Positions 1 to 64,000 of a DNA stretch of 64,000 nucleotides are shown one piece after another; the stretch's first letter is position 1, and each line of letters opens with the position of its first letter. The notes below the pieces were generated by a model that did not search any database, was not told the DNA's origin, and worked only from the letters and a program-made list of their open reading frames with translations. This stretch comes from Candidatus Peregrinibacteria bacterium HGW-Peregrinibacteria-1 (GTDB lineage: Bacteria; Patescibacteriota; Gracilibacteria; UBA1369; LOWO2-01-FULL-3). The stretch is from the NCBI GenBank assembly GCA_002839505.1, contig PGYE01000001.1:124001-188000 (forward strand), given 5' to 3'. The position numbers were made by a program, and so were the translations under genes.

Positions 1-400
1 TTCTCAAAAGTTTCGCCTGCTCGATTATTGGCTTAATAGACAATAAATGTTCATCCAAATACTCTGAAAACACTCTTAATCTTTCCTTAAAATGATTCTT
101 CGCCCCTTCATGAGAAAAAAAAGCTTTATCCAATAGTCCCAAATCCGCCGCAAACCCATTAAAAAACTTCACAGTATTACCAATACTAGCTTTGTTTGAA
201 AACTCTTTATCCGCCAGCAGAAATTCAAATCCTTGAGGATTCTGTTTTTCAATTGTCGAATCCACCAAAAGATGAACCAAATTCCGATCATTCTGCACAA
301 TAGCATCAGCCTCTTCAACTTCTAAAGAACTCGCTTTTGCAGCCTTTGAAATACCATCCGCCCGATTATCTACTTTCGAATCACTCTTTAAGTCCCTCAT
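1..400 (-). CDS. Unknown protein, N-terminal part only (runs off the left edge)
   Basis: The complementary strand is open from an ATG at 398-400 to the window edge, giving 133 residues that begin MRDLKSDSKVDNRADG. The visible part is hydrophilic and charged at the start, then probably helical, with no signal peptide, membrane segment or motif I recognise. A TTGACA-like -35 and an AT-rich -10 lie 41-72 bases upstream, and the coding strand shows the G-rich bias of the other minus-strand genes. Both support a real gene. It is divergent from the lipoprotein at 602. The function cannot be guessed from this fragment. Confidence 0.7.
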   Translation of the reverse strand, partial: MRDLKSDSKVDNRADGISKAAKASSLEVEEADAIVQNDRNLVHLLVDSTIEKQNPQGFEFLLADKEFSNKASIGNTVKFFNGFAADLGLLDKAFFSHEGAKNHFKERLRVFSEYLDEHLLSIKPIIEQAKLLR

Positions 401-440
401 TTTAACAAATACAACAAATATTTATTTAAGCAAGCTAGGT

Positions 441-472
441 ACTATAAAATCACTTTTGCTTGTTTTTGTCAA
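441..472 (-). promoter_or_regulatory. Probable promoter of the truncated left-edge gene
   Basis: Read on the minus strand: TTGACA at 467-472, then an AT-rich stretch with TTTTAT (17-base spacer) or TATAGT (20-base spacer). The -35 is perfect but the -10 is ambiguous. It lies 41 bases before the ATG at 400. Confidence 0.4.
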
Positions 473-601
473 CAAAAATGCGCACTATTAAACGACAAAG
501 TCCAGCCTGAAAAAAGAGTAATTATAAAGGTTTTTGATTGCCAAGAAGCATAAAATCATTAAAATAGAACCATTCAATTAGTTATTTCTTAAATAAAGCC
601 T

Positions 602-1084
602 ATGAAAACCAAACTAATTTTAGCTTTATCATTTAGTGCCATCGCCCTCTCTGCCTGTGGCGGAGCTAGCAGCAGCGATGCACCTATGATCACCTTCAAC
701 TGCCCAGTTGATTACACTTGTACCGTTAATGACCCTGAAACCGGTAACACTGACTTCTACAGTTTGTCAGGATTCGGAGGAATGACTATGGGACCTTTGG
801 TAACTGCTGACGCGATGAGAGATGCAGAAACCATGGAAGAGGCAAAAATCAAAATTGTTGACCAATTCCAAGTTCCACAAGCAGAAATATCTCTTGAAGG
901 AAGCGCTGCAAACGGAAGACCTTACATCGTATTCCCATCACAAAACAATCCTGGTCAAACAACTTATGTTGAATTGCACCAAAACGGTGACTACTTCTTC
1001 GGATGTACTCTATCAGGCGTAGTAAGTGCACCTTCAGAAATCCAAGAAGCTGGAGAAGCAGCTTGCAGCAATATGAATTCTTAA
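602..1084 (+). CDS. Small lipoprotein of unknown function
   Basis: This 160-residue protein starts with a classical lipoprotein signal: MKTK, a hydrophobic stretch, then the lipobox LSAC, so Cys19 should be lipidated. The mature part opens with a Gly/Ser linker (GGASSSDA) and has five further Cys (FNCP, YTCT, FGCT and EAACS among them), suggesting disulfides in a small extracytoplasmic domain. No known domain is recognised. It is monocistronic, with a strong terminator at 1121-1150 shared with the convergent rpe operon. Its codons are less C-biased than most plus-strand genes here. The start is the only ATG before the signal peptide. Confidence 0.85.
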   Translation: MKTKLILALSFSAIALSACGGASSSDAPMITFNCPVDYTCTVNDPETGNTDFYSLSGFGGMTMGPLVTADAMRDAETMEEAKIKIVDQFQVPQAEISLEGSAANGRPYIVFPSQNNPGQTTYVELHQNGDYFFGCTLSGVVSAPSEIQEAGEAACSNMNS

Positions 1085-1120
1085 TTGAATCATAGTTCGC
1101 AAAATTTGCAAACTACCAAA

Positions 1121-1150
1121 AGACCTTCCCGCAAGCGGGAAGGTCTTTTT
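1121..1150. terminator. Bidirectional rho-independent terminator
   Basis: A 12-bp perfect stem (1121-1132 with 1135-1146) is followed by TTTT on the + strand and preceded by AAAA, so it can end both the lipoprotein gene and the convergent ndk-rpe operon. Confidence 0.85.
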
Positions 1151-1173
1151 AAAATCCTCAACAATCATAACCT

Positions 1174-1809
1174 CTAAGCAAAACTCCTTTTCAGTAATTC
1201 CACTCGCTCCAAGGGATCATCCGCCCCATATATATAACTCCCCGCAATCAACAAGTTTGCCCCAGCCTCAATACAAACCTTCGCGGTCTCCGCATTAATC
1301 CCACCATCCACACCAATATCCCCCTCAAAACCGTGCGCCCTTAACTCCTTAATCTTAGGCATCATATCCTCCATAAACTCTTGCCCCCCAAACCCCGGCT
1401 CAACCGTCATAATCAAAACCTCATCCAAAACATCCAACACCTCAAAAATCGACTCCACCGGAGTACTCGGCTTAATCGAAACCCCCGGCAACGCCCCCAA
1501 ATCTACAATCTTTCCCAGTAAACCTCTCAAATCATCAGTCGCCTCCGCATGAACAATAATACGATCCCCTCCGGCTCTGATAAAATCCTCAACATACTTC
1601 TCTGGATTCTCAATCATCAAATGCACATCCAAAAACAAACCTTTATCTATCCACTTCATCACCGGCGCCCCAAAACTAATATTTGGCACAAAATGACCGT
1701 CCATCACATCAATATGAAACAACTCCACCTTATCTCTCAACAAATCTATCTGCTCATTCAAGCGACCAAAATCTGCCGACAATATCGAAGGGGCCAACTT
1801 GTATTTCAT
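1174..1809 (-). CDS. rpe: Ribulose-phosphate 3-epimerase
   Basis: This enzyme interconverts D-ribulose 5-phosphate and D-xylulose 5-phosphate in the non-oxidative pentose phosphate pathway. The 211-residue length is normal for the family. The TIM-barrel hallmarks are all present: LAPSILSADF at the N-terminus, the metal-binding HIDVMDGHFVPN segment, HLMIENP, the TVEPGFGGQEF loop and the phosphate-binding GVDGGIN followed by AGSYIYG. It is the last gene of the minus-strand operon, 20 bases after rpiB, and ends at a strong bidirectional terminator. Next to rpiB, prs and transketolase, its role is to balance pentose phosphates for PRPP synthesis. Confidence 0.97.
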   Translation of the reverse strand: MKYKLAPSILSADFGRLNEQIDLLRDKVELFHIDVMDGHFVPNISFGAPVMKWIDKGLFLDVHLMIENPEKYVEDFIRAGGDRIIVHAEATDDLRGLLGKIVDLGALPGVSIKPSTPVESIFEVLDVLDEVLIMTVEPGFGGQEFMEDMMPKIKELRAHGFEGDIGVDGGINAETAKVCIEAGANLLIAGSYIYGADDPLERVELLKRSFA

Positions 1810-1829
1810 ATTTGTTTAGTAAGTTAACC

Positions 1830-2282
1830 TTAAAATATATCAATTTTATTAACTCTCCTCACTCTACGCTCCTCGCCCGACTCAAAATCCGTAGTCAAAA
1901 ATTTATCCATAATCGGCTTCATTTCCTCAAAAGTATTAAGGCGCGCCCCCATCGTCAAAACATTGGCGTCATTATGAAGCCTCGCCTGCTCCGCCAAATA
2001 GGGATCATTCGCCATCACCGCTCTCACACCCTTCAATTTATTTGCCGTCATCGCCACCCCGATACCACTACCACACAATATAATTCCCCTCGCACCCTTC
2101 ACTTCCGCCACCTTCTCCGCCACCTCTCTCGCTATATCCGGATAATCACAAGGATCTTCACCAAAACAACCCAAATCCACAACTTCATAACCATCTGCCT
2201 CTAAATAACTCTTTATCTCCACCTTATCCTTAACTCCAGTATGATCCGACCCCATGTAAATCAATTTATCTGCATTAGCCAT
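1830..2282 (-). CDS. rpiB: Ribose-5-phosphate isomerase B
   Basis: RpiB/LacAB-family isomerase of 150 residues, the usual size, converting ribulose 5-phosphate to ribose 5-phosphate. Visible hallmarks are GSDHTG near the N-terminus (substrate and catalytic region), VVDLG, the CGSGIGVAMTANK loop with the catalytic Cys, and RAVMANDPYLAEQARLHNDANVLTMGAR with the conserved HNDANVL motif. It starts at an ATG 8 bases after the prs stop and precedes rpe by 20 bases. The type B enzyme, rather than RpiA, is common in small bacterial genomes. Confidence 0.96.
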   Translation of the reverse strand: MANADKLIYMGSDHTGVKDKVEIKSYLEADGYEVVDLGCFGEDPCDYPDIAREVAEKVAEVKGARGIILCGSGIGVAMTANKLKGVRAVMANDPYLAEQARLHNDANVLTMGARLNTFEEMKPIMDKFLTTDFESGEERRVRRVNKIDIF

Positions 2283-2290
2283 TATTGTTT

Positions 2291-3247
2291 TTATTTAGTT
2301 AATAATTTATGTAAATCCGTCACAGATCCCCCCTCATGAACACTTCGAATTATTTTTGACAAAAAAGGTGCAATCGAAAGCACCTTCAAACCGGGAAAAT
2401 GCTTCTCCTCAGGCACCGGAACCGAATTAGTAACCACCACCTCCTTGAAACCCGCATCTCTCAATCTCTCTACCGCCGGCCCCGAAAACACTGGATGCGT
2501 AGCCATCAAATACACATCGTCCTTCGCCCCCTTCCTCAATAAAGCCTCCTTCGCCGCCACCACACTACCACCCGTATCAACCATGTCGTCATAAATCAAA
2601 CATGTTCTTCCCTCTACCTTACCTACAACATGAGACACCTCCGATGAATTATGCTCCGGCCTGTTCTTGTGAATAATCGCCAACCTCGCGCCCAAAAGAT
2701 CCGCAAAATGCTTCGCATCCTTAGCTCCCCCCGCATCCGGCGACACCACAACAAGATCCTCAAGATTCTTCTCCTTAAAATAACCCGCAAATATCTTTTC
2801 GGTATCCAAATTATCAACCGGAAAATTAAAGAAACCCTGAGCCTGATCACTATGCAGCTTCATGGTGATCACATGATCAGCCCCTGCCGTTGAAATCAAA
2901 TCCGCTATCAACTTAGCAGATATCGGCTCGCGCGGCTGTGAAACGCGATCCTGCCTCGAATAAGCATAATGTGGCATCACTACATGAATTTGCCCCGCAA
3001 ACGACCGTTTCAACGCATCCAAAATTATAAACAGCTCCATCAAATCCTCGTTCACATTCCTCGTCGAAGTCTGTACCACAAAAACATCCGCTCCCCTGAC
3101 GCTCTCCAAAAGCTTCACATAAATCTCATTACAAGAAAACCGCGAAATATGCACTCCCGTCAACTCCACTCCCAAATTATCGGCAATCTCCTTCGCTAAC
3201 CCATAATGTGAACTTCCCGCGACAATTTTTATTGGTCTATCAATCAT
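2291..3247 (-). CDS. prs: Ribose-phosphate pyrophosphokinase (PRPP synthetase)
   Basis: Makes phosphoribosyl pyrophosphate from ribose 5-phosphate and ATP, feeding nucleotide and NAD synthesis. Family landmarks are VVQTSTRNVNEDLMELFIILDALK, the MPHYAYSRQDR region, HSDQAQGFF, the ATP/Mg segment VVVSPDAGGAKDAK and the PRPP loop IYDDMVDTGGSVVAA. The chosen ATG at 3247 gives 318 residues, matching the family. An upstream in-frame ATG at 3295 would add 16 unusual residues, but a perfect TATAAT lies inside that stretch at 3267-3272 (minus strand), so the segment may be leader instead. It lies downstream of the transketolase halves and 8 bases before rpiB. Confidence 0.95.
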   Translation of the reverse strand: MIDRPIKIVAGSSHYGLAKEIADNLGVELTGVHISRFSCNEIYVKLLESVRGADVFVVQTSTRNVNEDLMELFIILDALKRSFAGQIHVVMPHYAYSRQDRVSQPREPISAKLIADLISTAGADHVITMKLHSDQAQGFFNFPVDNLDTEKIFAGYFKEKNLEDLVVVSPDAGGAKDAKHFADLLGARLAIIHKNRPEHNSSEVSHVVGKVEGRTCLIYDDMVDTGGSVVAAKEALLRKGAKDDVYLMATHPVFSGPAVERLRDAGFKEVVVTNSVPVPEEKHFPGLKVLSIAPFLSKIIRSVHEGGSVTDLHKLLTK

Positions 3248-3266
3248 AGAAATAAGGTTTTCAAAA

Positions 3267-3272
3267 ATTATA
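3267..3272 (-). promoter_or_regulatory. Possible internal -10 box before prs
   Basis: A perfect TATAAT on the minus strand, 20 bases before the preferred prs start, lies in the gap after transketolase. No good -35 is visible 16-18 bases upstream, so a secondary promoter for prs-rpiB-rpe is only a possibility. Confidence 0.3.
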
Positions 3273-3346
3273 GCGGAAACAACACTCTCACTCATCAATT
3301 AAAGCATACTACCAAAAAACTTTCAAAACATAACATCGCGCTCGAT

Positions 3347-4255
3347 CTACCTCCACACCTTTATCATCATTCTCACCTTCTCGGCCACATCCTCTGTCCT
3401 CAGCCCCCATCTCTCATTCCAACTGTCCACATCCCCTCCATCAAAAAAATCATCCCCATAACCAATCCCCTTAATTGTTACCGGCCACCGCTCCGCCGCC
3501 ACCTCAGAGATAACGCCATAAAGCCCACCCTTCTTAGAATGCTGTTCTATTGTCACCGCACACTTCGCCCCCTTCAACAAATTAACAATTTTCTCCTCAT
3601 TTACCGGTTTGATCGACGACATATTCACCACCGCTATCGAAATCCCCTCATTTCGCAAAATTTTCTCCACCTCCAACGCCAAACCAACCATATTACCAAC
3701 GGCGAAAATCACCACATCACCACCCGTCGACAACACATCCACCTCCCCGAACTTAAAATCCGGTACACTACTATAAACCTTATCCGATAACATCCTCTCA
3801 AGCCTCAGATAAGTTGGCCCATAATTCTCCATCATCGCCTCCATCATACTTTTCAACTCATAAACATCCGCCGGAATCAAAACCTTCATATTAGGAATTC
3901 CTCTCATCACAGCAATATCATCTCCCTCAAAATCATCGACAATTCCGCAAATCTTGATATTCAAGTTAGATTTACAAATACTATTTTTTATCTGATCAAA
4001 ACCTTTTTCTATCAAACTCGCCGCCAATCCTGTCACAAAAGGCACCTTCCCCCCTACACTAAAACCACTCGCCGCCCCCAACATATCCCGTTGACCCATA
4101 CCAAAATTAAAAACTCGATCCGGAAAAAACATCTGAAACCGCGCCAGATCAAACTCCTTAGAACTATCCGCATTCAAAATCACAAACCCGCTATACTTCT
4201 TTGCAAACTGCAAACTAATCTCACAAAATGATTTACTGACTTCAAACATTACCAT
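3347..4255 (-). CDS. Transketolase, C-terminal subunit
   Basis: The pyrimidine-binding plus C-terminal half of a split transketolase, 302 residues from the ATG at 4255 (another ATG at 4249). It resembles the C-terminal half of dxs/tkt-type enzymes: GMGQRDMLGAASGFSVGGKVPFVTG, then RGIPNMKVLIPADVYEL, TYLRLER and a C-terminal domain with VTIEQHSKKGGL. With its partner it should transfer two-carbon units between sugar phosphates using thiamine diphosphate. Its start overlaps the end of the N-terminal subunit by 8-14 bases, which favours translational coupling of the two halves. A two-gene transketolase is typical of archaea and CPR bacteria. Confidence 0.92.
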   Translation of the reverse strand: MVMFEVSKSFCEISLQFAKKYSGFVILNADSSKEFDLARFQMFFPDRVFNFGMGQRDMLGAASGFSVGGKVPFVTGLAASLIEKGFDQIKNSICKSNLNIKICGIVDDFEGDDIAVMRGIPNMKVLIPADVYELKSMMEAMMENYGPTYLRLERMLSDKVYSSVPDFKFGEVDVLSTGGDVVIFAVGNMVGLALEVEKILRNEGISIAVVNMSSIKPVNEEKIVNLLKGAKCAVTIEQHSKKGGLYGVISEVAAERWPVTIKGIGYGDDFFDGGDVDSWNERWGLRTEDVAEKVRMMIKVWR

Positions 4256-5078
4256 GTAATTTAGCAAACACCTCTTGAGCCTCGCCTCTACTTAGACCAG
4301 CATGCCGATACTCTTCCTTTCCCTCAGCAAACGCCACTCCTTTACCTGAAACCGTATTCGCCCAAATACAAGTCGGCTTACGATTAGAATTAAAACTCCT
4401 CATGAAAGAATTCAACAAATCATCAAAATCATGTCCGGAAAGAGCCTGATAAACATGCCATCCAAAAGCATCAAACTTACTTTGAATCGATCCCACATCC
4501 AATACACTCGTCAATTTTCCATCTCCCTGTATCTTATTGTGGTCAATAACCACCACCAAGTTATTTAATTTAAAATGTGCCGCTGCCATCGCCGCCTCCC
4601 ACACCTCACCCGTCTGCAACTCCCCATCTCCCAGCACCACATACACTCTGTTATTTTTCCTCTCCATCTTTAAACTAAGCGCCAACCCCACAGCCGCCGA
4701 CAAAGAATTGCCAGGAGAAGTACTCGGCAAATTCACACCAGGAATTTTAATATTAGGCTTCACCGTAAGCAAACTCCCCTTTTTACCGACCGCTCCCAGC
4801 TCATCCTTGGCAAAAAATCCCAAATCCGCCAACACCGCATACCATATAGGAGACGCCTGTCCTTTCGAAAAAATCACATAGTCCTGAAAATCCCAACCGG
4901 GAACATTCGGATCCACATTCACCACTGGCCGATTCAAAACAGTACCGTAATACAAAGCAACTAAAATCTCCACAACTGACATACAGCTTCCCACATGTCC
5001 CACCTGCGAATTATAAATTGAAGTCAAGCAATCAAGACGCAACTGCGCCGCCTTTTTTTCCAGAAACCCATTATCCAT
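4242..5078 (-). CDS. Transketolase, N-terminal subunit
   Basis: The thiamine-diphosphate-binding half, 278 residues. The sequence shows GHVGSCMSVVEILVALYYG, the YVIFSKGQASPIWYAVLADLGFF block, PSTSPGNSLSAAVGLAL, and the ThDP motif that starts GDGELQTGEVWEAA and closes about 25 residues later at DHNKIQGDG. It ends in a TGA within the start region of the C-terminal subunit gene, so the two are coupled. It is second in the operon, 26 bases after ndk. The TGA stop also argues that UGA is not a sense codon in this genome. Confidence 0.93.
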   Translation of the reverse strand: MDNGFLEKKAAQLRLDCLTSIYNSQVGHVGSCMSVVEILVALYYGTVLNRPVVNVDPNVPGWDFQDYVIFSKGQASPIWYAVLADLGFFAKDELGAVGKKGSLLTVKPNIKIPGVNLPSTSPGNSLSAAVGLALSLKMERKNNRVYVVLGDGELQTGEVWEAAMAAAHFKLNNLVVVIDHNKIQGDGKLTSVLDVGSIQSKFDAFGWHVYQALSGHDFDDLLNSFMRSFNSNRKPTCIWANTVSGKGVAFAEGKEEYRHAGLSRGEAQEVFAKLHGNV

Positions 5079-5104
5079 TATTGCTTTTATTTACAACTAA
5101 CTTA

Positions 5105-5587
5105 CTACGCACGCTCATCTTCAACGTAAACATGCATATACTCAGATTTATCATAACTAAACAACTCCCCCGTCTCAAAAAATCTCTTCAATTCATCCGC
5201 GGCATTATCAACAGTATCCGAAGCGTGAATCACATTACATGCCACGCTCATTGCAAAATCTCCTCTGATAGAACCAGCCTCCGCCTCTCTTGCTTTGGTA
5301 ATTCCAGTTACTCGTCGCACCGCATCAACAACCTCTAACCCCTCCCAGCACATCACCACAACCGGACTACTCTTCATAAACTCCGCTACTCCACCGAAAA
5401 ACGGCTTATCCGCTATATGTGAATAATGCTCTCGCAAAACCACATCATCCAAGCTCATCATCTTCATTCCCGCTAACTTCAAACCTTTTCTTTCAAAACG
5501 TTGAATAATTTGACCGACCAAACCTCTTTGAATGGCATCCGGCTTAACCAAAACCAATGTTCTTTCATTTACTCCTTTACCTTGCAT
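5105..5587 (-). CDS. ndk: Nucleoside diphosphate kinase
   Basis: Transfers the gamma-phosphate between nucleoside triphosphates and diphosphates through a phosphohistidine. Using the ATG at 5587, the protein has 160 residues, slightly longer than the usual 135-155. Hallmarks: TLVLVKPDAIQRGLVG at the start, HYSHIADKPFF, VVVMCWEG, and NVIHASD with the catalytic His at residue 121. An extra segment of about ten residues follows GITKAREAEAG. It is the first gene of the operon, behind a good promoter at 5621-5649, so nucleotide phosphorylation is coupled to pentose phosphate and PRPP supply. Confidence 0.96.
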   Translation of the reverse strand: MQGKGVNERTLVLVKPDAIQRGLVGQIIQRFERKGLKLAGMKMMSLDDVVLREHYSHIADKPFFGGVAEFMKSSPVVVMCWEGLEVVDAVRRVTGITKAREAEAGSIRGDFAMSVACNVIHASDTVDNAADELKRFFETGELFSYDKSEYMHVYVEDERA

Positions 5588-5620
5588 AGTCAATTCTTAA
5601 AATATGTAAAAAGCAAAAGC

Positions 5621-5649
5621 ATATTAGCGACATAGCAACTCTATTTCAA
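5621..5649 (-). promoter_or_regulatory. Promoter of the ndk-tkt-prs-rpiB-rpe operon
   Basis: On the minus strand: TTGAAA (5644-5649), a 17-base spacer, TAATAT (5621-5626). The expected transcript start near 5614 would give a leader of about 27 bases with no SD. Confidence 0.65.
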
Positions 5650-5706
5650 CAACAAATAAAAACCTCTTTTTACCTGAATTAACACCTCTATTTCAGCCCT
5701 CAAAGC

Positions 5707-6969
5707 CTACATCTTCAACAACTTTTCAAATCTCTCCGCCTCTCCATACGGCCCAATCACCGCACATTTCATCTTCTCTTCGACAAACAGCTCCCTCCCA
5801 ACTCTCTGAATATCTTCGACTGTAATGCCGTCAATACTCTTCATTACTTCTTCTGGCAATTTCGCTCCGCCTCTCAAAAGTTCATACTTCGCCAAAAAAT
5901 GAGCAAACTCCTCACTATCCTCCAACCCCAACAACAACTTACCCTTAAAATAGGACTTCGCCTTTGCAAGCTCCTCTTCTCCCACTCCCTCAGTACAGAT
6001 CAATTTGTATTCATTAATAATCGCCACCACCGCCTCATCAATTCTCTTCAAATCCACTCCCGCATTAGTAACCAACGCTCCGCCATCACTATAACTATCC
6101 GTGCTCGTATGAATATAATACGAAAGCCCTTTCGCCTCTCTCACCCCCAAAAACATTCGACTACTCATATTGCCGCCCAAGATAATCGCCAAAAGTTTTG
6201 CCGCCATATTATCCTTATGACTCTCCGCATAACTCGGGAAACCGATTGCCACATGAGCCTGCTCGGTCTTTTTTTCCTGCAACGACACTCGTCCACCATT
6301 CAACTCCTTCAAACCTTCAAAATCAAACGCCTTCTTTCTCTCCGCCATTTTAAAATATTTCTCGACCATCTCTACTGCTTCATCATTCTCAATATTCCCA
6401 ACCACCGCCACAACCGTATTTTCCGGAGTATAAAGCTTCTCATTATAATCCACGAAATCCTGATGCATCACAGAAGTGATCAACTCCTTCGTCCCAATCT
6501 GATCCCACCCCAAAGGCTGATCCCCGAAAACCAATCGCTCAAAATTCCAACCAATCTGATACATCGGCGTATCCTGATACATATTATATTCCTCCAAAAT
6601 CACACCTCTCTCTTTCTCAATTTCCGCCTGATCAAACTTCGCATGAATCAACATATCTGAAAGCACATCAAACGCCACTCCCACATTCTCCTTTGCTACC
6701 TTCACATAATAACCCGCATATTCCTTTCCCGTAAAAGCGTTAAAAGCCCCTCCCACACTATCAATAGCCTCCGAAACTTCCTTTGTATTCTTATAATTTT
6801 CCGCGCCCTTAAAGAACATATGCTCCAAAAAATGCGATATTCCTCTGTTGTCATTATGTTCATATCTACTACCCGCTCCCACCAAGACCAATACCGTTAC
6901 CGCCTGCGTCCCGTCCAGTTTTTTTGTTACAACCCGCAACCCATTTTTTAGTCTTTCTTTCTTAAACAT
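5707..6969 (-). CDS. M16-family zinc peptidase (processing-peptidase-like)
   Basis: A 420-residue inverzincin peptidase of the mitochondrial-processing-peptidase/PqqL type. The inverted zinc motif HFLEH is at residues 46-50 and the third ligand Glu about 77 residues later at E127, which is the family spacing. The C-terminal half has the substrate-binding segment EAKGLSYYIHTSTDSYSDGG. There is no signal peptide, so it is probably cytoplasmic. It is a single active half (about 45 kDa), so it likely forms a homodimer or pairs with an inactive partner elsewhere. It is transcribed divergently from the penicillin-binding protein at 7071, from its own promoter. Confidence 0.92.
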   Translation of the reverse strand: MFKKERLKNGLRVVTKKLDGTQAVTVLVLVGAGSRYEHNDNRGISHFLEHMFFKGAENYKNTKEVSEAIDSVGGAFNAFTGKEYAGYYVKVAKENVGVAFDVLSDMLIHAKFDQAEIEKERGVILEEYNMYQDTPMYQIGWNFERLVFGDQPLGWDQIGTKELITSVMHQDFVDYNEKLYTPENTVVAVVGNIENDEAVEMVEKYFKMAERKKAFDFEGLKELNGGRVSLQEKKTEQAHVAIGFPSYAESHKDNMAAKLLAIILGGNMSSRMFLGVREAKGLSYYIHTSTDSYSDGGALVTNAGVDLKRIDEAVVAIINEYKLICTEGVGEEELAKAKSYFKGKLLLGLEDSEEFAHFLAKYELLRGGAKLPEEVMKSIDGITVEDIQRVGRELFVEEKMKCAVIGPYGEAERFEKLLKM

Positions 6970-7018
6970 AAAACTATTTTGATTATTATCTTTATTTATT
7001 GTTTCCTAGACGCTCCAC

Positions 7019-7047
7019 AATGTAATGAAAATAGCTTCAAATCTCAA
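7019..7047 (-). promoter_or_regulatory. Promoter of the M16 peptidase gene
   Basis: Minus strand: TTGAGA (7042-7047), 17-base spacer, TACATT (7019-7024). The leader would be about 43 bases. Confidence 0.5.
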
Positions 7048-7064
7048 CAAAAACAATCTATTAT
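7036..7064 (+). promoter_or_regulatory. Possible promoter of the class B PBP gene, implying a leaderless mRNA
   Basis: TTCAAA (7036-7041), 17-base spacer, TATTAT (7059-7064). The expected transcript start coincides with the ATG at 7071. It overlaps the divergent M16 promoter, so the two may compete. Confidence 0.35.
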
Positions 7065-7070
7065 CCCCAC

Positions 7071-9386
7071 ATGCGCTACCAAAGAACCCAACGACAAACC
7101 ATATCGTTAACACTCAGCCAAAAGATAAACTACTTTGTCTTTTTTAGTGGCATAGTCACACTGATAATTATCTTCAAGCTCTTCAGTCTACAAGTAATCG
7201 CCCACGATCACTACCAGGGAATCGCAACGCGCCTCCAAGCTGGATACGCCGAGCTCCCCGCCCAACGCGGTGAAATACTTATTAAGGACCATCACTCCCA
7301 AGAAGAATTTCGCCTAGCTACAAATACAACTCTCTACTTAATCTACGCCGACCCGCTCTTGATTGAAGACAACATAATGGTAGGAGAAACTTTATCCCCC
7401 TTACTATTCAATTTAGAACTAGAACGAGAAAAAGATGACATCCGCATAGCAGACCTCAAAAAAAACATGCCGCTCGATTTAACGGAAGAGGCCACCGCCG
7501 AATATCTGGAAAAAATCACCCCGCTCTCCGATTTCGATCTCGAAGTTAATCACAAAAAAAACCTCATCGAAAGCCTTGGACAAAAGCAACGACAACAAAT
7601 CCTCCTCTCAAACAAACTCGATCAAGGAACACTTCAAAACATACAACGACTTGGACTATCAGGTATTGAAGTCTCTGGAAATTCTGTCTTGGCCTATCCC
7701 CCACAAGTCCTAGACCGCAGCTCCACAGCTAAAATCCTCTCCGAATATGTCGAAATCCCCAGCCAACGCCTCGAAACCATCCTCGAAGGTAAAAATCGCT
7801 ACATTGTCCTTCGCAACAAACTAGAAGCCGACATTGCCAACCAAATCAAAGACATCATCAAAACCGATGACACCTTCCGCGGAATAGGAATGCAAGAAGA
7901 ATACTACCGCTTCTACCCTGAACAAAGCCTTGCCGCCAACATCGTCGGCTACATCAGTAGAAGCAACATCGGTCAGTACGGAATTGAAAACTCCTTTGAC
8001 AGCATCCTCAAGGGTAAAGCCGGCCAATTTCAAACCAAACAAGATGTACTTGGTAGACAAATTACGGTTGGTGACAGCATTCTCGAACCTGCCGTAGATG
8101 GAGCTGATGTCGTACTAACGATTGACCGTTCCGTACAAATGATGTCCGACCAAATCATTGAGCAAGCCGTCAAAGAATTCGCCGCCGAAAGCGGTCAAAT
8201 ATTGATAATGGATCCAAAAACCGGCGCAATCATCGCCATGTCACACTACCCCACCTTCAACCCCAACAGCTACGGTGACGCTTTCAACAGAGTGAAGGTC
8301 GAATATTCCGAACAGGACATGGAAAACCTCGTCCAAAGCACCGATGACCCCAACACCTATTACTTCTATACAAACCCACTCACCAAAGATCGCTATACCG
8401 TATTCAAAGAATACGACAACAACGGCTCAGCCCACTATTACCGCTACGAAAACTTTGTCGGCCCTGAAGTCTACCACAACAAAATTGTCTCATGGCCCTA
8501 CGAACCGGGATCCGTATTCAAGACCGTCACCATGGCCATCGCCATCGACAGCGGAGATGTCACCCCCAGCACCACATACAATGATGATGGACCGGTTGGA
8601 GTCGACTTTAATGTTTATAGCGGTGAATACGACTTTGAAATTAAAAACGCCACCACCTATTACGGCTTGGTCAATATGAGCACCGTCCTCGCAAAATCAC
8701 TCAACACCGGAATGACCTTTGTCGCAAAAAAAATAGGCCCTGCCCTCTTTTACAACTACATGAAAAAATTTGGACTGCTTGAAAAAACCGCTATTGAGTT
8801 TAATGGTGAAACCACCGGTCAAATCAGACACTACGACCAATGGACCGAATCAGAGCTCGCCACAGCCTCCTTCGGACAAGGTATCACAGCCACAATGCTG
8901 CAAGTTGCCAATGCCTACAGCGCAATCGTCAATGGCGGAATCCTTATGAAACCATACATCATTGAAGAAATTCGCTACGATGATGGAAACATAATCAAAA
9001 CCGAACCTCGAGAAATCCGAAGAGTCATATCCGAAGAAACATCCGACAAAATGATCGCCATGCTCAAATACACAGTTGAAGAAGGCCTTACCCCTGCCTC
9101 CAAAATCAACGGCCACCATGTCGGCGGAAAAAGTGGAACCTCTCAAACATATCGTAACGGAAAAGCCCTCACCGGAGCCGGCACAACCATCGGTACATTT
9201 GCTGGATTCGGACCAGTCGACGACCCCCAATTCCTAATACTCGTGAAAATAGACAAATCCCGAACCAGCGAATGGGGATCCAGCACCGCCGCCGTCGCCT
9301 TCAACAGAATGGCCACCTACCTCTTCAACTACTACAACATCCCACCCGACAAAGACGTAGTCAGCACAAGCCTCACAAACCTATAG
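7071..9386 (+). CDS. Class B penicillin-binding protein (PBP2/FtsI-type transpeptidase)
   Basis: A membrane-anchored DD-transpeptidase of 771 residues that should crosslink peptidoglycan. It has a short cytoplasmic N-terminus, one transmembrane helix at about residues 20-45, a dimerisation/pedestal region (PAQRGEI...), and then the transpeptidase domain with all three active-site motifs: SVFK at S481-K484, SLN at 543-545 and KSG at 687-689. Which septal or elongation role it has cannot be decided here. A FtsI-like assignment is suggested by its size and lack of PASTA repeats. Its ATG may lie right at the transcript start. It converges on two tRNA genes. Confidence 0.93.
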   Translation: MRYQRTQRQTISLTLSQKINYFVFFSGIVTLIIIFKLFSLQVIAHDHYQGIATRLQAGYAELPAQRGEILIKDHHSQEEFRLATNTTLYLIYADPLLIEDNIMVGETLSPLLFNLELEREKDDIRIADLKKNMPLDLTEEATAEYLEKITPLSDFDLEVNHKKNLIESLGQKQRQQILLSNKLDQGTLQNIQRLGLSGIEVSGNSVLAYPPQVLDRSSTAKILSEYVEIPSQRLETILEGKNRYIVLRNKLEADIANQIKDIIKTDDTFRGIGMQEEYYRFYPEQSLAANIVGYISRSNIGQYGIENSFDSILKGKAGQFQTKQDVLGRQITVGDSILEPAVDGADVVLTIDRSVQMMSDQIIEQAVKEFAAESGQILIMDPKTGAIIAMSHYPTFNPNSYGDAFNRVKVEYSEQDMENLVQSTDDPNTYYFYTNPLTKDRYTVFKEYDNNGSAHYYRYENFVGPEVYHNKIVSWPYEPGSVFKTVTMAIAIDSGDVTPSTTYNDDGPVGVDFNVYSGEYDFEIKNATTYYGLVNMSTVLAKSLNTGMTFVAKKIGPALFYNYMKKFGLLEKTAIEFNGETTGQIRHYDQWTESELATASFGQGITATMLQVANAYSAIVNGGILMKPYIIEEIRYDDGNIIKTEPREIRRVISEETSDKMIAMLKYTVEEGLTPASKINGHHVGGKSGTSQTYRNGKALTGAGTTIGTFAGFGPVDDPQFLILVKIDKSRTSEWGSSTAAVAFNRMATYLFNYYNIPPDKDVVSTSLTNL

Positions 9387-9394
9387 AAAATTTT

Positions 9395-9470
9395 TGGAGG
9401 CGCCACCCGGACTCGAACCGGGGAATAGCGGTTTTGCAAACCGCTGCCTTAACCACTTGGCCATGGCGCC
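9395..9470 (-). tRNA. tRNA-Cys (GCA)
   Basis: The minus strand folds into a cloverleaf with a 7-bp acceptor stem beginning GGCGCCA, an anticodon loop with GCA (within TTTGCAAA) and a T-arm with GGTTCGAGTCC. The 3' CCA is encoded at 9395-9397. It lies 8 bases after the convergent PBP gene and 20 bases downstream of tRNA-Trp, probably cotranscribed. Confidence 0.95.
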
Positions 9471-9490
9471 TAATTTTTAATCGATCCTAA

Positions 9491-9565
9491 TGGCAGGCCC
9501 ATCAGGATTTGAACCCGAACTTTTGGTTTTGGAGACCAACGTGCTACCATTAACACTATGAGCCT
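9491..9565 (-). tRNA. tRNA-Trp (CCA)
   Basis: Minus-strand cloverleaf beginning AGGCTCA, anticodon stem TTGGT/ACCAA around loop CTCCAAA (anticodon CCA), T-loop TTCAAAT, discriminator G and an encoded 3' CCA at 9491-9493. The anticodon reads UGG only, in line with UGA being a stop. Confidence 0.95.
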
Positions 9566-9634
9566 GAATTTCGCCAAGCAAAGATACCCCAAAGCCATTC
9601 ACCTCGTCAAAAGATTTATAGCTCTAGTTTTTTT

Positions 9635-9870
9635 TAATCTTCGCCAAATACTCCTTTTGCGTCACCGCAATTATGTCGAGCAATCATGCATTACGGGTGT
9701 GCAATCTTATTCTGATTGGGCGTATCGGAGCCTTTGCGGGCCGGTGCCGAATGAAGTGAGGCGAGCAAAGGCGAGATCTGAGGTGCGGTTTCCCGCTGGG
9801 GAAATCGACACAGTCCCAAACAGAATAAGATTACACACGAAAGCCCACTTAATCACTGAAAAGCACCTGC
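9635..9870. repeat. F2-type repeat, copy A, interrupted by an F1 element
   Basis: Bases 9635-9693 match the left half of the F2 hairpin element at 14618-14754 (shared blocks TTTTGCGTCA, ATTATGTCGAGC, ATCATGCAT). Bases 9839-9870 match its right half (GCCCA-TAAT-CTGAAA). The complete F1 element at 9697-9838 sits between the halves. The outer arms no longer pair well, so this copy is degenerate. A separate small hairpin, GCACCTG with CAGGTGC, follows at 9863-9889. Confidence 0.6.
9697..9838 (+). repeat. F1 structured repeat, copy A (complete)
   Basis: A 142-base element bounded by imperfect inverted arms (9697-9720 and 9815-9838, about 22 of 24 positions complementary). Inside lie a long-range stem GCCTTTGC/GCAAAGGC and a second hairpin GTTTCCC-GCT-GGGGAAAT closed by GTG/CAC. 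The core is nearly identical to copies C and D near 36.7 kb and to the half copy near 14.57 kb. It is intergenic, between tRNA-Trp and the 3' end of the gene at 9912. Small open frames across it are artefacts of the repeat. Confidence 0.8.
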
Positions 9871-9911
9871 ATCATTTCGACACAGGTGCCCATCTAGCCA
9901 AAGAACTCCTA

Positions 9912-12419
9912 CTAATTGAAGTCCACTCTCTTCACAAAACTCAAACCACTCAAATTATTAGCCTGAATAATACTATCCGAAACCGTATAAATATAGTTTC
10001 CGATATAAAGAATTCTCTCAATCATTCCATCATAAAACCAATAATAATCCTCTCCTCCGGCAAAGAAATCATCTGACAAATGTGTCACCGCTCCTCTCAA
10101 ACTGAAGCCATTCTCAACGCTAACATCATAAACATGTGCTCCAATAAAGGTCGTCTTTCCATAAGCGCTCCCCGGAGTTTGTGGATCATTTTTAATATTC
10201 TCCGGTATTGTCGATATACTTATTGGAAATGCCATCAGCCCTCTCTCTTCGTCAAACATCAACGCCTTATGATCACTCAACAAAGCACTCTCCGTACCCC
10301 GATCTCCAATCACCATACTGTGAAGCAATTTAGGATCAGTCAAATCTGTAACATCAAACATCGCCACCTTCATACCCTGATACCAGGCAAAATTGTCGCC
10401 CCACATCCAATCGTCATAAGCCGAAGGATCCACTGCATCCTTTCCAAATCCAATCACATAATTATCCTTGTAAGGATGCAAATAATCACTATAACCAGGC
10501 AACTTCAACTCGCCCAATATCCTTGGACTGGTCGGACTACTTAAATCCAAAACAAAAAACGGATCAACATTCTTGAAAGTCACCATATAGGCGACATCCC
10601 CCATAAACCTCACAGAATAAATTCTTTCATTCATTGCAACGCCCTCTAATCTTCCGACAACATTCATATCTTCATTCAAAACATACACATTATTACTCGA
10701 AGGATTATCATCACTCCAGAAGTCGCCCGTCGTAGTAGCAACCCGGAAATACCCCTCGCTCTCGTCCATCGAGAATTGATTTAACAAAACTCCAGGCACC
10801 GATCCAACACCTTTATATTCAACACTATTTCCATCCAATGCAAACTTATGAATTACCGTCTCTTCCTCATAACCTGCCGAACCACTAAAGTCCCAGTGAT
10901 ATTTCGCCGAAGCCACGTACAAATTATCCCTTGAGGCATAAACATCTCCCGAACTTCCCAACAACACCTCCACATCAACCTCTGAATCCAAATCGTCTAA
11001 CGACAAAGCCCCCACCATCAAATAATTATCTACATCAATAACTCCGGGCATATAAGTCACCGCATCGCAACTCGCCACCTCACGCACCTCAGCCTCACTC
11101 GAATCGTAAACATAAGGCAACCCCGCCTCTTCCTCAATCGTATCAACATAGTACGGATTGAACCACTTATTCATCACGAAATAAACTGTGCCATCCACCT
11201 TTCTTGACTCAGAATAATCACCATCATAAGAAAGTTCGCGCCACAAGCTAACATTACTCTTATCACTAATATCAAAAACCAATATTCTCGTCACAGAATT
11301 ATAATAACCAGGATATGGCATAATCGAACTTTCCATCATCGCCACATCCATCGGCCTAATCAAATTCCCCCAACTAGAACCCAAGACAACCAGTTTGTCC
11401 CCATCCAGGTACATATCTGTTCCCCAAAAAGCATCATCACCAAAAGTAATCTCGGAAAGTTCTACCATCTGATCTGCCGGATATGCCCTAACAACTTTCA
11501 CCGTATCATCCTTCAAATAATATATATATTCACCATCCGTCTTCACCATATCCGCCTCATCCACACCTTGCACCTGAACATTTGTCTCAGAATAACTCGG
11601 CGCTGACTCACCCGCTCCCAAATCTTCCGGCTGCGCACTTCCCGTCCCCTCATTACGAGACTCCTCCACCGGAGAATCTGAAGACATCACAAAATCATCA
11701 AGTCCCCATCGATAACTCATCGCATTTTCTCTGTTATACGCAGTCAACTCACTGCAAGAATCAAATTTTTGTAATGCACCACCCACCTCCACCTTCGCCA
11801 CACCATTTCTCAGACCCGCCATATCATTTGAAACTTTATAAGTTATCCCATTCTTCAAACGCCAAACAATTTCCGCCATCTCCGCCCTCGTCAATTCTGC
11901 CGAAAAACTATCAACTTGCGCCGGAATCGCTGACCTTTCCTCCAATGCGTTCACATAAGACTCATACCACACTCCTTGCGTCTCGCCTTCTCCAATTGCA
12001 AAAACCTTAGCGATCATCTTACTTGCCTCCGCAAAATTAATTGTATGCCCAGGTTTAAAACTTCCGTCCGCATATCCGTTCACAAGACCAACCTCCGTCG
12101 CCGCACACACATATCCCGCAAACCACTCATCAGCAACATCCGAATAACAACCACTACCTTTTGCTTCAAAATCTCCTATCTCCATCGCAATCTTCAAAAA
12201 CTCCGCCCTATTAATAGGCCGATCCTCACCAAAATTACCATCATCATACCCCACAACCACACCCGCTTCCCTCAGCGCATCAATCGCCTGAAAATTCGCA
12301 TGAATCCTCGTCACATCATCAAACGAACTCGCCTGCACACGACTCTCCGCCAAAGAAACTGTTGGCAGCAAAATTGCCACCATCGCCCCCAGCAAAAACC
12401 TGGTAATTAAATTTTTCAT
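9912..12419 (-). CDS. S-layer-anchored protein: SLH repeats plus beta-propeller domain
   Basis: An 835-residue secreted protein. Residues 1-25 form a signal peptide (MKNLITRF, hydrophobic core, SLAES). Three SLH repeats follow (roughly residues 32-195), each with the GY/NG-YxDGxF-N/TRAE pattern: VVGYDDGNFG..INRAE, LVNGYADGSFKPG, and a weaker third ending LTRAEMAEIVWRL. The C-terminal 550 residues look like the secreted C-terminal beta-propeller family (PF09826 type), with VQVQGVDEADMVKTDGEYIYYL and many short beta-blade segments. The SLH part should bind cell-wall polymer, leaving the propeller outside. It is a single-gene unit. The propeller's ligand or enzymatic role is unknown. Confidence 0.88.
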   Translation of the reverse strand: MKNLITRFLLGAMVAILLPTVSLAESRVQASSFDDVTRIHANFQAIDALREAGVVVGYDDGNFGEDRPINRAEFLKIAMEIGDFEAKGSGCYSDVADEWFAGYVCAATEVGLVNGYADGSFKPGHTINFAEASKMIAKVFAIGEGETQGVWYESYVNALEERSAIPAQVDSFSAELTRAEMAEIVWRLKNGITYKVSNDMAGLRNGVAKVEVGGALQKFDSCSELTAYNRENAMSYRWGLDDFVMSSDSPVEESRNEGTGSAQPEDLGAGESAPSYSETNVQVQGVDEADMVKTDGEYIYYLKDDTVKVVRAYPADQMVELSEITFGDDAFWGTDMYLDGDKLVVLGSSWGNLIRPMDVAMMESSIMPYPGYYNSVTRILVFDISDKSNVSLWRELSYDGDYSESRKVDGTVYFVMNKWFNPYYVDTIEEEAGLPYVYDSSEAEVREVASCDAVTYMPGVIDVDNYLMVGALSLDDLDSEVDVEVLLGSSGDVYASRDNLYVASAKYHWDFSGSAGYEEETVIHKFALDGNSVEYKGVGSVPGVLLNQFSMDESEGYFRVATTTGDFWSDDNPSSNNVYVLNEDMNVVGRLEGVAMNERIYSVRFMGDVAYMVTFKNVDPFFVLDLSSPTSPRILGELKLPGYSDYLHPYKDNYVIGFGKDAVDPSAYDDWMWGDNFAWYQGMKVAMFDVTDLTDPKLLHSMVIGDRGTESALLSDHKALMFDEERGLMAFPISISTIPENIKNDPQTPGSAYGKTTFIGAHVYDVSVENGFSLRGAVTHLSDDFFAGGEDYYWFYDGMIERILYIGNYIYTVSDSIIQANNLSGLSFVKRVDFN

Positions 12420-12509
12420 AAATAAAAGTTAAAAAATAACCAAGAAAAATATACCAGATAATCCCAACAAAAACATCAACGATAAATGATCACACAGGCA
12501 CGACAAGCG

Positions 12510-12538
12510 TTGTCAATAGACCCGTTTAGTGGTATAAT
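12510..12538 (+). promoter_or_regulatory. Strong promoter of the paired-Cys lipoprotein genes
   Basis: TTGTCA (12510-12515), 17-base spacer, perfect TATAAT (12533-12538). The leader is about 27 bases. A small palindrome GACAA-GCG-TTGTC at 12502-12514 overlaps the -35 and could be an operator. Confidence 0.75.
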
Positions 12539-12571
12539 TGAAAAGGTTTTTAGCCGTAATCAAAAACAAAA

Positions 12572-13627
12572 ATGAAAAAAATAGCTATCCTGACCCTAGG
12601 GATATTAGCCATATCTGCCTGCCAATCAACACCTCAACAATCCACCGAAAACATCCAAACACCCAATTCAGACCAAACCAGGACTCTTCAGCCTATGGAT
12701 CCTGTTATTATAGGAGGATATTTAGCTTTAGCTTGGGGAGGTGGAGGACCGGAAGACCTAGAAGAAATATGCGAGTCCGTCTCCGATGCTACTGAGAAAA
12801 CTAACTGCTTTAAAAACGTCGCCGACTATAAGATCATGAGGACAATTACCGAAAGAATCAAAGAAGGAGAAGATTCTATCATCTGCCTCGAAGCTTCCCA
12901 TCCCCACTATCAACGAGAATGTTTAACAGAAATCATTGCAAGAAAATACCTTCCGGCCTCCGCTCGTGAAACAGCTGAAAATCATCTGCTAAAGGTTGAA
13001 AAAACAATTATGGAAGCCCCTCAAGACCTCCCATACATCGCTCACGATAAAAACTTAATAGCAATATTATTGGATACAAATCCATCCCCCCAGCAGTGCG
13101 ACACTCTAGATGCTACCTACCAAGAATTGTGTCGTATCACTATTGAAGAAATGAATAATCTCAAAGAAATAGTAGAACAAGGCGATTCTAAAAAATGCCT
13201 AAACCTAAAAACCGAATCATATCAAAAACCTTGCATCAACATGATTCAAAACGATCTTCCCAGCCCAAGCAACGACGATAATTCAACACTGTATGACCTA
13301 AACTTAATACGGGCACTTAGACAAAATGATACATCAAAATGTGATCAGTTAGCAGACCCCTCACAAAAAGAACCCTGTGTAACCGCAATCAACCTCATGG
13401 GCCAGGTAACATTAGCTTTAGAACAACTAGACACTACAATCTGTGAAGCTATACCCTACGAAAAAATCTCCGCAACCTGCGACCAAATGGTCAGAATCAA
13501 CAAATATAGCCAAGAATCACAAGATTATATAGATGACGCATTTATTGAATACCAAAGCGGATTTGAATATGACTACAAATATGATAATGAAAAAGAATCA
13601 ACAAAAACAGTAGGCCCCTTAAGATAA
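12572..13627 (+). CDS. Lipoprotein with six tandem paired-Cys (C-x10/11-C) units
   Basis: A 351-residue lipoprotein with signal MKKIAILTLGILAISAC (lipobox ISAC). After a Thr/Gln-rich linker the mature protein carries six copies of a Cys pair separated by 10-11 residues, for example ICESVSDATEKTNC, CLEASHPHYQREC, CLNLKTESYQKPC and CDQLADPSQKEPC. Each is followed by a short hydrophobic helix start. The spacing suggests helical hairpins each closed by a disulfide. No family is recognised. It is followed 19 bases later by a second lipoprotein with two units of the same kind, so the two probably form an operon and are related. Likely outer-face exposure; function unknown. Confidence 0.85.
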   Translation: MKKIAILTLGILAISACQSTPQQSTENIQTPNSDQTRTLQPMDPVIIGGYLALAWGGGGPEDLEEICESVSDATEKTNCFKNVADYKIMRTITERIKEGEDSIICLEASHPHYQRECLTEIIARKYLPASARETAENHLLKVEKTIMEAPQDLPYIAHDKNLIAILLDTNPSPQQCDTLDATYQELCRITIEEMNNLKEIVEQGDSKKCLNLKTESYQKPCINMIQNDLPSPSNDDNSTLYDLNLIRALRQNDTSKCDQLADPSQKEPCVTAINLMGQVTLALEQLDTTICEAIPYEKISATCDQMVRINKYSQESQDYIDDAFIEYQSGFEYDYKYDNEKESTKTVGPLR

Positions 13628-13646
13628 TCCAATAAAAACCAAAACA

Positions 13647-14495
13647 ATGAAAAAAACATTAATATTCACAATCATAAGCGCCTTCCTCCTGTCCGCCTGC
13701 AGCACCACCCCAGACCAACCAATTGAAACCTCCGAATCAACCACGACAGTTGAAACAAAAGAAAACACATCTCCTCAAAATTTTGATGAAAACTTCCTCT
13801 TAGCAATTTGGCAAGAAAATGAAGTATTCTGTGCCGATCTTGAAGAAAAAAATGACCAAGAAAAATGTATCAACACCGTCAGCACACTCCGCCTCATCAC
13901 CCGATCCCTTATGTTAAATTCTCCTGAACTCTGCAACGAAATATCCAACACTGAATACAAAACTTACTGTGCAGAAGAATTGAAATCACACCTCGCCAAA
14001 CTCAACCAGCTCGACACTAAAAGAATTGCAGATACAAGCCGCATTCATAAAGTGCTCGCCGCCGCAAACCTAAGTGGTGACCTAGTATTACCAACCAAAG
14101 TATTCTGCTTCAATGCACAAAATACTGAAGAACTACGAAATAATTTACCCTCGGAGACTAGAAGCTACCTACGAGACACAGACCTTGAATTACCATCAAT
14201 GTCTTACTTCAGCTACGAATCACACGCTCCAGAGAGATTAATAGGACAAAATCATATAACATTTCGCGAAAAAAATAACGAATACCTAGTAAGCTGCAAA
14301 ACTTCAGAGATGCTCTACCTCTACAACACCGATCAAAATGGCGACGCTTACTTCGGACTCTACACAACCGTCAACAACCCCAAAAATGGTAATATTGACT
14401 GCAATAACATCACCCTCCCCGACCCGGAAACAGAGCTACAATCCGAAGGTCAATGCTTTGGGATCATCAACAAGTACGGCTTAGCAACAGACTAG
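13647..14495 (+). CDS. Lipoprotein with two paired-Cys units and a novel C-terminal domain
   Basis: 282 residues, with signal peptide MKKTLIFTIISAFLLSAC and lipobox LSAC. Two C-x11-C units near residues 68-110 (CADLEEKNDQEKC and CNEISNTEYKTYC) match those in the preceding gene. They are followed by a different domain of about 150 residues with a few further Cys (VFCFNAQ, VSCKTSE, DCNN...QCFG). It lies 19 bases after its neighbour and probably shares its transcript. Downstream come F1 and F2 repeat copies, not a clear terminator. No function is known. Confidence 0.83.
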   Translation: MKKTLIFTIISAFLLSACSTTPDQPIETSESTTTVETKENTSPQNFDENFLLAIWQENEVFCADLEEKNDQEKCINTVSTLRLITRSLMLNSPELCNEISNTEYKTYCAEELKSHLAKLNQLDTKRIADTSRIHKVLAAANLSGDLVLPTKVFCFNAQNTEELRNNLPSETRSYLRDTDLELPSMSYFSYESHAPERLIGQNHITFREKNNEYLVSCKTSEMLYLYNTDQNGDAYFGLYTTVNNPKNGNIDCNNITLPDPETELQSEGQCFGIINKYGLATD

Positions 14496-14545
14496 TAACC
14501 AGCTCTAGTTTAAACAGTAAAATTTCTAAAAAGTAAAAAGTTTAC

Positions 14546-14597
14546 GGTGGGAATCTTGTTCTTCTTGGATGTATCGGAGCCCTTGCGGGCCGGTGCC
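14546..14597 (+). repeat. F1 structured repeat, copy B (5' half only)
   Basis: About 52 bases match the left arm and the start of the F1 core (TATCGGAGCCCTTGCGGGCC, ending GGTGCC). After that the similarity to copies A, C and D stops abruptly. The right half is missing, so this is a truncated copy, with F2 beginning 21 bases later. Confidence 0.65.
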
Positions 14598-14617
14598 TTC
14601 TACAGACGGTATTCATG

Positions 14618-14754
14618 GTAATCTTCTCTCACTACTTATTTTGCGTCATTGCGATTATGTCGAGCGATCATGCATCGCTAGACATGGGCAAGGCGTACAT
14701 GCTAGCCGCAGCCCATCTAATTGCTGAAAGCAAAATAAGTATGGTGAAGATTAC
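14618..14754. repeat. F2 hairpin repeat, copy B (intact)
   Basis: A 137-base inverted-repeat element. The outer arms GTAATCTTC/GAAGATTAC (9 bp) and TACTTATTTTGC/GCAAAATAAGTA (12 bp, perfect) pair. Inside are GCGAT-CATGC-ATCGC and an ATGGGC/GCCCAT stem enclosing GGC/GCC. It lies between the lipoprotein operon and sufC. A related, interrupted copy is at 9635-9870. An open frame runs through it in phase with sufC, but the hairpin and the downstream ATG at 14825 argue that it is not translated. Confidence 0.7.
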
Positions 14755-14766
14755 CTCCCCACAATA

Positions 14767-14796
14767 TTGGACTAACCATCATGAATATGCTAATTT
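14767..14796 (+). promoter_or_regulatory. Possible promoter of the suf operon
   Basis: TTGGAC (14767-14772), 18-base spacer, TAATTT (14791-14796). The leader to the sufC ATG at 14825 would be about 22 bases, which fits the other genes of the window. Both boxes are imperfect. Confidence 0.35.
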
Positions 14797-14824
14797 CAGC
14801 CGGCACTCCTTTAGCAATAAATTC

Positions 14825-15586
14825 ATGAATCACACACTAAAAATCCAAAACCTTCACGCTGAAATTGATGGACAAAAAATCATCAAAGGCTTCGACCTGA
14901 CCATAAAATCCGGCGAAATTCATGTCATCATGGGACCAAACGGATCCGGCAAATCCACGCTCTGTAAAATAGTCATGGGACACCCCTCTTACGAAATAAC
15001 AGAGGGTCAAATCCTCTTCGACGACAAAGAAATCAGCGACCTCGAACCCAACGAACGCGCCAACCTCGGAATATTCCTCGGTTTCCAACACCCTTTTGAA
15101 ATTCCCGGCGTAACATTAGGAAATTTTCTCAGACAAGCCCACAATGCCAATCAAAAAGCCACAAACAAAGAATTCACCCCTGCATCTCCCGTCAAATTCA
15201 TGCAAGATGTCAAAGCCGAGCTTGAAAACCTCAAAATGGAAGCCTCCTTTGCCGCTCGCTTCGTAAACGAAAACTTCTCTGGCGGTGAAAAAAAACGCGC
15301 CGAAATCGCACAAATGAACATTCTCAAACCCAACACCATTCTCCTTGATGAGATCGACTCCGGACTCGATATTGACGCCCTAAAAGTAGTTGCCGAAGGT
15401 ATCAATAAAAACTTCCAAGAAAACAACCCCGCAATCCTGATAATCACCCACTATCAAAGAATCCTCAATTATATCGTCCCCCACCATGTTCACATCATGC
15501 ACGACGGAAAAATCGTCAAATCCGGTGACCACAAGCTCGCCACAACACTCGAAGAAACCGGCTACGAACAATACATCACGAACTAA
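14825..15586 (+). CDS. sufC: SufC, ABC-type ATPase of the SUF Fe-S assembly complex
   Basis: ATPase subunit of the SufBCD scaffold that builds iron-sulfur clusters in the cytoplasm. From the ATG at 14825 it has 253 residues, the family norm. An in-frame ATG 210 bases upstream would add 70 residues encoded by the F2 hairpin and was rejected. Visible motifs: Walker A GPNGSGKST (residues 37-45), the Suf-type FLGFQHPFEIPGV Q-loop, ABC signature NFSGGEKKRAEI and Walker B ILLDEIDSGLDIDAL with the catalytic Glu, then ITHYQRIL. It is first of six suf genes with gaps of 9-34 bases. Confidence 0.97.
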   Translation: MNHTLKIQNLHAEIDGQKIIKGFDLTIKSGEIHVIMGPNGSGKSTLCKIVMGHPSYEITEGQILFDDKEISDLEPNERANLGIFLGFQHPFEIPGVTLGNFLRQAHNANQKATNKEFTPASPVKFMQDVKAELENLKMEASFAARFVNENFSGGEKKRAEIAQMNILKPNTILLDEIDSGLDIDALKVVAEGINKNFQENNPAILIITHYQRILNYIVPHHVHIMHDGKIVKSGDHKLATTLEETGYEQYITN

Positions 15587-15595
15587 TAACCGTTC

Positions 15596-17014
15596 ATGGC
15601 AGTACCTTTAAAAACTCAAAAAACAATCAAAGAAACTGTTGGCGAATATAAATTTGGCTTCAAAACCAAAACCAATAGCTTTTACAAAAGCCCAAAAGGA
15701 CTGACAAAAGAAATCATTTGCCAAATCTCCAGTCAGAAAAACGAACCATCTTGGATGCTTGAATATCGCCTAAAAGCCTTCGAAATATTCCAAAACAAAC
15801 CCATGCCTACCTGGGGCGGTGATCTCTCCAACATCGACTTCGCCGATATCCACTACTACGTCCGCCCCCAAGACCGCACCCAAACCAACTGGGACGACAT
15901 CCCCCCCGAAATCAAAGAAACCTTCGAAAAACTCGGAATCCCCCAAGCCGAACGCAAATTTCTCGCAGGAACAGGAGCTCAATTCGAATCCGAAGTCGTC
16001 TACCACAGCCTTCACAAAAAACTGCAAGACCAAGGAGTAATTTTTGAATCCACCGATGTCGCCCTCCAAAAATACCCCCAATACTTCAAAGAATATTTTG
16101 GCAAAGTAATCCCCGCCCACGACAACAAGTTCTCCGCGCTCAACTCCGCCGTCTGGTCCGGCGGATCATTCATCTATGTCCCACCAGGAGTCCACATCGA
16201 GCTACCACTACAGGCCTACTTCCGCATCAACGCCGAAAACATGGGCCAATTCGAACGCACCCTCATCATCGCCGATGAAAACAGCTCCATCCACTACATT
16301 GAAGGCTGCACCGCCCCCACCTACAGCACCGACTCCCTCCACTCCGCAGTCGTCGAAATTATTGTAAAAAAAGGCGCTCGCGTTCAATACACCACCCTCC
16401 AAAACTGGTCCTCAAATGTCTACAACCTAGTAACCAAACGCGCCCACGCCTACGAAAACGCCGAAATGTTCTGGCTCGACTGTAACATCGGATCAAAACT
16501 AACCATGAAATATCCGGCCGTATATCTCCTTGGAAAAGGCGCCCGTGGCGAAATCCAATCTCTCGCCTTCGCCTCCAAAGGCCAGCACCAAGACGCCGGA
16601 GCCAAAATAATTCACTCCGCCCCCAACACCAGCTCAAAAATCGTCTCCAAATCAATCACCAAAGACGGCGGACACGGCACCTATCGCGGACTCATCAAAA
16701 TAAACAAAGGCGCCACCAACGCAAAAAGTCATATCGCCTGCGACGCCCTCCTCCTCGACAACCACTCCAAATCCGACACCTTCCCCACCAACATCATCGA
16801 AGAAGAAAATGTTGCCATCGCCCACGAAGCCACCATCGCAAAAATCAGCCAAGACCAACTCTTCTACCTCATGTCTCGCGGATTAACCGAAGAAGAATCT
16901 ACATCACTAATCGTCAACGGCTTCGCCCAGCCAATTATCAAACAGCTCCCCATGGAATACGCCATCGAACTCAACCGCTTACTAGAACTCGAAATGACCG
17001 GATCAGTAGGATAA
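15596..17014 (+). CDS. sufB: SufB, Fe-S cluster scaffold subunit
   Basis: 472 residues, full length for SufB, the subunit on which the nascent cluster forms. The N-terminal part contains [18 protein letters not shown] and the [17 protein letters not shown] segment. The central beta-helix includes [44 protein letters not shown] and [22 protein letters not shown]. The C-terminus has [19 protein letters not shown] and [21 protein letters not shown], all typical. It is 9 bases after sufC and 23 before sufD. Codons are strongly C-ending, like the other suf genes. Confidence 0.97.
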
Positions 17015-17037
17015 CGACCACAAACTCAAATACTAAA

Positions 17038-17703
17038 ATGCCCAACATCAAAGAACAACCAGAATACCTAAACGCCCTACCTGACGAAATATCAGGAGAT
17101 AAAACCATCCTACTCGACAAAATCACCACCACCTCCATCGAAATTAAGCCCGACAGCAAAATCACCATCATCGCATTTATCACAGAAGGCTGGGCCGCAC
17201 CTCAAGAACTCACCTTCAACTTCACCGGTGAAAACAGCATTCTCAACTTCATCGTACTCAACATCGGCACCAAAAACGACACCTTCCCCTTCACCACAAC
17301 CTCCATTCACCACGCCCCACGCAACAACGCCTACTACCACATCAGCTCCGTACTATTTGACCAGTCCTCCATCGACTATCTCGGCAACCTCGTCATCAAA
17401 AAACCCGCCCAACAAACCGACTGCTACCTCTCGCACAAAACTCTAATCCTCTCCCCAAAAGCCAAAGTAAACACCAAACCCTGCCTCGAAATCGAAGCCG
17501 ACGATGTCAAAGCCGGCCACGCCGCCACCGTCGGAAACATTGATGAAGAAGCTCTGTTCTACCTCAAATCACGCGGCCTAAACGAACACCAATCAAAAAA
17601 ATTAATTGTCCAAGGATTCCTCGAAAAAGACCTCAAAGAAATCAAATCCTCAGAACTCAAAACCGCAATCATAAAAAACATCACGCATCTCCTGCAAAAT
17701 TAA
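17038..17703 (+). CDS. sufD: SufD-like subunit, short form
   Basis: 221 residues, only about half of a typical SufD (about 420). What remains is the beta-helical core and the conserved C-terminal block: DDVKAGHAATVGNIDEEALFYLKSRGL, then KKLIVQGFLE, the SufB/SufD hallmark. The long N-terminal helical region of E. coli SufD is absent, and no frameshifted piece lies upstream, since sufB ends only 23 bases before. It is therefore a natural minimal SufD, expected to pair with SufB and SufC. Confidence 0.9.
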   Translation: MPNIKEQPEYLNALPDEISGDKTILLDKITTTSIEIKPDSKITIIAFITEGWAAPQELTFNFTGENSILNFIVLNIGTKNDTFPFTTTSIHHAPRNNAYYHISSVLFDQSSIDYLGNLVIKKPAQQTDCYLSHKTLILSPKAKVNTKPCLEIEADDVKAGHAATVGNIDEEALFYLKSRGLNEHQSKKLIVQGFLEKDLKEIKSSELKTAIIKNITHLLQN

Positions 17704-17737
17704 GGTAATATAATTCACACTACCAATTTCACCGACC

Positions 17738-18931
17738 ATGAATTACAAAAACTTATTTCCGATCTTCTCTCACCATCCCGAGCTCGCCTTTCTCGATTCC
17801 GCCTCGACTACACAAAAACCCCAAGCCGTCATTGACTCCATTTCAGACTTCTACAGTCATGACTACGCAAATGTTCATCGTGGAATCTACAAACTCTCCG
17901 AAACCTCAAGCGAGTTATTCGAATCATCCCGCGAAACCGTCAAAAATTTCATCAATGCCAAAAAAAGTTCCGAAATAGTATTCACCCGCGGCACCACAGA
18001 ATCCATCAACCTCATAGCCGCAACATGGGGCGAAGAAAACATAGAAGCCGACGATGAGATCATTCTCAGCACCCTCGAGCACCATTCCAACTACCTTCCT
18101 TGGCTCAATCTTGCCACAAAAAAACACGCCCACATTAAAAAAATACCCCTCACCGACGACCTCACTCTCGATCTCGATGCCTACGAAAAACTTCTCTCCT
18201 CTAAGACAAAACTCGTCACCATCACCGCCCTCTCCAACGCCACCGGTGAAATTATCGATCTCAAAAAAATAATCACCCTTGCCCACAAATTCAACGCCAC
18301 CGTCATAGTTGACGCCGCCCAAAGCATCTCTCACCTAAAAACCGATGTCCAAGACCTCAACTGCGATTTCCTCGTCTTCTCAGGACACAAAATGTTTGGT
18401 CCCACTGGAATCGGAATTCTATATGGAAAAGCCGAAATTCTCGACAAAATACCACCATATCACACCGGAGGATCCATGGTTGTCAACATTGAAAACGACA
18501 CCCCCACCTACCACGCACCCCCACAAAAATTTGAAGCCGGAACTCCCAACATCGCTGGCACCATCGCCCTAAAACAAGCTATCCAATTCATCCAAAAAAT
18601 AGAACTTAAAAACATTCAAACACACTGCCAAGACCTCACCTCCCAAGCCCGACAAATCCTCGAGCAATACCCCAATCTCACAATTCATTCACCAAAAGCC
18701 AACAATTCCATTTTCTCCTTTAGCATCGAGGGCATTCACCCACACGACATCTCCACCATCTTCGACAGCGAAAATGTCGCCATCCGCGCGGGACACCACT
18801 GTGCCAAGCCTCTCATGGAGGCTCTCAAAGTTCCCGCCACCGCGCGCCTCAGCCTCCACCTATACAACACACCCCAAGACCTTGATAAACTCGACCTCGC
18901 CATCAAAAAATGCTTTAAAATATTTAAATAA
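17738..18931 (+). CDS. sufS: SufS-type cysteine desulfurase
   Basis: A PLP enzyme of 397 residues that takes sulfur from cysteine for cluster assembly. The PLP-binding Lys is K218 in the motif SGHKMFGPTGIG. The persulfide-carrying Cys is C355 in RAGHHCAKPLM, the class II (SufS/CsdA) form. Other landmarks are LDSASTTQKPQAV, HRGIYKLSE, STLEHHSNYLPW and EAGTPNIAGTIAL. Its stop overlaps the sufU start by one base (TAATG), fitting transfer of the persulfide to SufU. Confidence 0.97.
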   Translation: MNYKNLFPIFSHHPELAFLDSASTTQKPQAVIDSISDFYSHDYANVHRGIYKLSETSSELFESSRETVKNFINAKKSSEIVFTRGTTESINLIAATWGEENIEADDEIILSTLEHHSNYLPWLNLATKKHAHIKKIPLTDDLTLDLDAYEKLLSSKTKLVTITALSNATGEIIDLKKIITLAHKFNATVIVDAAQSISHLKTDVQDLNCDFLVFSGHKMFGPTGIGILYGKAEILDKIPPYHTGGSMVVNIENDTPTYHAPPQKFEAGTPNIAGTIALKQAIQFIQKIELKNIQTHCQDLTSQARQILEQYPNLTIHSPKANNSIFSFSIEGIHPHDISTIFDSENVAIRAGHHCAKPLMEALKVPATARLSLHLYNTPQDLDKLDLAIKKCFKIFK

Positions 18932-19290
18932 TGGATCTTTACAGCGAAATTATTCTCGATTACTACAAAAACCCTCGCAACAAAACGCTGCTAGAGACAG
19001 CCAACAAAACCGCTACCGAATTCAATTCCACCTGCGGCGACAAGATCACTATCTACCTTGAAGTGGCAGACGATAAAATAATCCAAGCCCGCTACCAAGG
19101 AGATGGCTGCGCCATCAGCCAAGCCTCCACATCCATGCTCACTGAAAAATTAATCGGACTATCCGTCAAAGAAGCCCAAGAACTAAAAATTCACGACATC
19201 TTTCAGCTCCTCGGTGTCGAAATCAATCCCGGACGCATCAAATGCGCCACAATCGGCCTGATCGCAACTCAAAAAGCCCTTAAAATCTAA
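18931..19290 (+). CDS. sufU: SufU-type sulfur acceptor / scaffold protein
   Basis: 119 residues of the IscU/SufU family. The three conserved Cys are C35 (STCGD, with the neighbouring Asp37), C60 (GDGCAISQAS) and C105 (IKCATIG). In Firmicutes SufU is about 147 residues with an insertion of about 20 residues before the third Cys. That insertion is missing here, so the protein is at the lower size limit. It lies directly behind sufS, as in Firmicutes and many CPR genomes, and most likely accepts the persulfide from SufS. Confidence 0.93.
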   Translation: MDLYSEIILDYYKNPRNKTLLETANKTATEFNSTCGDKITIYLEVADDKIIQARYQGDGCAISQASTSMLTEKLIGLSVKEAQELKIHDIFQLLGVEINPGRIKCATIGLIATQKALKI

Positions 19291-19313
19291 GCTAAACCCC
19301 TTAAAACTTACCT

Positions 19314-19640
19314 ATGGACTACAACACCGCAGAAAACAGAACCACCTATCCCAACCACTACGAAATCCTCAATGAAATAATCGATCCCGAGCTCGGAATC
19401 GGCCTCGTTGACCTTGGACTCATCTATCAAATAGAAGTCGATAAAAACGGTCTTGCCGTGGTGATCATGACCTTCACCTCTCCGGCATGTCCCGTCGGCC
19501 CACAGCTCACCGAAAGCGTCCAAACCAAAATGCTCATGATGCCAGATATCAACGACTGCCAAGTCGAAGTCGTCTGGGACCCACCATGGAACCAAGAGAT
19601 GATCGATCAAAACATACGGGAAATGATCCTTGGCCTCTAA
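19314..19640 (+). CDS. SufT-like MIP18/DUF59 family Fe-S maturation factor
   Basis: 108 residues of the MIP18 (DUF59) family. The sequence shows the typical opening IIDPELGIGLVDLGLIYQIEV, then the MTFTSPACPVGPQL motif with the conserved Cys, and VEVVWDPPWNQEMI near the end. Proteins of this type act late in Fe-S cluster maturation or transfer. It ends the suf operon, 23 bases after sufU. SufT is the likely name given the operon context. Confidence 0.9.
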   Translation: MDYNTAENRTTYPNHYEILNEIIDPELGIGLVDLGLIYQIEVDKNGLAVVIMTFTSPACPVGPQLTESVQTKMLMMPDINDCQVEVVWDPPWNQEMIDQNIREMILGL

Positions 19641-19650
19641 AGACCAAGGA
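19627..19650. terminator. Possible hairpin at the end of the suf operon
   Basis: TCCTTGG (19627-19633) pairs with CCAAGGA (19644-19650) across the sufT stop, in the convergent gap before the gene at 19684. No run of T follows on either strand, so it is a weak terminator candidate. Confidence 0.25.
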
Positions 19651-19683
19651 AATCACCTCCCAACATTAAACCTCTACCAACAA

Positions 19684-21447
19684 CTACTTTCCAATTTTCA
19701 CAAACCCTCTACTCTTAACCACATTCCCCTCAATCACACTACCGCCCCCAACATACTTAATAGTCGTCACAAACTCCTTCACTTTTTGATAGTTTTCCTT
19801 AAATTCCACCGTCAACACCCCAAACATATCAGCCATCGCCATATACCTATCCCCCATACCAAAGATCGGCTCAAAATCAAAATAACTCACCCCCCTATAA
19901 CTCGCCCCCAACTGGCTCATCAAACCTTTATATTTTGCCTCATCTCCAACCGCCTTTTTCCCATAATTAACCTCCAAATCCCTTCCAAGTCCAACAATTA
20001 AAACATCATCACCAGAAACACCATAATAAAGTTCAAAAGCAAACATCGACAAATCCACCGGAACCAATCCCTTAATCATCTCCAACTGCTCCGCTGTCAA
20101 TGCTGAAAAATCAAAATAAATTCTATTAACCTCACCATCCTCAATCACAACCATTTCCTTTTTCAAAGCCCCAGAAATATCTCCCACCGGAGTCTCAATC
20201 ATCATATTTTGAAGTTCCGGCAACACCACCTCAAACTGAGCATCAAGATATTTCGCCAACTTACCACCTGCCATCTTAGCCTCATCACTAGCACTCAAAT
20301 CCCAATATGCCAACATCCCAGGTACCATCCCACCAAAATCCACCACCGAAAATGCCATCGGAGACTTAAACAAAGCATCAAAATCCTCAAAAGTCATACC
20401 GGTCTCATCCAAAACAAGCTCCTGTAAACTCTCCCGATCAAAATCCACACCCCCACTTGCCAAGCCAACAACAAATTGCTCAATAAATACATCCAAATCC
20501 ACACCGCCACTTTCACCATAAAATATCGTACCCACTCCAACCACCTTCCCCACTAAATTCCGCGCATAATCCAAATTATACAAACTTGGATTTCCGACAA
20601 CCATGTTTCCCTCAAAAAGAAGACCATCCTTCTCCGCCTTCATCTCAAGATAACCATAGCTCGCCTCCAAATCCTTTATTGTCTCTCCCATCTCACCACC
20701 ATAAAGACTCTGCGTCAAAAGCGCCAACTGCTTACCATTCACAAGCACATAACCTAAGTTACCTTTTGGAACCTCCATCCCGTCTCCCAAATTCACATCC
20801 CCCCCTGCCAACAACCTCTCCACCGCATCATCAACCATCGCCTCTTCTCCCACTACAAACAAAAACTGATCTCCAATTCTCACCAAATACTCACCACCAC
20901 TGCTCAAAGACCACTTCTTGTTGACACTATTACTTTCCACAAGCTCAGCATCGCTCAAACTATCCGCTATCAACTTTTCAAATTGGTTAGCCTTATCTGT
21001 CTGAAACAGCAAGTACATATCAAACCCCTCAAACTCAAAATCATCACCAAACTCCTGCCCGTCTAAATCCTGATTTGCCTCTACTAAATCGTCAAAGTTC
21101 ATATTTTCATCAAAATCATACCCCACCACCAATCTCCAATCCCCGGCAACAATCGGCTCAATATCAGCTTTCCAAGTCAAAGGATTTTCCTCCCCCTCTT
21201 CTGCCAACTCCTCATCAAAAAATTTCTCTAGCATATCTCCCAACTCCTTGCGATGCGGAAACTCATCCTTCAACCGATTCCACTGCCTCAACTGCAAACC
21301 ATTCTCGTGATTAATCGCAAAAACGATATCAGTAGTGACCGGCAAAGCCGTCTCCAAAAGATTAGCGTCATTCTTACCACCCCAGTTACACCCGCCAAGA
21401 AGACCAGTTACCAATATAAAAGCCGTCAGCCTAAAATAATTTTTCAT
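19684..21447 (-). CDS. Lipoprotein, DUF3352-like
   Basis: 587 residues, with a lipoprotein signal (MKNYFRLTAFILVTGLLGGC). The mature protein begins with the ALPVTTDIVFAINHENG block typical of DUF3352-type periplasmic or exported proteins, followed by alternating beta and helical segments and several long repeats of the MVV-G-NP-L type. There are no catalytic motifs and no membrane helix besides the signal. It is convergent with the suf operon and is a single-gene unit. DUF3352 is a resemblance judged by eye, not a search result. Function unknown. Confidence 0.8.
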   Translation of the reverse strand: MKNYFRLTAFILVTGLLGGCNWGGKNDANLLETALPVTTDIVFAINHENGLQLRQWNRLKDEFPHRKELGDMLEKFFDEELAEEGEENPLTWKADIEPIVAGDWRLVVGYDFDENMNFDDLVEANQDLDGQEFGDDFEFEGFDMYLLFQTDKANQFEKLIADSLSDAELVESNSVNKKWSLSSGGEYLVRIGDQFLFVVGEEAMVDDAVERLLAGGDVNLGDGMEVPKGNLGYVLVNGKQLALLTQSLYGGEMGETIKDLEASYGYLEMKAEKDGLLFEGNMVVGNPSLYNLDYARNLVGKVVGVGTIFYGESGGVDLDVFIEQFVVGLASGGVDFDRESLQELVLDETGMTFEDFDALFKSPMAFSVVDFGGMVPGMLAYWDLSASDEAKMAGGKLAKYLDAQFEVVLPELQNMMIETPVGDISGALKKEMVVIEDGEVNRIYFDFSALTAEQLEMIKGLVPVDLSMFAFELYYGVSGDDVLIVGLGRDLEVNYGKKAVGDEAKYKGLMSQLGASYRGVSYFDFEPIFGMGDRYMAMADMFGVLTVEFKENYQKVKEFVTTIKYVGGGSVIEGNVVKSRGFVKIGK

Positions 21448-21527
21448 AAAATAAGATTAATATACCAACCAATAATAAGTATCTTTTAATCCTAACGCAA
21501 GCACCCAAAAACCCTAAAAATCATCAC

Positions 21528-21556
21528 AAAAAAACAGCCGATCAATCACCGGCTGT
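21528..21556 (-). terminator. Rho-independent terminator of rpmG
   Basis: On the minus strand, a 6-bp stem CAGCCG/CGGCTG with a 9-base loop is followed by a run of seven T, just past the rpmG stop. Confidence 0.8.
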
Positions 21557-21572
21557 CTAAAACGAAACTTTT

Positions 21573-21752
21573 CTAGTTTCCCTTCTTTGTGTCCTTCCTC
21601 TTGTGCAAAACATGTTTGCGGCACCCCGGACAAAATTTATTCAACTCCTTCACGATCTCATCACTCCTTCTCTTCAAATAGTAAGAAATATAATTCGCAC
21701 GATTACACTCTTCGCAGTACCAAGTACAGTATTGACTTTTTCCCTTAGCCAT
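21573..21752 (-). CDS. rpmG: 50S ribosomal protein bL33
   Basis: A 59-residue protein beginning MAKGKSQYCTWYCEEC and ending in a basic tail. It carries the zinc-finger form of bL33: one Cys pair CEEC at residues 13-16 and another CPGC at about 41-44, then the family hallmark RKHVLHKRK. The NYISYYLKRR segment corresponds to the RNYxTTKNKR region of other bL33 proteins. It has its own promoter (21788-21815) and terminator (21528-21556). The start is the ATG at 21752, about 29 bases after the expected transcript start. Confidence 0.92.
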   Translation of the reverse strand: MAKGKSQYCTWYCEECNRANYISYYLKRRSDEIVKELNKFCPGCRKHVLHKRKDTKKGN

Positions 21753-21787
21753 AAGTTACAGATGTTATTTACTTCAAAGCAGACGGA

Positions 21788-21815
21788 ATTTTATAGAAAA
21801 AAACGGCTTTGTCAA
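21788..21815 (-). promoter_or_regulatory. Promoter of rpmG
   Basis: Minus strand: perfect TTGACA (21810-21815), 16-base spacer, TAAAAT (21788-21793), leader about 29 bases. Confidence 0.65.
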
Positions 21816-21880
21816 AGAATTATTTCAAATAAGCCAGTTTATTGCGCCAAAAAGCAATATCTCCCCCAACAAAACACATC

Positions 21881-21909
21881 TTGACTAATTGTTGAATTTG
21901 ACTTATTAA
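21881..21909 (+). promoter_or_regulatory. Promoter of the coiled-coil / helicase-methyltransferase cassette
   Basis: TTGACT (21881-21886), 17-base spacer, TATTAA (21904-21909), giving a leader of about 19 bases to the GTG at 21935. A second TTGACT (21898-21903) with TAATTA (21922-21927, 18-base spacer) would start transcription at the GTG itself. Which one is used cannot be told from sequence. Confidence 0.5.
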
Positions 21910-21934
21910 GTAGTCTTCGCATAATTATAAATCT

Positions 21935-24900
21935 GTGAAAAATCGCACAAACAAGGATTTAATATCCATAATCAAAGGTAGACTAGCCGACCCCAACTCT
22001 AATAAACCCCTTGTTCTAAAAGTTTCAGAAATCGGCACAGATGGAATCTCCCTCATCATTGAAGCATGTTCAAATTTTATTCAAGATGTGATTTTCGGTA
22101 ATTCACAAGACCCAACTGGCCAACTACAACAAAGGCAACATAAAGACGAAATCCTTTATGAAAATATCGCGGGATATGTGGAAGACTCCTCACAAAAAGT
22201 TCAAGAAAAAATTGCTGCCCTTCATGCTAAAAAGCCTATAGATTCAAACGAATTATGCAGAGTAGTTTCCACACATAAAAGATCTTTAAATCAACAGATT
22301 AAACTACCACTAGATAATAGCCAGAAAATATTAGCAATTCAGACCCGGATCAGTTCCACAGTAAACAAGCTAGTCGAACACTGTAGAGCTCGTATTCAAA
22401 TAATTTTTGATGATAACATGATCGCCACCGACGATTCTCATATAACATCAATAGATACATCCCTGGAAGACATTGAAGAAGCCGAAGAAGCAGAAACAAT
22501 CAATGCCATTACCAGCCCAAGTACTCCACAAGAAGAATCTCCTTCGTTGGAAGAAATATTCCAAGAACTCTCCCAAGAAGAAGCCGCTGAATATATTACG
22601 GATATTTTCAATAAAATCTTAATCCAACCCTTCTTGATAGAGTACGCAGACTCACTAAAAAAGCTTGGATTGGATCGAGAGATATTCATAGGAGACCTCA
22701 ATTATAAAATATCGCTTCTACCAATTAATGAACTCCGAAAGCTATCAAGAAAACTACACAACAAAATATTAGAAACTCACCCTAACACCAACTTTGACGA
22801 TCTAATTATCGATGCCATTAATGGGATCGAGTCTATAAAGAGAGAGGTAGTTGCAATAGGTACCAGTGACGCAATGCGATCAGCCTTTTATGAAAGTTTC
22901 TCTAAGGATTTAATTAGATCCACACATGACAGATTATCAACACTTGTCGCCAGTCTAGAAAAACTAAAAGGAGTAAGCCTACTGAGCTTAACCAGCTCTA
23001 GCTCCCCTGTAACCCTAGAAAATTTTGAAGAAGTTGCCTTTAAGGAGTTTCATGCACTATGCCAAGCTTTGGACGCTGCTGGCCCAAACGGAAGTACCGA
23101 AGTAAAAACAAAAATTGAAATTTATATGGCAGAACGGAGCCAAAGTCCAGAAGCTGGTTTCAACATTGAACAAGTCATTTTAATCTTACGCAACACCTTA
23201 TCCAAAATTGAAAGTAAGGGAAAAAAAAGAGCAGATGCCAAATGTGATTTAAGATTACTTTTTCCAAGCAAAATGAATCTTACTATGTATGCAAGGACAG
23301 CTCTGAAGAAAGCATTAAATGAAATTCTTGAAGAAATAACATCTCATTATGTTAATCTAATTCAGGGATTTTCAATCTTATACTGTCACCTTATTGCCGA
23401 TGTCATCCAAAAAGTAGTAGAGGAAACAAAATCTGACAATACTATCCTCCTGGACAATGCTAAAGCGACCAGCATTGGACAATATCAAATTATGATTTCT
23501 CAACTCATTCTTAGTAAATCACAAGAGTATTATGCAGCTCTTAGAGGACAAAATGGAGGATTCATAAGCCACAAAAGCGTTTTCGAATTCTATCTCAACG
23601 AGCACCAAAATCTCTTCAAAATGCTTACAGCTGAAGTAGCCGATTTCATCGACAAAAATCGCTGTCCTGAATTGATAGATAGAGAACAATTAAAAGCACA
23701 TCTATCAAAAAGGGTAGTGCTGGAACCAGAACTTCCAAGAAAGTTGATTAAATATACATTTTTCAGCATCGCAGCAGGAGACCAAAAAGAACCTACACAA
23801 AGCAGTGACACCTTTCTAGGCTTTAGATTTAAAGACCGCACCTATATTGAAGACATATTTGATCAGAGTCAAAAAGATCTTAAAGATATGAAGCGACAAA
23901 AAGAATTAATGGCACTATCTTTATGGGGAGAAACCGTCGGTGACACGCCACCTCAAATTGATGATTCAGAACTTTACAGACTACAGGCAATCATAGCTGT
24001 AGAAGAAGATATCAATCCTACCGATGAACAAAACTTAGAAAGACTCCTAGCTAAATTGGCTAAAGATCTCAACAATAACTTTCGAGGAGGCTACCCCTGG
24101 TGGACACCAGAAACCATAAGACCTCATGTTGTAGGCTATCTAGAACAAATTCAGGAAGAGGATTCTCAAGAAAATCCAACTCCAGAACATATATCTGAAA
24201 CAGATCAAAGAATCCAAAAGTTTAAGGATTGGCACGAGACGCTTGTCGAACTCAAACGGCCACGCGGGCTAAGAAAAATAATCAATTCTATCCATATAAT
24301 TTTCAGCAATCCGGCAACAGTCAAAACTTTACCCGCCATCCAAAAAGAAAAAATCTTAGAAATCGCTGAACTTTTTATGAACAATCACACTGTCGAAACA
24401 CTATCCAGCGGTAAAAAACAGGACCGTTTCAATGTTGGGGAATATGATCTCGCCGACATGCTTCGCAAAGCCACACAGCCAGAAAAATTTAGAGAAAGAA
24501 GAGAAATTGAGGCAATTGAAGAAACGCTAGCGCGAATGAGCACTTCCGTTCAAAGATTAGAAGATGAACTCCAACAATGCGACAACTCTCTGACAGAAGA
24601 TGAAACTGTCAATGAAGAATTGTTTCAATTAGAATTAAAAGAACAAGATCTCGAAGATGAAATCAAGATTCTTGACTCTAAGATTAAAGAATTGGACAGT
24701 TTGGTAAGGCAGGTAAGCGGCACTTACAGCGACGCCATTATTAATAATGACAGCTCCACTGCCGACCAAAAAGAAAAAGAACTCAAATCTCTACGTGACG
24801 AAAAGAAAACTCTCGATAGCAACAGAGAAAGTTTTATAAACAAACTGCAAGAAATTCAATTAGAAATAGAGGGGATCAAGAGCCGAAAAATTGACACCGT

Positions 24901-25021
24901 CCAAATTGAAAACAGAAAAAGAGAATTGGAAGAAAAAATAATAATCCTGCTAGATAAACAATCGGAGTTTCTCAGTGCTCTCAGAACAATTAACGAACAA
25001 TTTAGACACCAACTAACATGA
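21935..25021 (+). CDS. Giant protein of unknown family with C-terminal coiled coil
   Basis: 1028 residues from a GTG start (KNRTNKDLIS follows), with no closer ATG. It has no signal peptide and no convincing transmembrane segment, so it is cytoplasmic. The protein is mostly helical. An acidic low-complexity stretch near residues 180-215 is rich in Glu and Asp. The last 150 residues or so (about 865-1020) are charged heptad-like coiled coil with many Glu, Lys and Leu. No Walker A, nuclease or methyltransferase motif was found. It overlaps the helicase gene at 25018 by four bases (ATGA), so the two are coupled and probably form one complex. Its composition is less C-biased than its neighbours. 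I do not recognise the family. Confidence 0.8.
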   Translation: MKNRTNKDLISIIKGRLADPNSNKPLVLKVSEIGTDGISLIIEACSNFIQDVIFGNSQDPTGQLQQRQHKDEILYENIAGYVEDSSQKVQEKIAALHAKKPIDSNELCRVVSTHKRSLNQQIKLPLDNSQKILAIQTRISSTVNKLVEHCRARIQIIFDDNMIATDDSHITSIDTSLEDIEEAEEAETINAITSPSTPQEESPSLEEIFQELSQEEAAEYITDIFNKILIQPFLIEYADSLKKLGLDREIFIGDLNYKISLLPINELRKLSRKLHNKILETHPNTNFDDLIIDAINGIESIKREVVAIGTSDAMRSAFYESFSKDLIRSTHDRLSTLVASLEKLKGVSLLSLTSSSSPVTLENFEEVAFKEFHALCQALDAAGPNGSTEVKTKIEIYMAERSQSPEAGFNIEQVILILRNTLSKIESKGKKRADAKCDLRLLFPSKMNLTMYARTALKKALNEILEEITSHYVNLIQGFSILYCHLIADVIQKVVEETKSDNTILLDNAKATSIGQYQIMISQLILSKSQEYYAALRGQNGGFISHKSVFEFYLNEHQNLFKMLTAEVADFIDKNRCPELIDREQLKAHLSKRVVLEPELPRKLIKYTFFSIAAGDQKEPTQSSDTFLGFRFKDRTYIEDIFDQSQKDLKDMKRQKELMALSLWGETVGDTPPQIDDSELYRLQAIIAVEEDINPTDEQNLERLLAKLAKDLNNNFRGGYPWWTPETIRPHVVGYLEQIQEEDSQENPTPEHISETDQRIQKFKDWHETLVELKRPRGLRKIINSIHIIFSNPATVKTLPAIQKEKILEIAELFMNNHTVETLSSGKKQDRFNVGEYDLADMLRKATQPEKFRERREIEAIEETLARMSTSVQRLEDELQQCDNSLTEDETVNEELFQLELKEQDLEDEIKILDSKIKELDSLVRQVSGTYSDAIINNDSSTADQKEKELKSLRDEKKTLDSNRESFINKLQEIQLEIEGIKSRKIDTVQIENRKRELEEKIIILLDKQSEFLSALRTINEQFRHQLT

Positions 25022-28000
25022 TAGGCAAAATTGAATTATCCAAACTGGTTAGCAATGAAGCTAGAGAGCTTATAAAAAAAACTCCCCGGCTTAACGATGC
25101 AGTGGTAAAATTATTAACTGACTTCAACCGATTATATTCCAGCTACCAGATCTCCAACATTCAAGACATCTTTGAAGCCTGTGAAATCTTCGACAGAGAA
25201 GTACAAATTTCCCCATCTCTCTCAAAAGATATCACCTCAGTCCGGAAAAAAATTCGAGGCGCTCTCATCGAAATGCTTTATACCAGCGAAACCAGCAATC
25301 TAAAACTTGGCGCTTGGGAAACTGTAGATCAACTAACAAGAGAGCGTGACCTTGGTAAAGCAGTCGCCGAACTTATTGACATTTTACAAGAAAAAAAACC
25401 GGAACAGTTCAATCAGCAATGGATTGGAATTGCTGACAAGAATCTTTACGAACACTTAAAAAACTTACTCAAAAATCCCCAGACTAACACCGTTAACTGG
25501 GAGGATTTAAAGCGATTACTCCCCGAAGCTTTCGCCACAAAATTCAAAATTACAGTCAACACTTCCAGAGAGGAACAGGTCGTCAAAATCATTAATGAAT
25601 ATCGCAGTATCATCGAGATGCTCGGGGCCGAAAGTGCCGCAGAAGCCCTCCTCGCCCTCGGATTAATCGAAGAAGGCAACTATTCGCAAACGCTAAATAT
25701 TATTGGCGAACATCTTGGAACTTGCCAAATCCCCTTCCCAAACCTCACTGATATCGACGCTCTCCCGGAAATCGTCATCGATCTTCCATCAATAAGAAAA
25801 CTTCTCTTCATTAGACTTCGTAACCTCGTGTACCAAGAATTAGTCAAAGACGAAGACGAAAGTGTACCTCTAGAAATCCACAAAAACCGCTTAGAAAAGC
25901 TCCGTCAACGAACCAGGGCCATATTAAAAAAGAAATTAGGCAAAGAAAAAAGTGCACACCAAGGCCTATATGATGAGGTAATCGCATACTTTGAAGAGAT
26001 TCTAAAAATCAAATCTCCAACAAACATGGTCGACAGAATTATTGGCAAGAATGGAAGAAGCTATTATTTCCCCTCAATAAGGCAGAAAATGGCCATGAAA
26101 GAACTCTCCGACAAACAAAGACTACTGGTTGCGTTCTTTATGGGTAAAGGTAAAACAGGTGTTGCCTTCTTGACCAAAGAAATGGTCAAGGCCAAAAAAA
26201 TGCTTTACATCTGTCCCGGAGGTGAATTAATCGATGAAATTGAAGCCCGTATCAGTAAATATTATAAAAAAGGTAAAGCCCCATCAGTTGGACGAATTGA
26301 AGCCCCTCTTGATGCCGAAAAGCTAGAACAGGCCTTAAAATGCGACATAGTCATCATGCCTTTCTCGATGTTGGGCAGCAAAGTCGATAACAAAAGCGTC
26401 AACGACCAACTAAGTGAAACTGAATTTGATTTTATGGTTGTCGACGAAGTTCACAATGCCAAACGCGAAGGTAAATTATGGACCGAAGAAATCAACAAAC
26501 TAGCCAACTCCATTCCAGACCTCTACGAAAATGGTCATATAGTACTTCTATCCGGAGATCCAACGCCAAATTCTCCCAGCGACATAGTACCGCAATTACG
26601 ACTACTTGACCGCACAAAATTCGGAGAAAGCAGATCCTTGAAAGCAGTGGTGAAAAAACTTGGACCTCTCACTCTCAGGACCATCCTCCTCGAATCAATG
26701 TTGCTGATTGACGAACCAGAAGACTGGGAAAAATACATTAAATTACAAACCTTCGACCTCTCACCAAAGGAAAGAAGCTTTTATGAAGCTATCCGCTCTA
26801 ACGATGAGTTATCACATAGTGAGAAAGCTAGACAACTATCCTTGTTCTTGATGTCCCCTTGGCTATTTGTCGATGAATCATCGGAAGAAATTGGCTCATA
26901 TGTAAAACAAACCGCAGAAACGGTCAAAAAATATCTATTTGAGGAAGATGAAGATGCCATTCTTATCACTGTTAACGACTTCAAACAAGGAGTTCTTCGA
27001 GATCATGATGACTATCCTGGTAAAAAGCCTTTTGTCTCCAAACTTCAGGAACTTCTCCCAGCAGATATCGACTGGTACATAATTGATGGAGATATAACAA
27101 AAAACGAGCAAAAGGAAATCATCAAAAAAAGCAGAAATGTAACGAAAAAGACCGTAATCGTCGCCATGTCTAATGCCCTCCGTGAAGGCATCAATCTTTC
27201 ACACATGAAAAGAGGAATCTGCATCGGCCCTGATTACAACAAACCCAACGACGCTCAAAGAATCAAAAGACAAGCCCGCGAAGGTAATGAAGACGTCGAA
27301 ATCACCATGTTGATGCCCAAGGATTCATTCTTTACCGCCAAACACCGCCATGCCGAACAAAAATACTCTCTGACACAAAGGATGAAATATGGAGGAACTT
27401 TGACCGAAAATGATCTCGAGCTTCTAGACGGAGAAGACTTTTCTGACACCGTGCGTATTGAAGATGGTGTTGTATATATCGGAACAAAACTTGTTGATCA
27501 CCTATCAACTCCCAGCAAAAAACTAAACGCCCTCATTAGCCACCTACACAACAAAGGTCGTCAATACTGGGAAAAATTCATAGAAAACTACGGGGAATAT
27601 TTCACAAAGCTATACATGGAGAGAGACAAAAAAAGTCCTAGCTCCAATAACGGCAGATTTGTCTCTTCGCTAATCCGAAAGCTTGAAGACAAAAAAATCC
27701 TCCCATCTACTGAAGGAAGTCCCCTCTACTGTGACCTTGCATGTGGGCCATTAGTATTAGAAAGAGCCTTAAGCGTCGACAAAGTATCTAGAAAAATCTA
27801 TAACCTTGATCTCAACGAGTACATGCTGGAATATGGCCTAAAAGAACATCCACAAAGAAAAACTAGCGTTCAACAAGGGGCCATCAATGACATGCAAGGA
27901 ATCTACGAAGATGAATTCTTTGATTTAATAAATTGTTCCTTCGCACTCTACTTTTCAAAAAATAACAGGAGATCCAAAAACCCCGAAAACAACGAAAGAT

Positions 28001-28617
28001 CACAAGCCCTAATGGAATTCAACCGAGTGCTAAAACCTGGAGGAATAGCCATTATTACCCTCCCCTCGAATGTCGGAACTGATATCGAGCGCCAAAATTT
28101 TATCACCCATCTAAGAGAAGCTTTCGGCTTTGAAATTGTCGAGAATTATACCGGAATTGCCCAATCTACCGATAAAAAAGAAGAAGGCAAATTTTCAAAC
28201 TACACCATTGTTTGCAAAAAAATTGATCTCCCAAAAAAAGAGCTGATCGATCCTCTAAAACTAGCTCTTTCAAGAATCGCCGTCATCCCCAAAACTCGAT
28301 CTTTCAGCGAATTAACATCCGCCGAAGACTTCGAACCACCACTTCACAGTGAATTCAAAATCAATGACCACGAACTAACCTATGACTACACCGACGAAAT
28401 CGAAGAAAAAGATGAATACAATATCTATAAACAGATCGACGAAGCAAGACTATACCTCCGCCAATTAGTTTCCAAACTAGGAACTTTAAACAACCTGCCC
28501 CAAGAATACCAAGCCGAAATGAAAGAAAAAAATGTCTGCCTTATCCACTATGGTGGCGAGAACTTCTCCTTCTGCTTCCTGACCGACAACCCAATGCGCC
28601 CCTACTCCATCGCCTAA
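25018..28617 (+). CDS. SNF2-like helicase fused to a class I SAM methyltransferase
   Basis: 1199 residues. Residues 1-340 are helical and unrecognised. A superfamily 2 ATPase core follows: MGKGKTG (375-381, motif I), DEVHNA (476-481, motif II), SGDPTPNSP (motif III-like) and QRIKRQAREG (747-756, the SNF2-type motif VI Q-x3-R-x2-R). Residues about 895-1085 form a Rossmann-type methyltransferase: CDLACG (905-910, motif I), then DLNEYML, FDLINCSFALYF and VLKPGG (1004-1009), which is the Methyltransf_11 pattern. No DPPY/NPPF motif of DNA base methylases is present. Residues after 1090 are a charged tail. It overlaps the 1028-residue gene by 4 bp. Helicase and methyltransferase in one chain suggest a nucleic-acid or ribonucleoprotein maintenance or defence role. 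The substrate is unknown. Confidence 0.86.
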   Translation: MIGKIELSKLVSNEARELIKKTPRLNDAVVKLLTDFNRLYSSYQISNIQDIFEACEIFDREVQISPSLSKDITSVRKKIRGALIEMLYTSETSNLKLGAWETVDQLTRERDLGKAVAELIDILQEKKPEQFNQQWIGIADKNLYEHLKNLLKNPQTNTVNWEDLKRLLPEAFATKFKITVNTSREEQVVKIINEYRSIIEMLGAESAAEALLALGLIEEGNYSQTLNIIGEHLGTCQIPFPNLTDIDALPEIVIDLPSIRKLLFIRLRNLVYQELVKDEDESVPLEIHKNRLEKLRQRTRAILKKKLGKEKSAHQGLYDEVIAYFEEILKIKSPTNMVDRIIGKNGRSYYFPSIRQKMAMKELSDKQRLLVAFFMGKGKTGVAFLTKEMVKAKKMLYICPGGELIDEIEARISKYYKKGKAPSVGRIEAPLDAEKLEQALKCDIVIMPFSMLGSKVDNKSVNDQLSETEFDFMVVDEVHNAKREGKLWTEEINKLANSIPDLYENGHIVLLSGDPTPNSPSDIVPQLRLLDRTKFGESRSLKAVVKKLGPLTLRTILLESMLLIDEPEDWEKYIKLQTFDLSPKERSFYEAIRSNDELSHSEKARQLSLFLMSPWLFVDESSEEIGSYVKQTAETVKKYLFEEDEDAILITVNDFKQGVLRDHDDYPGKKPFVSKLQELLPADIDWYIIDGDITKNEQKEIIKKSRNVTKKTVIVAMSNALREGINLSHMKRGICIGPDYNKPNDAQRIKRQAREGNEDVEITMLMPKDSFFTAKHRHAEQKYSLTQRMKYGGTLTENDLELLDGEDFSDTVRIEDGVVYIGTKLVDHLSTPSKKLNALISHLHNKGRQYWEKFIENYGEYFTKLYMERDKKSPSSNNGRFVSSLIRKLEDKKILPSTEGSPLYCDLACGPLVLERALSVDKVSRKIYNLDLNEYMLEYGLKEHPQRKTSVQQGAINDMQGIYEDEFFDLINCSFALYFSKNNRRSKNPENNERSQALMEFNRVLKPGGIAIITLPSNVGTDIERQNFITHLREAFGFEIVENYTGIAQSTDKKEEGKFSNYTIVCKKIDLPKKELIDPLKLALSRIAVIPKTRSFSELTSAEDFEPPLHSEFKINDHELTYDYTDEIEEKDEYNIYKQIDEARLYLRQLVSKLGTLNNLPQEYQAEMKEKNVCLIHYGGENFSFCFLTDNPMRPYSIA

Positions 28618-28631
28618 ATGCGAGAATAAAA

Positions 28632-28660
28632 ATGACACACAAAACATTTAATGATATAAT
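28632..28660 (+). promoter_or_regulatory. Promoter of the small membrane protein gene at 28692
   Basis: ATGACA (28632-28637), 17-base spacer, perfect TATAAT (28655-28660), leader about 25 bases. It starts right after the helicase gene, so the cassette and this gene are separate units. Confidence 0.65.
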
Positions 28661-28691
28661 ATACCCAGTTAAAATCTAACAAATAACAAAA

Positions 28692-29078
28692 ATGCAAACC
28701 TCAACTATTGTATTACAAATTGTCGGACCACTATTCATTATGGCTGGAGCCGGACTCCTCGTAAACCGTGGTTACTACGAGAAACTCGCAAACAGCATCA
28801 GCAAATCAGTTCTCGCCCTTCTGGCAATTGGAATGCTTGCAGCCTCTGTAGGACTCCTGATAATCAACACCGGGCAGGGATGGACCAACCAACAGGAAAT
28901 AGTAACCAGCCTTCTAGGATGGGCCATGTTCCTAAAAGGACTCTTTATTCTTGTTGTGCCTCAATCTATGATAAATCTCAGCAAATCATTCTTAAAACAC
29001 GACAGCGCCCTTATGCTTGATGGCGCATTAGCATTGATTCTCGGTTCTTACATCACCTACCTTGGTTATTTCATGTAA
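28692..29078 (+). CDS. Small integral membrane protein, four helices
   Basis: 128 residues, mostly hydrophobic, with four predicted membrane segments: about 8-25, 38-58, 72-93 and 105-126. The conserved-looking loops contain GYYEKLANSISK and MINLSKSFLKHDSAL. It resembles small two-repeat membrane proteins, since the first and second helix pairs could be an internal duplication (both contain a similar S-K-S-x-L element). No function is recognised. It is monocistronic, with a promoter at 28632 and a strong terminator at 29100-29130. Confidence 0.82.
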   Translation: MQTSTIVLQIVGPLFIMAGAGLLVNRGYYEKLANSISKSVLALLAIGMLAASVGLLIINTGQGWTNQQEIVTSLLGWAMFLKGLFILVVPQSMINLSKSFLKHDSALMLDGALALILGSYITYLGYFM

Positions 29079-29099
29079 GGGTCGTCCTGAAATTACCCT

Positions 29100-29130
29100 A
29101 AAAGCAACAGCCGAATTGGCTGTTGCTTTT
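29100..29130 (+). terminator. Rho-independent terminator
   Basis: A 13-bp stem (AAAAGCAACAGCC with its complement) around a GAATT loop, ending in TTTT, just after the membrane protein gene. Confidence 0.88.
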
Positions 29131-29161
29131 CATTTATTCTCCTACTAAAATACCCACCGTT

Positions 29162-29237
29162 GCCGCGATAGCTCAGTAGGTAGAGCGCATCCATGGTAAG
29201 GATGAGGTCCCGGGTTCGACTCCCGGTCGTGGCTCCA
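29162..29237 (+). tRNA. tRNA-Thr (GGT)
   Basis: Cloverleaf with acceptor GCCGCGA/TCGTGGC (one G-T pair), D-arm GCTCAGTAGGTAGAGC, anticodon stem CATCC/GGATG with loop ATGGTAA (anticodon GGT) and T-arm GGGTTCGACTCCC. Discriminator T and an encoded 3' CCA end it at 29237. Confidence 0.95.
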
Positions 29238-29247
29238 GAAAAAACTC

Positions 29248-29574
29248 CTACTCCTCCTGTCCATCAAACAAATCATTCACCTGACGACTAATCATATTTC
29301 GCATTTCCCAGACTCTAAAAATAGCAGCCAATTTTTTATCTGATCTTTCCAGCCTTCCTACATGCTCAGCGTCCACCTTCCACCCCCTACCACTTCGCTC
29401 GGCCTTATTAGCATCCTCCAACGCCTTCACATCTATCGCCGTCCTATAAATTTTCTTTAGCTCCTCAAGTGTTCTAAACGGTCGTCCAATAAGCTCAAAT
29501 TCCTCGCCATCAAAATAATCAACCTTCACTAAAATCTCATGCGCTTCCTCTGGTGACATATTTATTCTAGACAT
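29248..29574 (-). CDS. Small charged cytoplasmic protein of unknown function
   Basis: 108 residues, no signal peptide and no Cys-rich motif. It is rich in charged residues and largely helical: MSPEEAHEILVKVDYFDGEEFELI, then RPFRTLEELKKIYR and a C-terminal helix EMRNMISRQVNDLF. An ATG six codons in (MSPEEA) is an alternative start. A TTGACA-N17-TAAAGT promoter sits 34 bases upstream. It lies downstream of ppa on the same strand but has its own promoter. No family recognised. Confidence 0.75.
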   Translation of the reverse strand: MSRINMSPEEAHEILVKVDYFDGEEFELIGRPFRTLEELKKIYRTAIDVKALEDANKAERSGRGWKVDAEHVGRLERSDKKLAAIFRVWEMRNMISRQVNDLFDGQEE

Positions 29575-29607
29575 TGAAAATATAGTTATTAGTTAAACCA
29601 ATGCCTA

Positions 29608-29636
29608 ACTTTAACCTTTTTTTGCCTTTTTGTCAA
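29608..29636 (-). promoter_or_regulatory. Promoter of the 108-residue protein gene
   Basis: Minus strand: perfect TTGACA (29631-29636), 17-base spacer, TAAAGT (29608-29613), leader about 27 bases. Confidence 0.55.
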
Positions 29637-29668
29637 GCCCGCCCTGTTTATAAAACCTCTCCCTTTAA

Positions 29669-30280
29669 CTACGCTCCAAATTTCTTCGCATAATCTTCGC
29701 ATGTCTCCAGAATCAACTTTTTAGTCTCCTCAAGTCCAACATATCCCACGACCTCAACCTTCTTGGTCCCCTTCACTGCATAGTTCACCGGCTCAGGTGC
29801 TCCCTCCACCTTCTTGTCCGCCAACTTCAATAAATCCGCCTCAGGCTTTTCTAGATATTTATATGTCCTGAAAAAATCCTCAATCTCCGCAAGTGTCGCC
29901 ACCGGCACATCGTCCAAAGTTCTATACTCAGCAAATCTCGGATCCCCGCAAGGAACAGCAATTACCTTTTGATCCTCATCCCCCTGATCAATCATAATAA
30001 GCATTCCCAGAGGACGAACCTCCACAAGCGTCATTGGCAGAATTGCATTCGTACTCAAAAGCAACACATCAAGCGGATCCCCATCCTTCGCCAAAGTCCT
30101 CGGAACCAACCCGTAATTTGTCGGATAACAAATCACCGAATTTAAAACACGGTCCATCATCAATAACCCCGTCTCCTTATCTATTTCATATTTATTATTG
30201 GAACCCGTAGGCACCTCGATTATACAATTCATTTTCTCGGGCAAATTTTTCCCCGCACTTACATCATGCCAAACATTCAT
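29669..30280 (-). CDS. ppa: Inorganic pyrophosphatase (family I)
   Basis: Hydrolyses pyrophosphate from nucleotide polymerisation and tRNA charging. It has 203 residues, longer than the 160-180 of most bacterial enzymes because of a C-terminal extension with a Lys-rich, Glu-rich stretch. The signature DGDPLDVL (residues 66-73) supplies the metal-binding aspartates. The family landmarks IIEVPTGSNNKYEID and RVLNSVICYPTNYGLVPRTLAKDGDPLDVLL are intact. It follows a terminator and lies upstream of the 108-residue gene on the same strand. Pyrophosphate removal here complements prs, nadE and pheST in the window. Confidence 0.96.
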   Translation of the reverse strand: MNVWHDVSAGKNLPEKMNCIIEVPTGSNNKYEIDKETGLLMMDRVLNSVICYPTNYGLVPRTLAKDGDPLDVLLLSTNAILPMTLVEVRPLGMLIMIDQGDEDQKVIAVPCGDPRFAEYRTLDDVPVATLAEIEDFFRTYKYLEKPEADLLKLADKKVEGAPEPVNYAVKGTKKVEVVGYVGLEETKKLILETCEDYAKKFGA

Positions 30281-30345
30281 GGTAACTAAATTAGCGATTA
30301 ATCATTACGAGATCGATTGTACAAGACCTAAAGCCCTTTCCGCAA

Positions 30346-30382
30346 CAAAAAAGACCCTCCGCAGAATCACTACGGAAGGTCT
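30346..30382 (-). terminator. Rho-independent terminator after the Lys-rich membrane protein
   Basis: On the minus strand, AGACCttCCG pairs with CGGaGGGTCT around an 11-base loop, followed by TTTTTT, immediately past the stop at 30398. Confidence 0.75.
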
Positions 30383-30397
30383 TCCAAGATAAACAAT

Positions 30398-30835
30398 CTA
30401 TTTCTTTTTAACTGTTTTCTTTTTAGTCGTCTTCTTAGAAACAGTCTTTTTTGGAGTTGTCGCTTTCTTTTCAGCAACTTTTTTCACAACAACCGGCTTA
30501 TCATTCATCTCCTTCACGCTTGTTTTGGAAGTCATCGCAGCCTCTTCCAAAATTTCGCGATCAAGCTCTAATAAAACACTGGATTCCGCAGCTCTCGCCA
30601 TGAAAAACATTGAAAGTGAAGAAATCAAGCTCGCCGCCATAAGAGCAAAACCAACAACAGCAGCAATCATGGACAAAGAGAACAGATCTTGAATAGCGAC
30701 TTCAAGCCATTGTAATGAATCGATGTTCAAATCATTTGAAACACCGGATTCGAACAAAAGATAGAGTCCTCCACCAAAGACTCCCGCTAAGGCTACCATC
30801 CAACAGGTGAAGCCAAAAAGTTTAGAATGAGACAT
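30398..30835 (-). CDS. Small membrane protein with Lys-rich tail
   Basis: 145 residues from the ATG at 30835 (MSHSKLFGF). A GTG 60 bases upstream is possible but lies almost against the terminator of the preceding gene. The protein has two or three hydrophobic helices: residues 8-28 (CWMVALAGVFGGGLYLL), about 50-80 (LFSLSMIAAVVGFALMAASLISSLSMFFM). The last third is a hydrophilic tail with repeated KK-T-KK units (KKTVSKKTTKKKTVKKK). Such tails often bind nucleic acid or peptidoglycan-like polyanions, which is inference. No family recognised. Confidence 0.75.
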   Translation of the reverse strand: MSHSKLFGFTCWMVALAGVFGGGLYLLFESGVSNDLNIDSLQWLEVAIQDLFSLSMIAAVVGFALMAASLISSLSMFFMARAAESSVLLELDREILEEAAMTSKTSVKEMNDKPVVVKKVAEKKATTPKKTVSKKTTKKKTVKKK

Positions 30836-30897
30836 AGTTGTATTTATTAAAATAAACTTACCCGCATTATTCCACACAAACTTTTTTTGCGCCACAC

Positions 30898-30931
30898 AAA
30901 AACGCCACTTCCTTACGAAAGTGGCGTTTTT
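30898..30931 (-). terminator. Rho-independent terminator of the TMEM43-like gene
   Basis: A hairpin with complementary AACGCCACTT/AAGTGGCGTT arms (30901-30929) and T-rich flanks on both sides, lying 50 bases past the stop of the gene at 30980. Confidence 0.75.
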
Positions 30932-30979
30932 AATCGACTAATCATTCAATATCAATTCTGCCTTTTAACCCCTTTTTCT

Positions 30980-32272
30980 TCACGCATTTTTCTTTCCCTT
31001 ATTCTTTACCACCACAAACATCAACCCCAAAACCACTACTACCGCCACCACCATCGCAACCATACTATGCAACAACATTGAAACCAAGATCGTCACTATC
31101 GACAAAACCAAAGCCGTAATAAAGGTGATCATCCCGACAAACCCTCGACTGACCGCACCCAAGAACGGAATAATATCCAACAGCACACTCAAAGGAGCAA
31201 GCACCATTGAAAGGCCAGTCCACATCATCAAGAACCCTACCAACCTAAGAATCCAAACCTTCATTCCGTGAGCACTATCCTCTGCCCCCAATGCCCCTTC
31301 AAAACTCGTATTATAGAATCTGTAGATATTCTCGTTGTCAAACTCTGTCGCCACATAAGGCTTAATCATTGCCCCCTCCTTCTTACCAAACAAAGTTCCA
31401 TCCACGCCGCTATTCAACACACTATAAGTTATTCTCAAATCACCAACCTCCGGACTTGTCGCCACATTTCTTCCACTTGTTACCACCGTTGTTGTCTCAC
31501 CGAAAAAGTCATTTTCATTCTCCGCATCAACCTCCTCACCAAAGAAATCATTTTCCTCTGCTACATCATCCTCGAAAAAATTAGTTGTCGTAGAACTAGT
31601 CACCGTCTCACTACTAGAAACACTTCCACCAGAAACCGGAACATAAACATAGTTACCCTCAACATAAGCTCCGTTTACCGAAGAAAGATCAACCATTCCA
31701 TCCGCCAAAGACAAAGCACTCGCACTCGGCATCGCCAAGCTTGAAGTATCCACATCATAAGCGCCAACGCGCGCACTTGAAGCCTTAGAAGTCGAAGCCG
31801 CATATCTCATTGATGGATTCTCGTGACCCGCACTATTATTAAAACTTGATGAACTAGCTGGAGAAGAAGACCACTCCTTTTCATAAGAATAAGTAGTTGT
31901 TGTCTCCTGAGAACCACCCAGTTTTGTCTCAGTCTTACTGGAAGAAACCTCCTTCCATCCATACATCTCCACCTTTCTATCAACCACTAAATAGTTACCA
32001 GGATTCAAAAACAAACCATCACCAATACTATCGCTTGTCTCCAATTTACCTGCCAATCTCACAAAAGCACCATCACCCTCATTTCCCACACTATCAGCCA
32101 CAATCTCCTGAGATGTCACCAAAATTTCCGACTTACTATCAGTCCCTTCGTTACTAAATAACACAAAAAACGACGCCAAAAACAACAACAAACCAAACCC
32201 TATTCCTTTTATCGAACCCATCAAACGAGAACCATAACCGGTCTTTGTTACCTGTACTACCTGATCTGCCAT
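30980..32272 (-). CDS. TMEM43/LUMA-like membrane protein
   Basis: 430 residues. It matches the TMEM43 (DUF1625) pattern by eye: an N-terminal helix GIGFGLLLFLASFFVLFSNEG, a large extracytoplasmic region, and a C-terminal bundle of three or four helices (WILRLVGFLMMWTGLSMVLAPL, the DIIPFLG turn, then two strongly hydrophobic segments). The NEG after the first helix and PLSVLLDIIPFLG are landmarks of the family. In the loop, an acidic motif occurs twice: EENDFFGEE and NENDFFGE. Ser/Thr-rich linkers flank it. Function in bacteria is unknown. It is transcribed divergently from the spermidine-synthase-like gene. Confidence 0.85.
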   Translation of the reverse strand: MADQVVQVTKTGYGSRLMGSIKGIGFGLLLFLASFFVLFSNEGTDSKSEILVTSQEIVADSVGNEGDGAFVRLAGKLETSDSIGDGLFLNPGNYLVVDRKVEMYGWKEVSSSKTETKLGGSQETTTTYSYEKEWSSSPASSSSFNNSAGHENPSMRYAASTSKASSARVGAYDVDTSSLAMPSASALSLADGMVDLSSVNGAYVEGNYVYVPVSGGSVSSSETVTSSTTTNFFEDDVAEENDFFGEEVDAENENDFFGETTTVVTSGRNVATSPEVGDLRITYSVLNSGVDGTLFGKKEGAMIKPYVATEFDNENIYRFYNTSFEGALGAEDSAHGMKVWILRLVGFLMMWTGLSMVLAPLSVLLDIIPFLGAVSRGFVGMITFITALVLSIVTILVSMLLHSMVAMVVAVVVVLGLMFVVVKNKGKKNA

Positions 32273-32327
32273 AGCTTTAAAATTTAAAAAATATGTTATC
32301 CTTAATCAGCGAAATTTTAAGTCATTT

Positions 32328-32356
32328 TTCACAAAACGCAAAACTCAATATATAAT
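32328..32356 (+). promoter_or_regulatory. Promoter of the 32391 operon
   Basis: TTCACA (32328-32333), 17-base spacer, perfect TATAAT (32351-32356), leader about 28 bases. It probably drives the spermidine-synthase-like gene and smpB. Confidence 0.7.
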
Positions 32357-32390
32357 CGACCCGCAATCATTATTTAAAATCGAAATATTC

Positions 32391-33875
32391 ATGAAGAAAA
32401 TCGCCCAACATTCCTTTGAACTAACCGTTTTTGTCGGAGGTGCCACCATAATGATTTTAGAACTCACCGCCTCCAGAGTACTCGCACCCCACATCGGAAC
32501 ATCCACCTTCGTCTGGACCAGCATCATCGGAATCATCATGGCAAGTCTCAGTATTGGCTACTACTTTGGCGGAAAACTCGCCGACAAAAACAAAAATCCC
32601 CGCACCCTATCATTCTTAATTCTTGGAGCATCACTTCTCGTCGGACTAACAGCCCTAATCAAAGACCCCGTCATTGTCAGCTTCGGATTTATTGAAGATG
32701 TCAGAATCACCGGAATAATCGGAACAATTCTACTTTTTGCCCCAGCAAGTATTCTTCTAGGAACCATCGCGCCCTACTCCATCCGCTTAAGCCTTGAAAA
32801 AATCGCCACCTCCGGAAGTGTCGTCGGCAGACTTGGTGCACTATCCACCATCGGAAGCATCGTAGGAACATTTCTCACCGGATTCTTTCTTTTAAGCTAC
32901 TTTGGAAATACCAAAATCCTCGTCATGCTCTCAGTATTACTAGCACTAACCTCTCTTCTTCCATTACTCGCAATTAAATCCCCTAAAATAAAAACAGCCG
33001 CAATCATCATCGCCCTCACCACACTCGTCGGACACAGCCTAATGCCTCCTACTATCAACGCCCTAACGCTCGACACCTCATACAGCGATGTCATGATCTA
33101 TGACACCACACAAAGAAACACCGAGCGCCCAATTCGCATTCTACAAATGAGCGCCACCACGCACTCCGCCATGTTCCTCGATGACCCAGACGAACTCGTC
33201 TTCCCCTACAGCAAATTTTACCATCTCGATAAATACTATGTTCCAGAACCGAAAAAAGCTTTAATCCTGGGCGGCGGGGCATACTCTTACCCCAAGGAAT
33301 TCCTAAAACGTTTCCCCGCCGCCACCATCGACGTCGTTGAAATCGACCCAAAACTAACTGAACTCGCCCGCGAACACTTCGACCTCCAAGACGACCCCCG
33401 TATGAACATATACCACCAAGATGCCCGCGTATTCCTCAATAGAAACCAAGAAAAATACGACATCATCTATCTCGACGCCTTCAACTCTACCTACTCCATC
33501 CCCTACCAACTCACCACCATCGAAGTAGCTAAAATGTTGGAAGAAAGCCTCACCGACGATGGCGTAATCCTCATGAATATAATCTCCTCCCTCGAAGGTG
33601 ACAAATCCAAACTATTCCGCAGCGAATACCATACCTACGAACCAGTTTTCCCCTCAATTGAAGTATTCCCAGTCTTCTCCAGTACCGACTCCGACATGGT
33701 TCAAAACATTATTCTCGCAATCCGTAAAACCACTACCACTCCTCCCGAAAACCCTCTAGAATACGACACTCAACTCAACAACCTCTGGACCAAATCCATC
33801 CCCAACGACCTACCGATATTAACCGATGAATTCGCCCCCGTAGATCAATACGTCATGGAAGTCCTAAAAAAATAA
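32391..33875 (+). CDS. Membrane-fused spermidine-synthase-like protein (MFS/SpdSyn type)
   Basis: 494 residues. The N-terminal half has about seven hydrophobic helices (FVGGATIMILELTASRVLAP, IIGIIMASLSIGYYFGG, IIGTILLFAPASILLG, VGRLGALSTIGSIVGTFLTGFF and others), an MFS-like half. The C-terminal half from about residue 220 is a spermidine-synthase-like fold with LILGGGAYSYPKEFLKRFP (SAM-binding), VVEIDPKLTELAREHF and YDIIYLDAF. In such fused proteins the aminopropyltransferase activity is not established, and the acceptor residues should be checked before calling it a polyamine enzyme. It is 31 bases upstream of smpB. Confidence 0.88.
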   Translation: MKKIAQHSFELTVFVGGATIMILELTASRVLAPHIGTSTFVWTSIIGIIMASLSIGYYFGGKLADKNKNPRTLSFLILGASLLVGLTALIKDPVIVSFGFIEDVRITGIIGTILLFAPASILLGTIAPYSIRLSLEKIATSGSVVGRLGALSTIGSIVGTFLTGFFLLSYFGNTKILVMLSVLLALTSLLPLLAIKSPKIKTAAIIIALTTLVGHSLMPPTINALTLDTSYSDVMIYDTTQRNTERPIRILQMSATTHSAMFLDDPDELVFPYSKFYHLDKYYVPEPKKALILGGGAYSYPKEFLKRFPAATIDVVEIDPKLTELAREHFDLQDDPRMNIYHQDARVFLNRNQEKYDIIYLDAFNSTYSIPYQLTTIEVAKMLEESLTDDGVILMNIISSLEGDKSKLFRSEYHTYEPVFPSIEVFPVFSSTDSDMVQNIILAIRKTTTTPPENPLEYDTQLNNLWTKSIPNDLPILTDEFAPVDQYVMEVLKK

Positions 33876-33906
33876 CCGCCCCCTTCTAAAATAAATCAAA
33901 ACTCGC

Positions 33907-34350
33907 ATGAGCTACTCCCGCAACAAAAAAGCCTATCACGACTACGAAATTCTAGAAGAATACGAAGCCGGCATCGTCCTCAACGGCGATGAAGTCAAAT
34001 CCATAAAAGCCAACCAAGTAAATCTCAAAGGCGCCTACATCGAATTCACCGAAGACACACCCTACGCCATCGGCATTCACATCTCCCGCTACCAAAACTC
34101 CAGTCGCAAAACTCACAATCCCACCCCCCCCAGAAAACTACTCCTCAACCGCAAAGAAATAGCGAAAATAAGCTCCCAAATAGCCACCGCCGGCATCACC
34201 GCTATCCCCCTTGAACTCTACCCAAAAGGATCACTAATAAAACTAAAACTCGGCATATGCCGCGGAAAAAAACTCCACGACAAACGCGACACCCTCCGAA
34301 AAAAATCCCAAGAAATGGACATCAAACGCCAAATCAAAGGCTACGAATAA
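33907..34350 (+). CDS. smpB: SsrA-binding protein
   Basis: 147 residues, the expected size. It binds tmRNA for rescue of stalled ribosomes. Hallmarks: NKKAYHDYEILEEYEAGIVLNGDEVKSIKANQVNLKGAYIEF at the start (the N-terminal domain), RKLLLNRKEI, then PLELYPKGSLIKLKLGICRGKKLHDKRDTL with the C-terminal basic tail DIKRQIKGYE. It lies 31 bases after the membrane protein gene and 63 bases before nadE. The ssrA gene itself is not in the window. Confidence 0.97.
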   Translation: MSYSRNKKAYHDYEILEEYEAGIVLNGDEVKSIKANQVNLKGAYIEFTEDTPYAIGIHISRYQNSSRKTHNPTPPRKLLLNRKEIAKISSQIATAGITAIPLELYPKGSLIKLKLGICRGKKLHDKRDTLRKKSQEMDIKRQIKGYE

Positions 34351-34362
34351 AACTAAAACCCG

Positions 34363-34391
34363 TTTACTTTTTCTTCTTTACACATTACAAT
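34363..34391 (+). promoter_or_regulatory. Possible promoter of nadE
   Basis: TTTACT (34363-34368), 17-base spacer, TACAAT (34386-34391), leader about 16 bases to the ATG at 34414. Confidence 0.5.
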
Positions 34392-34413
34392 TCTCTCCTT
34401 TGATTAAAAAGCC

Positions 34414-35166
34414 ATGTCACAAATAGCCTCCAAAATAACTCAGGCCCTACAAACATATTTCAAAACCAACCCTGCCAACCACGCCGTCATCGGACTCTCC
34501 GGCGGCCTCGACTCCGCCATCTGCCTCAAACTCCTCGTTGACGCCATCGGCCCCTCCAAGGTCACCTGCCTGGTAATGCCCGAATCCGGTTTAACCTCTC
34601 CCACCAACTTCCAACACGCCAAAACCCTCTCCAAATTCCTCAATGTCAACTACCACTACATCCCAATCAACAAATTTCTGACCGCCTACGCCTCAATCCC
34701 TTGGCGCCCCAACAAACCCGCCGAACAAAACATCAAAGCCCGAATCCGCGCCAACATTCTTCAACACTTCGCCGAAACTCACGCCGCCCTCCTGGTCGGA
34801 ACCAGCAACAAAACCGACCTCACAATCGGATACGGAGCCCATCACGGTGAACTAATCGGCGACATCTACCCCATTGGAGAAATCTACAAAAGCGACCTTC
34901 CCGAACTCGCCCGCACCCTCAACCTACCCGAAGAAATCATCAACAAAACCCCGACCCGAGAACTCTCCGGCGGACAAAGCGATGAAAACGACCTGCGAAT
35001 AAGCTACAAAGACCTCGACAATGTTCTCAGACAGCTCAACTCTGGCCTAACCAAAGAAGAACTCCTCGCAAAAGGAATAAACCCCAATCTACTACTCAAA
35101 ATAACTCGTCTCATTGAAGAAAACGCCGACAAAACAAACACCTCCAAAACAATATCGATAGAATAA
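34414..35166 (+). CDS. nadE: NAD synthetase, ammonia-dependent
   Basis: Converts deamido-NAD to NAD+ with ATP and ammonia. It has 250 residues, the size of the short ammonia-dependent class. There is no N-terminal glutaminase domain, so ammonia is the nitrogen donor. The PP-loop SGGLDS is at residues 29-34, followed by CLKLL, the block GTSNKTDLTIGYGAHHGE, IYPIGEIYKSDLPELAR and TPTRELSGGQSDENDL. All are typical of NadE. It is likely a single-gene unit or a two-gene unit with the downstream sugar mutase, 79 bases apart. Confidence 0.95.
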   Translation: MSQIASKITQALQTYFKTNPANHAVIGLSGGLDSAICLKLLVDAIGPSKVTCLVMPESGLTSPTNFQHAKTLSKFLNVNYHYIPINKFLTAYASIPWRPNKPAEQNIKARIRANILQHFAETHAALLVGTSNKTDLTIGYGAHHGELIGDIYPIGEIYKSDLPELARTLNLPEEIINKTPTRELSGGQSDENDLRISYKDLDNVLRQLNSGLTKEELLAKGINPNLLLKITRLIEENADKTNTSKTISIE

Positions 35167-35245
35167 AACACCACCCCACCCTCATTCCAGTTTTGAAATT
35201 TTTCCCAATATGCTAACCTTTAAATGCTAATTTAAAGAAATTTTT

Positions 35246-36649
35246 ATGATAAACCCACTCATCTTCCGTGCCTACGATATCCGCGGAATCGCCCAATCCA
35301 ACGAAACCACTCCCGACCTCACCCCAGAAACCGTTTATCTCATCGGAAAAGGAACCGGCACCCACCTCCGCCGCAAATACAACGCCCAACACATGGCCGT
35401 CGGCCGCGACAATCGACTCACCGGCGAAACCCTCCAAGATGCCTTCATCAAAGGAATAACCGAAACCGGAATCACCGTTACCAATGTCGGACTCGCAGTC
35501 TCACCAATGATATACTGGTCCAGCTGCGCCCCAGGCCTCCCATTCGACTGCGCCACCAACATCACCGCCAGCCACAACCCTCCCGAATACAACGGAATCA
35601 AAACCGTAACCAAAGGTGCCCACTCAATCTGTGGCGACGAACTCCAAGAAATATTAAAACTCATCCTCGCCCAAAACTTTGACACCTCCGACACTCCCGC
35701 CCCAATCCTCCAAGCCGACATCTGGCCTCAATACAAAGCCGATCTCTTATCTAAAGTATCCTTAGAAAAACCCCTGAAAATCGTTATCGACGCCGGCAAC
35801 GCTACCGCCGGAAAATTCGCCCCCGAACTAATCCGTGAGCTTGGCTGCGAAGTAATAGAACTCTACTGCGAACTCGACGGCACCTTCCCAAACCACGAAG
35901 CCAACCCCGAAGAACTTCACAACATGCTCGACCTAATTGAAGAAGTAAAAAAACACAATGCCGACCTTGGAATCGGATTCGACGGCGACGGTGATCGCGT
36001 CGGAATTGTCGACTCCCAAGGCAAACTTCACTCCTCCGACTACATCCTCCTCCTCCTCGTTCAAGACCTCATCACCCGCCAACCCAACCCCCAAGTAATC
36101 TTCGACACCAAATTCTCCCAACTCATCATCAACGAAATGGAAAAAGCTGGTGCCATCCCAATAATGTGCAAAACCGGCCACAGCTTCATTGAAAACAAGA
36201 TGAAAGAACTAAACGCCCCCATCGCCGGCGAAATATCCGGCCACCTATTCTTCGGCGAAAACTACTACGGATTCGACGACGCCCTCCTCGCCGGCCTAAA
36301 AGTAATAACCATCCTCTCCAAATCCCCCACCCCCCTACACCAAAAATTCGACCATCTCCCCAAAGTATTCACCACCCCCGAATACAAACTCCCCTGCCCA
36401 GACAATCAAAAATTCCAAGTAGTCGAAGCCCTCGTAAACCACTTCAAGCCACTCTACCAATGCACCACCATCGACGGCGTCCGCGCCAAATATGACAACA
36501 ACACCTGGTTCGCAGTCCGCGCCTCCAACACCAGCCCCAACCTCACCCTCCGCTTCGAAGCCGACACCCAAGAAAAACTACAAACCATCAAAAACATCAT
36601 GCTCACCCAACTCCAAAAACACCCCTCCGTCGACACCTCCAAACTATAG
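35246..36649 (+). CDS. Phosphomannomutase/phosphoglucomutase
   Basis: 467 residues of the alpha-D-phosphohexomutase family, interconverting 1- and 6-phosphates of glucose or mannose for cell-envelope sugar supply. The four domain landmarks are present: FRAYDIRGIA at the start, the phosphoserine loop ITASHNPP with the catalytic Ser109, the Mg loop DGDGDR (246-251) and the sugar-binding GEISGHLFF. The C-terminal phosphate loop has VRASNTSPNLTLRFEAD. The bifunctional mannose/glucose form is favoured by the family pattern. Its stop codon abuts F1 repeat copy C. It converges on the surface protein gene at 36953. Confidence 0.93.
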   Translation: MINPLIFRAYDIRGIAQSNETTPDLTPETVYLIGKGTGTHLRRKYNAQHMAVGRDNRLTGETLQDAFIKGITETGITVTNVGLAVSPMIYWSSCAPGLPFDCATNITASHNPPEYNGIKTVTKGAHSICGDELQEILKLILAQNFDTSDTPAPILQADIWPQYKADLLSKVSLEKPLKIVIDAGNATAGKFAPELIRELGCEVIELYCELDGTFPNHEANPEELHNMLDLIEEVKKHNADLGIGFDGDGDRVGIVDSQGKLHSSDYILLLLVQDLITRQPNPQVIFDTKFSQLIINEMEKAGAIPIMCKTGHSFIENKMKELNAPIAGEISGHLFFGENYYGFDDALLAGLKVITILSKSPTPLHQKFDHLPKVFTTPEYKLPCPDNQKFQVVEALVNHFKPLYQCTTIDGVRAKYDNNTWFAVRASNTSPNLTLRFEADTQEKLQTIKNIMLTQLQKHPSVDTSKL

Positions 36650-36758
36650 ACGGAGCCTTTGCGGGCCGGTGCCGAATGAAATGAGGCGAGCAAAGGCGAG
36701 ATCTGAGGTGCGATTTTCCGCTGGGAAAATCGACACCGTCCCAAAAATAAAACTGCCA
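36650..36758 (+). repeat. F1 structured repeat, copy C (left arm lost)
   Basis: The core begins CGGAGCCTTTGCGGGCC two bases after the pgm stop and extends through the conserved GAGCAAAGGCGAGATCTGAGG to GTCCC. The right arm is retained in degenerate form (CCCAAAAATAAAACTGCCA) but the left arm is missing. Compared with copies A and D, the second hairpin shows paired substitutions that keep the stem (GATTTTCC/GGAAAATC here). Copy D follows about 50 bases later. Confidence 0.75.
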
Positions 36759-36807
36759 AAATAGACCCTCCCCCATTCTTAATTTTTCCTTGATCCCCAA
36801 ATTACAG

Positions 36808-36947
36808 TGGCAATCTTATTCTTATTGGGCGTATCGGAGCCTTTGCGGGCCGGTGCCGAATGAAATGAGGCGAGCAAAGGCGAGATCCTGAGCCGTAATT
36901 TCCCGCTGGGGAAATTAACGGCGTCCCAATAAGAAATAAGATTGCCA
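36808..36947 (+). repeat. F1 structured repeat, copy D (complete)
   Basis: A 140-base element with nearly perfect arms: 36808-36829 pairs with 36925-36947, one bulge. The core matches copies A and C, but the second hairpin has CCGT..AATTTCCC paired with GGGAAATT..ACGG, a compensatory change relative to A and C. It ends five bases before the stop of the convergent surface protein gene, so it could also serve as a 3' end structure. Confidence 0.85.
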
Positions 36948-36952
36948 CATTC

Positions 36953-39900
36953 CTACTTCTGAAACAACGAAGACACCGCCGGAACATAATAAATATGAAT
37001 CGGCTCAAAATCCTTCTCAGGATCCACCCCCTCCGCCATCAAGCTCTCCCCACTCGGCACCACCAAGTCCCCAGGTTCATCATCAAACACCGACGCCTTC
37101 GCATTTATTCCATTACACTCCCCCAATGGTCCTTGGACGCTACCAACCTCAGCTTCACAATAAGGTACTGAAAAGAACTCTGCAATACACTGATTATACG
37201 CATTAATCTGCTGTATCTCTTCTACCGCCAACCCCTTTCCACATTGCTGGTCTATCGGCAATCCATTCGCCGTAAACGCCAACTTCAATCCAAACAGTCT
37301 CAAATAATTCAAGTCAAACGACTGCGCCTTGACCCTGTCCGCTTGGCTAACCGGCAATCTATAAAGCTGCCCGAAGCCATTTCTCAAATACCCGAGCGTA
37401 TCAGTATCCGCACCACCAATCGTGTTATACGAAGCCACACTTCCCTCAATCAAAAGCTGTTTATTCAAAGCCGTCTTCATACTTGCAAACGAATCCCATA
37501 CAAAGCTACCATCTGCCGCAATTTCGCCACTTCCCTCCGCGTATGAAAACACTGAACAATCCGCAAATAAATTCGCCTGAATATTTCTAACTCCAGAATC
37601 AATATAAATATTTCCCCGATCTGAACACCCAATCGCCGATGGCCCATAAGAAATCAACGCCAACGGAACCAACTCATCCACTTGATATAAATCGCTATCG
37701 ATATAAATATTGCCTCCTAGTACCACAAGTGTCTGAGATGAATTCCAGGCACTTTGGCTCAAATCTATAACCACATCGACATTCTTAAAGATAACCGCCG
37801 CATCACCTCCCGCCAATTCAAATTCCTCAAACACTGGAGGCTCACACCCACTACCCGTTACCACCAAACTACCAGGATCCAAATTGGTAACCGTACATAC
37901 CACCGCACCCTTTTCATTTGTCGGATCCAACGAAACGCCCTTCAACTGAATACTCATATTATTGTAAACAATATTTCGGAACGCTCCTCCCTCACCTCTT
38001 CCCACAGCTTGAATTGCTTGTTCAGAATTCGGGCTAAATGCCGTAGGAGCATAAATATTTCCCTGTATAAAAGCCGCCGGATTACTGATCTTCGAAGTAA
38101 GTCTTGGAAGCTTGTTTGAATAGTAATAGATATAACCGGCCGCTACCGATCCAGTATCAGGATACTGATAATAACTACTAGCAACATAATAACGCACCAT
38201 AGTATAGAAAGTTGGCCCCACAGCGTAAGCACATGGCGACACATCTTCCGGATCCGATGGCAGCTCCACCCTTGAATTCAACACCACTCCCCCCTGCAAG
38301 GTAGTAAATGGATATGACTCCCTGAGTGTAACCGTACTACCTGACGAAAGATCAGCACCAAATTGATTATTTAAGAACTTCACCAAGAAATTTCCCGCCT
38401 CTTGCGTCGTACAACCGGCCGCAAAATCAGAAACCGTCTCCGCCGTTGAATGATCCAAGTAAAGATCCACATAACTTATCGAGGGATGCGGATAGTATAC
38501 TAAATCCGGATCAACATGAAATTTCACATCGTAATTTGTCGGTAATCCTCTCGTTCCCAATATCGAATCCTGAAAAGAATCTGCAAATAATGTGTCCACA
38601 TACAACGCCGGACGGAAATTTAATTCCAAATTGGACCTATTATTAGCATACACTGGTGGCTTAGGCTCACCCTCAATTGTAAATTCCACATAATTTAAGG
38701 TCAATTTCGAATCCGGCACACTCTTCCCCACCATATCATCAATAGCATTCACAAATTGACTATTCTTGAACGGAACCGATGGTTCTGTACTCGTCGTCCA
38801 ACTCAAATTACCGTTTGTCGTTGGGGCCATCGAACTCACCAACCACTCATCCTTCAAAACATATCGTCCCGGCTCAGGCGTACCGCCACCACCAGCTTCA
38901 ACATCTAAAGTAGTAATAACAACCGCACCATCTCCACTTCTCACACCAGGATTATTGATCTGATTACTTCCATTATTATAAGAACCTCCTCCTCCTCCGG
39001 AATGTAAACTAGAAACAGTATTAACATATGCTCCCCCTCCACCAGAATAACCTCCACCTCCACCGGAACCGCGCCATCCTGTCTGCCAAGCCGCTCCTCC
39101 TCCTCCAAAAGCTCCCGCTACACCCGTACTCGAATGTGTTCCTCCATCACCACCATTCAAGAATGCCAAACCACCGGTCGCATACACTGGAGTCTGCGTA
39201 TTTGCCTGACCATCAGTAAAGAAACCACCACCTCCCGCACTCCTCACCGTCGCACTTCCTCCACTACCGTTAATTCCGCCAGCAGAACCCCCAGTATACC
39301 CTACACCCGAATTTCCAGCAGTACCAATACCAGCGTGTCTATTATCCGAATGCGTCCCTGGCGAACCACCTCCACCTCCCGCAACCAAAAATATATCACC
39401 ATTGTTAAGCGCATTGTCACTCACAACAAATGTACCACCACCTCCTCCAACAGAGAAAGGTTCACCTACCTGAGTAAGCCCCTGTTGTCCAACAATAACA
39501 TCAATCACCTCACCTTGTGTTAACGCAAAATCTCCGCTCATATAAGCTCCTAATCCCCCACTCACACCACCACCCTGCGCACCATACCCCTCAATTCGAT
39601 AAGTTCCGGTATAGGGCACTGTCCATTTCTGTATTCCTGCCGCCACTGTGACACTTCCGTCCAATGTAGAACCTGAATATGTCGTATCACACTGCCCCTG
39701 ACTTGGCCCCGTTCGTCCAGTCTGACCACAAGTCGTAAATGTCCAAACCACCTCATCTCCTCCCTCTGGCACATAGGGCTCAAAATAATTTGCAAAATTA
39801 GTCGAATTTATCGTAACCGGCTTAAACAAAACCGCTGCAGCACTGCTTGTTGCCGGCCTCTCCATGCTGGAAAAATTGACCGTGCCAGGATTCGTTGCTG

Positions 39901-40807
39901 CCTGTTGATTTCTCCTTACAGTATCCTCCCACACAAAGTTCATCTCGACATCGCTCGGATCAATTGGATCACCAAATTCATCTCTCAAAAACACATGAAT
40001 CCTATAACCATCCTTTCCGTTAGCAACCGGCATATTTTCAAAAGTATCAACCGTCAAACCAGGCAACACCGGATCAACCAAAACACATATTCCCGTATCA
40101 CTACCACAACCATCATCTGCCACTTCCTCTTCAATCTGGCCGGGAAGATCCACCTTTACTCCGTTAAAATTAACCCACACCTGAGACTCACTCCAAGCAT
40201 AACCGCTCATATTTCCACTCGCATTTACCGTCACCCCATAATCAATCGCATCACCAGGGTTATCATCAGCAAACTGTATGTATCCAAGCGCCTCATTCCA
40301 ACCATAACCCGTCACCAATCTCTCACCTTCAACCAAAGGGCCAATTTCCACACCATAGTTGTAGGAACCACAAGCCACACGACCCACCTCATTATTAGGA
40401 TTAGAATCCACCTCCGGATTCACTCCACCTTCACAAAAAAATGAAATAAACCCTAAATTATCATTCCAAGAATACCCCTGAATTTCAAACTCATCTTCAG
40501 TATCTTGCTCCTCAACACAAGCCGCATGCTCACGATACTCCGGCGCAATTCCCTGATTTTCATTAACAATCGCAAAATCAACCACTGGAACATTAAAAAG
40601 ATGCACCTCACTACCAGTTCTATCATCAAGAGTCGGATGAGAATTAAAATAAATTCGCCCAGCATTAACATCCACCAGATTTGAAATACCCGAAACCACT
40701 CCACTACAAACCACATCTCCCTCCGCCGCAACATCCTGCGGTAAAGCCATAACAAAAAAACTCATCATTACAACAAGTCCTGAAAGAAAAAACCGTTTTA
40801 TTTTCAT
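36953..40807 (-). CDS. Giant secreted surface protein with GYxWN repeats and a Gly-rich domain
   Basis: 1284 residues from the ATG at 40807 (MKIKRFFLSGLVVMM). The earlier in-frame start at 40891 is a TTG that lies in the promoter. After a signal peptide (ending VAAEG) come three repeats of the GYxWNxxLGFIxF type (GYSWNDNLGFISFF, GYGWNEALGYIQF, GYAWSESQVWVNF), common in CPR surface proteins. Beyond a beta-rich region lies a glycine-rich block with many GGGG runs, typical of Gly-rich adhesin-like domains. The C-terminal third contains GNIYIDSDLYQV and GNIYIDSGVRNIQANLFADCSVFSY. No C-terminal anchor is visible. It is the first of three minus-strand exported genes (read downstream to upstream of the window). 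Confidence 0.85.
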   Translation of the reverse strand: MKIKRFFLSGLVVMMSFFVMALPQDVAAEGDVVCSGVVSGISNLVDVNAGRIYFNSHPTLDDRTGSEVHLFNVPVVDFAIVNENQGIAPEYREHAACVEEQDTEDEFEIQGYSWNDNLGFISFFCEGGVNPEVDSNPNNEVGRVACGSYNYGVEIGPLVEGERLVTGYGWNEALGYIQFADDNPGDAIDYGVTVNASGNMSGYAWSESQVWVNFNGVKVDLPGQIEEEVADDGCGSDTGICVLVDPVLPGLTVDTFENMPVANGKDGYRIHVFLRDEFGDPIDPSDVEMNFVWEDTVRRNQQAATNPGTVNFSSMERPATSSAAAVLFKPVTINSTNFANYFEPYVPEGGDEVVWTFTTCGQTGRTGPSQGQCDTTYSGSTLDGSVTVAAGIQKWTVPYTGTYRIEGYGAQGGGVSGGLGAYMSGDFALTQGEVIDVIVGQQGLTQVGEPFSVGGGGGTFVVSDNALNNGDIFLVAGGGGGSPGTHSDNRHAGIGTAGNSGVGYTGGSAGGINGSGGSATVRSAGGGGFFTDGQANTQTPVYATGGLAFLNGGDGGTHSSTGVAGAFGGGGAAWQTGWRGSGGGGGYSGGGGAYVNTVSSLHSGGGGGSYNNGSNQINNPGVRSGDGAVVITTLDVEAGGGGTPEPGRYVLKDEWLVSSMAPTTNGNLSWTTSTEPSVPFKNSQFVNAIDDMVGKSVPDSKLTLNYVEFTIEGEPKPPVYANNRSNLELNFRPALYVDTLFADSFQDSILGTRGLPTNYDVKFHVDPDLVYYPHPSISYVDLYLDHSTAETVSDFAAGCTTQEAGNFLVKFLNNQFGADLSSGSTVTLRESYPFTTLQGGVVLNSRVELPSDPEDVSPCAYAVGPTFYTMVRYYVASSYYQYPDTGSVAAGYIYYYSNKLPRLTSKISNPAAFIQGNIYAPTAFSPNSEQAIQAVGRGEGGAFRNIVYNNMSIQLKGVSLDPTNEKGAVVCTVTNLDPGSLVVTGSGCEPPVFEEFELAGGDAAVIFKNVDVVIDLSQSAWNSSQTLVVLGGNIYIDSDLYQVDELVPLALISYGPSAIGCSDRGNIYIDSGVRNIQANLFADCSVFSYAEGSGEIAADGSFVWDSFASMKTALNKQLLIEGSVASYNTIGGADTDTLGYLRNGFGQLYRLPVSQADRVKAQSFDLNYLRLFGLKLAFTANGLPIDQQCGKGLAVEEIQQINAYNQCIAEFFSVPYCEAEVGSVQGPLGECNGINAKASVFDDEPGDLVVPSGESLMAEGVDPEKDFEPIHIYYVPAVSSLFQK

Positions 40808-40862
40808 TTGTTTTTTGTTTAATTCATATATTCTCCAAAGCTTCTCAACGAAACTTCGTATA

Positions 40863-40891
40863 ATTATACCACCAATCAACAATATACACAA
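40863..40891 (-). promoter_or_regulatory. Promoter of the giant surface protein gene
   Basis: Minus strand: TTGTGT (40886-40891), 17-base spacer, perfect TATAAT (40863-40868). Transcript start near 40856, which excludes the TTG start at 40891. Confidence 0.55.
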
Positions 40892-40951
40892 TTTTCGCTA
40901 GCTGAAAAACATTAAAGATTAAAAACCTCAATCTTAAAATCTCAAAACCTT

Positions 40952-43486
40952 CTACTTCTCAGTCTTAGACCCTTTTCTCGTCCTACGAAACCACGCCGCC
41001 ATTCCCAAAAGCGTTAGAATAGCCGAAGGATTCACCGGCACCGTATTACAACCGGAATTACACCCCTCTCCACCTCTATTTTCTTGCTCCACCACCTCAG
41101 CCTGCTCCGGCCCCCTATCAACTGGAACCACCGGAATATCAACTATCTCACAAGGTTGTGCTGTCGGAACACCATCAATATGTATAAGGTTTTCTACACA
41201 ATCCGTCTTTCCTAAATCTTCGAAACTCTTAAAATAGTCTACAATTTTCTCACCATCAAGACTCAACGGCACCGCAAACTCACTCTCCGTACCATTCGGC
41301 ACCAACATTTCAAGGCGTATCCCCTCCGTCAAATTAAACATCACAAAAACCGGAGCCTCATCAGGCAAATTGTCATTTTTAACAGACAATAATACAAATC
41401 TCTCCCCTTCATTCGTAGTAATAGTATTAACCTTCGTCAAACGGAAATTACTGGACTCCGAAGTCGCATCCACCCCAATTGGCAAAGAAATTATTGTCCC
41501 CTGACCATCTTCCACTACACGAATCGCATTTCCATTCTCAAGAATAAGACACTTCAACGGTTGCCCCTCCCTAAACTGACACTCCGCATGAATATTATTG
41601 TTCGCATCAGCATTAAACACCACCTTGAAGGTATCCATCCCCGGCACCGTAACATCCGCCTCACAAGTCTCCCCTTTAGCTCCGGTAATAGTCACTTTTT
41701 CCACTCTTCCACCCGTCTCCAGACAACTTTGCACCATCATCTGACAAGCTCCCTCTATCCACGCCACATTCTGAAAATTATGGTTCAAAACAACATCACA
41801 ATTTCCTGGTAAACCATCCGGCCCGACATCCTCCGAAGTACTCGTATCCGCAGTGTTGGTATCAGTTGGTTGGTTCGTATCCGAAGGCTGATTTGTATCG
41901 TTAGGCTCGGTCGTATCCACAGGATCCGCAGTATCAGTCGGCGAAGTATCCTCCGGCCCAACATCCTCAATCGGATCAACAGTATCGTCAGTAGTCCCCG
42001 TATCACTCCATCCGGTATCACCACTATCCGAAGTGTCGCTCGTATCCCCTTGGGACACATCCGGCTCGACTATCACATCCCCCTCACAGTCACAATTTTC
42101 ATTCCATTCATCATCAACAGTATTACTATTGCCATCATCACAAACCGTCCCCGGCAGCGCTGGACCATTGTGCACCCCCTCGCAGTCCGGATTTGGGGCC
42201 TCACAATCCACCGCACAACTCTCATGAGTCTCACCGGTGTCACATGTTCCGTCGCCACAATGCGACTGAACAGCTAGTTTACCAAGTCTGGTTGGACCAA
42301 TATTAAAGAAAAATGTCGCCACTGCCAGCTTCCCGTCGGTACCAGGTACCTCTGTAAACCCATGCTTTTTAGAAACAAACCCCTGGTCATTAAAGAATGC
42401 TAACGGCAGCACCCACCCCACAGTCTGCTCCTGCGCCAAATAAGTCGCCGCCCTCACCGCAAATCCATAGTTCACCGTCTCTAAGATCACATTTCCCTCG
42501 GCATCAAAATTCGCATACCCCTTATTCTCCACCCATTCCTGGCTGTTCTGCGCCACCATATACATCACCCTATCCACCACCATATCCTTCACATCCTCAT
42601 TCGGCACCACCCAAAACTGACATCCCTCACTACCTGTATTATGATTATATCCGGTCTGCCTCGAAACCACCCACACCCCATTCGCATTAAGCCAGTCTTT
42701 ATTACTCGGTATCTCATTAATACACTTTCTGGTCGTATCAGGATCAACCGATTGATAACTAAACCACAAACCGTCAGGCCATGTCTGAACCCCCGCATCA
42801 ACATATGGATATATATCTGAATTTCCATCTGTTATATTATAAACTCGCAATTGTTCATTACTAATTGCTCTCAACTTCCCATCTGTACCCTTAAACAAGT
42901 AAGCATTACTAAGAGGAACCACAAATTTTTGCTGACAATTACTTGCCATAAACTGTCTGGTAACTGGATCATAATCCACATTGTGGCACTCAGAATTTGT
43001 CGAGTAATATTTCCCCTCAAAAAATATCCCATAAGTCTTAGAAGCATACGCTGGAGGAGTATCATCCAAAATTTGTCTCACATCCGTTTCCGGTCTTCCC
43101 AGACAAGCCTCAAAGCTCTCTCCCTGATCATCACAGACCACTGAATACATACGATATTCCTCATCACCTACAGACGGCGAACTCGAAAAAAGTATCGTCT
43201 TCACTCCAGCCGGAGAATCTTCTGCTTCAATAAAAACTATATTTTGAGCCTTCACGCTAAGTGGCGCAAAGTTCACATATCCCACACCTTCCATATTTTG
43301 AGACTCCAACGCCGTCAGAGCAGCTCTTTGCACCGCCACCTTACTGCCCGCTATAGTGTCAGAAACATCGGTAATTACATCAGGATGCTGATTCACATTA
43401 TTCTTCACTCCCTCGTCACATCCGCCCAGCGCAAAAACCGCAGTAGCCGCTGCAACCAGATTTTTCAAGCTCCGTTTAACGCCCAT
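40952..43486 (-). CDS. Cys-rich lipoprotein with Thr/Asp linker and MYXO-CTERM-like tail
   Basis: 844 residues. The N-terminus has a signal peptide with a lipobox (FALGGC, Cys23). The first half is a beta-rich domain of unknown family. Near residue 430 is CGDGTCDTGETHESC, a short Cys-rich repeat common in Myxococcota secreted proteins. A long Asp/Thr/Pro linker (residues about 490-560) follows. The C-terminus ends CNSGCNTVPVNP, a hydrophobic stretch ILTLLGMAAWF and the basic cluster RRTRKGSK, the layout of MYXO-CTERM sorting signals. So it has both an N-terminal lipid site and a C-terminal anchor. Neighbouring genes are other exported proteins. Function unknown. Confidence 0.83.
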   Translation of the reverse strand: MGVKRSLKNLVAAATAVFALGGCDEGVKNNVNQHPDVITDVSDTIAGSKVAVQRAALTALESQNMEGVGYVNFAPLSVKAQNIVFIEAEDSPAGVKTILFSSSPSVGDEEYRMYSVVCDDQGESFEACLGRPETDVRQILDDTPPAYASKTYGIFFEGKYYSTNSECHNVDYDPVTRQFMASNCQQKFVVPLSNAYLFKGTDGKLRAISNEQLRVYNITDGNSDIYPYVDAGVQTWPDGLWFSYQSVDPDTTRKCINEIPSNKDWLNANGVWVVSRQTGYNHNTGSEGCQFWVVPNEDVKDMVVDRVMYMVAQNSQEWVENKGYANFDAEGNVILETVNYGFAVRAATYLAQEQTVGWVLPLAFFNDQGFVSKKHGFTEVPGTDGKLAVATFFFNIGPTRLGKLAVQSHCGDGTCDTGETHESCAVDCEAPNPDCEGVHNGPALPGTVCDDGNSNTVDDEWNENCDCEGDVIVEPDVSQGDTSDTSDSGDTGWSDTGTTDDTVDPIEDVGPEDTSPTDTADPVDTTEPNDTNQPSDTNQPTDTNTADTSTSEDVGPDGLPGNCDVVLNHNFQNVAWIEGACQMMVQSCLETGGRVEKVTITGAKGETCEADVTVPGMDTFKVVFNADANNNIHAECQFREGQPLKCLILENGNAIRVVEDGQGTIISLPIGVDATSESSNFRLTKVNTITTNEGERFVLLSVKNDNLPDEAPVFVMFNLTEGIRLEMLVPNGTESEFAVPLSLDGEKIVDYFKSFEDLGKTDCVENLIHIDGVPTAQPCEIVDIPVVPVDRGPEQAEVVEQENRGGEGCNSGCNTVPVNPSAILTLLGMAAWFRRTRKGSKTEK

Positions 43487-43496
43487 AATTTGCCCT

Positions 43497-43518
43497 TAAT
43501 ATGTAATTAAACATATTA
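43497..43518. promoter_or_regulatory. Perfect palindrome over the -10, possible operator
   Basis: TAATATGT-AATTAA-ACATATTA, an 8-bp perfect inverted repeat about the centre 43507-43508. It covers the -10 and the expected transcript start of the Cys-rich lipoprotein gene. It could bind a dimeric repressor or be a chance AT-rich palindrome. Confidence 0.35.
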
Positions 43519-43540
43519 CATATTTTATGGCTCTCGTCAA
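43513..43540 (-). promoter_or_regulatory. Promoter of the Cys-rich lipoprotein gene
   Basis: Minus strand: TTGACG (43535-43540), 16-base spacer, TAATAT (43513-43518), leader about 20 bases. Confidence 0.55.
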
Positions 43541-43548
43541 GACATTTT

Positions 43549-44895
43549 CTAGTTTTGGACCGCAAAATCCACTAAGTTTATTCGCTCAGGCTTCGTAAAA
43601 ACTCGCTCTGCAACATTCCCATTTACATTAACCCGCGACTCCCCATAGTTAAGCGGCGACCCCATCATTACATCGCTTACCACCTGATACTCTAAATACC
43701 GCAAATCTTTACCAGTTGCCCTCAACCGGTTACTCAAATAAAAAGTTAACACCGGTTTCTCCACCTCCGCCAAGAATCCTTCAAAGCTAGAACTTCCATC
43801 CTGATAAATATATTCAGACACATATGGATTGGTACTAACATTTTTCCCTTGTCTACCGCTAGGATTGAAAAAAACAAAATCCTTACCCTTTAAATCATTT
43901 ATCAATTCCCCATTTAACTCTGTACTCGTTAACAAGCTCCCTCCTTGCCCAATTATCCCACACGCATATTTTGACCCGTTCGTTTTCGTACAAGTACCAG
44001 TTATCTGCCACTGCACCAACACATCAGGATTATTACTATCCAAGTCATACCTTTCCGCCGTCGGACAATTAGTCGGATCCAGCACTACCGGATTGATATC
44101 TGCCGGGCTTGGATCCCAGCCCGGCTCACAAGGAGTCCTCAGCCGCACAATAAAGGTGTCTGCCATCGGCGGAGTTGCTCCCGGAGGATTGAAAAACGGA
44201 TTCACCACCCCTGCATCAGTCGTGTAATAAAGCGGTATTGCCACACGATCATTCGCACTCGACCCAAACTCTATCCGATTCCAATTACAAGAATGATCCA
44301 ACTGCCTCACATGATAATTCGCCACAGTTTGCACAAATTTTCCCATATGATTTACTAATTGCACGGCCGATGTCGCCGCTCCTTCCGGAAATGGCTCATA
44401 AAGATTACATCTCTCCCCGGCAGTCCCCTTTCCGGGCAATGGAATTGTATAACAAGGCGTCGTATCATCAGCCGTAAAACCGTAATCATAAGAACCATCA
44501 ACAGCAGTACAGTTCGTAAAATACTCTCCATCCTCCGCACGCCCCTTTATCTTCAAAGAAAGTCCCACCTCGTTATCAGCAAAAAAACTCGCCCCAAAAA
44601 AACTATGAATCCTCGTACAAAACTCCTCATTCACCCCAAACCCACCGGGACTATCAAAATCCTCATCCAGACACTCGATAACCTGATTAAACCCCGCCGT
44701 CTTATTAACCAGCTGATAATGCAAATACTCCGTCGCGCTCTTTCCGACACTCGCAGCCTGCCTAGCATCCTCGCTATTTTTAATACTCCGCAAACTATTC
44801 ATCGTCGTCATCTGCACCGACACCAAAAACACAGCGATCAAACCAGAAATAGCCAGCGCCACAATCGAAATTATTCCTCGAGGATTCTTTTTCAT
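43549..44895 (-). CDS. PilX-like/pilin-like exported protein
   Basis: 448 residues. The N-terminus MKKNPRGIISIVALAISGLIAVFLVS resembles the PilX/pilin-type anchor: a short basic leader, then one hydrophobic helix that continues into a coiled region (MTTMNSLRSIKNSEDARQAASVG). No clear prepilin peptidase site (G-FxxxE) is seen, so the type IV pilin-like assignment is tentative. The rest is a large exported beta-rich domain with about ten Cys (ECLDEDF, FCTRIHS, YFTNCTA, RCNLYEP and others), probably disulfide-bonded outside the membrane. It is 64 bases upstream of topA and may be cotranscribed with it. Confidence 0.75.
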   Translation of the reverse strand: MKKNPRGIISIVALAISGLIAVFLVSVQMTTMNSLRSIKNSEDARQAASVGKSATEYLHYQLVNKTAGFNQVIECLDEDFDSPGGFGVNEEFCTRIHSFFGASFFADNEVGLSLKIKGRAEDGEYFTNCTAVDGSYDYGFTADDTTPCYTIPLPGKGTAGERCNLYEPFPEGAATSAVQLVNHMGKFVQTVANYHVRQLDHSCNWNRIEFGSSANDRVAIPLYYTTDAGVVNPFFNPPGATPPMADTFIVRLRTPCEPGWDPSPADINPVVLDPTNCPTAERYDLDSNNPDVLVQWQITGTCTKTNGSKYACGIIGQGGSLLTSTELNGELINDLKGKDFVFFNPSGRQGKNVSTNPYVSEYIYQDGSSSFEGFLAEVEKPVLTFYLSNRLRATGKDLRYLEYQVVSDVMMGSPLNYGESRVNVNGNVAERVFTKPERINLVDFAVQN

Positions 44896-44959
44896 AAATA
44901 AAATGAGGTTAACCGTACAAAATCCATTATAGCCACTATTTCCAAATTATCACAATTCG

Positions 44960-47308
44960 CTATTTCTTCTTCCCAAACCTACCACCCTTTCCCTTTGTCT
45001 CCCTCTTCTTCTTCAGCATCTCCACCGCCACATCAAAAGTAATGTCCTTCGGCTCAACCCCCTTCCTCAGCGAAACATTCGTCTTTCCATCCGTCACATA
45101 CGGCCCAAACCTCCCATCCTTAACAAAAATCTCCCCTTTTGACTCCGGATCCACCCCAAGCTCGGCAATCGGCTCCATCATCTTCTTTTTTCGCACCGCC
45201 TCCTCCTTAATAATTCGCACCGCCTCTTCCAGCTTCACGGTATGTGGATTAACATCCGGCGGCAAAGAATAATTCTTCTTTCCATGCTTCAAATAAGGCC
45301 CGAATCTCCCATCGCTCACAATCACCTCCTCGCCCTCACTAACCCCCAAGCTCTTCGGCAACGCCAAAAACACCATCGCCTCCTCCAAAGTAATATTATC
45401 AATATAAACATCATTTGGAATCGATGCTCTTCTAGGCTTCTCCGTCATAGCATCAAGCTCCTCCTTCGTAAAATTACCAAGCTGCACATATGGCCCAAAC
45501 CTCCCATGTCTAGCCACCACCTCCAGTCCACTCTTCTCATCAACTCCCAAAGCTCGCTCCTTCATAACATCCTCCTTCTTTACACTATCGCCCTTATCCA
45601 CAATATTTTCATGAAACGGGGTATAAAACTCCCTAATCATCGGAACCCACTCCTGCTTCCCCTCCTCCACACTATCCAGCTTGTCCTCCATCTCCGCTGT
45701 AAACTTATAGTCAACAATATTCCTAAAATGCTCCACCAAGAAATCCGTCACCACCAAAGCAATATCCATCGGCCGCAAAGACTTCCCCTCCTTCTCAATA
45801 TAGCCACGGGTAATTATCGTACTGATCGTCGGCGCATATGTACTCGGCCTCCCAATCCCCTCCTGCTCCAGCTTCTTAACCAATGAAGCCTCCGTATATC
45901 TCGCCGGTGGCTTTGTAAAATGCTGCGTCGAATTCATCTTCTTCAACGCCACCACCTCGCCGACCGCTAATTCCGGCAACACCTTCTCCCCCAACACCGC
46001 TCCCTCATCATCACTATCACTACCCTCCATGTAAACCTCCATAAACCCCGCAAACCTCACCACCTGTCCAGTCGCCCTAAAAGTATATCCAGTCGACTTC
46101 TCAGCCTTAAACGCCTCAATATCAACCCCAGTCTGATCAAGTATCGCCTGCTTCATCTGACAAGCTATCGTTCGCTTCCAAATCAAGCTGTACAGCTTAA
46201 ACTGATCCGCCGTTAAATACTTCTTAACCATCTCCGGCTTCTTCGTCAAATCCACTGGTCTAATCGCCTCATGCGCCTCCTGCGCGCCCTTTTTTCCCTT
46301 ATAAAATCTCGGCTCTGCCAGCGCAAACTCCTTCCCAAACTCATTCGCTATCACCTTCTTCGCTGTATCCAAAGCCAACTTCGACAAACTAACACTATCC
46401 GTTCTCATATATGTAATCAAACCCACCTCACCATCACCCAAATTAATTCCCTCATAAAGCCCCTGCGCCACCATCATCGTCTTCTTCACGGAAAAATTCA
46501 GCTTTCTCGAAGCCTCCTGCTGCAATGTAGATGTTGTAAACGGTGGTGCTGGATTCTTCTTAACCTCCTTTTTTTGAACATCCACCACTTTATAACTCGC
46601 CCCCTCAATCGCCCCCAAAACCTTCTCGGCCTCCTCAGAACTCTTCACCTCAAACTTCTTCCCCAAATACTTTTGCAAATGTCCCTCAAAAGTCGACTTG
46701 CCACCCTTCTTCAAGAAATCCCCAAAAATTTTCCAATACTCTTCCGGTTTAAAAGCCTCAATCTCCCTCTCTCTATCCACAATCAATCTCACCGCCACAC
46801 TCTGAACCCTTCCCGCTGATAATCCATATTTTATCTTTTTCCACAAAAGCGGCGAAAGCTCATATCCCACCAATCGATCCAAAACGCGCCGCGCCTGCTG
46901 GGCATCAACAACATTCATATTAATCGACTTCGGATTTGCCACCGCCTCCTCAATCGCCGACTTCGTAATCTCATGAAAAACAATCCTATGTGTCTTCTTA
47001 TCTTTTTTCACACCAAGCGCATGCAGCAAATGCCAACCAATCGCCTCCCCTTCGCGATCCTCATCCGTCGCGATCCATAGTGTTTCCGCATCCTTCAAAT
47101 CTTTCTTAAGCCCCGCTACCACCTTTTTCTTCTCCTCCGTCACCTCATATGTAGGATGAAAATCCTTCTCCACATCCACTCCCAGCCCCGATTTCGGCAA
47201 ATCTCTAATATGCCCCATTGAGGCCACCACCTTATACTTACTCCCTAAAAACTTCGAAATCGTTCTTGCCTTTGCCGGAGACTCGACAATAACTAAATTT
47301 TTTGCCAT
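44960..47308 (-). CDS. topA: DNA topoisomerase I
   Basis: 782 residues from the ATG at 47308 (MAKNLVIVESPAKART). A TTG start nine codons upstream is less likely. Type IA topoisomerase that relaxes negative supercoils. TOPRIM: VIVESPAKA and TDEDREGEAIGWHL with the catalytic DxD-like acid patch. Other landmarks: HEITKSAI, VDAQQARRVLDRLVGY, SAGRVQSVAVRLIVDRE, the active-site Tyr300 in LITYMRTDS, and GRPSTYAPTISTI. The C-terminus has three copies of a DGRFGPY-type topoisomerase C-terminal repeat, without the Cys4 zinc fingers of E. coli TopA, and ends in a basic tail. It precedes hup, another nucleoid gene, in the divergent direction. Confidence 0.97.
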   Translation of the reverse strand: MAKNLVIVESPAKARTISKFLGSKYKVVASMGHIRDLPKSGLGVDVEKDFHPTYEVTEEKKKVVAGLKKDLKDAETLWIATDEDREGEAIGWHLLHALGVKKDKKTHRIVFHEITKSAIEEAVANPKSINMNVVDAQQARRVLDRLVGYELSPLLWKKIKYGLSAGRVQSVAVRLIVDREREIEAFKPEEYWKIFGDFLKKGGKSTFEGHLQKYLGKKFEVKSSEEAEKVLGAIEGASYKVVDVQKKEVKKNPAPPFTTSTLQQEASRKLNFSVKKTMMVAQGLYEGINLGDGEVGLITYMRTDSVSLSKLALDTAKKVIANEFGKEFALAEPRFYKGKKGAQEAHEAIRPVDLTKKPEMVKKYLTADQFKLYSLIWKRTIACQMKQAILDQTGVDIEAFKAEKSTGYTFRATGQVVRFAGFMEVYMEGSDSDDEGAVLGEKVLPELAVGEVVALKKMNSTQHFTKPPARYTEASLVKKLEQEGIGRPSTYAPTISTIITRGYIEKEGKSLRPMDIALVVTDFLVEHFRNIVDYKFTAEMEDKLDSVEEGKQEWVPMIREFYTPFHENIVDKGDSVKKEDVMKERALGVDEKSGLEVVARHGRFGPYVQLGNFTKEELDAMTEKPRRASIPNDVYIDNITLEEAMVFLALPKSLGVSEGEEVIVSDGRFGPYLKHGKKNYSLPPDVNPHTVKLEEAVRIIKEEAVRKKKMMEPIAELGVDPESKGEIFVKDGRFGPYVTDGKTNVSLRKGVEPKDITFDVAVEMLKKKRETKGKGGRFGKKK

Positions 47309-47624
47309 ACTCTTTTTTATTTTCTTAAGTAACAAATTTCTAACACTATAGACTCCGAACCGTCAACAAGGAAAGACAATCCCACAGCAAAAGACCCAAA
47401 TCACCCCTTAGCCACAAAACAACCCCCAAAAGATAGCAAGGGCAATAAAACGGCTTCAAACCTTGCAAATCTCAACGGCAAACCTGAAAAACAACCCCAA
47501 AAACGGCTTATTCACAACAAATAACTTGATTTACCCCATATCGCTCCTATAATTACAAAGGTTTTTCTAAGGCGCTCAAACGCATTAACAAACCAAGCAT
47601 ATTTATTTCCTAACCAAGCTAACT
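47309..47624. other. 316-base intergenic region between topA and hup
   Basis: AT-rich, no open frame, no tRNA or repeat recognised. It holds the hup promoter at its right end (47526-47553). A TTGACG at 47361-47366 on the minus strand may belong to a topA promoter, but no good -10 follows it. Confidence 0.6.
47526..47553 (+). promoter_or_regulatory. Promoter of hup
   Basis: TTGATT (47526-47531), 16-base spacer, perfect TATAAT (47548-47553), leader about 65 bases, the longest of the promoters read here. Confidence 0.65.
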
Positions 47625-47900
47625 ATGACAAAACAAGATCTAGTTGCTGGTGCAGCACAAGCAGCAGGCGTTACTAAAAAAGACGCAAGCGCAGTTCTAG
47701 AAGCAGTTCTAGAACAAGTTACAAAAGCCCTTAAAAAAGGTGACAGCGTAACTATTACTGGTTTCGGTACCTTCCGTGTTTCTCACAGAGCAGCACGTAC
47801 TGGTGTTAACCCAAGAAACCCAAGTGAAAAAATCAAAATCCCTGCAATGAAGCTTCCTGCTTTCAAAGCTGGTAAATCTCTAAAAGACGCAGTTAAATAG
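47625..47900 (+). CDS. hup: HU-family nucleoid protein
   Basis: 91 residues, the exact size of HU. It starts MTKQDLVAGAAQAAGVTKKDASAVLEA and contains the family signature GFGTFRVSHRAARTGVNPRNPSEKIKIPAMKLPAFKAGKSLKDAVK. HU dimers bend DNA and compact the nucleoid. It is flanked by a promoter and a bidirectional terminator, so it is monocistronic. The codons look like those of a highly expressed gene (GCA, GTT, AAA), without the strong C bias of nearby plus-strand genes. Confidence 0.97.
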   Translation: MTKQDLVAGAAQAAGVTKKDASAVLEAVLEQVTKALKKGDSVTITGFGTFRVSHRAARTGVNPRNPSEKIKIPAMKLPAFKAGKSLKDAVK

Positions 47901-47920
47901 TCTTTTTCTTTTTCACCAAA

Positions 47921-47948
47921 AACCCTTTCGCTAGCGAAAGGGTTTTTC
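47921..47948. terminator. Bidirectional terminator between hup and the 47960 gene
   Basis: ACCCTTTCGCTAGCGAAAGGGT hairpin with AAAA before and TTTTT after, ending hup on the + strand and the convergent gene on the - strand. Confidence 0.85.
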
Positions 47949-47959
47949 TTTTCACCAAA

Positions 47960-48616
47960 TTAATTTTGTTCTCTATCCAAACTCACCGCCACTTCAGCCC
48001 CCATCCTTTCAATTAACCCATTATCTCGCACCCTATCAATCAATCCAGTTTCCATAAGCTTCAGGAAAATCCCAAACAGATCAAAATCAAGCCTTGGCCC
48101 TTCTGATCGCCCCAATATCTCCAAAACCGCCTCAATTCCTTGCTCGCTGCACATCCCCATCAAAACCTCTTCTTCTACATGGCTAAACTTTTTCAGATTA
48201 ATTGAAAGCCATTCGGTTTGAGTTTGCTTACCGTTAAAAAGTATCTCCTTTGCCAACCTATTATCCGTATCTCCATCAACCCCAACTTCACATTTTTGCC
48301 AGTCGACCGCATACGCATGCCCCGCCTCCATCAACCATAGCGCCCACTCCGAGCTCCACCTGCTCTTCCTGTCCATAAACGACTTAACCGCAAAAAAATA
48401 CCCTTTGTCTAAAAGTTCCTTAACCGCAGAAGGATTGCCTGTCATCAAAAGCTCCATTTCTTCAGTTGATAACTCCTTCTCGTCCTTATCAAAGACACCT
48501 TCAACAAGACTCCTCGTCGTCGTCTTCATATTTCCAACCAAACCTTCCGGCAAAATAATATTATTTACAGAACCTGAAACGGTCTCAACACCTCTCCCAA
48601 ATGTTTCCAATTCCAT
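47960..48616 (-). CDS. Cytoplasmic protein of unknown function
   Basis: 218 residues, no signal peptide or membrane helix. Mostly helical; segments such as LSTEEMELLMTGNPSAVKELLDKGYFFAVKSFM and IEAVLEILGRSEGPR suggest an alpha-solenoid (possibly ankyrin- or HEAT-like) fold, but no repeat is clear. It is monocistronic on the minus strand, between hup and pheS. I do not recognise the family. Confidence 0.72.
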   Translation of the reverse strand: MELETFGRGVETVSGSVNNIILPEGLVGNMKTTTRSLVEGVFDKDEKELSTEEMELLMTGNPSAVKELLDKGYFFAVKSFMDRKSRWSSEWALWLMEAGHAYAVDWQKCEVGVDGDTDNRLAKEILFNGKQTQTEWLSINLKKFSHVEEEVLMGMCSEQGIEAVLEILGRSEGPRLDFDLFGIFLKLMETGLIDRVRDNGLIERMGAEVAVSLDREQN

Positions 48617-48688
48617 GAGAAATTTGTTAGAAATTATAAAGTTTAAAGAATCTAATTACATAGTGGAATAAACACAAGCTATAAATCA

Positions 48689-48694
48689 TATAAT
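48689..48694 (+). promoter_or_regulatory. Probable -10 box of the pheS-pheT operon
   Basis: A perfect TATAAT at 48689-48694. The -35 is poor, so the promoter is incomplete by eye. Transcription from here would start near 48701, after the in-frame TTG at 48698, which favours the ATG at 48749. Confidence 0.4.
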
Positions 48695-48748
48695 CCATTG
48701 AAAAATTCCCAAAAAGTGAGTAAATTAGCCGAGCTACAAAACAGCACA

Positions 48749-49789
48749 ATGGAAAAACAATTAAACACATTACAAGAAGATGCTCTCGAGTCTCTCAAAA
48801 AAATAAACAACCTTGAAAAACTCAAAGAGCTCGAAGTCGAATACCTCGGAAGAAAAGGAAAACTCACCGAGATTCTTCGAGGACTCAAAGATGTCCCCGC
48901 CGAACAAAAACCTCTAGCCGGCCAGCTTTCCAACAAGGTTAAAACCATAATATCCGATGCCATCGAGGCCAAAAAACAAGAAATTGAACGCATCGATGTA
49001 GAAAAATCTCTCAACGAAGGTTTTTTTGACACCACCGCCCCCTCAACCTCATCTCAAATCGGCACCATCCACCCCGTCTTTGAAACCCTCACAGAAGTCG
49101 AAAACATCTTCAGCCAAATGGGGTTCACCATTGCCGATGGCCCTGAAATAGAATCTGAATACTACAATTTCACCGCCCTTAATATCCCCGACGACCATCC
49201 TGCTCGCGACATGCAAGACACCTTCTTCGTCGAACAAACCCAACACCCCGAACACGGCCACCAAGTCCTCAGAACCCAAACCTCACCCGTACAAATCCGC
49301 GCCATGAAAGAACACGGCGCCCCCCTAAGGCTTATCGCCCCAGGTAGAGTTTTCCGCAATGAAGCCACCGACGCCAGTCACGACTCCACCTTCCATCAAG
49401 TAGAAGGTCTATTAATTGACAAAGATATCTCAATCGCTCACCTAAAAGGAGTATTAGAACAATTCCTTACCCGCCTTTTTGACAAAAAAGTTTCGGTCCG
49501 TTTCCGTCCCGGTTATTTCCCCTTTGTTGAGCCGGGTTTTGAGGTCGACTTCTCATGCCTAATTTGTGAAGGCAAAGGTTGCCGCGTCTGCAAGCACCTC
49601 GGCTGGGTTGAATTTATGGGAGCCGGAATGGTTCACCCTAATGTACTCAAAGCCGGAGAAATTGATAGCGAAAAATACCAAGGATGGGCCTTTGGATTTG
49701 GGCTTACTCGTCTTGTCATGATGCGCTACAAAATCCCCGACATCCGCTTGCTCACAAGCGGTGATCTCAGATTTTTAAAACAATTTTAA
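48749..49789 (+). CDS. pheS: Phenylalanine-tRNA ligase, alpha subunit
   Basis: 346 residues from the ATG at 48749 (MEKQLNTLQEDALESL). An in-frame TTG 51 bases upstream was not chosen. Class II synthetase subunit that holds the active site: KELEVEYLGRKGKLTEIL, HPVFETLTEVENIFSQMGF, TSPVQIRAM (motif 2 region), GRVFRNEATDASHDSTFHQVEG, FRPGYFPFVEPGFEVDF and the GxGxxR motif 3 region GFGLTRLVMMRY. A Cys cluster CLICEGKGCRVC is visible. pheT starts 1 base inside the stop, so the two subunits of the heterotetramer are coupled. Confidence 0.97.
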   Translation: MEKQLNTLQEDALESLKKINNLEKLKELEVEYLGRKGKLTEILRGLKDVPAEQKPLAGQLSNKVKTIISDAIEAKKQEIERIDVEKSLNEGFFDTTAPSTSSQIGTIHPVFETLTEVENIFSQMGFTIADGPEIESEYYNFTALNIPDDHPARDMQDTFFVEQTQHPEHGHQVLRTQTSPVQIRAMKEHGAPLRLIAPGRVFRNEATDASHDSTFHQVEGLLIDKDISIAHLKGVLEQFLTRLFDKKVSVRFRPGYFPFVEPGFEVDFSCLICEGKGCRVCKHLGWVEFMGAGMVHPNVLKAGEIDSEKYQGWAFGFGLTRLVMMRYKIPDIRLLTSGDLRFLKQF

Positions 49790-52200
49790 TGTTAATATCA
49801 CTCAACTGGCTCAGAGAATTCATCGACATTCCCTCGGACTTTTCACCTGAAGAGCTCGCAAATCGCCTTACCCTGAAAACCGCCGAGATCGAAACCGTCA
49901 TCAAACAAGGAAAACACCTCGACGATATTGTCATTGGTAAAATCCAAAAACTATCACCGCATCCTGATGCCGACTCCCTAACCATCGCCACAACTGATAT
50001 CGGTGATCAATCCCTCCAAATAGTCTGTGGTGGTGCCAACCTGAAAGAAAACATGTTGGTAGCTGTTGCCAAAATCGGCGCCACTGTCTCCTGGCACGGA
50101 ACCGAGACCATCACCATGAAAAAAACTAAAATCCGCGGTGTCGAAAGCCACGGAATGATCTGCGCCGGTGAAGAAATCGACATTGACGACCCCAACGCCG
50201 GCCCTAAAGACATTCTTGACCTCACCTATCTCAAATCCGCACCTGGCACACCCCTCGCAACCGCCCTCTCCCTCAACGACATCATTTTCGAATTCGACAA
50301 CAAATCTTTGACTCACCGCCCCGACCTCTGGGGTCATTACGGAATTGCTCGCGAAATATCTGCCCTCACTAAATTCCCATTAAAGGTCTTCCGTCCAACT
50401 ACACAAATCCCCGAAACCGGCAAATCCCCACAAGTAACAGTCGAAACCCCTGAACTTTGCCCTCGCTACAGCGCCATAATTGTCGAAAACATCGTCGTCG
50501 AAGAATCGCCCGCCTGGCTTAAATCAAGACTGAAATCTGTCGATCACGGCACACACAACAACATCGTCGACATTACTAACTATGTCATGGCCGAAACCGG
50601 ACAGCCTCTTCACGCCTTCGACCTCGACAACATTAAAGAAGGAATCGTCGTTCGCTCCGCAAAACCAAAAGAAAAAATCACCACACTAAAAGACGAAGAG
50701 AAAACTCTTTCAACCGACAATTTAGTCATCGCCGATCATGAAAAACCGCTCGCAATCGCCGGCATCATCGGCGGCAAACACAGCGGTGTAACAACAAAAA
50801 CCACCTCCATTCTTATTGAATCCGCAAATTTCAAAGCCGCTCCCGTCCGTAATACATCCTCCAAACTAGGAATCCGCACCGACTCCCTCCAACGCTTTGA
50901 AAAATCTCTCGACCCGCACCTCACGACCATAGCTCTCAAAAGAGCCTTGGAAATGATCCTCAAAGTCTGTCCCCAGGCCAAAATTTCCGGTCCAATTACC
51001 GACATCAACAACTTTGACTACAAACCCGTAATCATCAAATTAAACACTGAAAAGGCCCGCACCAAAATCGGTGTCAACATCAGCAATAAGCGCATCAGCG
51101 AAATATTAGCAAGCTTACACTTCGAGATAACCGAAGAAAAAGAAGACAGTTTCACCGTAAAAGTACCTAGTTTCAGGTCAACAAAAGATGTCCTCATCGA
51201 AGAAGACCTCATCGAAGAAATCGCCCGCATTCACGGCTATGAAGAAATTGACGAAAAAATCCCCCGCCTTCCCCTGCACCTTCCCGCAAAAACGCCACTC
51301 CGAGACGCCACCATCGAAGCCAGAAAAACACTCTCCTATGGCCTTGGCTTCAACGAAGTCCTCAACTACTCCTACTACGGGATAACCGACATCAAAAACT
51401 GCCTCTTAAGCGAATCTGACCATCTGACAATTAAAAACTCCTTATCACAAGAGCAAACTCACATGATTATCAGCCACCTCCCCAATCTGCTAAAAAATGT
51501 CCAAACCAACATCAAAAATTTCCCAGACTTAAAGCTCTACGAAATCGCGCGCACCTTCCGCCCCACCGACGACTTTTTCCCAGTTGAAGACACCTACCTC
51601 TCTGGAATTATTACCAGCCCGAAAAATCAAAGTCCCTTCTATGACAGCAAAGGCGTCATTGAGCACCTCGCCCATTCTTTAGATATAAAACTACCACGAC
51701 CCGTCCCTCAAATTACTGCCACACCCTACGCCCACCCAAAACAAGCCATCACCTACCTATCTCCGTCCGGCGCGACTTTGGCAAAATGCTACCATCTACA
51801 CCCCCTCGTACTGAGAAATTTTGATCTAGAAAACTTCCAAGTCTCCGGATTCGAAATAAATCTATCAGAATTAATCTCACTAAAAAAAGTCTCAAAAACA
51901 TTCAAGCAAATCCCCAAATTCCCAGCAAGCAGTATCGATATTTCCGTTATTTTCAGCCTTGATGTCGAAGTACAATCAGCCATAGATGTAATAAAGAAGT
52001 CCAACCAAGCGTTAATAGAAAGTGTAGCCCTCTTTGACAATTACCAAGGGCCCGGAATTCCCGACAATAAAAAGGCACTAGCCTTCAAGATCAATCTTCG
52101 CGCCGCCGAAAGGACTTTAACCGATGAAGAAGTCTCCAGTGCCCAAAAAAATATATTTAACAACCTAGAAACCCTTGGTGGTACAATAAGAAACAAATAG
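49789..52200 (+). CDS. pheT: Phenylalanine-tRNA ligase, beta subunit
   Basis: 803 residues, the usual length. Domain order: N-terminal tRNA-binding domain (VVGKIQKLSPHPDADSLTI), central B3/B4 core with GGKHSGVTTKTTSILIESANF (editing region), B5 region (DVLIEEDLIEEIARIHGYEEI), and a C-terminal ferredoxin-like domain ending LTDEEVSSAQKNIFNNLETLGG. It pairs with PheS and provides editing of mischarged tRNA-Phe. Its stop is 34 bases before the PBP gene. Confidence 0.97.
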   Translation: MLISLNWLREFIDIPSDFSPEELANRLTLKTAEIETVIKQGKHLDDIVIGKIQKLSPHPDADSLTIATTDIGDQSLQIVCGGANLKENMLVAVAKIGATVSWHGTETITMKKTKIRGVESHGMICAGEEIDIDDPNAGPKDILDLTYLKSAPGTPLATALSLNDIIFEFDNKSLTHRPDLWGHYGIAREISALTKFPLKVFRPTTQIPETGKSPQVTVETPELCPRYSAIIVENIVVEESPAWLKSRLKSVDHGTHNNIVDITNYVMAETGQPLHAFDLDNIKEGIVVRSAKPKEKITTLKDEEKTLSTDNLVIADHEKPLAIAGIIGGKHSGVTTKTTSILIESANFKAAPVRNTSSKLGIRTDSLQRFEKSLDPHLTTIALKRALEMILKVCPQAKISGPITDINNFDYKPVIIKLNTEKARTKIGVNISNKRISEILASLHFEITEEKEDSFTVKVPSFRSTKDVLIEEDLIEEIARIHGYEEIDEKIPRLPLHLPAKTPLRDATIEARKTLSYGLGFNEVLNYSYYGITDIKNCLLSESDHLTIKNSLSQEQTHMIISHLPNLLKNVQTNIKNFPDLKLYEIARTFRPTDDFFPVEDTYLSGIITSPKNQSPFYDSKGVIEHLAHSLDIKLPRPVPQITATPYAHPKQAITYLSPSGATLAKCYHLHPLVLRNFDLENFQVSGFEINLSELISLKKVSKTFKQIPKFPASSIDISVIFSLDVEVQSAIDVIKKSNQALIESVALFDNYQGPGIPDNKKALAFKINLRAAERTLTDEEVSSAQKNIFNNLETLGGTIRNK

Positions 52201-52234
52201 TATTATCGCATGTTATCAAGTCTAACCTTCCCAT

Positions 52235-55048
52235 ATGAAACAGTTCAAAAAATATCTTTCAAGAGAAAATAAAAGCAAATTCAAAAGAATTATCAGCTGG
52301 ATGGGCGTGATAATCCTTGGGCTTGGTCTCTTTGGGGTCATTGCCGTCGCCACGCTTGTAGCCGCTCTATCGATCGGCCTACCTGATGTCAAAGATCTCC
52401 AAAGCCTAAATGCTGCACAATCAACCGAAATATTCGATCGCGACGGAAACCTCCTCTACACCATCCACGGTGAAGAAAATCGTGAAGAGGTAACCTTTGA
52501 CCAAATATCTAAAGACCTCATCAATGCTACAGTTGCCATAGAAGACAACATTTTTTGGGAACACGCTGGCTACGACATTTGGGCAATAGGTAAAGCCGCC
52601 CTCAATGACATCTTTGGAATCGGGCAAGCTCGCGGAGGCTCAACCATCACCCAACAATACATCAAAAACACCTTCCTTTCCTCCGAACGCAGTTACACCA
52701 GAAAAGCCAAGGAAATAATTCTCGCAATTCGCCTTGAAAAAGCCTACACCAAAGAAGAAATCATGGGCCTATACCTCAATCGTATCCCCCTCGGAAATAA
52801 TGCTTATGGTTGCGAAAAAGCCGCTGAAATATACTTTCAAAAAACCTGTCTCGATCTCGACATAGCAGAAAGTTCCATTTTGGCAGCAATAATCCAAGCT
52901 CCAACCCGCTACAATCCCTATGGAAACAATCGCTACTCACATCTTCTCAAAGACTTCTCATCTGAAGAGCTGGAGAAACGAAACATTAAATCAGAACTCG
53001 ACCTTAAAATAGACGAATACACTCGCGGTCTCATCGGCGCGACCATCGAACTCGGACCAAATAAAATATATATTCCAGGCCGCGCCGACATCGTCCTTAG
53101 CCGCATGGAAGCCCTAGGGTACATCAACGACGAAGAGCGCCAAGACGCCATCAAAAAACTATCCACTCTCGAATTCCAGCAATCTCGCAGCACAATCAAG
53201 CATCCTCATTTCACCCTTTATGTTAAACAGCAGCTCGAAGAAAAATATGGAAAAGAATTAGTCGAACAAGGTGGACTCAAGGTCTACACCACAATCGACA
53301 CTGATCTACAAACCTATGCCGAAGAAGTTGCCAAAGAACGCGGTGAATTAAACGAAAAAAATTACGAATCCAACAATGTCGCATTAATGACAGTAAACCC
53401 TAATACTGGGGAAATACTTGCCATGGTCGGTTCCAGAGACTACTTCAACACCGAAATTGACGGTAATGTGAATGTCACCATCCGTCCTCGACAACCGGGA
53501 TCTTCTTTCAAGCCCATTGTGTACGCTAAAGCCTTCTACAACGGCTACGGTCCAGGAAATGTAATATATGATGTTCCCACTCGTATCGGAAACAACACCC
53601 CCAAGAACTATGAAGGAAACTTCCAGGGGCAAATGTCCGTAAGACGAGCCCTCGCACAATCACGCAACATTCCAGCCATCAAAATGTTCTTCCTGGCTGG
53701 TGAAGAAAAAGAAATCATCCCCTTTGCAAAGCAAATCGGATTTACCTCACTAAAAGACAACTACCCTTACGGATATCCTCTTGCCCTCGGATCCGGAGAA
53801 GTCACCATGTATGAAATGGTCCGTGCTTACAGTACCTTTGCCACCAACGGACGCACCCCTGAATTAACACCAATACTTCGTGTTGAAACCGCCAATGGCG
53901 ACATCTTGGAAGAATGGAACCCCGGCCTTTTCCCTGAAACAATGGACCCACAAGTAGCCTATCTCATAAACTCAATACTATCCGACAAAGAACATAGCCT
54001 CGGTACAGCTATACAAGTCGACGGAAAGAATGTTGCCGTTAAAACTGGAACCAGTACCAAAGAAGATCGCAGCCAAAGTGGAAATGCCAGTGTCCGCCCG
54101 GGTGACACCTGGACCATAGGATACACCCCAACCACTGTAACCGCTGTGTGGGCCGGAAACACCGACGGAACAGGCCTCGGTTACAACGCCAGCGGTTATA
54201 CCATTGCCGCCCCGGTCTTTAAGAGCGTAATGACCAAAGCCTTAGAAGAAAAAGTCTCCGAAACCTTTCCCCAACCAAAAGGCGTTACAAAAGTCTCAAT
54301 AAGCAAAGCATCCGGTAAACTTCCTAGCGCATCAACTCCTCAAGATCAAATAACTGAAGACATTTTCGCCAGCTTCTCAGTGCCAACCGAAGTTGACAAC
54401 AGTTATTTCCGGGTAACAATTGACACCGTATCCGGATTACTCGCAACCGAATTTACTCCGGCATCAAAACAAGAAGAAAGAGTTTTCCAAAACTATGAAC
54501 CCATCGCCGACCTCCTCAACTGGCAGGCCGAAATCAGAAACTACTACCGCGATCGAGAAATTGGTCTTCCACCAACCGAATACGACAATGTGCACACACC
54601 TGAAGCCGCCGCCAACGGACCACAGGTTCAAATAATTTCACCGTCCACAAATAGCTCTGTCGCACCAGGCCGCTTCGATGTGCAAATAAGTGTTTCCGCG
54701 AATCATGGTGTTGAAAATGTTGAATACTTTATCAACGATCAGCCCGCCTTCCGCACTGATGTTGCACCTTACAGTGGTAGCCTCCGAATGCCATCCAATG
54801 TTGAAATAGGATCCAGACAGTTAATTGTCGTAAAGGTAACCGATAAATACGGTTATACTTCTCAATCCGCAATCGAGGTAAAAGTCGGTGATGAAAACAG
54901 TATCCCAATCGAAGACTCCCCTCCTGAAGACACCAATACTCCTGAAAATCCTCCGCCCTCAAACAGTGACAACAATGGCAACGGCGGAAACAATGGTAAC
55001 TCAGAAGCTGTTAAGCCCGATAACAACATTCTTAAAGCACTGCTTTAA
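52235..55048 (+). CDS. Class A penicillin-binding protein (PBP1a type) with Ig-like tail
   Basis: 937 residues. One membrane helix near residues 22-45, then the GT51 glycosyltransferase: EDNIFWEHAGYD (E103), GGSTITQQYIKN, RKAKEIILAIRLE, YLNRIPLGNNAYG. The transpeptidase has SSFK (S423-K426), SRN (476-478) and KTGTS (603-607). After it, from about residue 785, comes an Ig-like domain (QIISPSTNSSVAPG, FDVQISVSANHGVENVEYFINDQPAF) and a low-complexity Asn/Gly/Pro-rich tail. It makes and crosslinks peptidoglycan strands. It begins a cluster with a SanA-like protein and an O-methyltransferase. Confidence 0.93.
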   Translation: MKQFKKYLSRENKSKFKRIISWMGVIILGLGLFGVIAVATLVAALSIGLPDVKDLQSLNAAQSTEIFDRDGNLLYTIHGEENREEVTFDQISKDLINATVAIEDNIFWEHAGYDIWAIGKAALNDIFGIGQARGGSTITQQYIKNTFLSSERSYTRKAKEIILAIRLEKAYTKEEIMGLYLNRIPLGNNAYGCEKAAEIYFQKTCLDLDIAESSILAAIIQAPTRYNPYGNNRYSHLLKDFSSEELEKRNIKSELDLKIDEYTRGLIGATIELGPNKIYIPGRADIVLSRMEALGYINDEERQDAIKKLSTLEFQQSRSTIKHPHFTLYVKQQLEEKYGKELVEQGGLKVYTTIDTDLQTYAEEVAKERGELNEKNYESNNVALMTVNPNTGEILAMVGSRDYFNTEIDGNVNVTIRPRQPGSSFKPIVYAKAFYNGYGPGNVIYDVPTRIGNNTPKNYEGNFQGQMSVRRALAQSRNIPAIKMFFLAGEEKEIIPFAKQIGFTSLKDNYPYGYPLALGSGEVTMYEMVRAYSTFATNGRTPELTPILRVETANGDILEEWNPGLFPETMDPQVAYLINSILSDKEHSLGTAIQVDGKNVAVKTGTSTKEDRSQSGNASVRPGDTWTIGYTPTTVTAVWAGNTDGTGLGYNASGYTIAAPVFKSVMTKALEEKVSETFPQPKGVTKVSISKASGKLPSASTPQDQITEDIFASFSVPTEVDNSYFRVTIDTVSGLLATEFTPASKQEERVFQNYEPIADLLNWQAEIRNYYRDREIGLPPTEYDNVHTPEAAANGPQVQIISPSTNSSVAPGRFDVQISVSANHGVENVEYFINDQPAFRTDVAPYSGSLRMPSNVEIGSRQLIVVKVTDKYGYTSQSAIEVKVGDENSIPIEDSPPEDTNTPENPPPSNSDNNGNGGNNGNSEAVKPDNNILKALL

Positions 55049-55051
55049 AGC

Positions 55052-55684
55052 ATGAAAGCCAAAGAGGAAAAAATTAAACTGTTTAAAACAATACTTTGGG
55101 GGCTAGCAATAGCCCTTATCGTAATATTCAGTGCCCCCTTCTTGGTTGTTCAATATTATAGAAGTTTCATCTACATCAGCACCGCCGATATTCCCAAAAC
55201 CGAAACCGCCATTGTCTTTGGAGCCAGTATAAAACCTGACGGCTCGCCCTCCGACATCTTAAAAGATCGCCTCGACATCGCCGCCGCCCTCTACAAAGAA
55301 GGTATTGTTTCCCAAATTCTTGTCACCGGCGACAACATCAATCCTGATTACAACGAACCGGGAAACATGCTCAAATACCTCGTCCAAACTCACAGAATTC
55401 CGGAATCCCAAATTATCAAAGACCCCGCCGGCCTCAGAACTTATGACTCCTGCATTCGCGCTAAAGAAATCTGGGAAATAGATGAAGCCATACTGATAAC
55501 CCAAGGATATCACCTCGCCAGAGCCCTCTTTACCTGCAATCACCTCGGAGTCAAAAGCACCGGATTCTCCGCCACCAATCAACCCTATATCAAAGCCGAC
55601 TACTTCAAATTTCGGGAAGTCGGCGCCATCTACAAGGCCATTATCGATGTCTATTTTTGGCGTCCCGATTATCAAAAATTCTAA
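55052..55684 (+). CDS. SanA/YdcF-like DUF218 protein
   Basis: 210 residues with an N-terminal membrane helix (LWGLAIALIVIFSAPFLVV) and a DUF218 (SanA/YdcF/ElyC) fold outside: AIVFGASIKPDGSPSDILKDRL, ILVTGDN, LRTYDSCIRAKEIWEIDEAILITQGYHLARALF, then the C-terminal YFKFREVGA segment. Members act in envelope or peptidoglycan precursor maintenance, which fits the preceding PBP gene three bases upstream. Exact substrate unknown. Confidence 0.88.
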   Translation: MKAKEEKIKLFKTILWGLAIALIVIFSAPFLVVQYYRSFIYISTADIPKTETAIVFGASIKPDGSPSDILKDRLDIAAALYKEGIVSQILVTGDNINPDYNEPGNMLKYLVQTHRIPESQIIKDPAGLRTYDSCIRAKEIWEIDEAILITQGYHLARALFTCNHLGVKSTGFSATNQPYIKADYFKFREVGAIYKAIIDVYFWRPDYQKF

Positions 55685-55687
55685 ACA

Positions 55688-56242
55688 ATGCAACAAAACA
55701 TCAAAGATCTTTTACAAGAACTCGAATCAACCCGTGAAACCTATTGGAACATCCCCCCCGAAACTGGTAGATACCTCAACAAACTAATCAAAGACCGCAA
55801 ATACAAACACATCCTCGAAATAGGCACCTCCAACGGCTATTCCGCTATCTGGATCGCCGAAGCTCTCATGCACAACAACGGTACCCTCTACACCATTGAA
55901 TCCCACAAAAAGCTTCGCTTCAACCTAGCCAAAGAAAACATCGCTCGCTCCGGCCTAACCAACATCATCCAAATCCTCGGCCACGCCCCCGAAGACATTC
56001 CCCTAACACCAAAATACTTCGACATGGCCTTTTTCGATGCCACAAAAAAAGAACACCTTAACTTCTTCAAAACCATCGAAAACCGCATCAACCTAAACGG
56101 CATGATCATAACCGACAACATCCTCTCCCACCAAGAAGTACTAACCCCATATATAGAACACCTCAAATCGCTTCCATCCTGGAAGTCCCAAATCTACCCC
56201 CTCGGAACAGGAATAATGGTCAGCGAAAAAATTGCCAACTAG
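55688..56242 (+). CDS. SAM-dependent O-methyltransferase (caffeoyl-CoA OMT-like)
   Basis: 184 residues of the Methyltransf_3/24 type. Motif I LEIGTSNGYSAIWIAEAL, the acidic TIESHKKLRF turn, FDMAFFDATKKEHLNFF and the metal-ligand-like TDNIL are typical. There is no signal, so it acts in the cytoplasm. It starts 3 bases after the SanA-like gene. Its stop overlaps the convergent sigma-like gene's stop (CTAG). The methylated molecule is unknown. Confidence 0.9.
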   Translation: MQQNIKDLLQELESTRETYWNIPPETGRYLNKLIKDRKYKHILEIGTSNGYSAIWIAEALMHNNGTLYTIESHKKLRFNLAKENIARSGLTNIIQILGHAPEDIPLTPKYFDMAFFDATKKEHLNFFKTIENRINLNGMIITDNILSHQEVLTPYIEHLKSLPSWKSQIYPLGTGIMVSEKIAN

Positions 56243-57462
56243 TTAACTGCAACTGCTCTATAATCTCTAATTTTCCAGCCTCCCTCACGGAAGACCAGCT
56301 CATAATCCAAGCTGTCGCCAGTTGCCAACTCCACATCAACACTAAATTCATCCTCGGAATTTCTAACAACCAATAGAGAATCTACCTCAAATTTCTCACA
56401 GAATCTCTGCCCGAAATTTCTGCTCAAAGCCACTCTCTCGCCATCGCTCATCTCCCCTCTCACCTCAACATCACAATTAACCAAAACCCCTCTCTCCAAA
56501 AGACTGCCTCCGGGACCAAAAATCACATAAAGCACCCAACTCAACAACAAAACAAAAATCAACAATGGAACCAGCACCAAAACTACCTTAAACCGATCCA
56601 ATAAATCCAACATTCGCTCCTTTCTCTCAAACCTCAAAGCCTCCTCCGCCAACCTCTCATCCTCCTCCTCTCTCAATTCCTCCACCGCCTTCACAAAAAT
56701 TTTCGCCGGATCACTAGACCCCACATTCAAATTAATATTTTCTGACATTTTAGTCTTTTTAGGTTTTTCCTCAGATGCAAATTCCGCCTCCACCGCCTCA
56801 CTCTTCAACTTCGATTTTGCCTCCACATCAAGCCCCAAGTTTATCTTAAACGCCTCCGTCCCCTCAAGTGTATCAATCTCAAGATCTTTTAATTTTTCAA
56901 AAAACACACTCAACTCACTAAAATAACCTCCTTGCGGATCCGTCTCCTCACCAAACATCAAGAAGTGCGCTCTCTTCAAAACTCTATAAATTTTTGACCC
57001 AATCGTCTCATCCTCCTGACCCAAAATCATCATCACGTCACCATCAGCAGCCTGCTCAATAAACTTCAATCTCAAAATTTCTCTTTCCTCCAAAGACAGC
57101 TTTCCAAACACCTTTTCCGCATCCGAAATAGTTTTTTCCTGTACCTTTGTAAGCTTACCATTCCACTGATCTCGCCCTCTTGACCCCTCCTCCGGATTAT
57201 CTGAAATGTGATTCCATATCCTCGGCTTCGCCAAACTATAAAGCCAAACCGCAAAAGAAATATCACTCGGCGTATTTCTCGCCTGCCCGATAGCATCCAA
57301 AAAAGTCATTCTCGTTATTTCCTCAGCCAAACGGTGATTACCCACTCTTCTCAAAACAAACCTATACAACCCCTCAAAATTATCCTCAAAAAGCATTCGA
57401 AACTTTGTCAAATCACCCTGCTGAAGACCATAAACAATTTGTTTTTCTGCGCTGAAATCCAT
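56239..57462 (-). CDS. ECF sigma-factor-like protein with transmembrane C-terminal extension
   Basis: 407 residues from the ATG at 57462 (MDFSAEKQIVYGL). The upstream TTG would add 18 hydrophobic residues. Residues about 15-75 look like sigma-70 region 2 (FEGLYRFVLRRVGNHRLAEEITRMTFLDA), and about 125-180 like region 4 (LSLEEREILRLKFIEQAADGDVMMILGQEDETIGSKI). A charged linker follows, then a membrane helix near 305-330 (VVLVLVPLLIFVLLLSWVLYVIF) and about 75 extracytoplasmic residues. A sigma-like domain tethered to the membrane could release or respond to envelope signals. Key helix residues of region 2 are partly altered, so it may not bind core polymerase. Convergent with the O-methyltransferase. 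Confidence 0.75.
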   Translation of the reverse strand: MDFSAEKQIVYGLQQGDLTKFRMLFEDNFEGLYRFVLRRVGNHRLAEEITRMTFLDAIGQARNTPSDISFAVWLYSLAKPRIWNHISDNPEEGSRGRDQWNGKLTKVQEKTISDAEKVFGKLSLEEREILRLKFIEQAADGDVMMILGQEDETIGSKIYRVLKRAHFLMFGEETDPQGGYFSELSVFFEKLKDLEIDTLEGTEAFKINLGLDVEAKSKLKSEAVEAEFASEEKPKKTKMSENINLNVGSSDPAKIFVKAVEELREEEDERLAEEALRFERKERMLDLLDRFKVVLVLVPLLIFVLLLSWVLYVIFGPGGSLLERGVLVNCDVEVRGEMSDGERVALSRNFGQRFCEKFEVDSLLVVRNSEDEFSVDVELATGDSLDYELVFREGGWKIRDYRAVAVN

Positions 57463-57566
57463 AAAAAGATATAAATAAAAGGAAACAGTTATAACAACAC
57501 AATCAAAAAAAGTCAATAGCCTAAACCCTCAAAATACCACCTACCCCACACCCCAAACAAATCATA

Positions 57567-57596
57567 TTGTCTTCTGTGAGAAGAAAGGGATAGAAT
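57567..57596 (+). promoter_or_regulatory. Promoter of the ELW-repeat surface protein gene
   Basis: TTGTCT (57567-57572), 18-base spacer, TAGAAT (57591-57596), leader about 31 bases. Confidence 0.5.
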
Positions 57597-57633
57597 AATT
57601 ACAAATACTTTACTTTCGTTAACCTCATCACCT

Positions 57634-60600
57634 ATGTCCCCCAAAAAGCTCTTTGGCTATTCCCTAGTTTTTACTCTTGCCCTCTCTTTAACCCTTTCCG
57701 GAGCGTCGGCAACCCAATTCAGCCTCATCAAAGACATCAACGAAGGCGCTGCTGATGCCTTCGAACCAGATTACATTACAATGAATACCAATAACCTTGC
57801 TTACTTCATAGCAGACGATGGTATTCACGGAATGGAACTTTGGAAAACAGATGGTACAGAAGAAGGTACTACCATTGTGAAAGATATTGTCCCTGGAGCT
57901 AATGGTTCCTATCCATACTTTTACGGCACCGCAGGTAATTTACTTTTTTTCGCTGCCGAGTTTGAACTTTGGCGATCCGATGGCTCTGATGCTGGAACCT
58001 TTCCTATCGCTGACAACCTCGATCAATTCAGTTGGTTTACCGACTTCAATGGAGTTCTATTCTTCCAGGCTAGCAACGGAATCACCGGTAGAGAACTCTG
58101 GAAGTCAGATGGTACCAGCGAAGGAACCACACTGGTAAAAGATACCGATGCTGGAGCATCCCATGGAAATCCTGGATATCTAACAGTTGTCAACGACACT
58201 CTTTACTTCCAGGCCAGCTCTCTTAACGAAGGGATCGAACTTTGGAAATCAGATGGCAGTCCAGAGGGAACCACATTGGTAAAGGACATCTACCCAGGTA
58301 ACCAAATGTCAAACCCCTCATATTTGACCGCCGTTGGCAACACACTCTTCTTCTCTGCAGACGACGGTGGTGGCGCCGGTCAACAACTTTGGAAATCAGA
58401 TGGCACTGAAGAAGGCACCATAATGGTAAAAAGCATCCCGGGTGGAGGCTGGGAAGGAGAAGCGGCTCCTGAGAAATTAACCGCCGTTAATGGAACACTA
58501 TTTTTCTTTATCTATGGTCTTGAAAATCGTGAGCTCTGGAAATCCGACGGCTCCGAAGAAGGCACTGTAAAAGTTGCTGACGGCACCTTTAGCGAAATTT
58601 CTGATAAACACGCGGCTGTTGGTAACAGCTTCTTTTTCTTCGCGGATGTAATTGATGACAGCATGGAGCTCTGGAAATCTGACGGCACCGAATTAGGCAC
58701 CGTTCTCGTCAAGACCATTCTTAGCAGTGATCCTTCCTCTGTCTATCCTGACCACCTCCGCGTCCTTAACGACATTCTGTATTTTTCCGTTGGTAATGAA
58801 AGTGGTAGTGAACTTTGGCAGTCCGATGGCACCGAAGAAGGAACAAAAAAAATAGAAGGTGCCTTCGCGCCAAGCAGTGAAATCGAACTTAACGAAGGTG
58901 ACATCGAATTCACACCATCTTCCCTTTTAGCTCACGCTGAAAAACTTTTGTTTATCGGATCGGACAATGTTTATGGTAAAGAATTGTGGTCATACACTCC
59001 AAATAATGCCCCAGTTATCTCAAATCTTACAGTAACACCTGCAAATAACACCACCGGAAATATCGACATAGCCGTAACAGTAAATGACGAGGACGGACAA
59101 GACCTGACACTTTCATATTGGTACGAAGTCGGTGAATGCACCCCGTACCAGCCTGATTTCGCCGGCACAGACGCTATACCTGTCCAACCAGCCACTTATG
59201 CTAGTGGAACGATCGAGATTGTAAATTATGCAGGGCTCCCAGGCAATAATCACGGTATATGGATTGGTGATAACCCTATAAGAGAAGGCACGCACTGGTT
59301 CGCTGCTGTTAGCAATGAAAATACCGCAACAAGTATCGAAACCGCTATTAACACTTTAGAAGGATGGAATTTCGTTTCAGCCAATGCTGAGGGGAGCATA
59401 GTTACCGTGTCAGCAATAGAAGCGGGAACTACTGGAAATGATATTTATTTTGATACAAGCGTATTCAACGGTGATCTTATCATCAGTGATGGCTGGTCCC
59501 TCACCGGCGGCTCAGATGAAATCCCCGCCATCGACGCAGTTCCTCCCCATGTCAGCACCCAATTAGTGTCCTCTATTATTTCTGCCTCAGACAGCAGCGG
59601 AAGCCTTGATATCGTTGAAAACCAAGCCGTAGCAATTAGTACCCTTCAATCCGACAACACCGTAGTGGCCACCTGGTCTCCGACAAGCGACGAACTAACT
59701 CCAAATACTCAACACTGTGTCCATGTCTTTGCTAACGATAGCATAGCCGATTCCGAAGTCCTTTCAGCACAAGTAATACTCAACCCCGCACAACCAACCA
59801 ATATAACAGCAACAGCCAATGGCCAAAGCTCCATTATCCTTGAATGGGATGCCAATGGAAATCCTGAGGAAACAGAGTACGGCATATATAGTATCACCAC
59901 GGAAGAAGTCCTCTCCACAACAACCGACACCAGCTTTACCGTAACCGGATTAACCCCTAGCTCTAGTCACTCCTTCACAATTCGTGCCATTCAAAATGGC
60001 AACAGCGAGGTATACATAGCGTCGGCCGAAACTGAGTCTGTAACAACTGCCGCCTTAAGCCAAATTGTTACCATTGAACTGAAAAGCGGCAACGGGGAAA
60101 CTAGTTTCCAATTCTCTGGAAGCGCAACTACCCACACAGCAAGAGTTGAATCCATAAACCTTGACGACCCCGAAAACCCCAAGGCTGTACTAACCATCCA
60201 GTCCGATCCAGTAACAGTAACACTTGGAGCAGGTGAAAGCCAAAACATTGACACCATTGGTAATGGAACTAACGACACAACCGTAACCGTAAACAGTATT
60301 GATACTGACAGTAGCTCTGTGAATTTCACCCTTACTGCTATTGCCCAGACCTCCAGCAGCGGAGGGGGCGGTGGATTCCTCTCTCTATTCCAACCACAGT
60401 CATCAAGCACAGATGATCAAACTGACCTCAAGACCATCTTCAACGACACTGCCGGTCACTGGGGAGAACAATACATCCAAACATTACTCGAAAAAGGAAT
60501 CATACAAGGCTATCAAGATGGAAACTTCAAGCCAGATGCACCCGTAACTCGCGCCGAGCTTCTCAAAATGATCATGGAGGCCTATGAAATCAACCAGACC

Positions 60601-60966
60601 ACAGTTGATACTGCATCCTTCAGCGATGTCTCGCTTGAAACTTGGTATGGACCATATATCGAAACGGCAAAAACCCTCGACTTCATATCGGGATACTCCG
60701 ACGGCACCTTCAAGCCAAACAACTCCGTCAACAGAGCCGAAGCCCTCGCCATGATCTTGAATTCCTCAGGACTAGACCTACTTCACAACGAAACCACTAC
60801 CTTCACCGACACTCAGTCCTCTGACTGGTACGCTGCCTTCATCTCATACGCCGTTGAAAACAACATCATCCAAGGATACCAAAACGGAAACTTCGGACCA
60901 AGCGACAACCTCACCAGAGCCCAAGCTGCCAAAATAATTGTCCTTGCATTAGAACTGACAAAGTAG
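57634..60966 (+). CDS. Large S-layer-anchored surface protein: ELWxxDGT repeats, FN3, SLH
   Basis: 1110 residues. After a signal peptide (MSPKKLFGYSLVFTLALSLTLSGASA) come eight ELWKSDGTEEGT-type repeats (residues about 65-420), a motif known in bacterial surface proteins, likely beta-propeller blades. Then an Ig-like domain (PVISNLTVTPANNTTGNI, with a Cys pair EVGEC/HCVH), into which a second domain around residues 545-625 is inserted, an FN3 domain (PTNITATANGQSSIILEW...), a beta domain, a Gly-rich linker SSGGGGG, and three C-terminal SLH repeats (GYQDGNFKPDAPVTRAE, GYSDGTFKPNNSVNRAE, GYQNGNFGPSDNLTRAQ). The SLH repeats anchor it to the wall, so it is cell-surface exposed. Confidence 0.9.
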   Translation: MSPKKLFGYSLVFTLALSLTLSGASATQFSLIKDINEGAADAFEPDYITMNTNNLAYFIADDGIHGMELWKTDGTEEGTTIVKDIVPGANGSYPYFYGTAGNLLFFAAEFELWRSDGSDAGTFPIADNLDQFSWFTDFNGVLFFQASNGITGRELWKSDGTSEGTTLVKDTDAGASHGNPGYLTVVNDTLYFQASSLNEGIELWKSDGSPEGTTLVKDIYPGNQMSNPSYLTAVGNTLFFSADDGGGAGQQLWKSDGTEEGTIMVKSIPGGGWEGEAAPEKLTAVNGTLFFFIYGLENRELWKSDGSEEGTVKVADGTFSEISDKHAAVGNSFFFFADVIDDSMELWKSDGTELGTVLVKTILSSDPSSVYPDHLRVLNDILYFSVGNESGSELWQSDGTEEGTKKIEGAFAPSSEIELNEGDIEFTPSSLLAHAEKLLFIGSDNVYGKELWSYTPNNAPVISNLTVTPANNTTGNIDIAVTVNDEDGQDLTLSYWYEVGECTPYQPDFAGTDAIPVQPATYASGTIEIVNYAGLPGNNHGIWIGDNPIREGTHWFAAVSNENTATSIETAINTLEGWNFVSANAEGSIVTVSAIEAGTTGNDIYFDTSVFNGDLIISDGWSLTGGSDEIPAIDAVPPHVSTQLVSSIISASDSSGSLDIVENQAVAISTLQSDNTVVATWSPTSDELTPNTQHCVHVFANDSIADSEVLSAQVILNPAQPTNITATANGQSSIILEWDANGNPEETEYGIYSITTEEVLSTTTDTSFTVTGLTPSSSHSFTIRAIQNGNSEVYIASAETESVTTAALSQIVTIELKSGNGETSFQFSGSATTHTARVESINLDDPENPKAVLTIQSDPVTVTLGAGESQNIDTIGNGTNDTTVTVNSIDTDSSSVNFTLTAIAQTSSSGGGGGFLSLFQPQSSSTDDQTDLKTIFNDTAGHWGEQYIQTLLEKGIIQGYQDGNFKPDAPVTRAELLKMIMEAYEINQTTVDTASFSDVSLETWYGPYIETAKTLDFISGYSDGTFKPNNSVNRAEALAMILNSSGLDLLHNETTTFTDTQSSDWYAAFISYAVENNIIQGYQNGNFGPSDNLTRAQAAKIIVLALELTK

Positions 60967-60995
60967 TCCATTAAGGCTAGTGAATTGAGTTTTTA

Positions 60996-61040
60996 GGGAG
61001 TAAAACCTTGGCGTCCTCAGTGTTTCAACGGGATACTCCC
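60996..61040 (+). other. Hairpin between the two surface protein genes
   Basis: GGGAGTA (60996-61002) pairs with TACTCCC (61034-61040) around a 31-base loop, 30 bases after the stop of the upstream gene. It may be a 3' structure of that mRNA or a leader element for the next gene. No T run follows directly, although a T-rich stretch begins about 20 bases later. Confidence 0.3.
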
Positions 61041-61078
61041 ATACCAATTATTCGCTATCTTACTTTTTTTATTTCCGC

Positions 61079-61084
61079 TATAAT
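61079..61084 (+). promoter_or_regulatory. Probable -10 box of the last surface protein gene
   Basis: A perfect TATAAT, about 35 bases before the ATG at 61119, with no clear -35. The spacing to the start equals that of most genes in the window. Confidence 0.35.
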
Positions 61085-61118
61085 ATACCTTGTTTTAATT
61101 ATTTCTCATTTTTTATAT

Positions 61119-64000
61119 ATGTTTAGAAAAAAGTTTTTGTACGTGTTTGTGATGCTAAGTGTGGTTATGAATTTAGTTCCTTTGGATTTTGCGAATGCCG
61201 ATTGGAACGAAACTGTACTCATAGAAAACATCGCTGGAGCTGCATATAATCAAAACCTACAGGTGGATAATTCCGGCAACGCTTTTGCCATTTGGAAAGA
61301 TAACAATAAAGTTTATAGTAATAGATACACTAATGGCGCTTGGGTTTCTTCAACTCCAGAAAAAATTAGTGAGGACATCTATGGAACTGCTAACAATCCC
61401 AAAATAGCTATAAATAATTCTGGCGAAGCTATTGCCGTGTGGGGACAAAATGGTGCCATTTATGCAAACACATATACTAATGGCGAATGGTCTCTAACTA
61501 CCACAAAAATTAGCGAAGACGCCTATGGTTCTACCTCCTTGCCTCAGATAGCAATGGATAGTTCAGGAAATGCGGTTGCTATGTGGTTACAGTCTGATGC
61601 GATACAGACAGTATACACAAATACATATACTAATGGGGAATGGTCTTTAACTACTACAAAAATTAGTGATGATATTGATGGTAGTTCCTATACCCCGGTT
61701 TTAGATATGGACGATTCCGGTAATGCCGTTGCCATGTGGACACAAAGCAATGATACAAAAAAAATATATATAAGAAATTATAGTACATCTACTCAATGGG
61801 ACGATGCTCACCTTTTAGCTACTCTACCATTATTAACTTCTACCGAAATAGACGCCTCGTTGGATGGTTCGGGTAATGCTATGGCGGTATGGAACGATGA
61901 CACCTTCGCTGTTTATGCAAGTAAATTTACAAATGGTGGATCTTGGGGGGGTGCAGAAGAAATAAGTAACGGTGGTTTTGTAGGTAGTAATCCATTTGCA
62001 AAAGTCGATATGGCTTCAGGAAATGCATTCGTTGTTTGGCGTAACTCTGCTGATGGAAAACTATATGCAAGCAAATATGATGGTAGTAGTTGGGTTAATA
62101 AAAAAGAGATTATAGGTGGCTCTACTGCTTCTTCGTCACAGCAGCAAATAGTAATGAATAGTGCTGGTAACGCCATGGTGGTCTGGTCTCAGTCTTTATC
62201 CTTTGCAAATGCCGATATTTATACAAACATTTACGATTCTGGCTCTTGGTCAGAAACTCACACGGCAATGACCGGTGATAATAACTATAGCCTGCAGCCC
62301 GATATAGGCGTGGATTCTCTTGGTAATTTTATTATTCTGTGGAGCTCTGCTGCAGATGATAGATCTGGAGCTAGCATATACTCTAATTCCTATATAAATA
62401 ACGACACGCCCACTATCTCGTCCCTCACTGCCACCCCCGTCAATGATGGCACTGGCGAAATCAGTATCGCCTCAACTGTGAATGATGGCGACATGAATGA
62501 TTTAAGTATTTCTTATTATTACGAAGTAGGAGCATGTGGTACATACAGCGCACAGCAAACAGCATCATCGACAGAAACAATAACAATCACAAGTGTAGAT
62601 AGTGCGACTTATGGACTAGCAAACATTGTAATTTCAGGTAACCAAGCCACAGCGGTAACTACAGCATCAGGTGATAACACAGTGGTCGTAACATGGGATG
62701 TGCTTTCTGATATCCCCAGCCCGACGGGATCATACTGTGTCCATGCATTTGTAAACGATGGCATAACAGACTCAACAACAGCAACAGTACAGATAACCCC
62801 TATAACCGACTGGAAGGGAGCTGCGCTTGTGGGAACAAACGACACGGGTGCTACAGATAGACCACAAATAGCATTTGATAGTGAAGGGAATGCAACGGCA
62901 GTATGGGCGCTATTCGACACAAGATTTAGTATTTATGCTAATAGATATTCAGCAGCGACAAACACCTGGGGAACAGCTGAGGTAATTGAAGATAATGACA
63001 CAGCTGGATATGATAATAATCCGCAAATCGCAGTAGACGGTGACGGAAATGCAATAGCTGTATGGGAACAATTTGATGGAACCAGCACTAATGTTTTTTC
63101 AAATACATATTCGGCACTAACAGGAACATGGGGAACAGCAGAACTACTTGAAAGTAGCTTAGGAACTGCATATGGCCCACAAATAGCAGTGGACGGTGAC
63201 GGAAATGGAATAGCAATATGGCTGCAGTACAGCGGCGGCAGAAGTGATATCTATTCAGCACGATATACGGCATCAACAGAAACATGGGGGGCACCAGAAC
63301 TTGTAGAAACATCTGATGTCGGAAGTGCTATAAATCCAAAAATAGAATTTGATAGCAGTAATAACGGAATAGCCGTTTGGCAACAAAACAACGGTGTAAT
63401 AGATGTTATCTGGGCAAACAAATATGATGCCTCAACTGGTTGGGGAACAGCTGAAGTAATTTCAGCAACTAATATTGGAAATGCGGCAAGTGCAGAAATA
63501 GACATTGATAGCAACGGAAATGCAATAGCGGTATGGCATCAAAATAATAATACTGAATTTGATGCAGTATCTAGTATCTACGCAAACCGATATGTATCCT
63601 CAACAGGAGCATGGGGAACAGCCACCGCTATAGAAAGTGGTTCGGGTAGTGCATCTACTCCTGCAATCTCAATAGATAACAGTGGAAATGCAATGGTTGT
63701 TTGGACTCAACACGATGGAGTAGCATTTAGTGCACATGCGAATAAATACACCGCGTTAAGCGATTCATGGGGGGCAGAAGAAGTCATCGAAAGCTATGAT
63801 GGAGGCACCTCAAATTTTGTACAGGTAGACTACAACGGCGTAAATTATGTAGCAGTATGGCAACAAGCTGTCGGGCCAAACTATAGCATATGGGCAAATA
63901 CATATGATGGAAGCTCATGGGGAGATGCTGAAATCCTGGAGGATTTTGCCGGAAGTGCAGAAAGGGCACAACTCGCCTCATATAATAGCGGGTCTTCAAT
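61119..64000 (+). CDS. Giant surface protein with tandem beta-propeller-like repeats (runs off the right edge)
   Basis: Open from an ATG at 61119 to the window end, at least 960 residues, no stop. It begins with a signal-peptide-like MFRKKFLYVFVMLSVVMNLVP ending near FANAD. Then come tandem units of about 45-60 residues with the pattern P-x-IA-x-D-x2-GNAIAVW-x4-IYANxY-x4-W-x2-A-x-I, at least six before and seven after a central Ig-like domain (residues about 430-565). That central domain matches the one in the previous gene, including YYEVGAC and YCVHAF. The repeats resemble sialidase/propeller blades. Base composition here is not C-biased; G equals or exceeds C in places. It is probably surface exposed. 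The anchor lies beyond the window. Confidence 0.85.
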   Translation, partial: MFRKKFLYVFVMLSVVMNLVPLDFANADWNETVLIENIAGAAYNQNLQVDNSGNAFAIWKDNNKVYSNRYTNGAWVSSTPEKISEDIYGTANNPKIAINNSGEAIAVWGQNGAIYANTYTNGEWSLTTTKISEDAYGSTSLPQIAMDSSGNAVAMWLQSDAIQTVYTNTYTNGEWSLTTTKISDDIDGSSYTPVLDMDDSGNAVAMWTQSNDTKKIYIRNYSTSTQWDDAHLLATLPLLTSTEIDASLDGSGNAMAVWNDDTFAVYASKFTNGGSWGGAEEISNGGFVGSNPFAKVDMASGNAFVVWRNSADGKLYASKYDGSSWVNKKEIIGGSTASSSQQQIVMNSAGNAMVVWSQSLSFANADIYTNIYDSGSWSETHTAMTGDNNYSLQPDIGVDSLGNFIILWSSAADDRSGASIYSNSYINNDTPTISSLTATPVNDGTGEISIASTVNDGDMNDLSISYYYEVGACGTYSAQQTASSTETITITSVDSATYGLANIVISGNQATAVTTASGDNTVVVTWDVLSDIPSPTGSYCVHAFVNDGITDSTTATVQITPITDWKGAALVGTNDTGATDRPQIAFDSEGNATAVWALFDTRFSIYANRYSAATNTWGTAEVIEDNDTAGYDNNPQIAVDGDGNAIAVWEQFDGTSTNVFSNTYSALTGTWGTAELLESSLGTAYGPQIAVDGDGNGIAIWLQYSGGRSDIYSARYTASTETWGAPELVETSDVGSAINPKIEFDSSNNGIAVWQQNNGVIDVIWANKYDASTGWGTAEVISATNIGNAASAEIDIDSNGNAIAVWHQNNNTEFDAVSSIYANRYVSSTGAWGTATAIESGSGSASTPAISIDNSGNAMVVWTQHDGVAFSAHANKYTALSDSWGAEEVIESYDGGTSNFVQVDYNGVNYVAVWQQAVGPNYSIWANTYDGSSWGDAEILEDFAGSAERAQLASYNSGSS

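What the first reader, a model, noticed from the sequence alone, without database searches (positions are those of the whole stretch)
21935..28617. Two-gene cassette: giant coiled-coil protein plus SNF2 helicase-methyltransferase fusion
The genes overlap by 4 bp and share one promoter. The second carries a full SNF2-like motif set (MGKGKTG, DEVH, Q-x3-R-x2-R) followed by a Methyltransf_11-type domain (CDLACG, VLKPGG), an unusual pairing in one chain. The partner of 1028 residues is unrecognised, with an acidic stretch and a C-terminal coiled coil. No nuclease or DNA-methylase motif (DPPY/NPPF) is seen, so this does not match DISARM, BREX or type I/III restriction as I know them. It could be a new defence, ribonucleoprotein or chromosome-maintenance system.
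Basis: partly seen in the sequence, partly recalled or inferred. Interest (0 to 1): 0.82.

Follow-up and report, generated by a model that had tools for sequence, protein, structure and literature searches.

The report
Mobile two-gene SNF2 motor-methyltransferase cassette
A tiny-genome bacterium of the Patescibacteria carries a horizontally moving gene pair, an unrecognised giant helical protein plus a DNA-motor enzyme fused to a methyltransferase domain; close relatives trade pieces of the pair, as they might in an arms race, but its function has not been shown.

Summary
A 1028-aa gene (21935-25021) overlaps by 4 bp a 1199-aa gene (25018-28617) that has a complete SNF2-family motor followed by a class I methyltransferase fold.

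What the tools add: (1) The pair is a real unit: in all 11 genomes of one well-supported clade of the motor protein, a giant unrecognised protein (917 to over 2398 aa) lies directly upstream. (2) It is accessory: 16 of 353 genomes of the class, 2 of about 30 of the family. In relatives the site is empty (rpmG beside tRNA-Thr), and the nearest relative carries the pair elsewhere. (3) Two congeneric genomes have mosaic copies: partner, N-domain and methyltransferase at dS 0.13-0.26, far below rpoB (0.71), but the motor at dS about 2. (4) ATPase motifs are almost always kept; the SAM motif decays in the Peribacteria branch. (5) Partners of several lineages contain large internal repeats.

PADLOC, NCBIfam and Pfam hold no such system. 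Identified neighbours are mainly housekeeping genes, so there is no defence-island evidence. Best reading (inferred): a translocase-driven defence or DNA-surveillance pair, in domain order closest to Type ISP restriction enzymes but without a recognised nuclease or adenine-methylase motif. Function is untested, and both AlphaFold models failed.

The parts
21935..25021 (+). Gene A: 1028-aa unrecognised, predicted all-helical partner (GTG start)
   Evidence: ORF; no family or PDB match; positional counterparts upstream of the motor gene in 10 other genomes; only the G264 counterpart is recognisable by sequence (24-25%, E 1e-4)
22454..22594 (+). acidic stretch of gene A (about residues 174-220)
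   Evidence: read from the translation
24512..24994 (+). C-terminal coiled coil of gene A (about residues 860-1020)
   Evidence: the only confident part of the AlphaFold2 model, pLDDT mostly 65-90 there, long helices 849-936, 940-982, 988-1027
25018..28617 (+). Gene B: 1199-aa helical N-domain + SNF2 motor + class I methyltransferase fold (ATG start, overlaps gene A by 4 bp)
25018..26007 (+). N-terminal helical region of gene B (about residues 1-330), no family match
   Evidence: predicted helices, low confidence; in G214 a separate 286-aa ORF resembles it (22-26% identity to residues 52-241 of the G264 and G156 proteins, E 4e-9 and 6e-7)
26053..27417 (+). SNF2-type motor of gene B (about residues 346-800); motif I 26140-26160, motif II 26443-26454, motif VI 27256-27279
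   Evidence: Pfam, PDB profile, motif table over 18 homologues
27718..28227 (+). class I (Methyltransf_11-type) methyltransferase domain of gene B (about residues 901-1070); SAM motif 27730-27747, VLKPGG 28027-28044
   Evidence: Pfam 7.1e-11; motif table
21898..21925 (+). possible promoter (TTGACT-16-CATAAT), 9 bases before the GTG start
   Evidence: consensus match only, not above the chance level for the region
21753..29161 (.). interval between rpmG and tRNA-Thr that is empty of the cassette in relatives; holds the pair and an unrelated membrane-protein gene (28692-29078)
   Evidence: synteny with L073, L074, L078, L082, L083; 28692-29078 belongs to a common dispersed family
21573..21752 (-). 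rpmG-like gene (bL33), left border marker
   Evidence: translation matches orthologues at the same place in L073, L074, L078, L082 and L083
29162..29237 (+). tRNA-Thr (ggt), right border marker
   Evidence: ARAGORN

Best explanation
A horizontally exchanged two-component accessory system, most likely for defence or surveillance of foreign DNA. Gene B's SNF2 motor binds and tracks along double-stranded DNA using ATP. The giant helical partner (gene A), translated together with it, is the sensor/scaffold that decides when or on what the motor acts. The C-terminal methyltransferase fold acts as a modification or recognition module: probably SAM-binding in the window's own branch, and apparently decayed to a non-catalytic module in most of the Peribacteria branch. 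Shown here: the domains, the obligate pairing in one clade, patchy distribution, empty site, transfer, mosaic exchange of the motor, and uneven conservation of ATPase and SAM motifs. Inferred: DNA as substrate (from SNF2 family knowledge), complex formation, sensing by the partner, and the biological role.
For: Complete SNF2 motor with P-loop K and DE box kept in all 18 homologues; complete motif I GK[TS] in 17 of 18. Giant partner upstream in 11/11 clade I genomes with gaps of -41 to about +102 bp. 16/353 genomes of the class and 2 of about 30 of the family. Empty rpmG/tRNA-Thr site in relatives, including G264, which carries its pair elsewhere. Compositional outlier: GC 0.394 against 0.451 +/- 0.012 for other window segments, and GC lower than flanks in 11/11 clade I loci. 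G204/G205: partner and outer parts of gene B dS 0.13-0.26 against rpoB 0.71, motor dS about 2.2. The partner diverges faster than gene B (24 vs 38% and 40 vs 62% identity). Large internal repeats in partners.
Against: No defence-island neighbours recognised; no PADLOC match; no recognised effector (nuclease, NADase, protease, pore) in either protein; no homologue with this architecture found in phage or plasmid collections. Patchy distribution and mosaicism are also shown by other accessory genes. The dS contrast comes from two MAGs, and its motor value is near saturation.
Confidence: 0.5

Rival explanations
1. Counter-defence or mobile-element upkeep gene: the pair protects or maintains an integrated element or incoming DNA (in the manner of phage P1 DarB, a methyltransferase-helicase protein known to me from memory), not the host.
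For: Cassette is transferred and lies at different sites in two genomes of one family; two neighbours of related loci match an IS200-like transposase family (Y1_Tnp) and three a type IV secretion pilin family.
Against: No integrase, capsid, relaxase or replication gene recognised beside the window copy or, among the families listed, in the neighbours scanned; no direct repeats at the borders; no homologue in 50,697 phage and 72,556 plasmid records beyond the motor alone.
Confidence: 0.17
2. Transcription- or chromosome-associated remodeller (RapA/HepA- or Rad54-like) with an accessory methyltransferase, retained in some lineages for a non-defence role.
For: Closest solved relatives of the motor are SNF2 remodellers and, more weakly, RapA (6e-15); gene B in G204/G205 is under purifying selection overall (dN/dS 0.10).
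Against: Absent from about 95% of genomes of the class; lies at different places; transferred among relatives.
Confidence: 0.18
3. DNA-uptake or prey-DNA processing enzyme of an episymbiotic lifestyle: the motor handles imported DNA.
For: Hosts are reduced-genome Patescibacteria; a related CPR bacterium is described as relying on DNA uptake and on restriction enzymes that may degrade host DNA (PMC8080830); three neighbours in related loci match a type IV secretion pilin family.
Against: A lifestyle gene should be common, yet about 95% of the class lacks it; no consistent linkage to competence genes.
Confidence: 0.08

Closest known systems
Type ISP restriction-modification enzymes (LlaGI, LlaBIII)
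   Same: SF2 translocase followed by a methyltransferase in one chain; large horizontally variable enzyme (domain order from PMC7049714)
   Different: No recognised N-terminal nuclease, no N6-adenine methylase motif, no recognised target-recognition domain; methyltransferase is Methyltransf_11-type; an obligate giant helical partner; in the one pair compared it is the motor that is swapped
DISARM (DrmD SNF2 helicase + DrmM methylase + DrmABC)
   Same: SNF2-type helicase combined with methyltransferase function
   Different: Motor matches the DrmD model only at E 0.014 against a 610-bit cut-off (13.7 bits); fused rather than separate methyltransferase; no DrmA/B/C match in the window pair
ZorD-like and other SNF2 defence helicases (Zorya, Druantia, Hma)
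   Same: SNF2-type motor; PDB chain 8qy7 (E 6.5e-18), which from memory is ZorD
   Different: No ZorA/B/E partners; ZorD-type proteins have no methyltransferase domain (from memory); no PADLOC match to these models
Bacteriophage giant SNF2 helicases (PHROGs phrog_62)
   Same: Motor region matches (5e-25)
   Different: Match limited to the motor; no phage record contains the motor-methyltransferase pairing
Solo SNF2-methyltransferase proteins of other Patescibacteria (clade II: G007, G077, G188, G214, G237, G432, G572)
   Same: Same motor-methyltransferase order, 22-28% identity
   Different: Mostly without a giant upstream partner, next to LigA, a tRNA synthetase or a Pif1-like helicase gene; G214 has a 2214-aa neighbour

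Membership tests
SNF2 family (superfamily 2 ATPase) | P-loop GK[TS], DE[AVI]H-like motif II, motif VI Q-x3-R-x2-R, SNF2-related core | tested here: met
   Pfam, PDB profile with SNF2 proteins first, motifs conserved in 18 homologues
SNF2 family (superfamily 2 ATPase) | ATP-dependent translocation on double-stranded DNA | not testable with these tools
   needs biochemistry
Class I SAM methyltransferase (Methyltransf_11 type) | SAM motif I (DxxxG-like) plus acidic motif II | tested here: met
   window: CDLACG and NLDLN, Pfam 7.1e-11; degenerate in several Peribacteria homologues
Type ISP restriction-modification | N6-adenine methylase motif [DNS]PP[YFW] | tested here: not met
   absent from window proteins; only one homologue (G156) has a DPPF, in the motor
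Type ISP restriction-modification | N-terminal Mrr/PD-(D/E)xK nuclease | tested here: inconclusive
   no Pfam nuclease match, but the low-confidence model cannot exclude a divergent fold
Type ISP restriction-modification | C-terminal target-recognition domain | tested here: inconclusive
   about 130 C-terminal residues with no family match
DISARM | DrmD-class helicase with DrmA, DrmB and a DrmM methylase | tested here: not met
   NCBIfam DrmD 13.7 bits against cut-off 610; no Drm models for the pair in PADLOC
Any anti-phage system in PADLOC-DB 2.0.0 | model match for either protein | tested here: not met
   partner none; gene B only weak matches at E 4e-4 and above
Defence-island gene | repeated co-location with known defence genes | tested here: not met
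   76 neighbours scanned as a set and 20 individually: individually resolved matches are generic DEAD, ABC, DNA ligase and Pif1-like proteins; mad2 matched 4 members of the set and was not resolved to proteins
Horizontally acquired cassette | empty site in relatives, atypical composition, patchy distribution | tested here: met

The most novel reading that the evidence does not exclude
A new two-component immune system of Patescibacteria in which a giant repeat-built helical protein senses an invader and licenses an SNF2 motor, and in which lineages counter inhibitors by swapping the whole motor segment while keeping partner, N-domain and methyltransferase fold; in one branch the methyltransferase has become a non-catalytic binding module.
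Probability: 0.25. Interest if true: 0.82.

Novelty: new variant of a known kind. Interest (0 to 1): 0.6.

Why it matters
Patescibacteria have very small genomes, and large parts of their accessory gene content cannot be named. A conserved two-gene unit of about 7 kb, moved between relatives and evolving as a mosaic, is a costly investment for a genome of 1 Mb and points to a strong, changing selection such as phages. The architecture (SNF2 motor + Methyltransf_11-type fold + obligate giant helical partner) is in none of the defence or family libraries searched. The natural mosaic G204/G205 and the branch with decayed SAM motifs give direct hypotheses: which segment sets specificity, and whether methylation is needed at all.

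Tried and rejected
Scans of viral contigs and of genome contigs with the single protein found no relatives. Partner profiles against the PDB: nothing convincing. Profile-profile comparison of the window-type partners with the Peribacteria-type partners and with the G148 and G214 giants: no detectable homology (probability 4.5% or less), so 'partner' is defined by position and character, not by proven common descent, outside each group. Internal repeats are clear in several partners but not in the window protein (z 1.3); an earlier repeat HMM contained its own second copies and is superseded. Flanking direct repeats as att sites: only chance-like matches. Recurrent tRNA insertion: not seen beyond the window. 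W_24 (28692-29078) as a third component: rejected, it is a dispersed common family. The 93-aa ORF 21603-21884 as a component: rejected, antisense to rpmG. L067_8 as a defence-candidate partner (PDC-S48 match): rejected, it is a LigA-type DNA ligase and the match is to its BRCT end. Neighbour matches to BrxH/DpdF/PsyrT and mad3: rejected as generic DEAD-box and ABC ATPase similarity.
Full report
1. The observation. Two ORFs lie at 21935-25021 (GTG, 1028 aa) and 25018-28617 (ATG, 1199 aa) on the + strand and overlap by four bases. The genome is one contig of 998 kb and holds one copy. The 1199-aa protein B matches ResIII, DEAD, Helicase_C, SNF2-rel_dom and Methyltransf_11 above Pfam cut-offs. 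A profile of 16 homologues finds SNF2 enzymes first in the PDB, from S. solfataricus Rad54-like 1z63 (1.2e-34) through ISWI and INO80 to RapA. There is no [DNS]PP[YFWH] in either window protein. The 1028-aa protein A has no significant match in Pfam, NCBIfam, PADLOC, PHROGs or the PDB. The 93-aa ORF at 21603-21884 is antisense to rpmG and not a gene.

2. The pair is a unit. B homologues were taken from the class and phylum and their surroundings read. The tree splits them at 100/99 support. Clade I: window, G264, G148, G156 and seven Peribacteria-family (f31) genomes. Clade II: G432, G214, G188, G237, G007, G077, G572. In all 11 clade I genomes a giant protein sits directly upstream of B (917 aa and cut by a contig end in G167, 675 aa visible in G204 at a contig end, otherwise 940 to over 2398 aa), with gaps from about -41 to +102 bases as the ORFs were called. 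Clade II members mostly lack it and lie beside LigA, a tRNA synthetase or a Pif1-like helicase; G214 has a 2214-aa neighbour and a separate 286-aa ORF resembling the N-terminal region of clade I proteins.

3. The partner. Among seven f31 genomes the partner is one recognisable family. Window and G264 partners are weakly alike (24-25%, E 1e-4). No profile comparison joins these groups to each other or to the G148 and G214 giants. Several giants are built from large internal repeats: G155 (z 36.6; segment 212-540 aligns with 547-871), G214 (z 24.5), G148 (z 16.3), G156 (z 13.1); the window protein shows none (z 1.3). A repeat profile built only from first copies of three other genomes recovers both G155 copies (8.7e-39 and 1.1e-32). 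AlphaFold2 gave an all-helical model at pLDDT 45, reliable only for the C-terminal coiled coil.

4. It is accessory and moves. B is found at convincing length in 16 of 353 genomes of the class and 2 of about 30 of the window's family. In same-family genomes the order is lipoprotein-like gene (-), rpmG (-), tRNA-Thr (+), with nothing of the cassette between: L073, L074, L078, L082, L083. In the window the cassette sits exactly in that interval. G264, the nearest relative with a pair, has this site empty (L078) and carries its pair between orthologues of window genes at 55.7-57.5 kb (L026). The cassette has GC 0.394 against 0.451 +/- 0.012 for other segments of the window, and GC skew -0.11 against a mean of -0.34 (range -0.47 to -0.07). 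In all 11 clade I loci the pair has lower GC than its flanks. Family f31 occurs in three separate parts of the tree, and G572 of another class groups with G007/G077 at 100/100. Ancestral paralogy with loss could also give the f31 pattern.

5. Mosaic exchange. G204 and G205 belong to one genus. Third-position identity along B is 0.84-0.96 for residues 1-200, about 0.42-0.62 for 200-850 (essentially the motor) and 0.74-0.92 from 850 on; the partner is mostly 0.86-1.0 with one divergent block near residues 1656-1756. dS: partner 0.19, B 1-195 0.13, B 860-1220 0.26, motor about 2.2 (near saturation); rpoB of the same two genomes 0.71 and three synthetase comparisons 0.78, 1.16 and 2.38, the last two possibly not strict orthologues. 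So most of the cassette was exchanged between these species well after they split, while the motor segment has a different, much older history. Both breakpoints lie inside one continuous ORF in each genome. I did not find the donor: both motors are about equally far from G220 and G167. Both genomes are MAGs, so an assembly chimera is unlikely but not excluded.

6. What is conserved. The P-loop lysine and the DE of motif II are kept in all 18 B homologues, and the full GK[TS] in all but G155 (GKF). The SAM motif is canonical in the window (DLACG) and G264 (DLGCG) but degenerate in f31: DVNSGG (G205, G204, G220), DVGSDG (G167), IHTHSQG (G193), LHTCSSG (G187). A G-x3-S element after the methyltransferase core is kept in most members even where the SAM motif is poor. 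The motor therefore appears indispensable while SAM chemistry does not; this is inference from motifs.

7. Mechanism. Shown: domains, pairing, transfer, mosaicism. From SNF2 family knowledge: ATP-driven tracking on dsDNA. Inferred: A and B form a complex; A senses or scaffolds; the methyltransferase fold modifies or reads a target. The evolutionary profile fits an arms race, and I put anti-phage or anti-foreign-DNA function at 0.5. Against it: no defence-island context. 76 neighbours were scanned as a set and 20 individually; the individually resolved PADLOC matches are generic DEAD, ABC, ligase and Pif1-like similarity, though four mad2-type (methyltransferase) matches were not resolved to proteins. 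No effector domain is recognised, and no phage or plasmid record holds the architecture.

8. Comparison. Type ISP enzymes have the same motor-then-methyltransferase order in one chain but also a nuclease, an N6-adenine methylase and a target-recognition domain (PMC7049714). The adenine-methylase motif was tested and not met; nuclease and recognition domain could not be settled. So it may work somewhat like a Type ISP or SNF2-driven defence enzyme, but it is not a member on present evidence. DISARM membership fails. I file it as a new variant of a known kind (SF2-translocase/methyltransferase systems); if the partner proves to hold a new effector it would deserve a higher rank.

Noticed in passing
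window 61008-63998 (+, open at the window end): Large unrecognised ORF (997+ aa, no Pfam match) with GC3 0.30 and weak third-position GC skew (-0.16), unlike almost all other genes of the window; possibly another acquired gene.
   Followed up: partly
window 29162 to about 31000 and the same interval in L073, L074, L082, L083: The stretch from tRNA-Thr towards the TMEM43-like gene (30980-32272) differs in gene content between same-family genomes; it looks like a variable hotspot beside the cassette site.
   Followed up: partly
L030 2638-11808 and L032 1-5709: Sharp in-frame mosaic between two congeneric genomes: motor segment about dS 2, the rest of the cassette dS 0.13-0.26, rpoB 0.71.
   Followed up: yes
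L039 12288-15256: Two adjacent unrecognised genes (369 and 621 aa) similar to each other (31%, 5e-29) lie directly upstream of the clade II motor-methyltransferase gene in G188.
   Followed up: no
L033 7785-13655: A 1956-aa SNF2-methyltransferase protein in a genome whose gene holds in-frame TGA codons (read as Gly here); about 900 extra residues precede the motor.
   Followed up: no
window 28692-29078: Small membrane protein with several dispersed homologues per genome in this family (weak DUF2065 similarity).
   Followed up: partly
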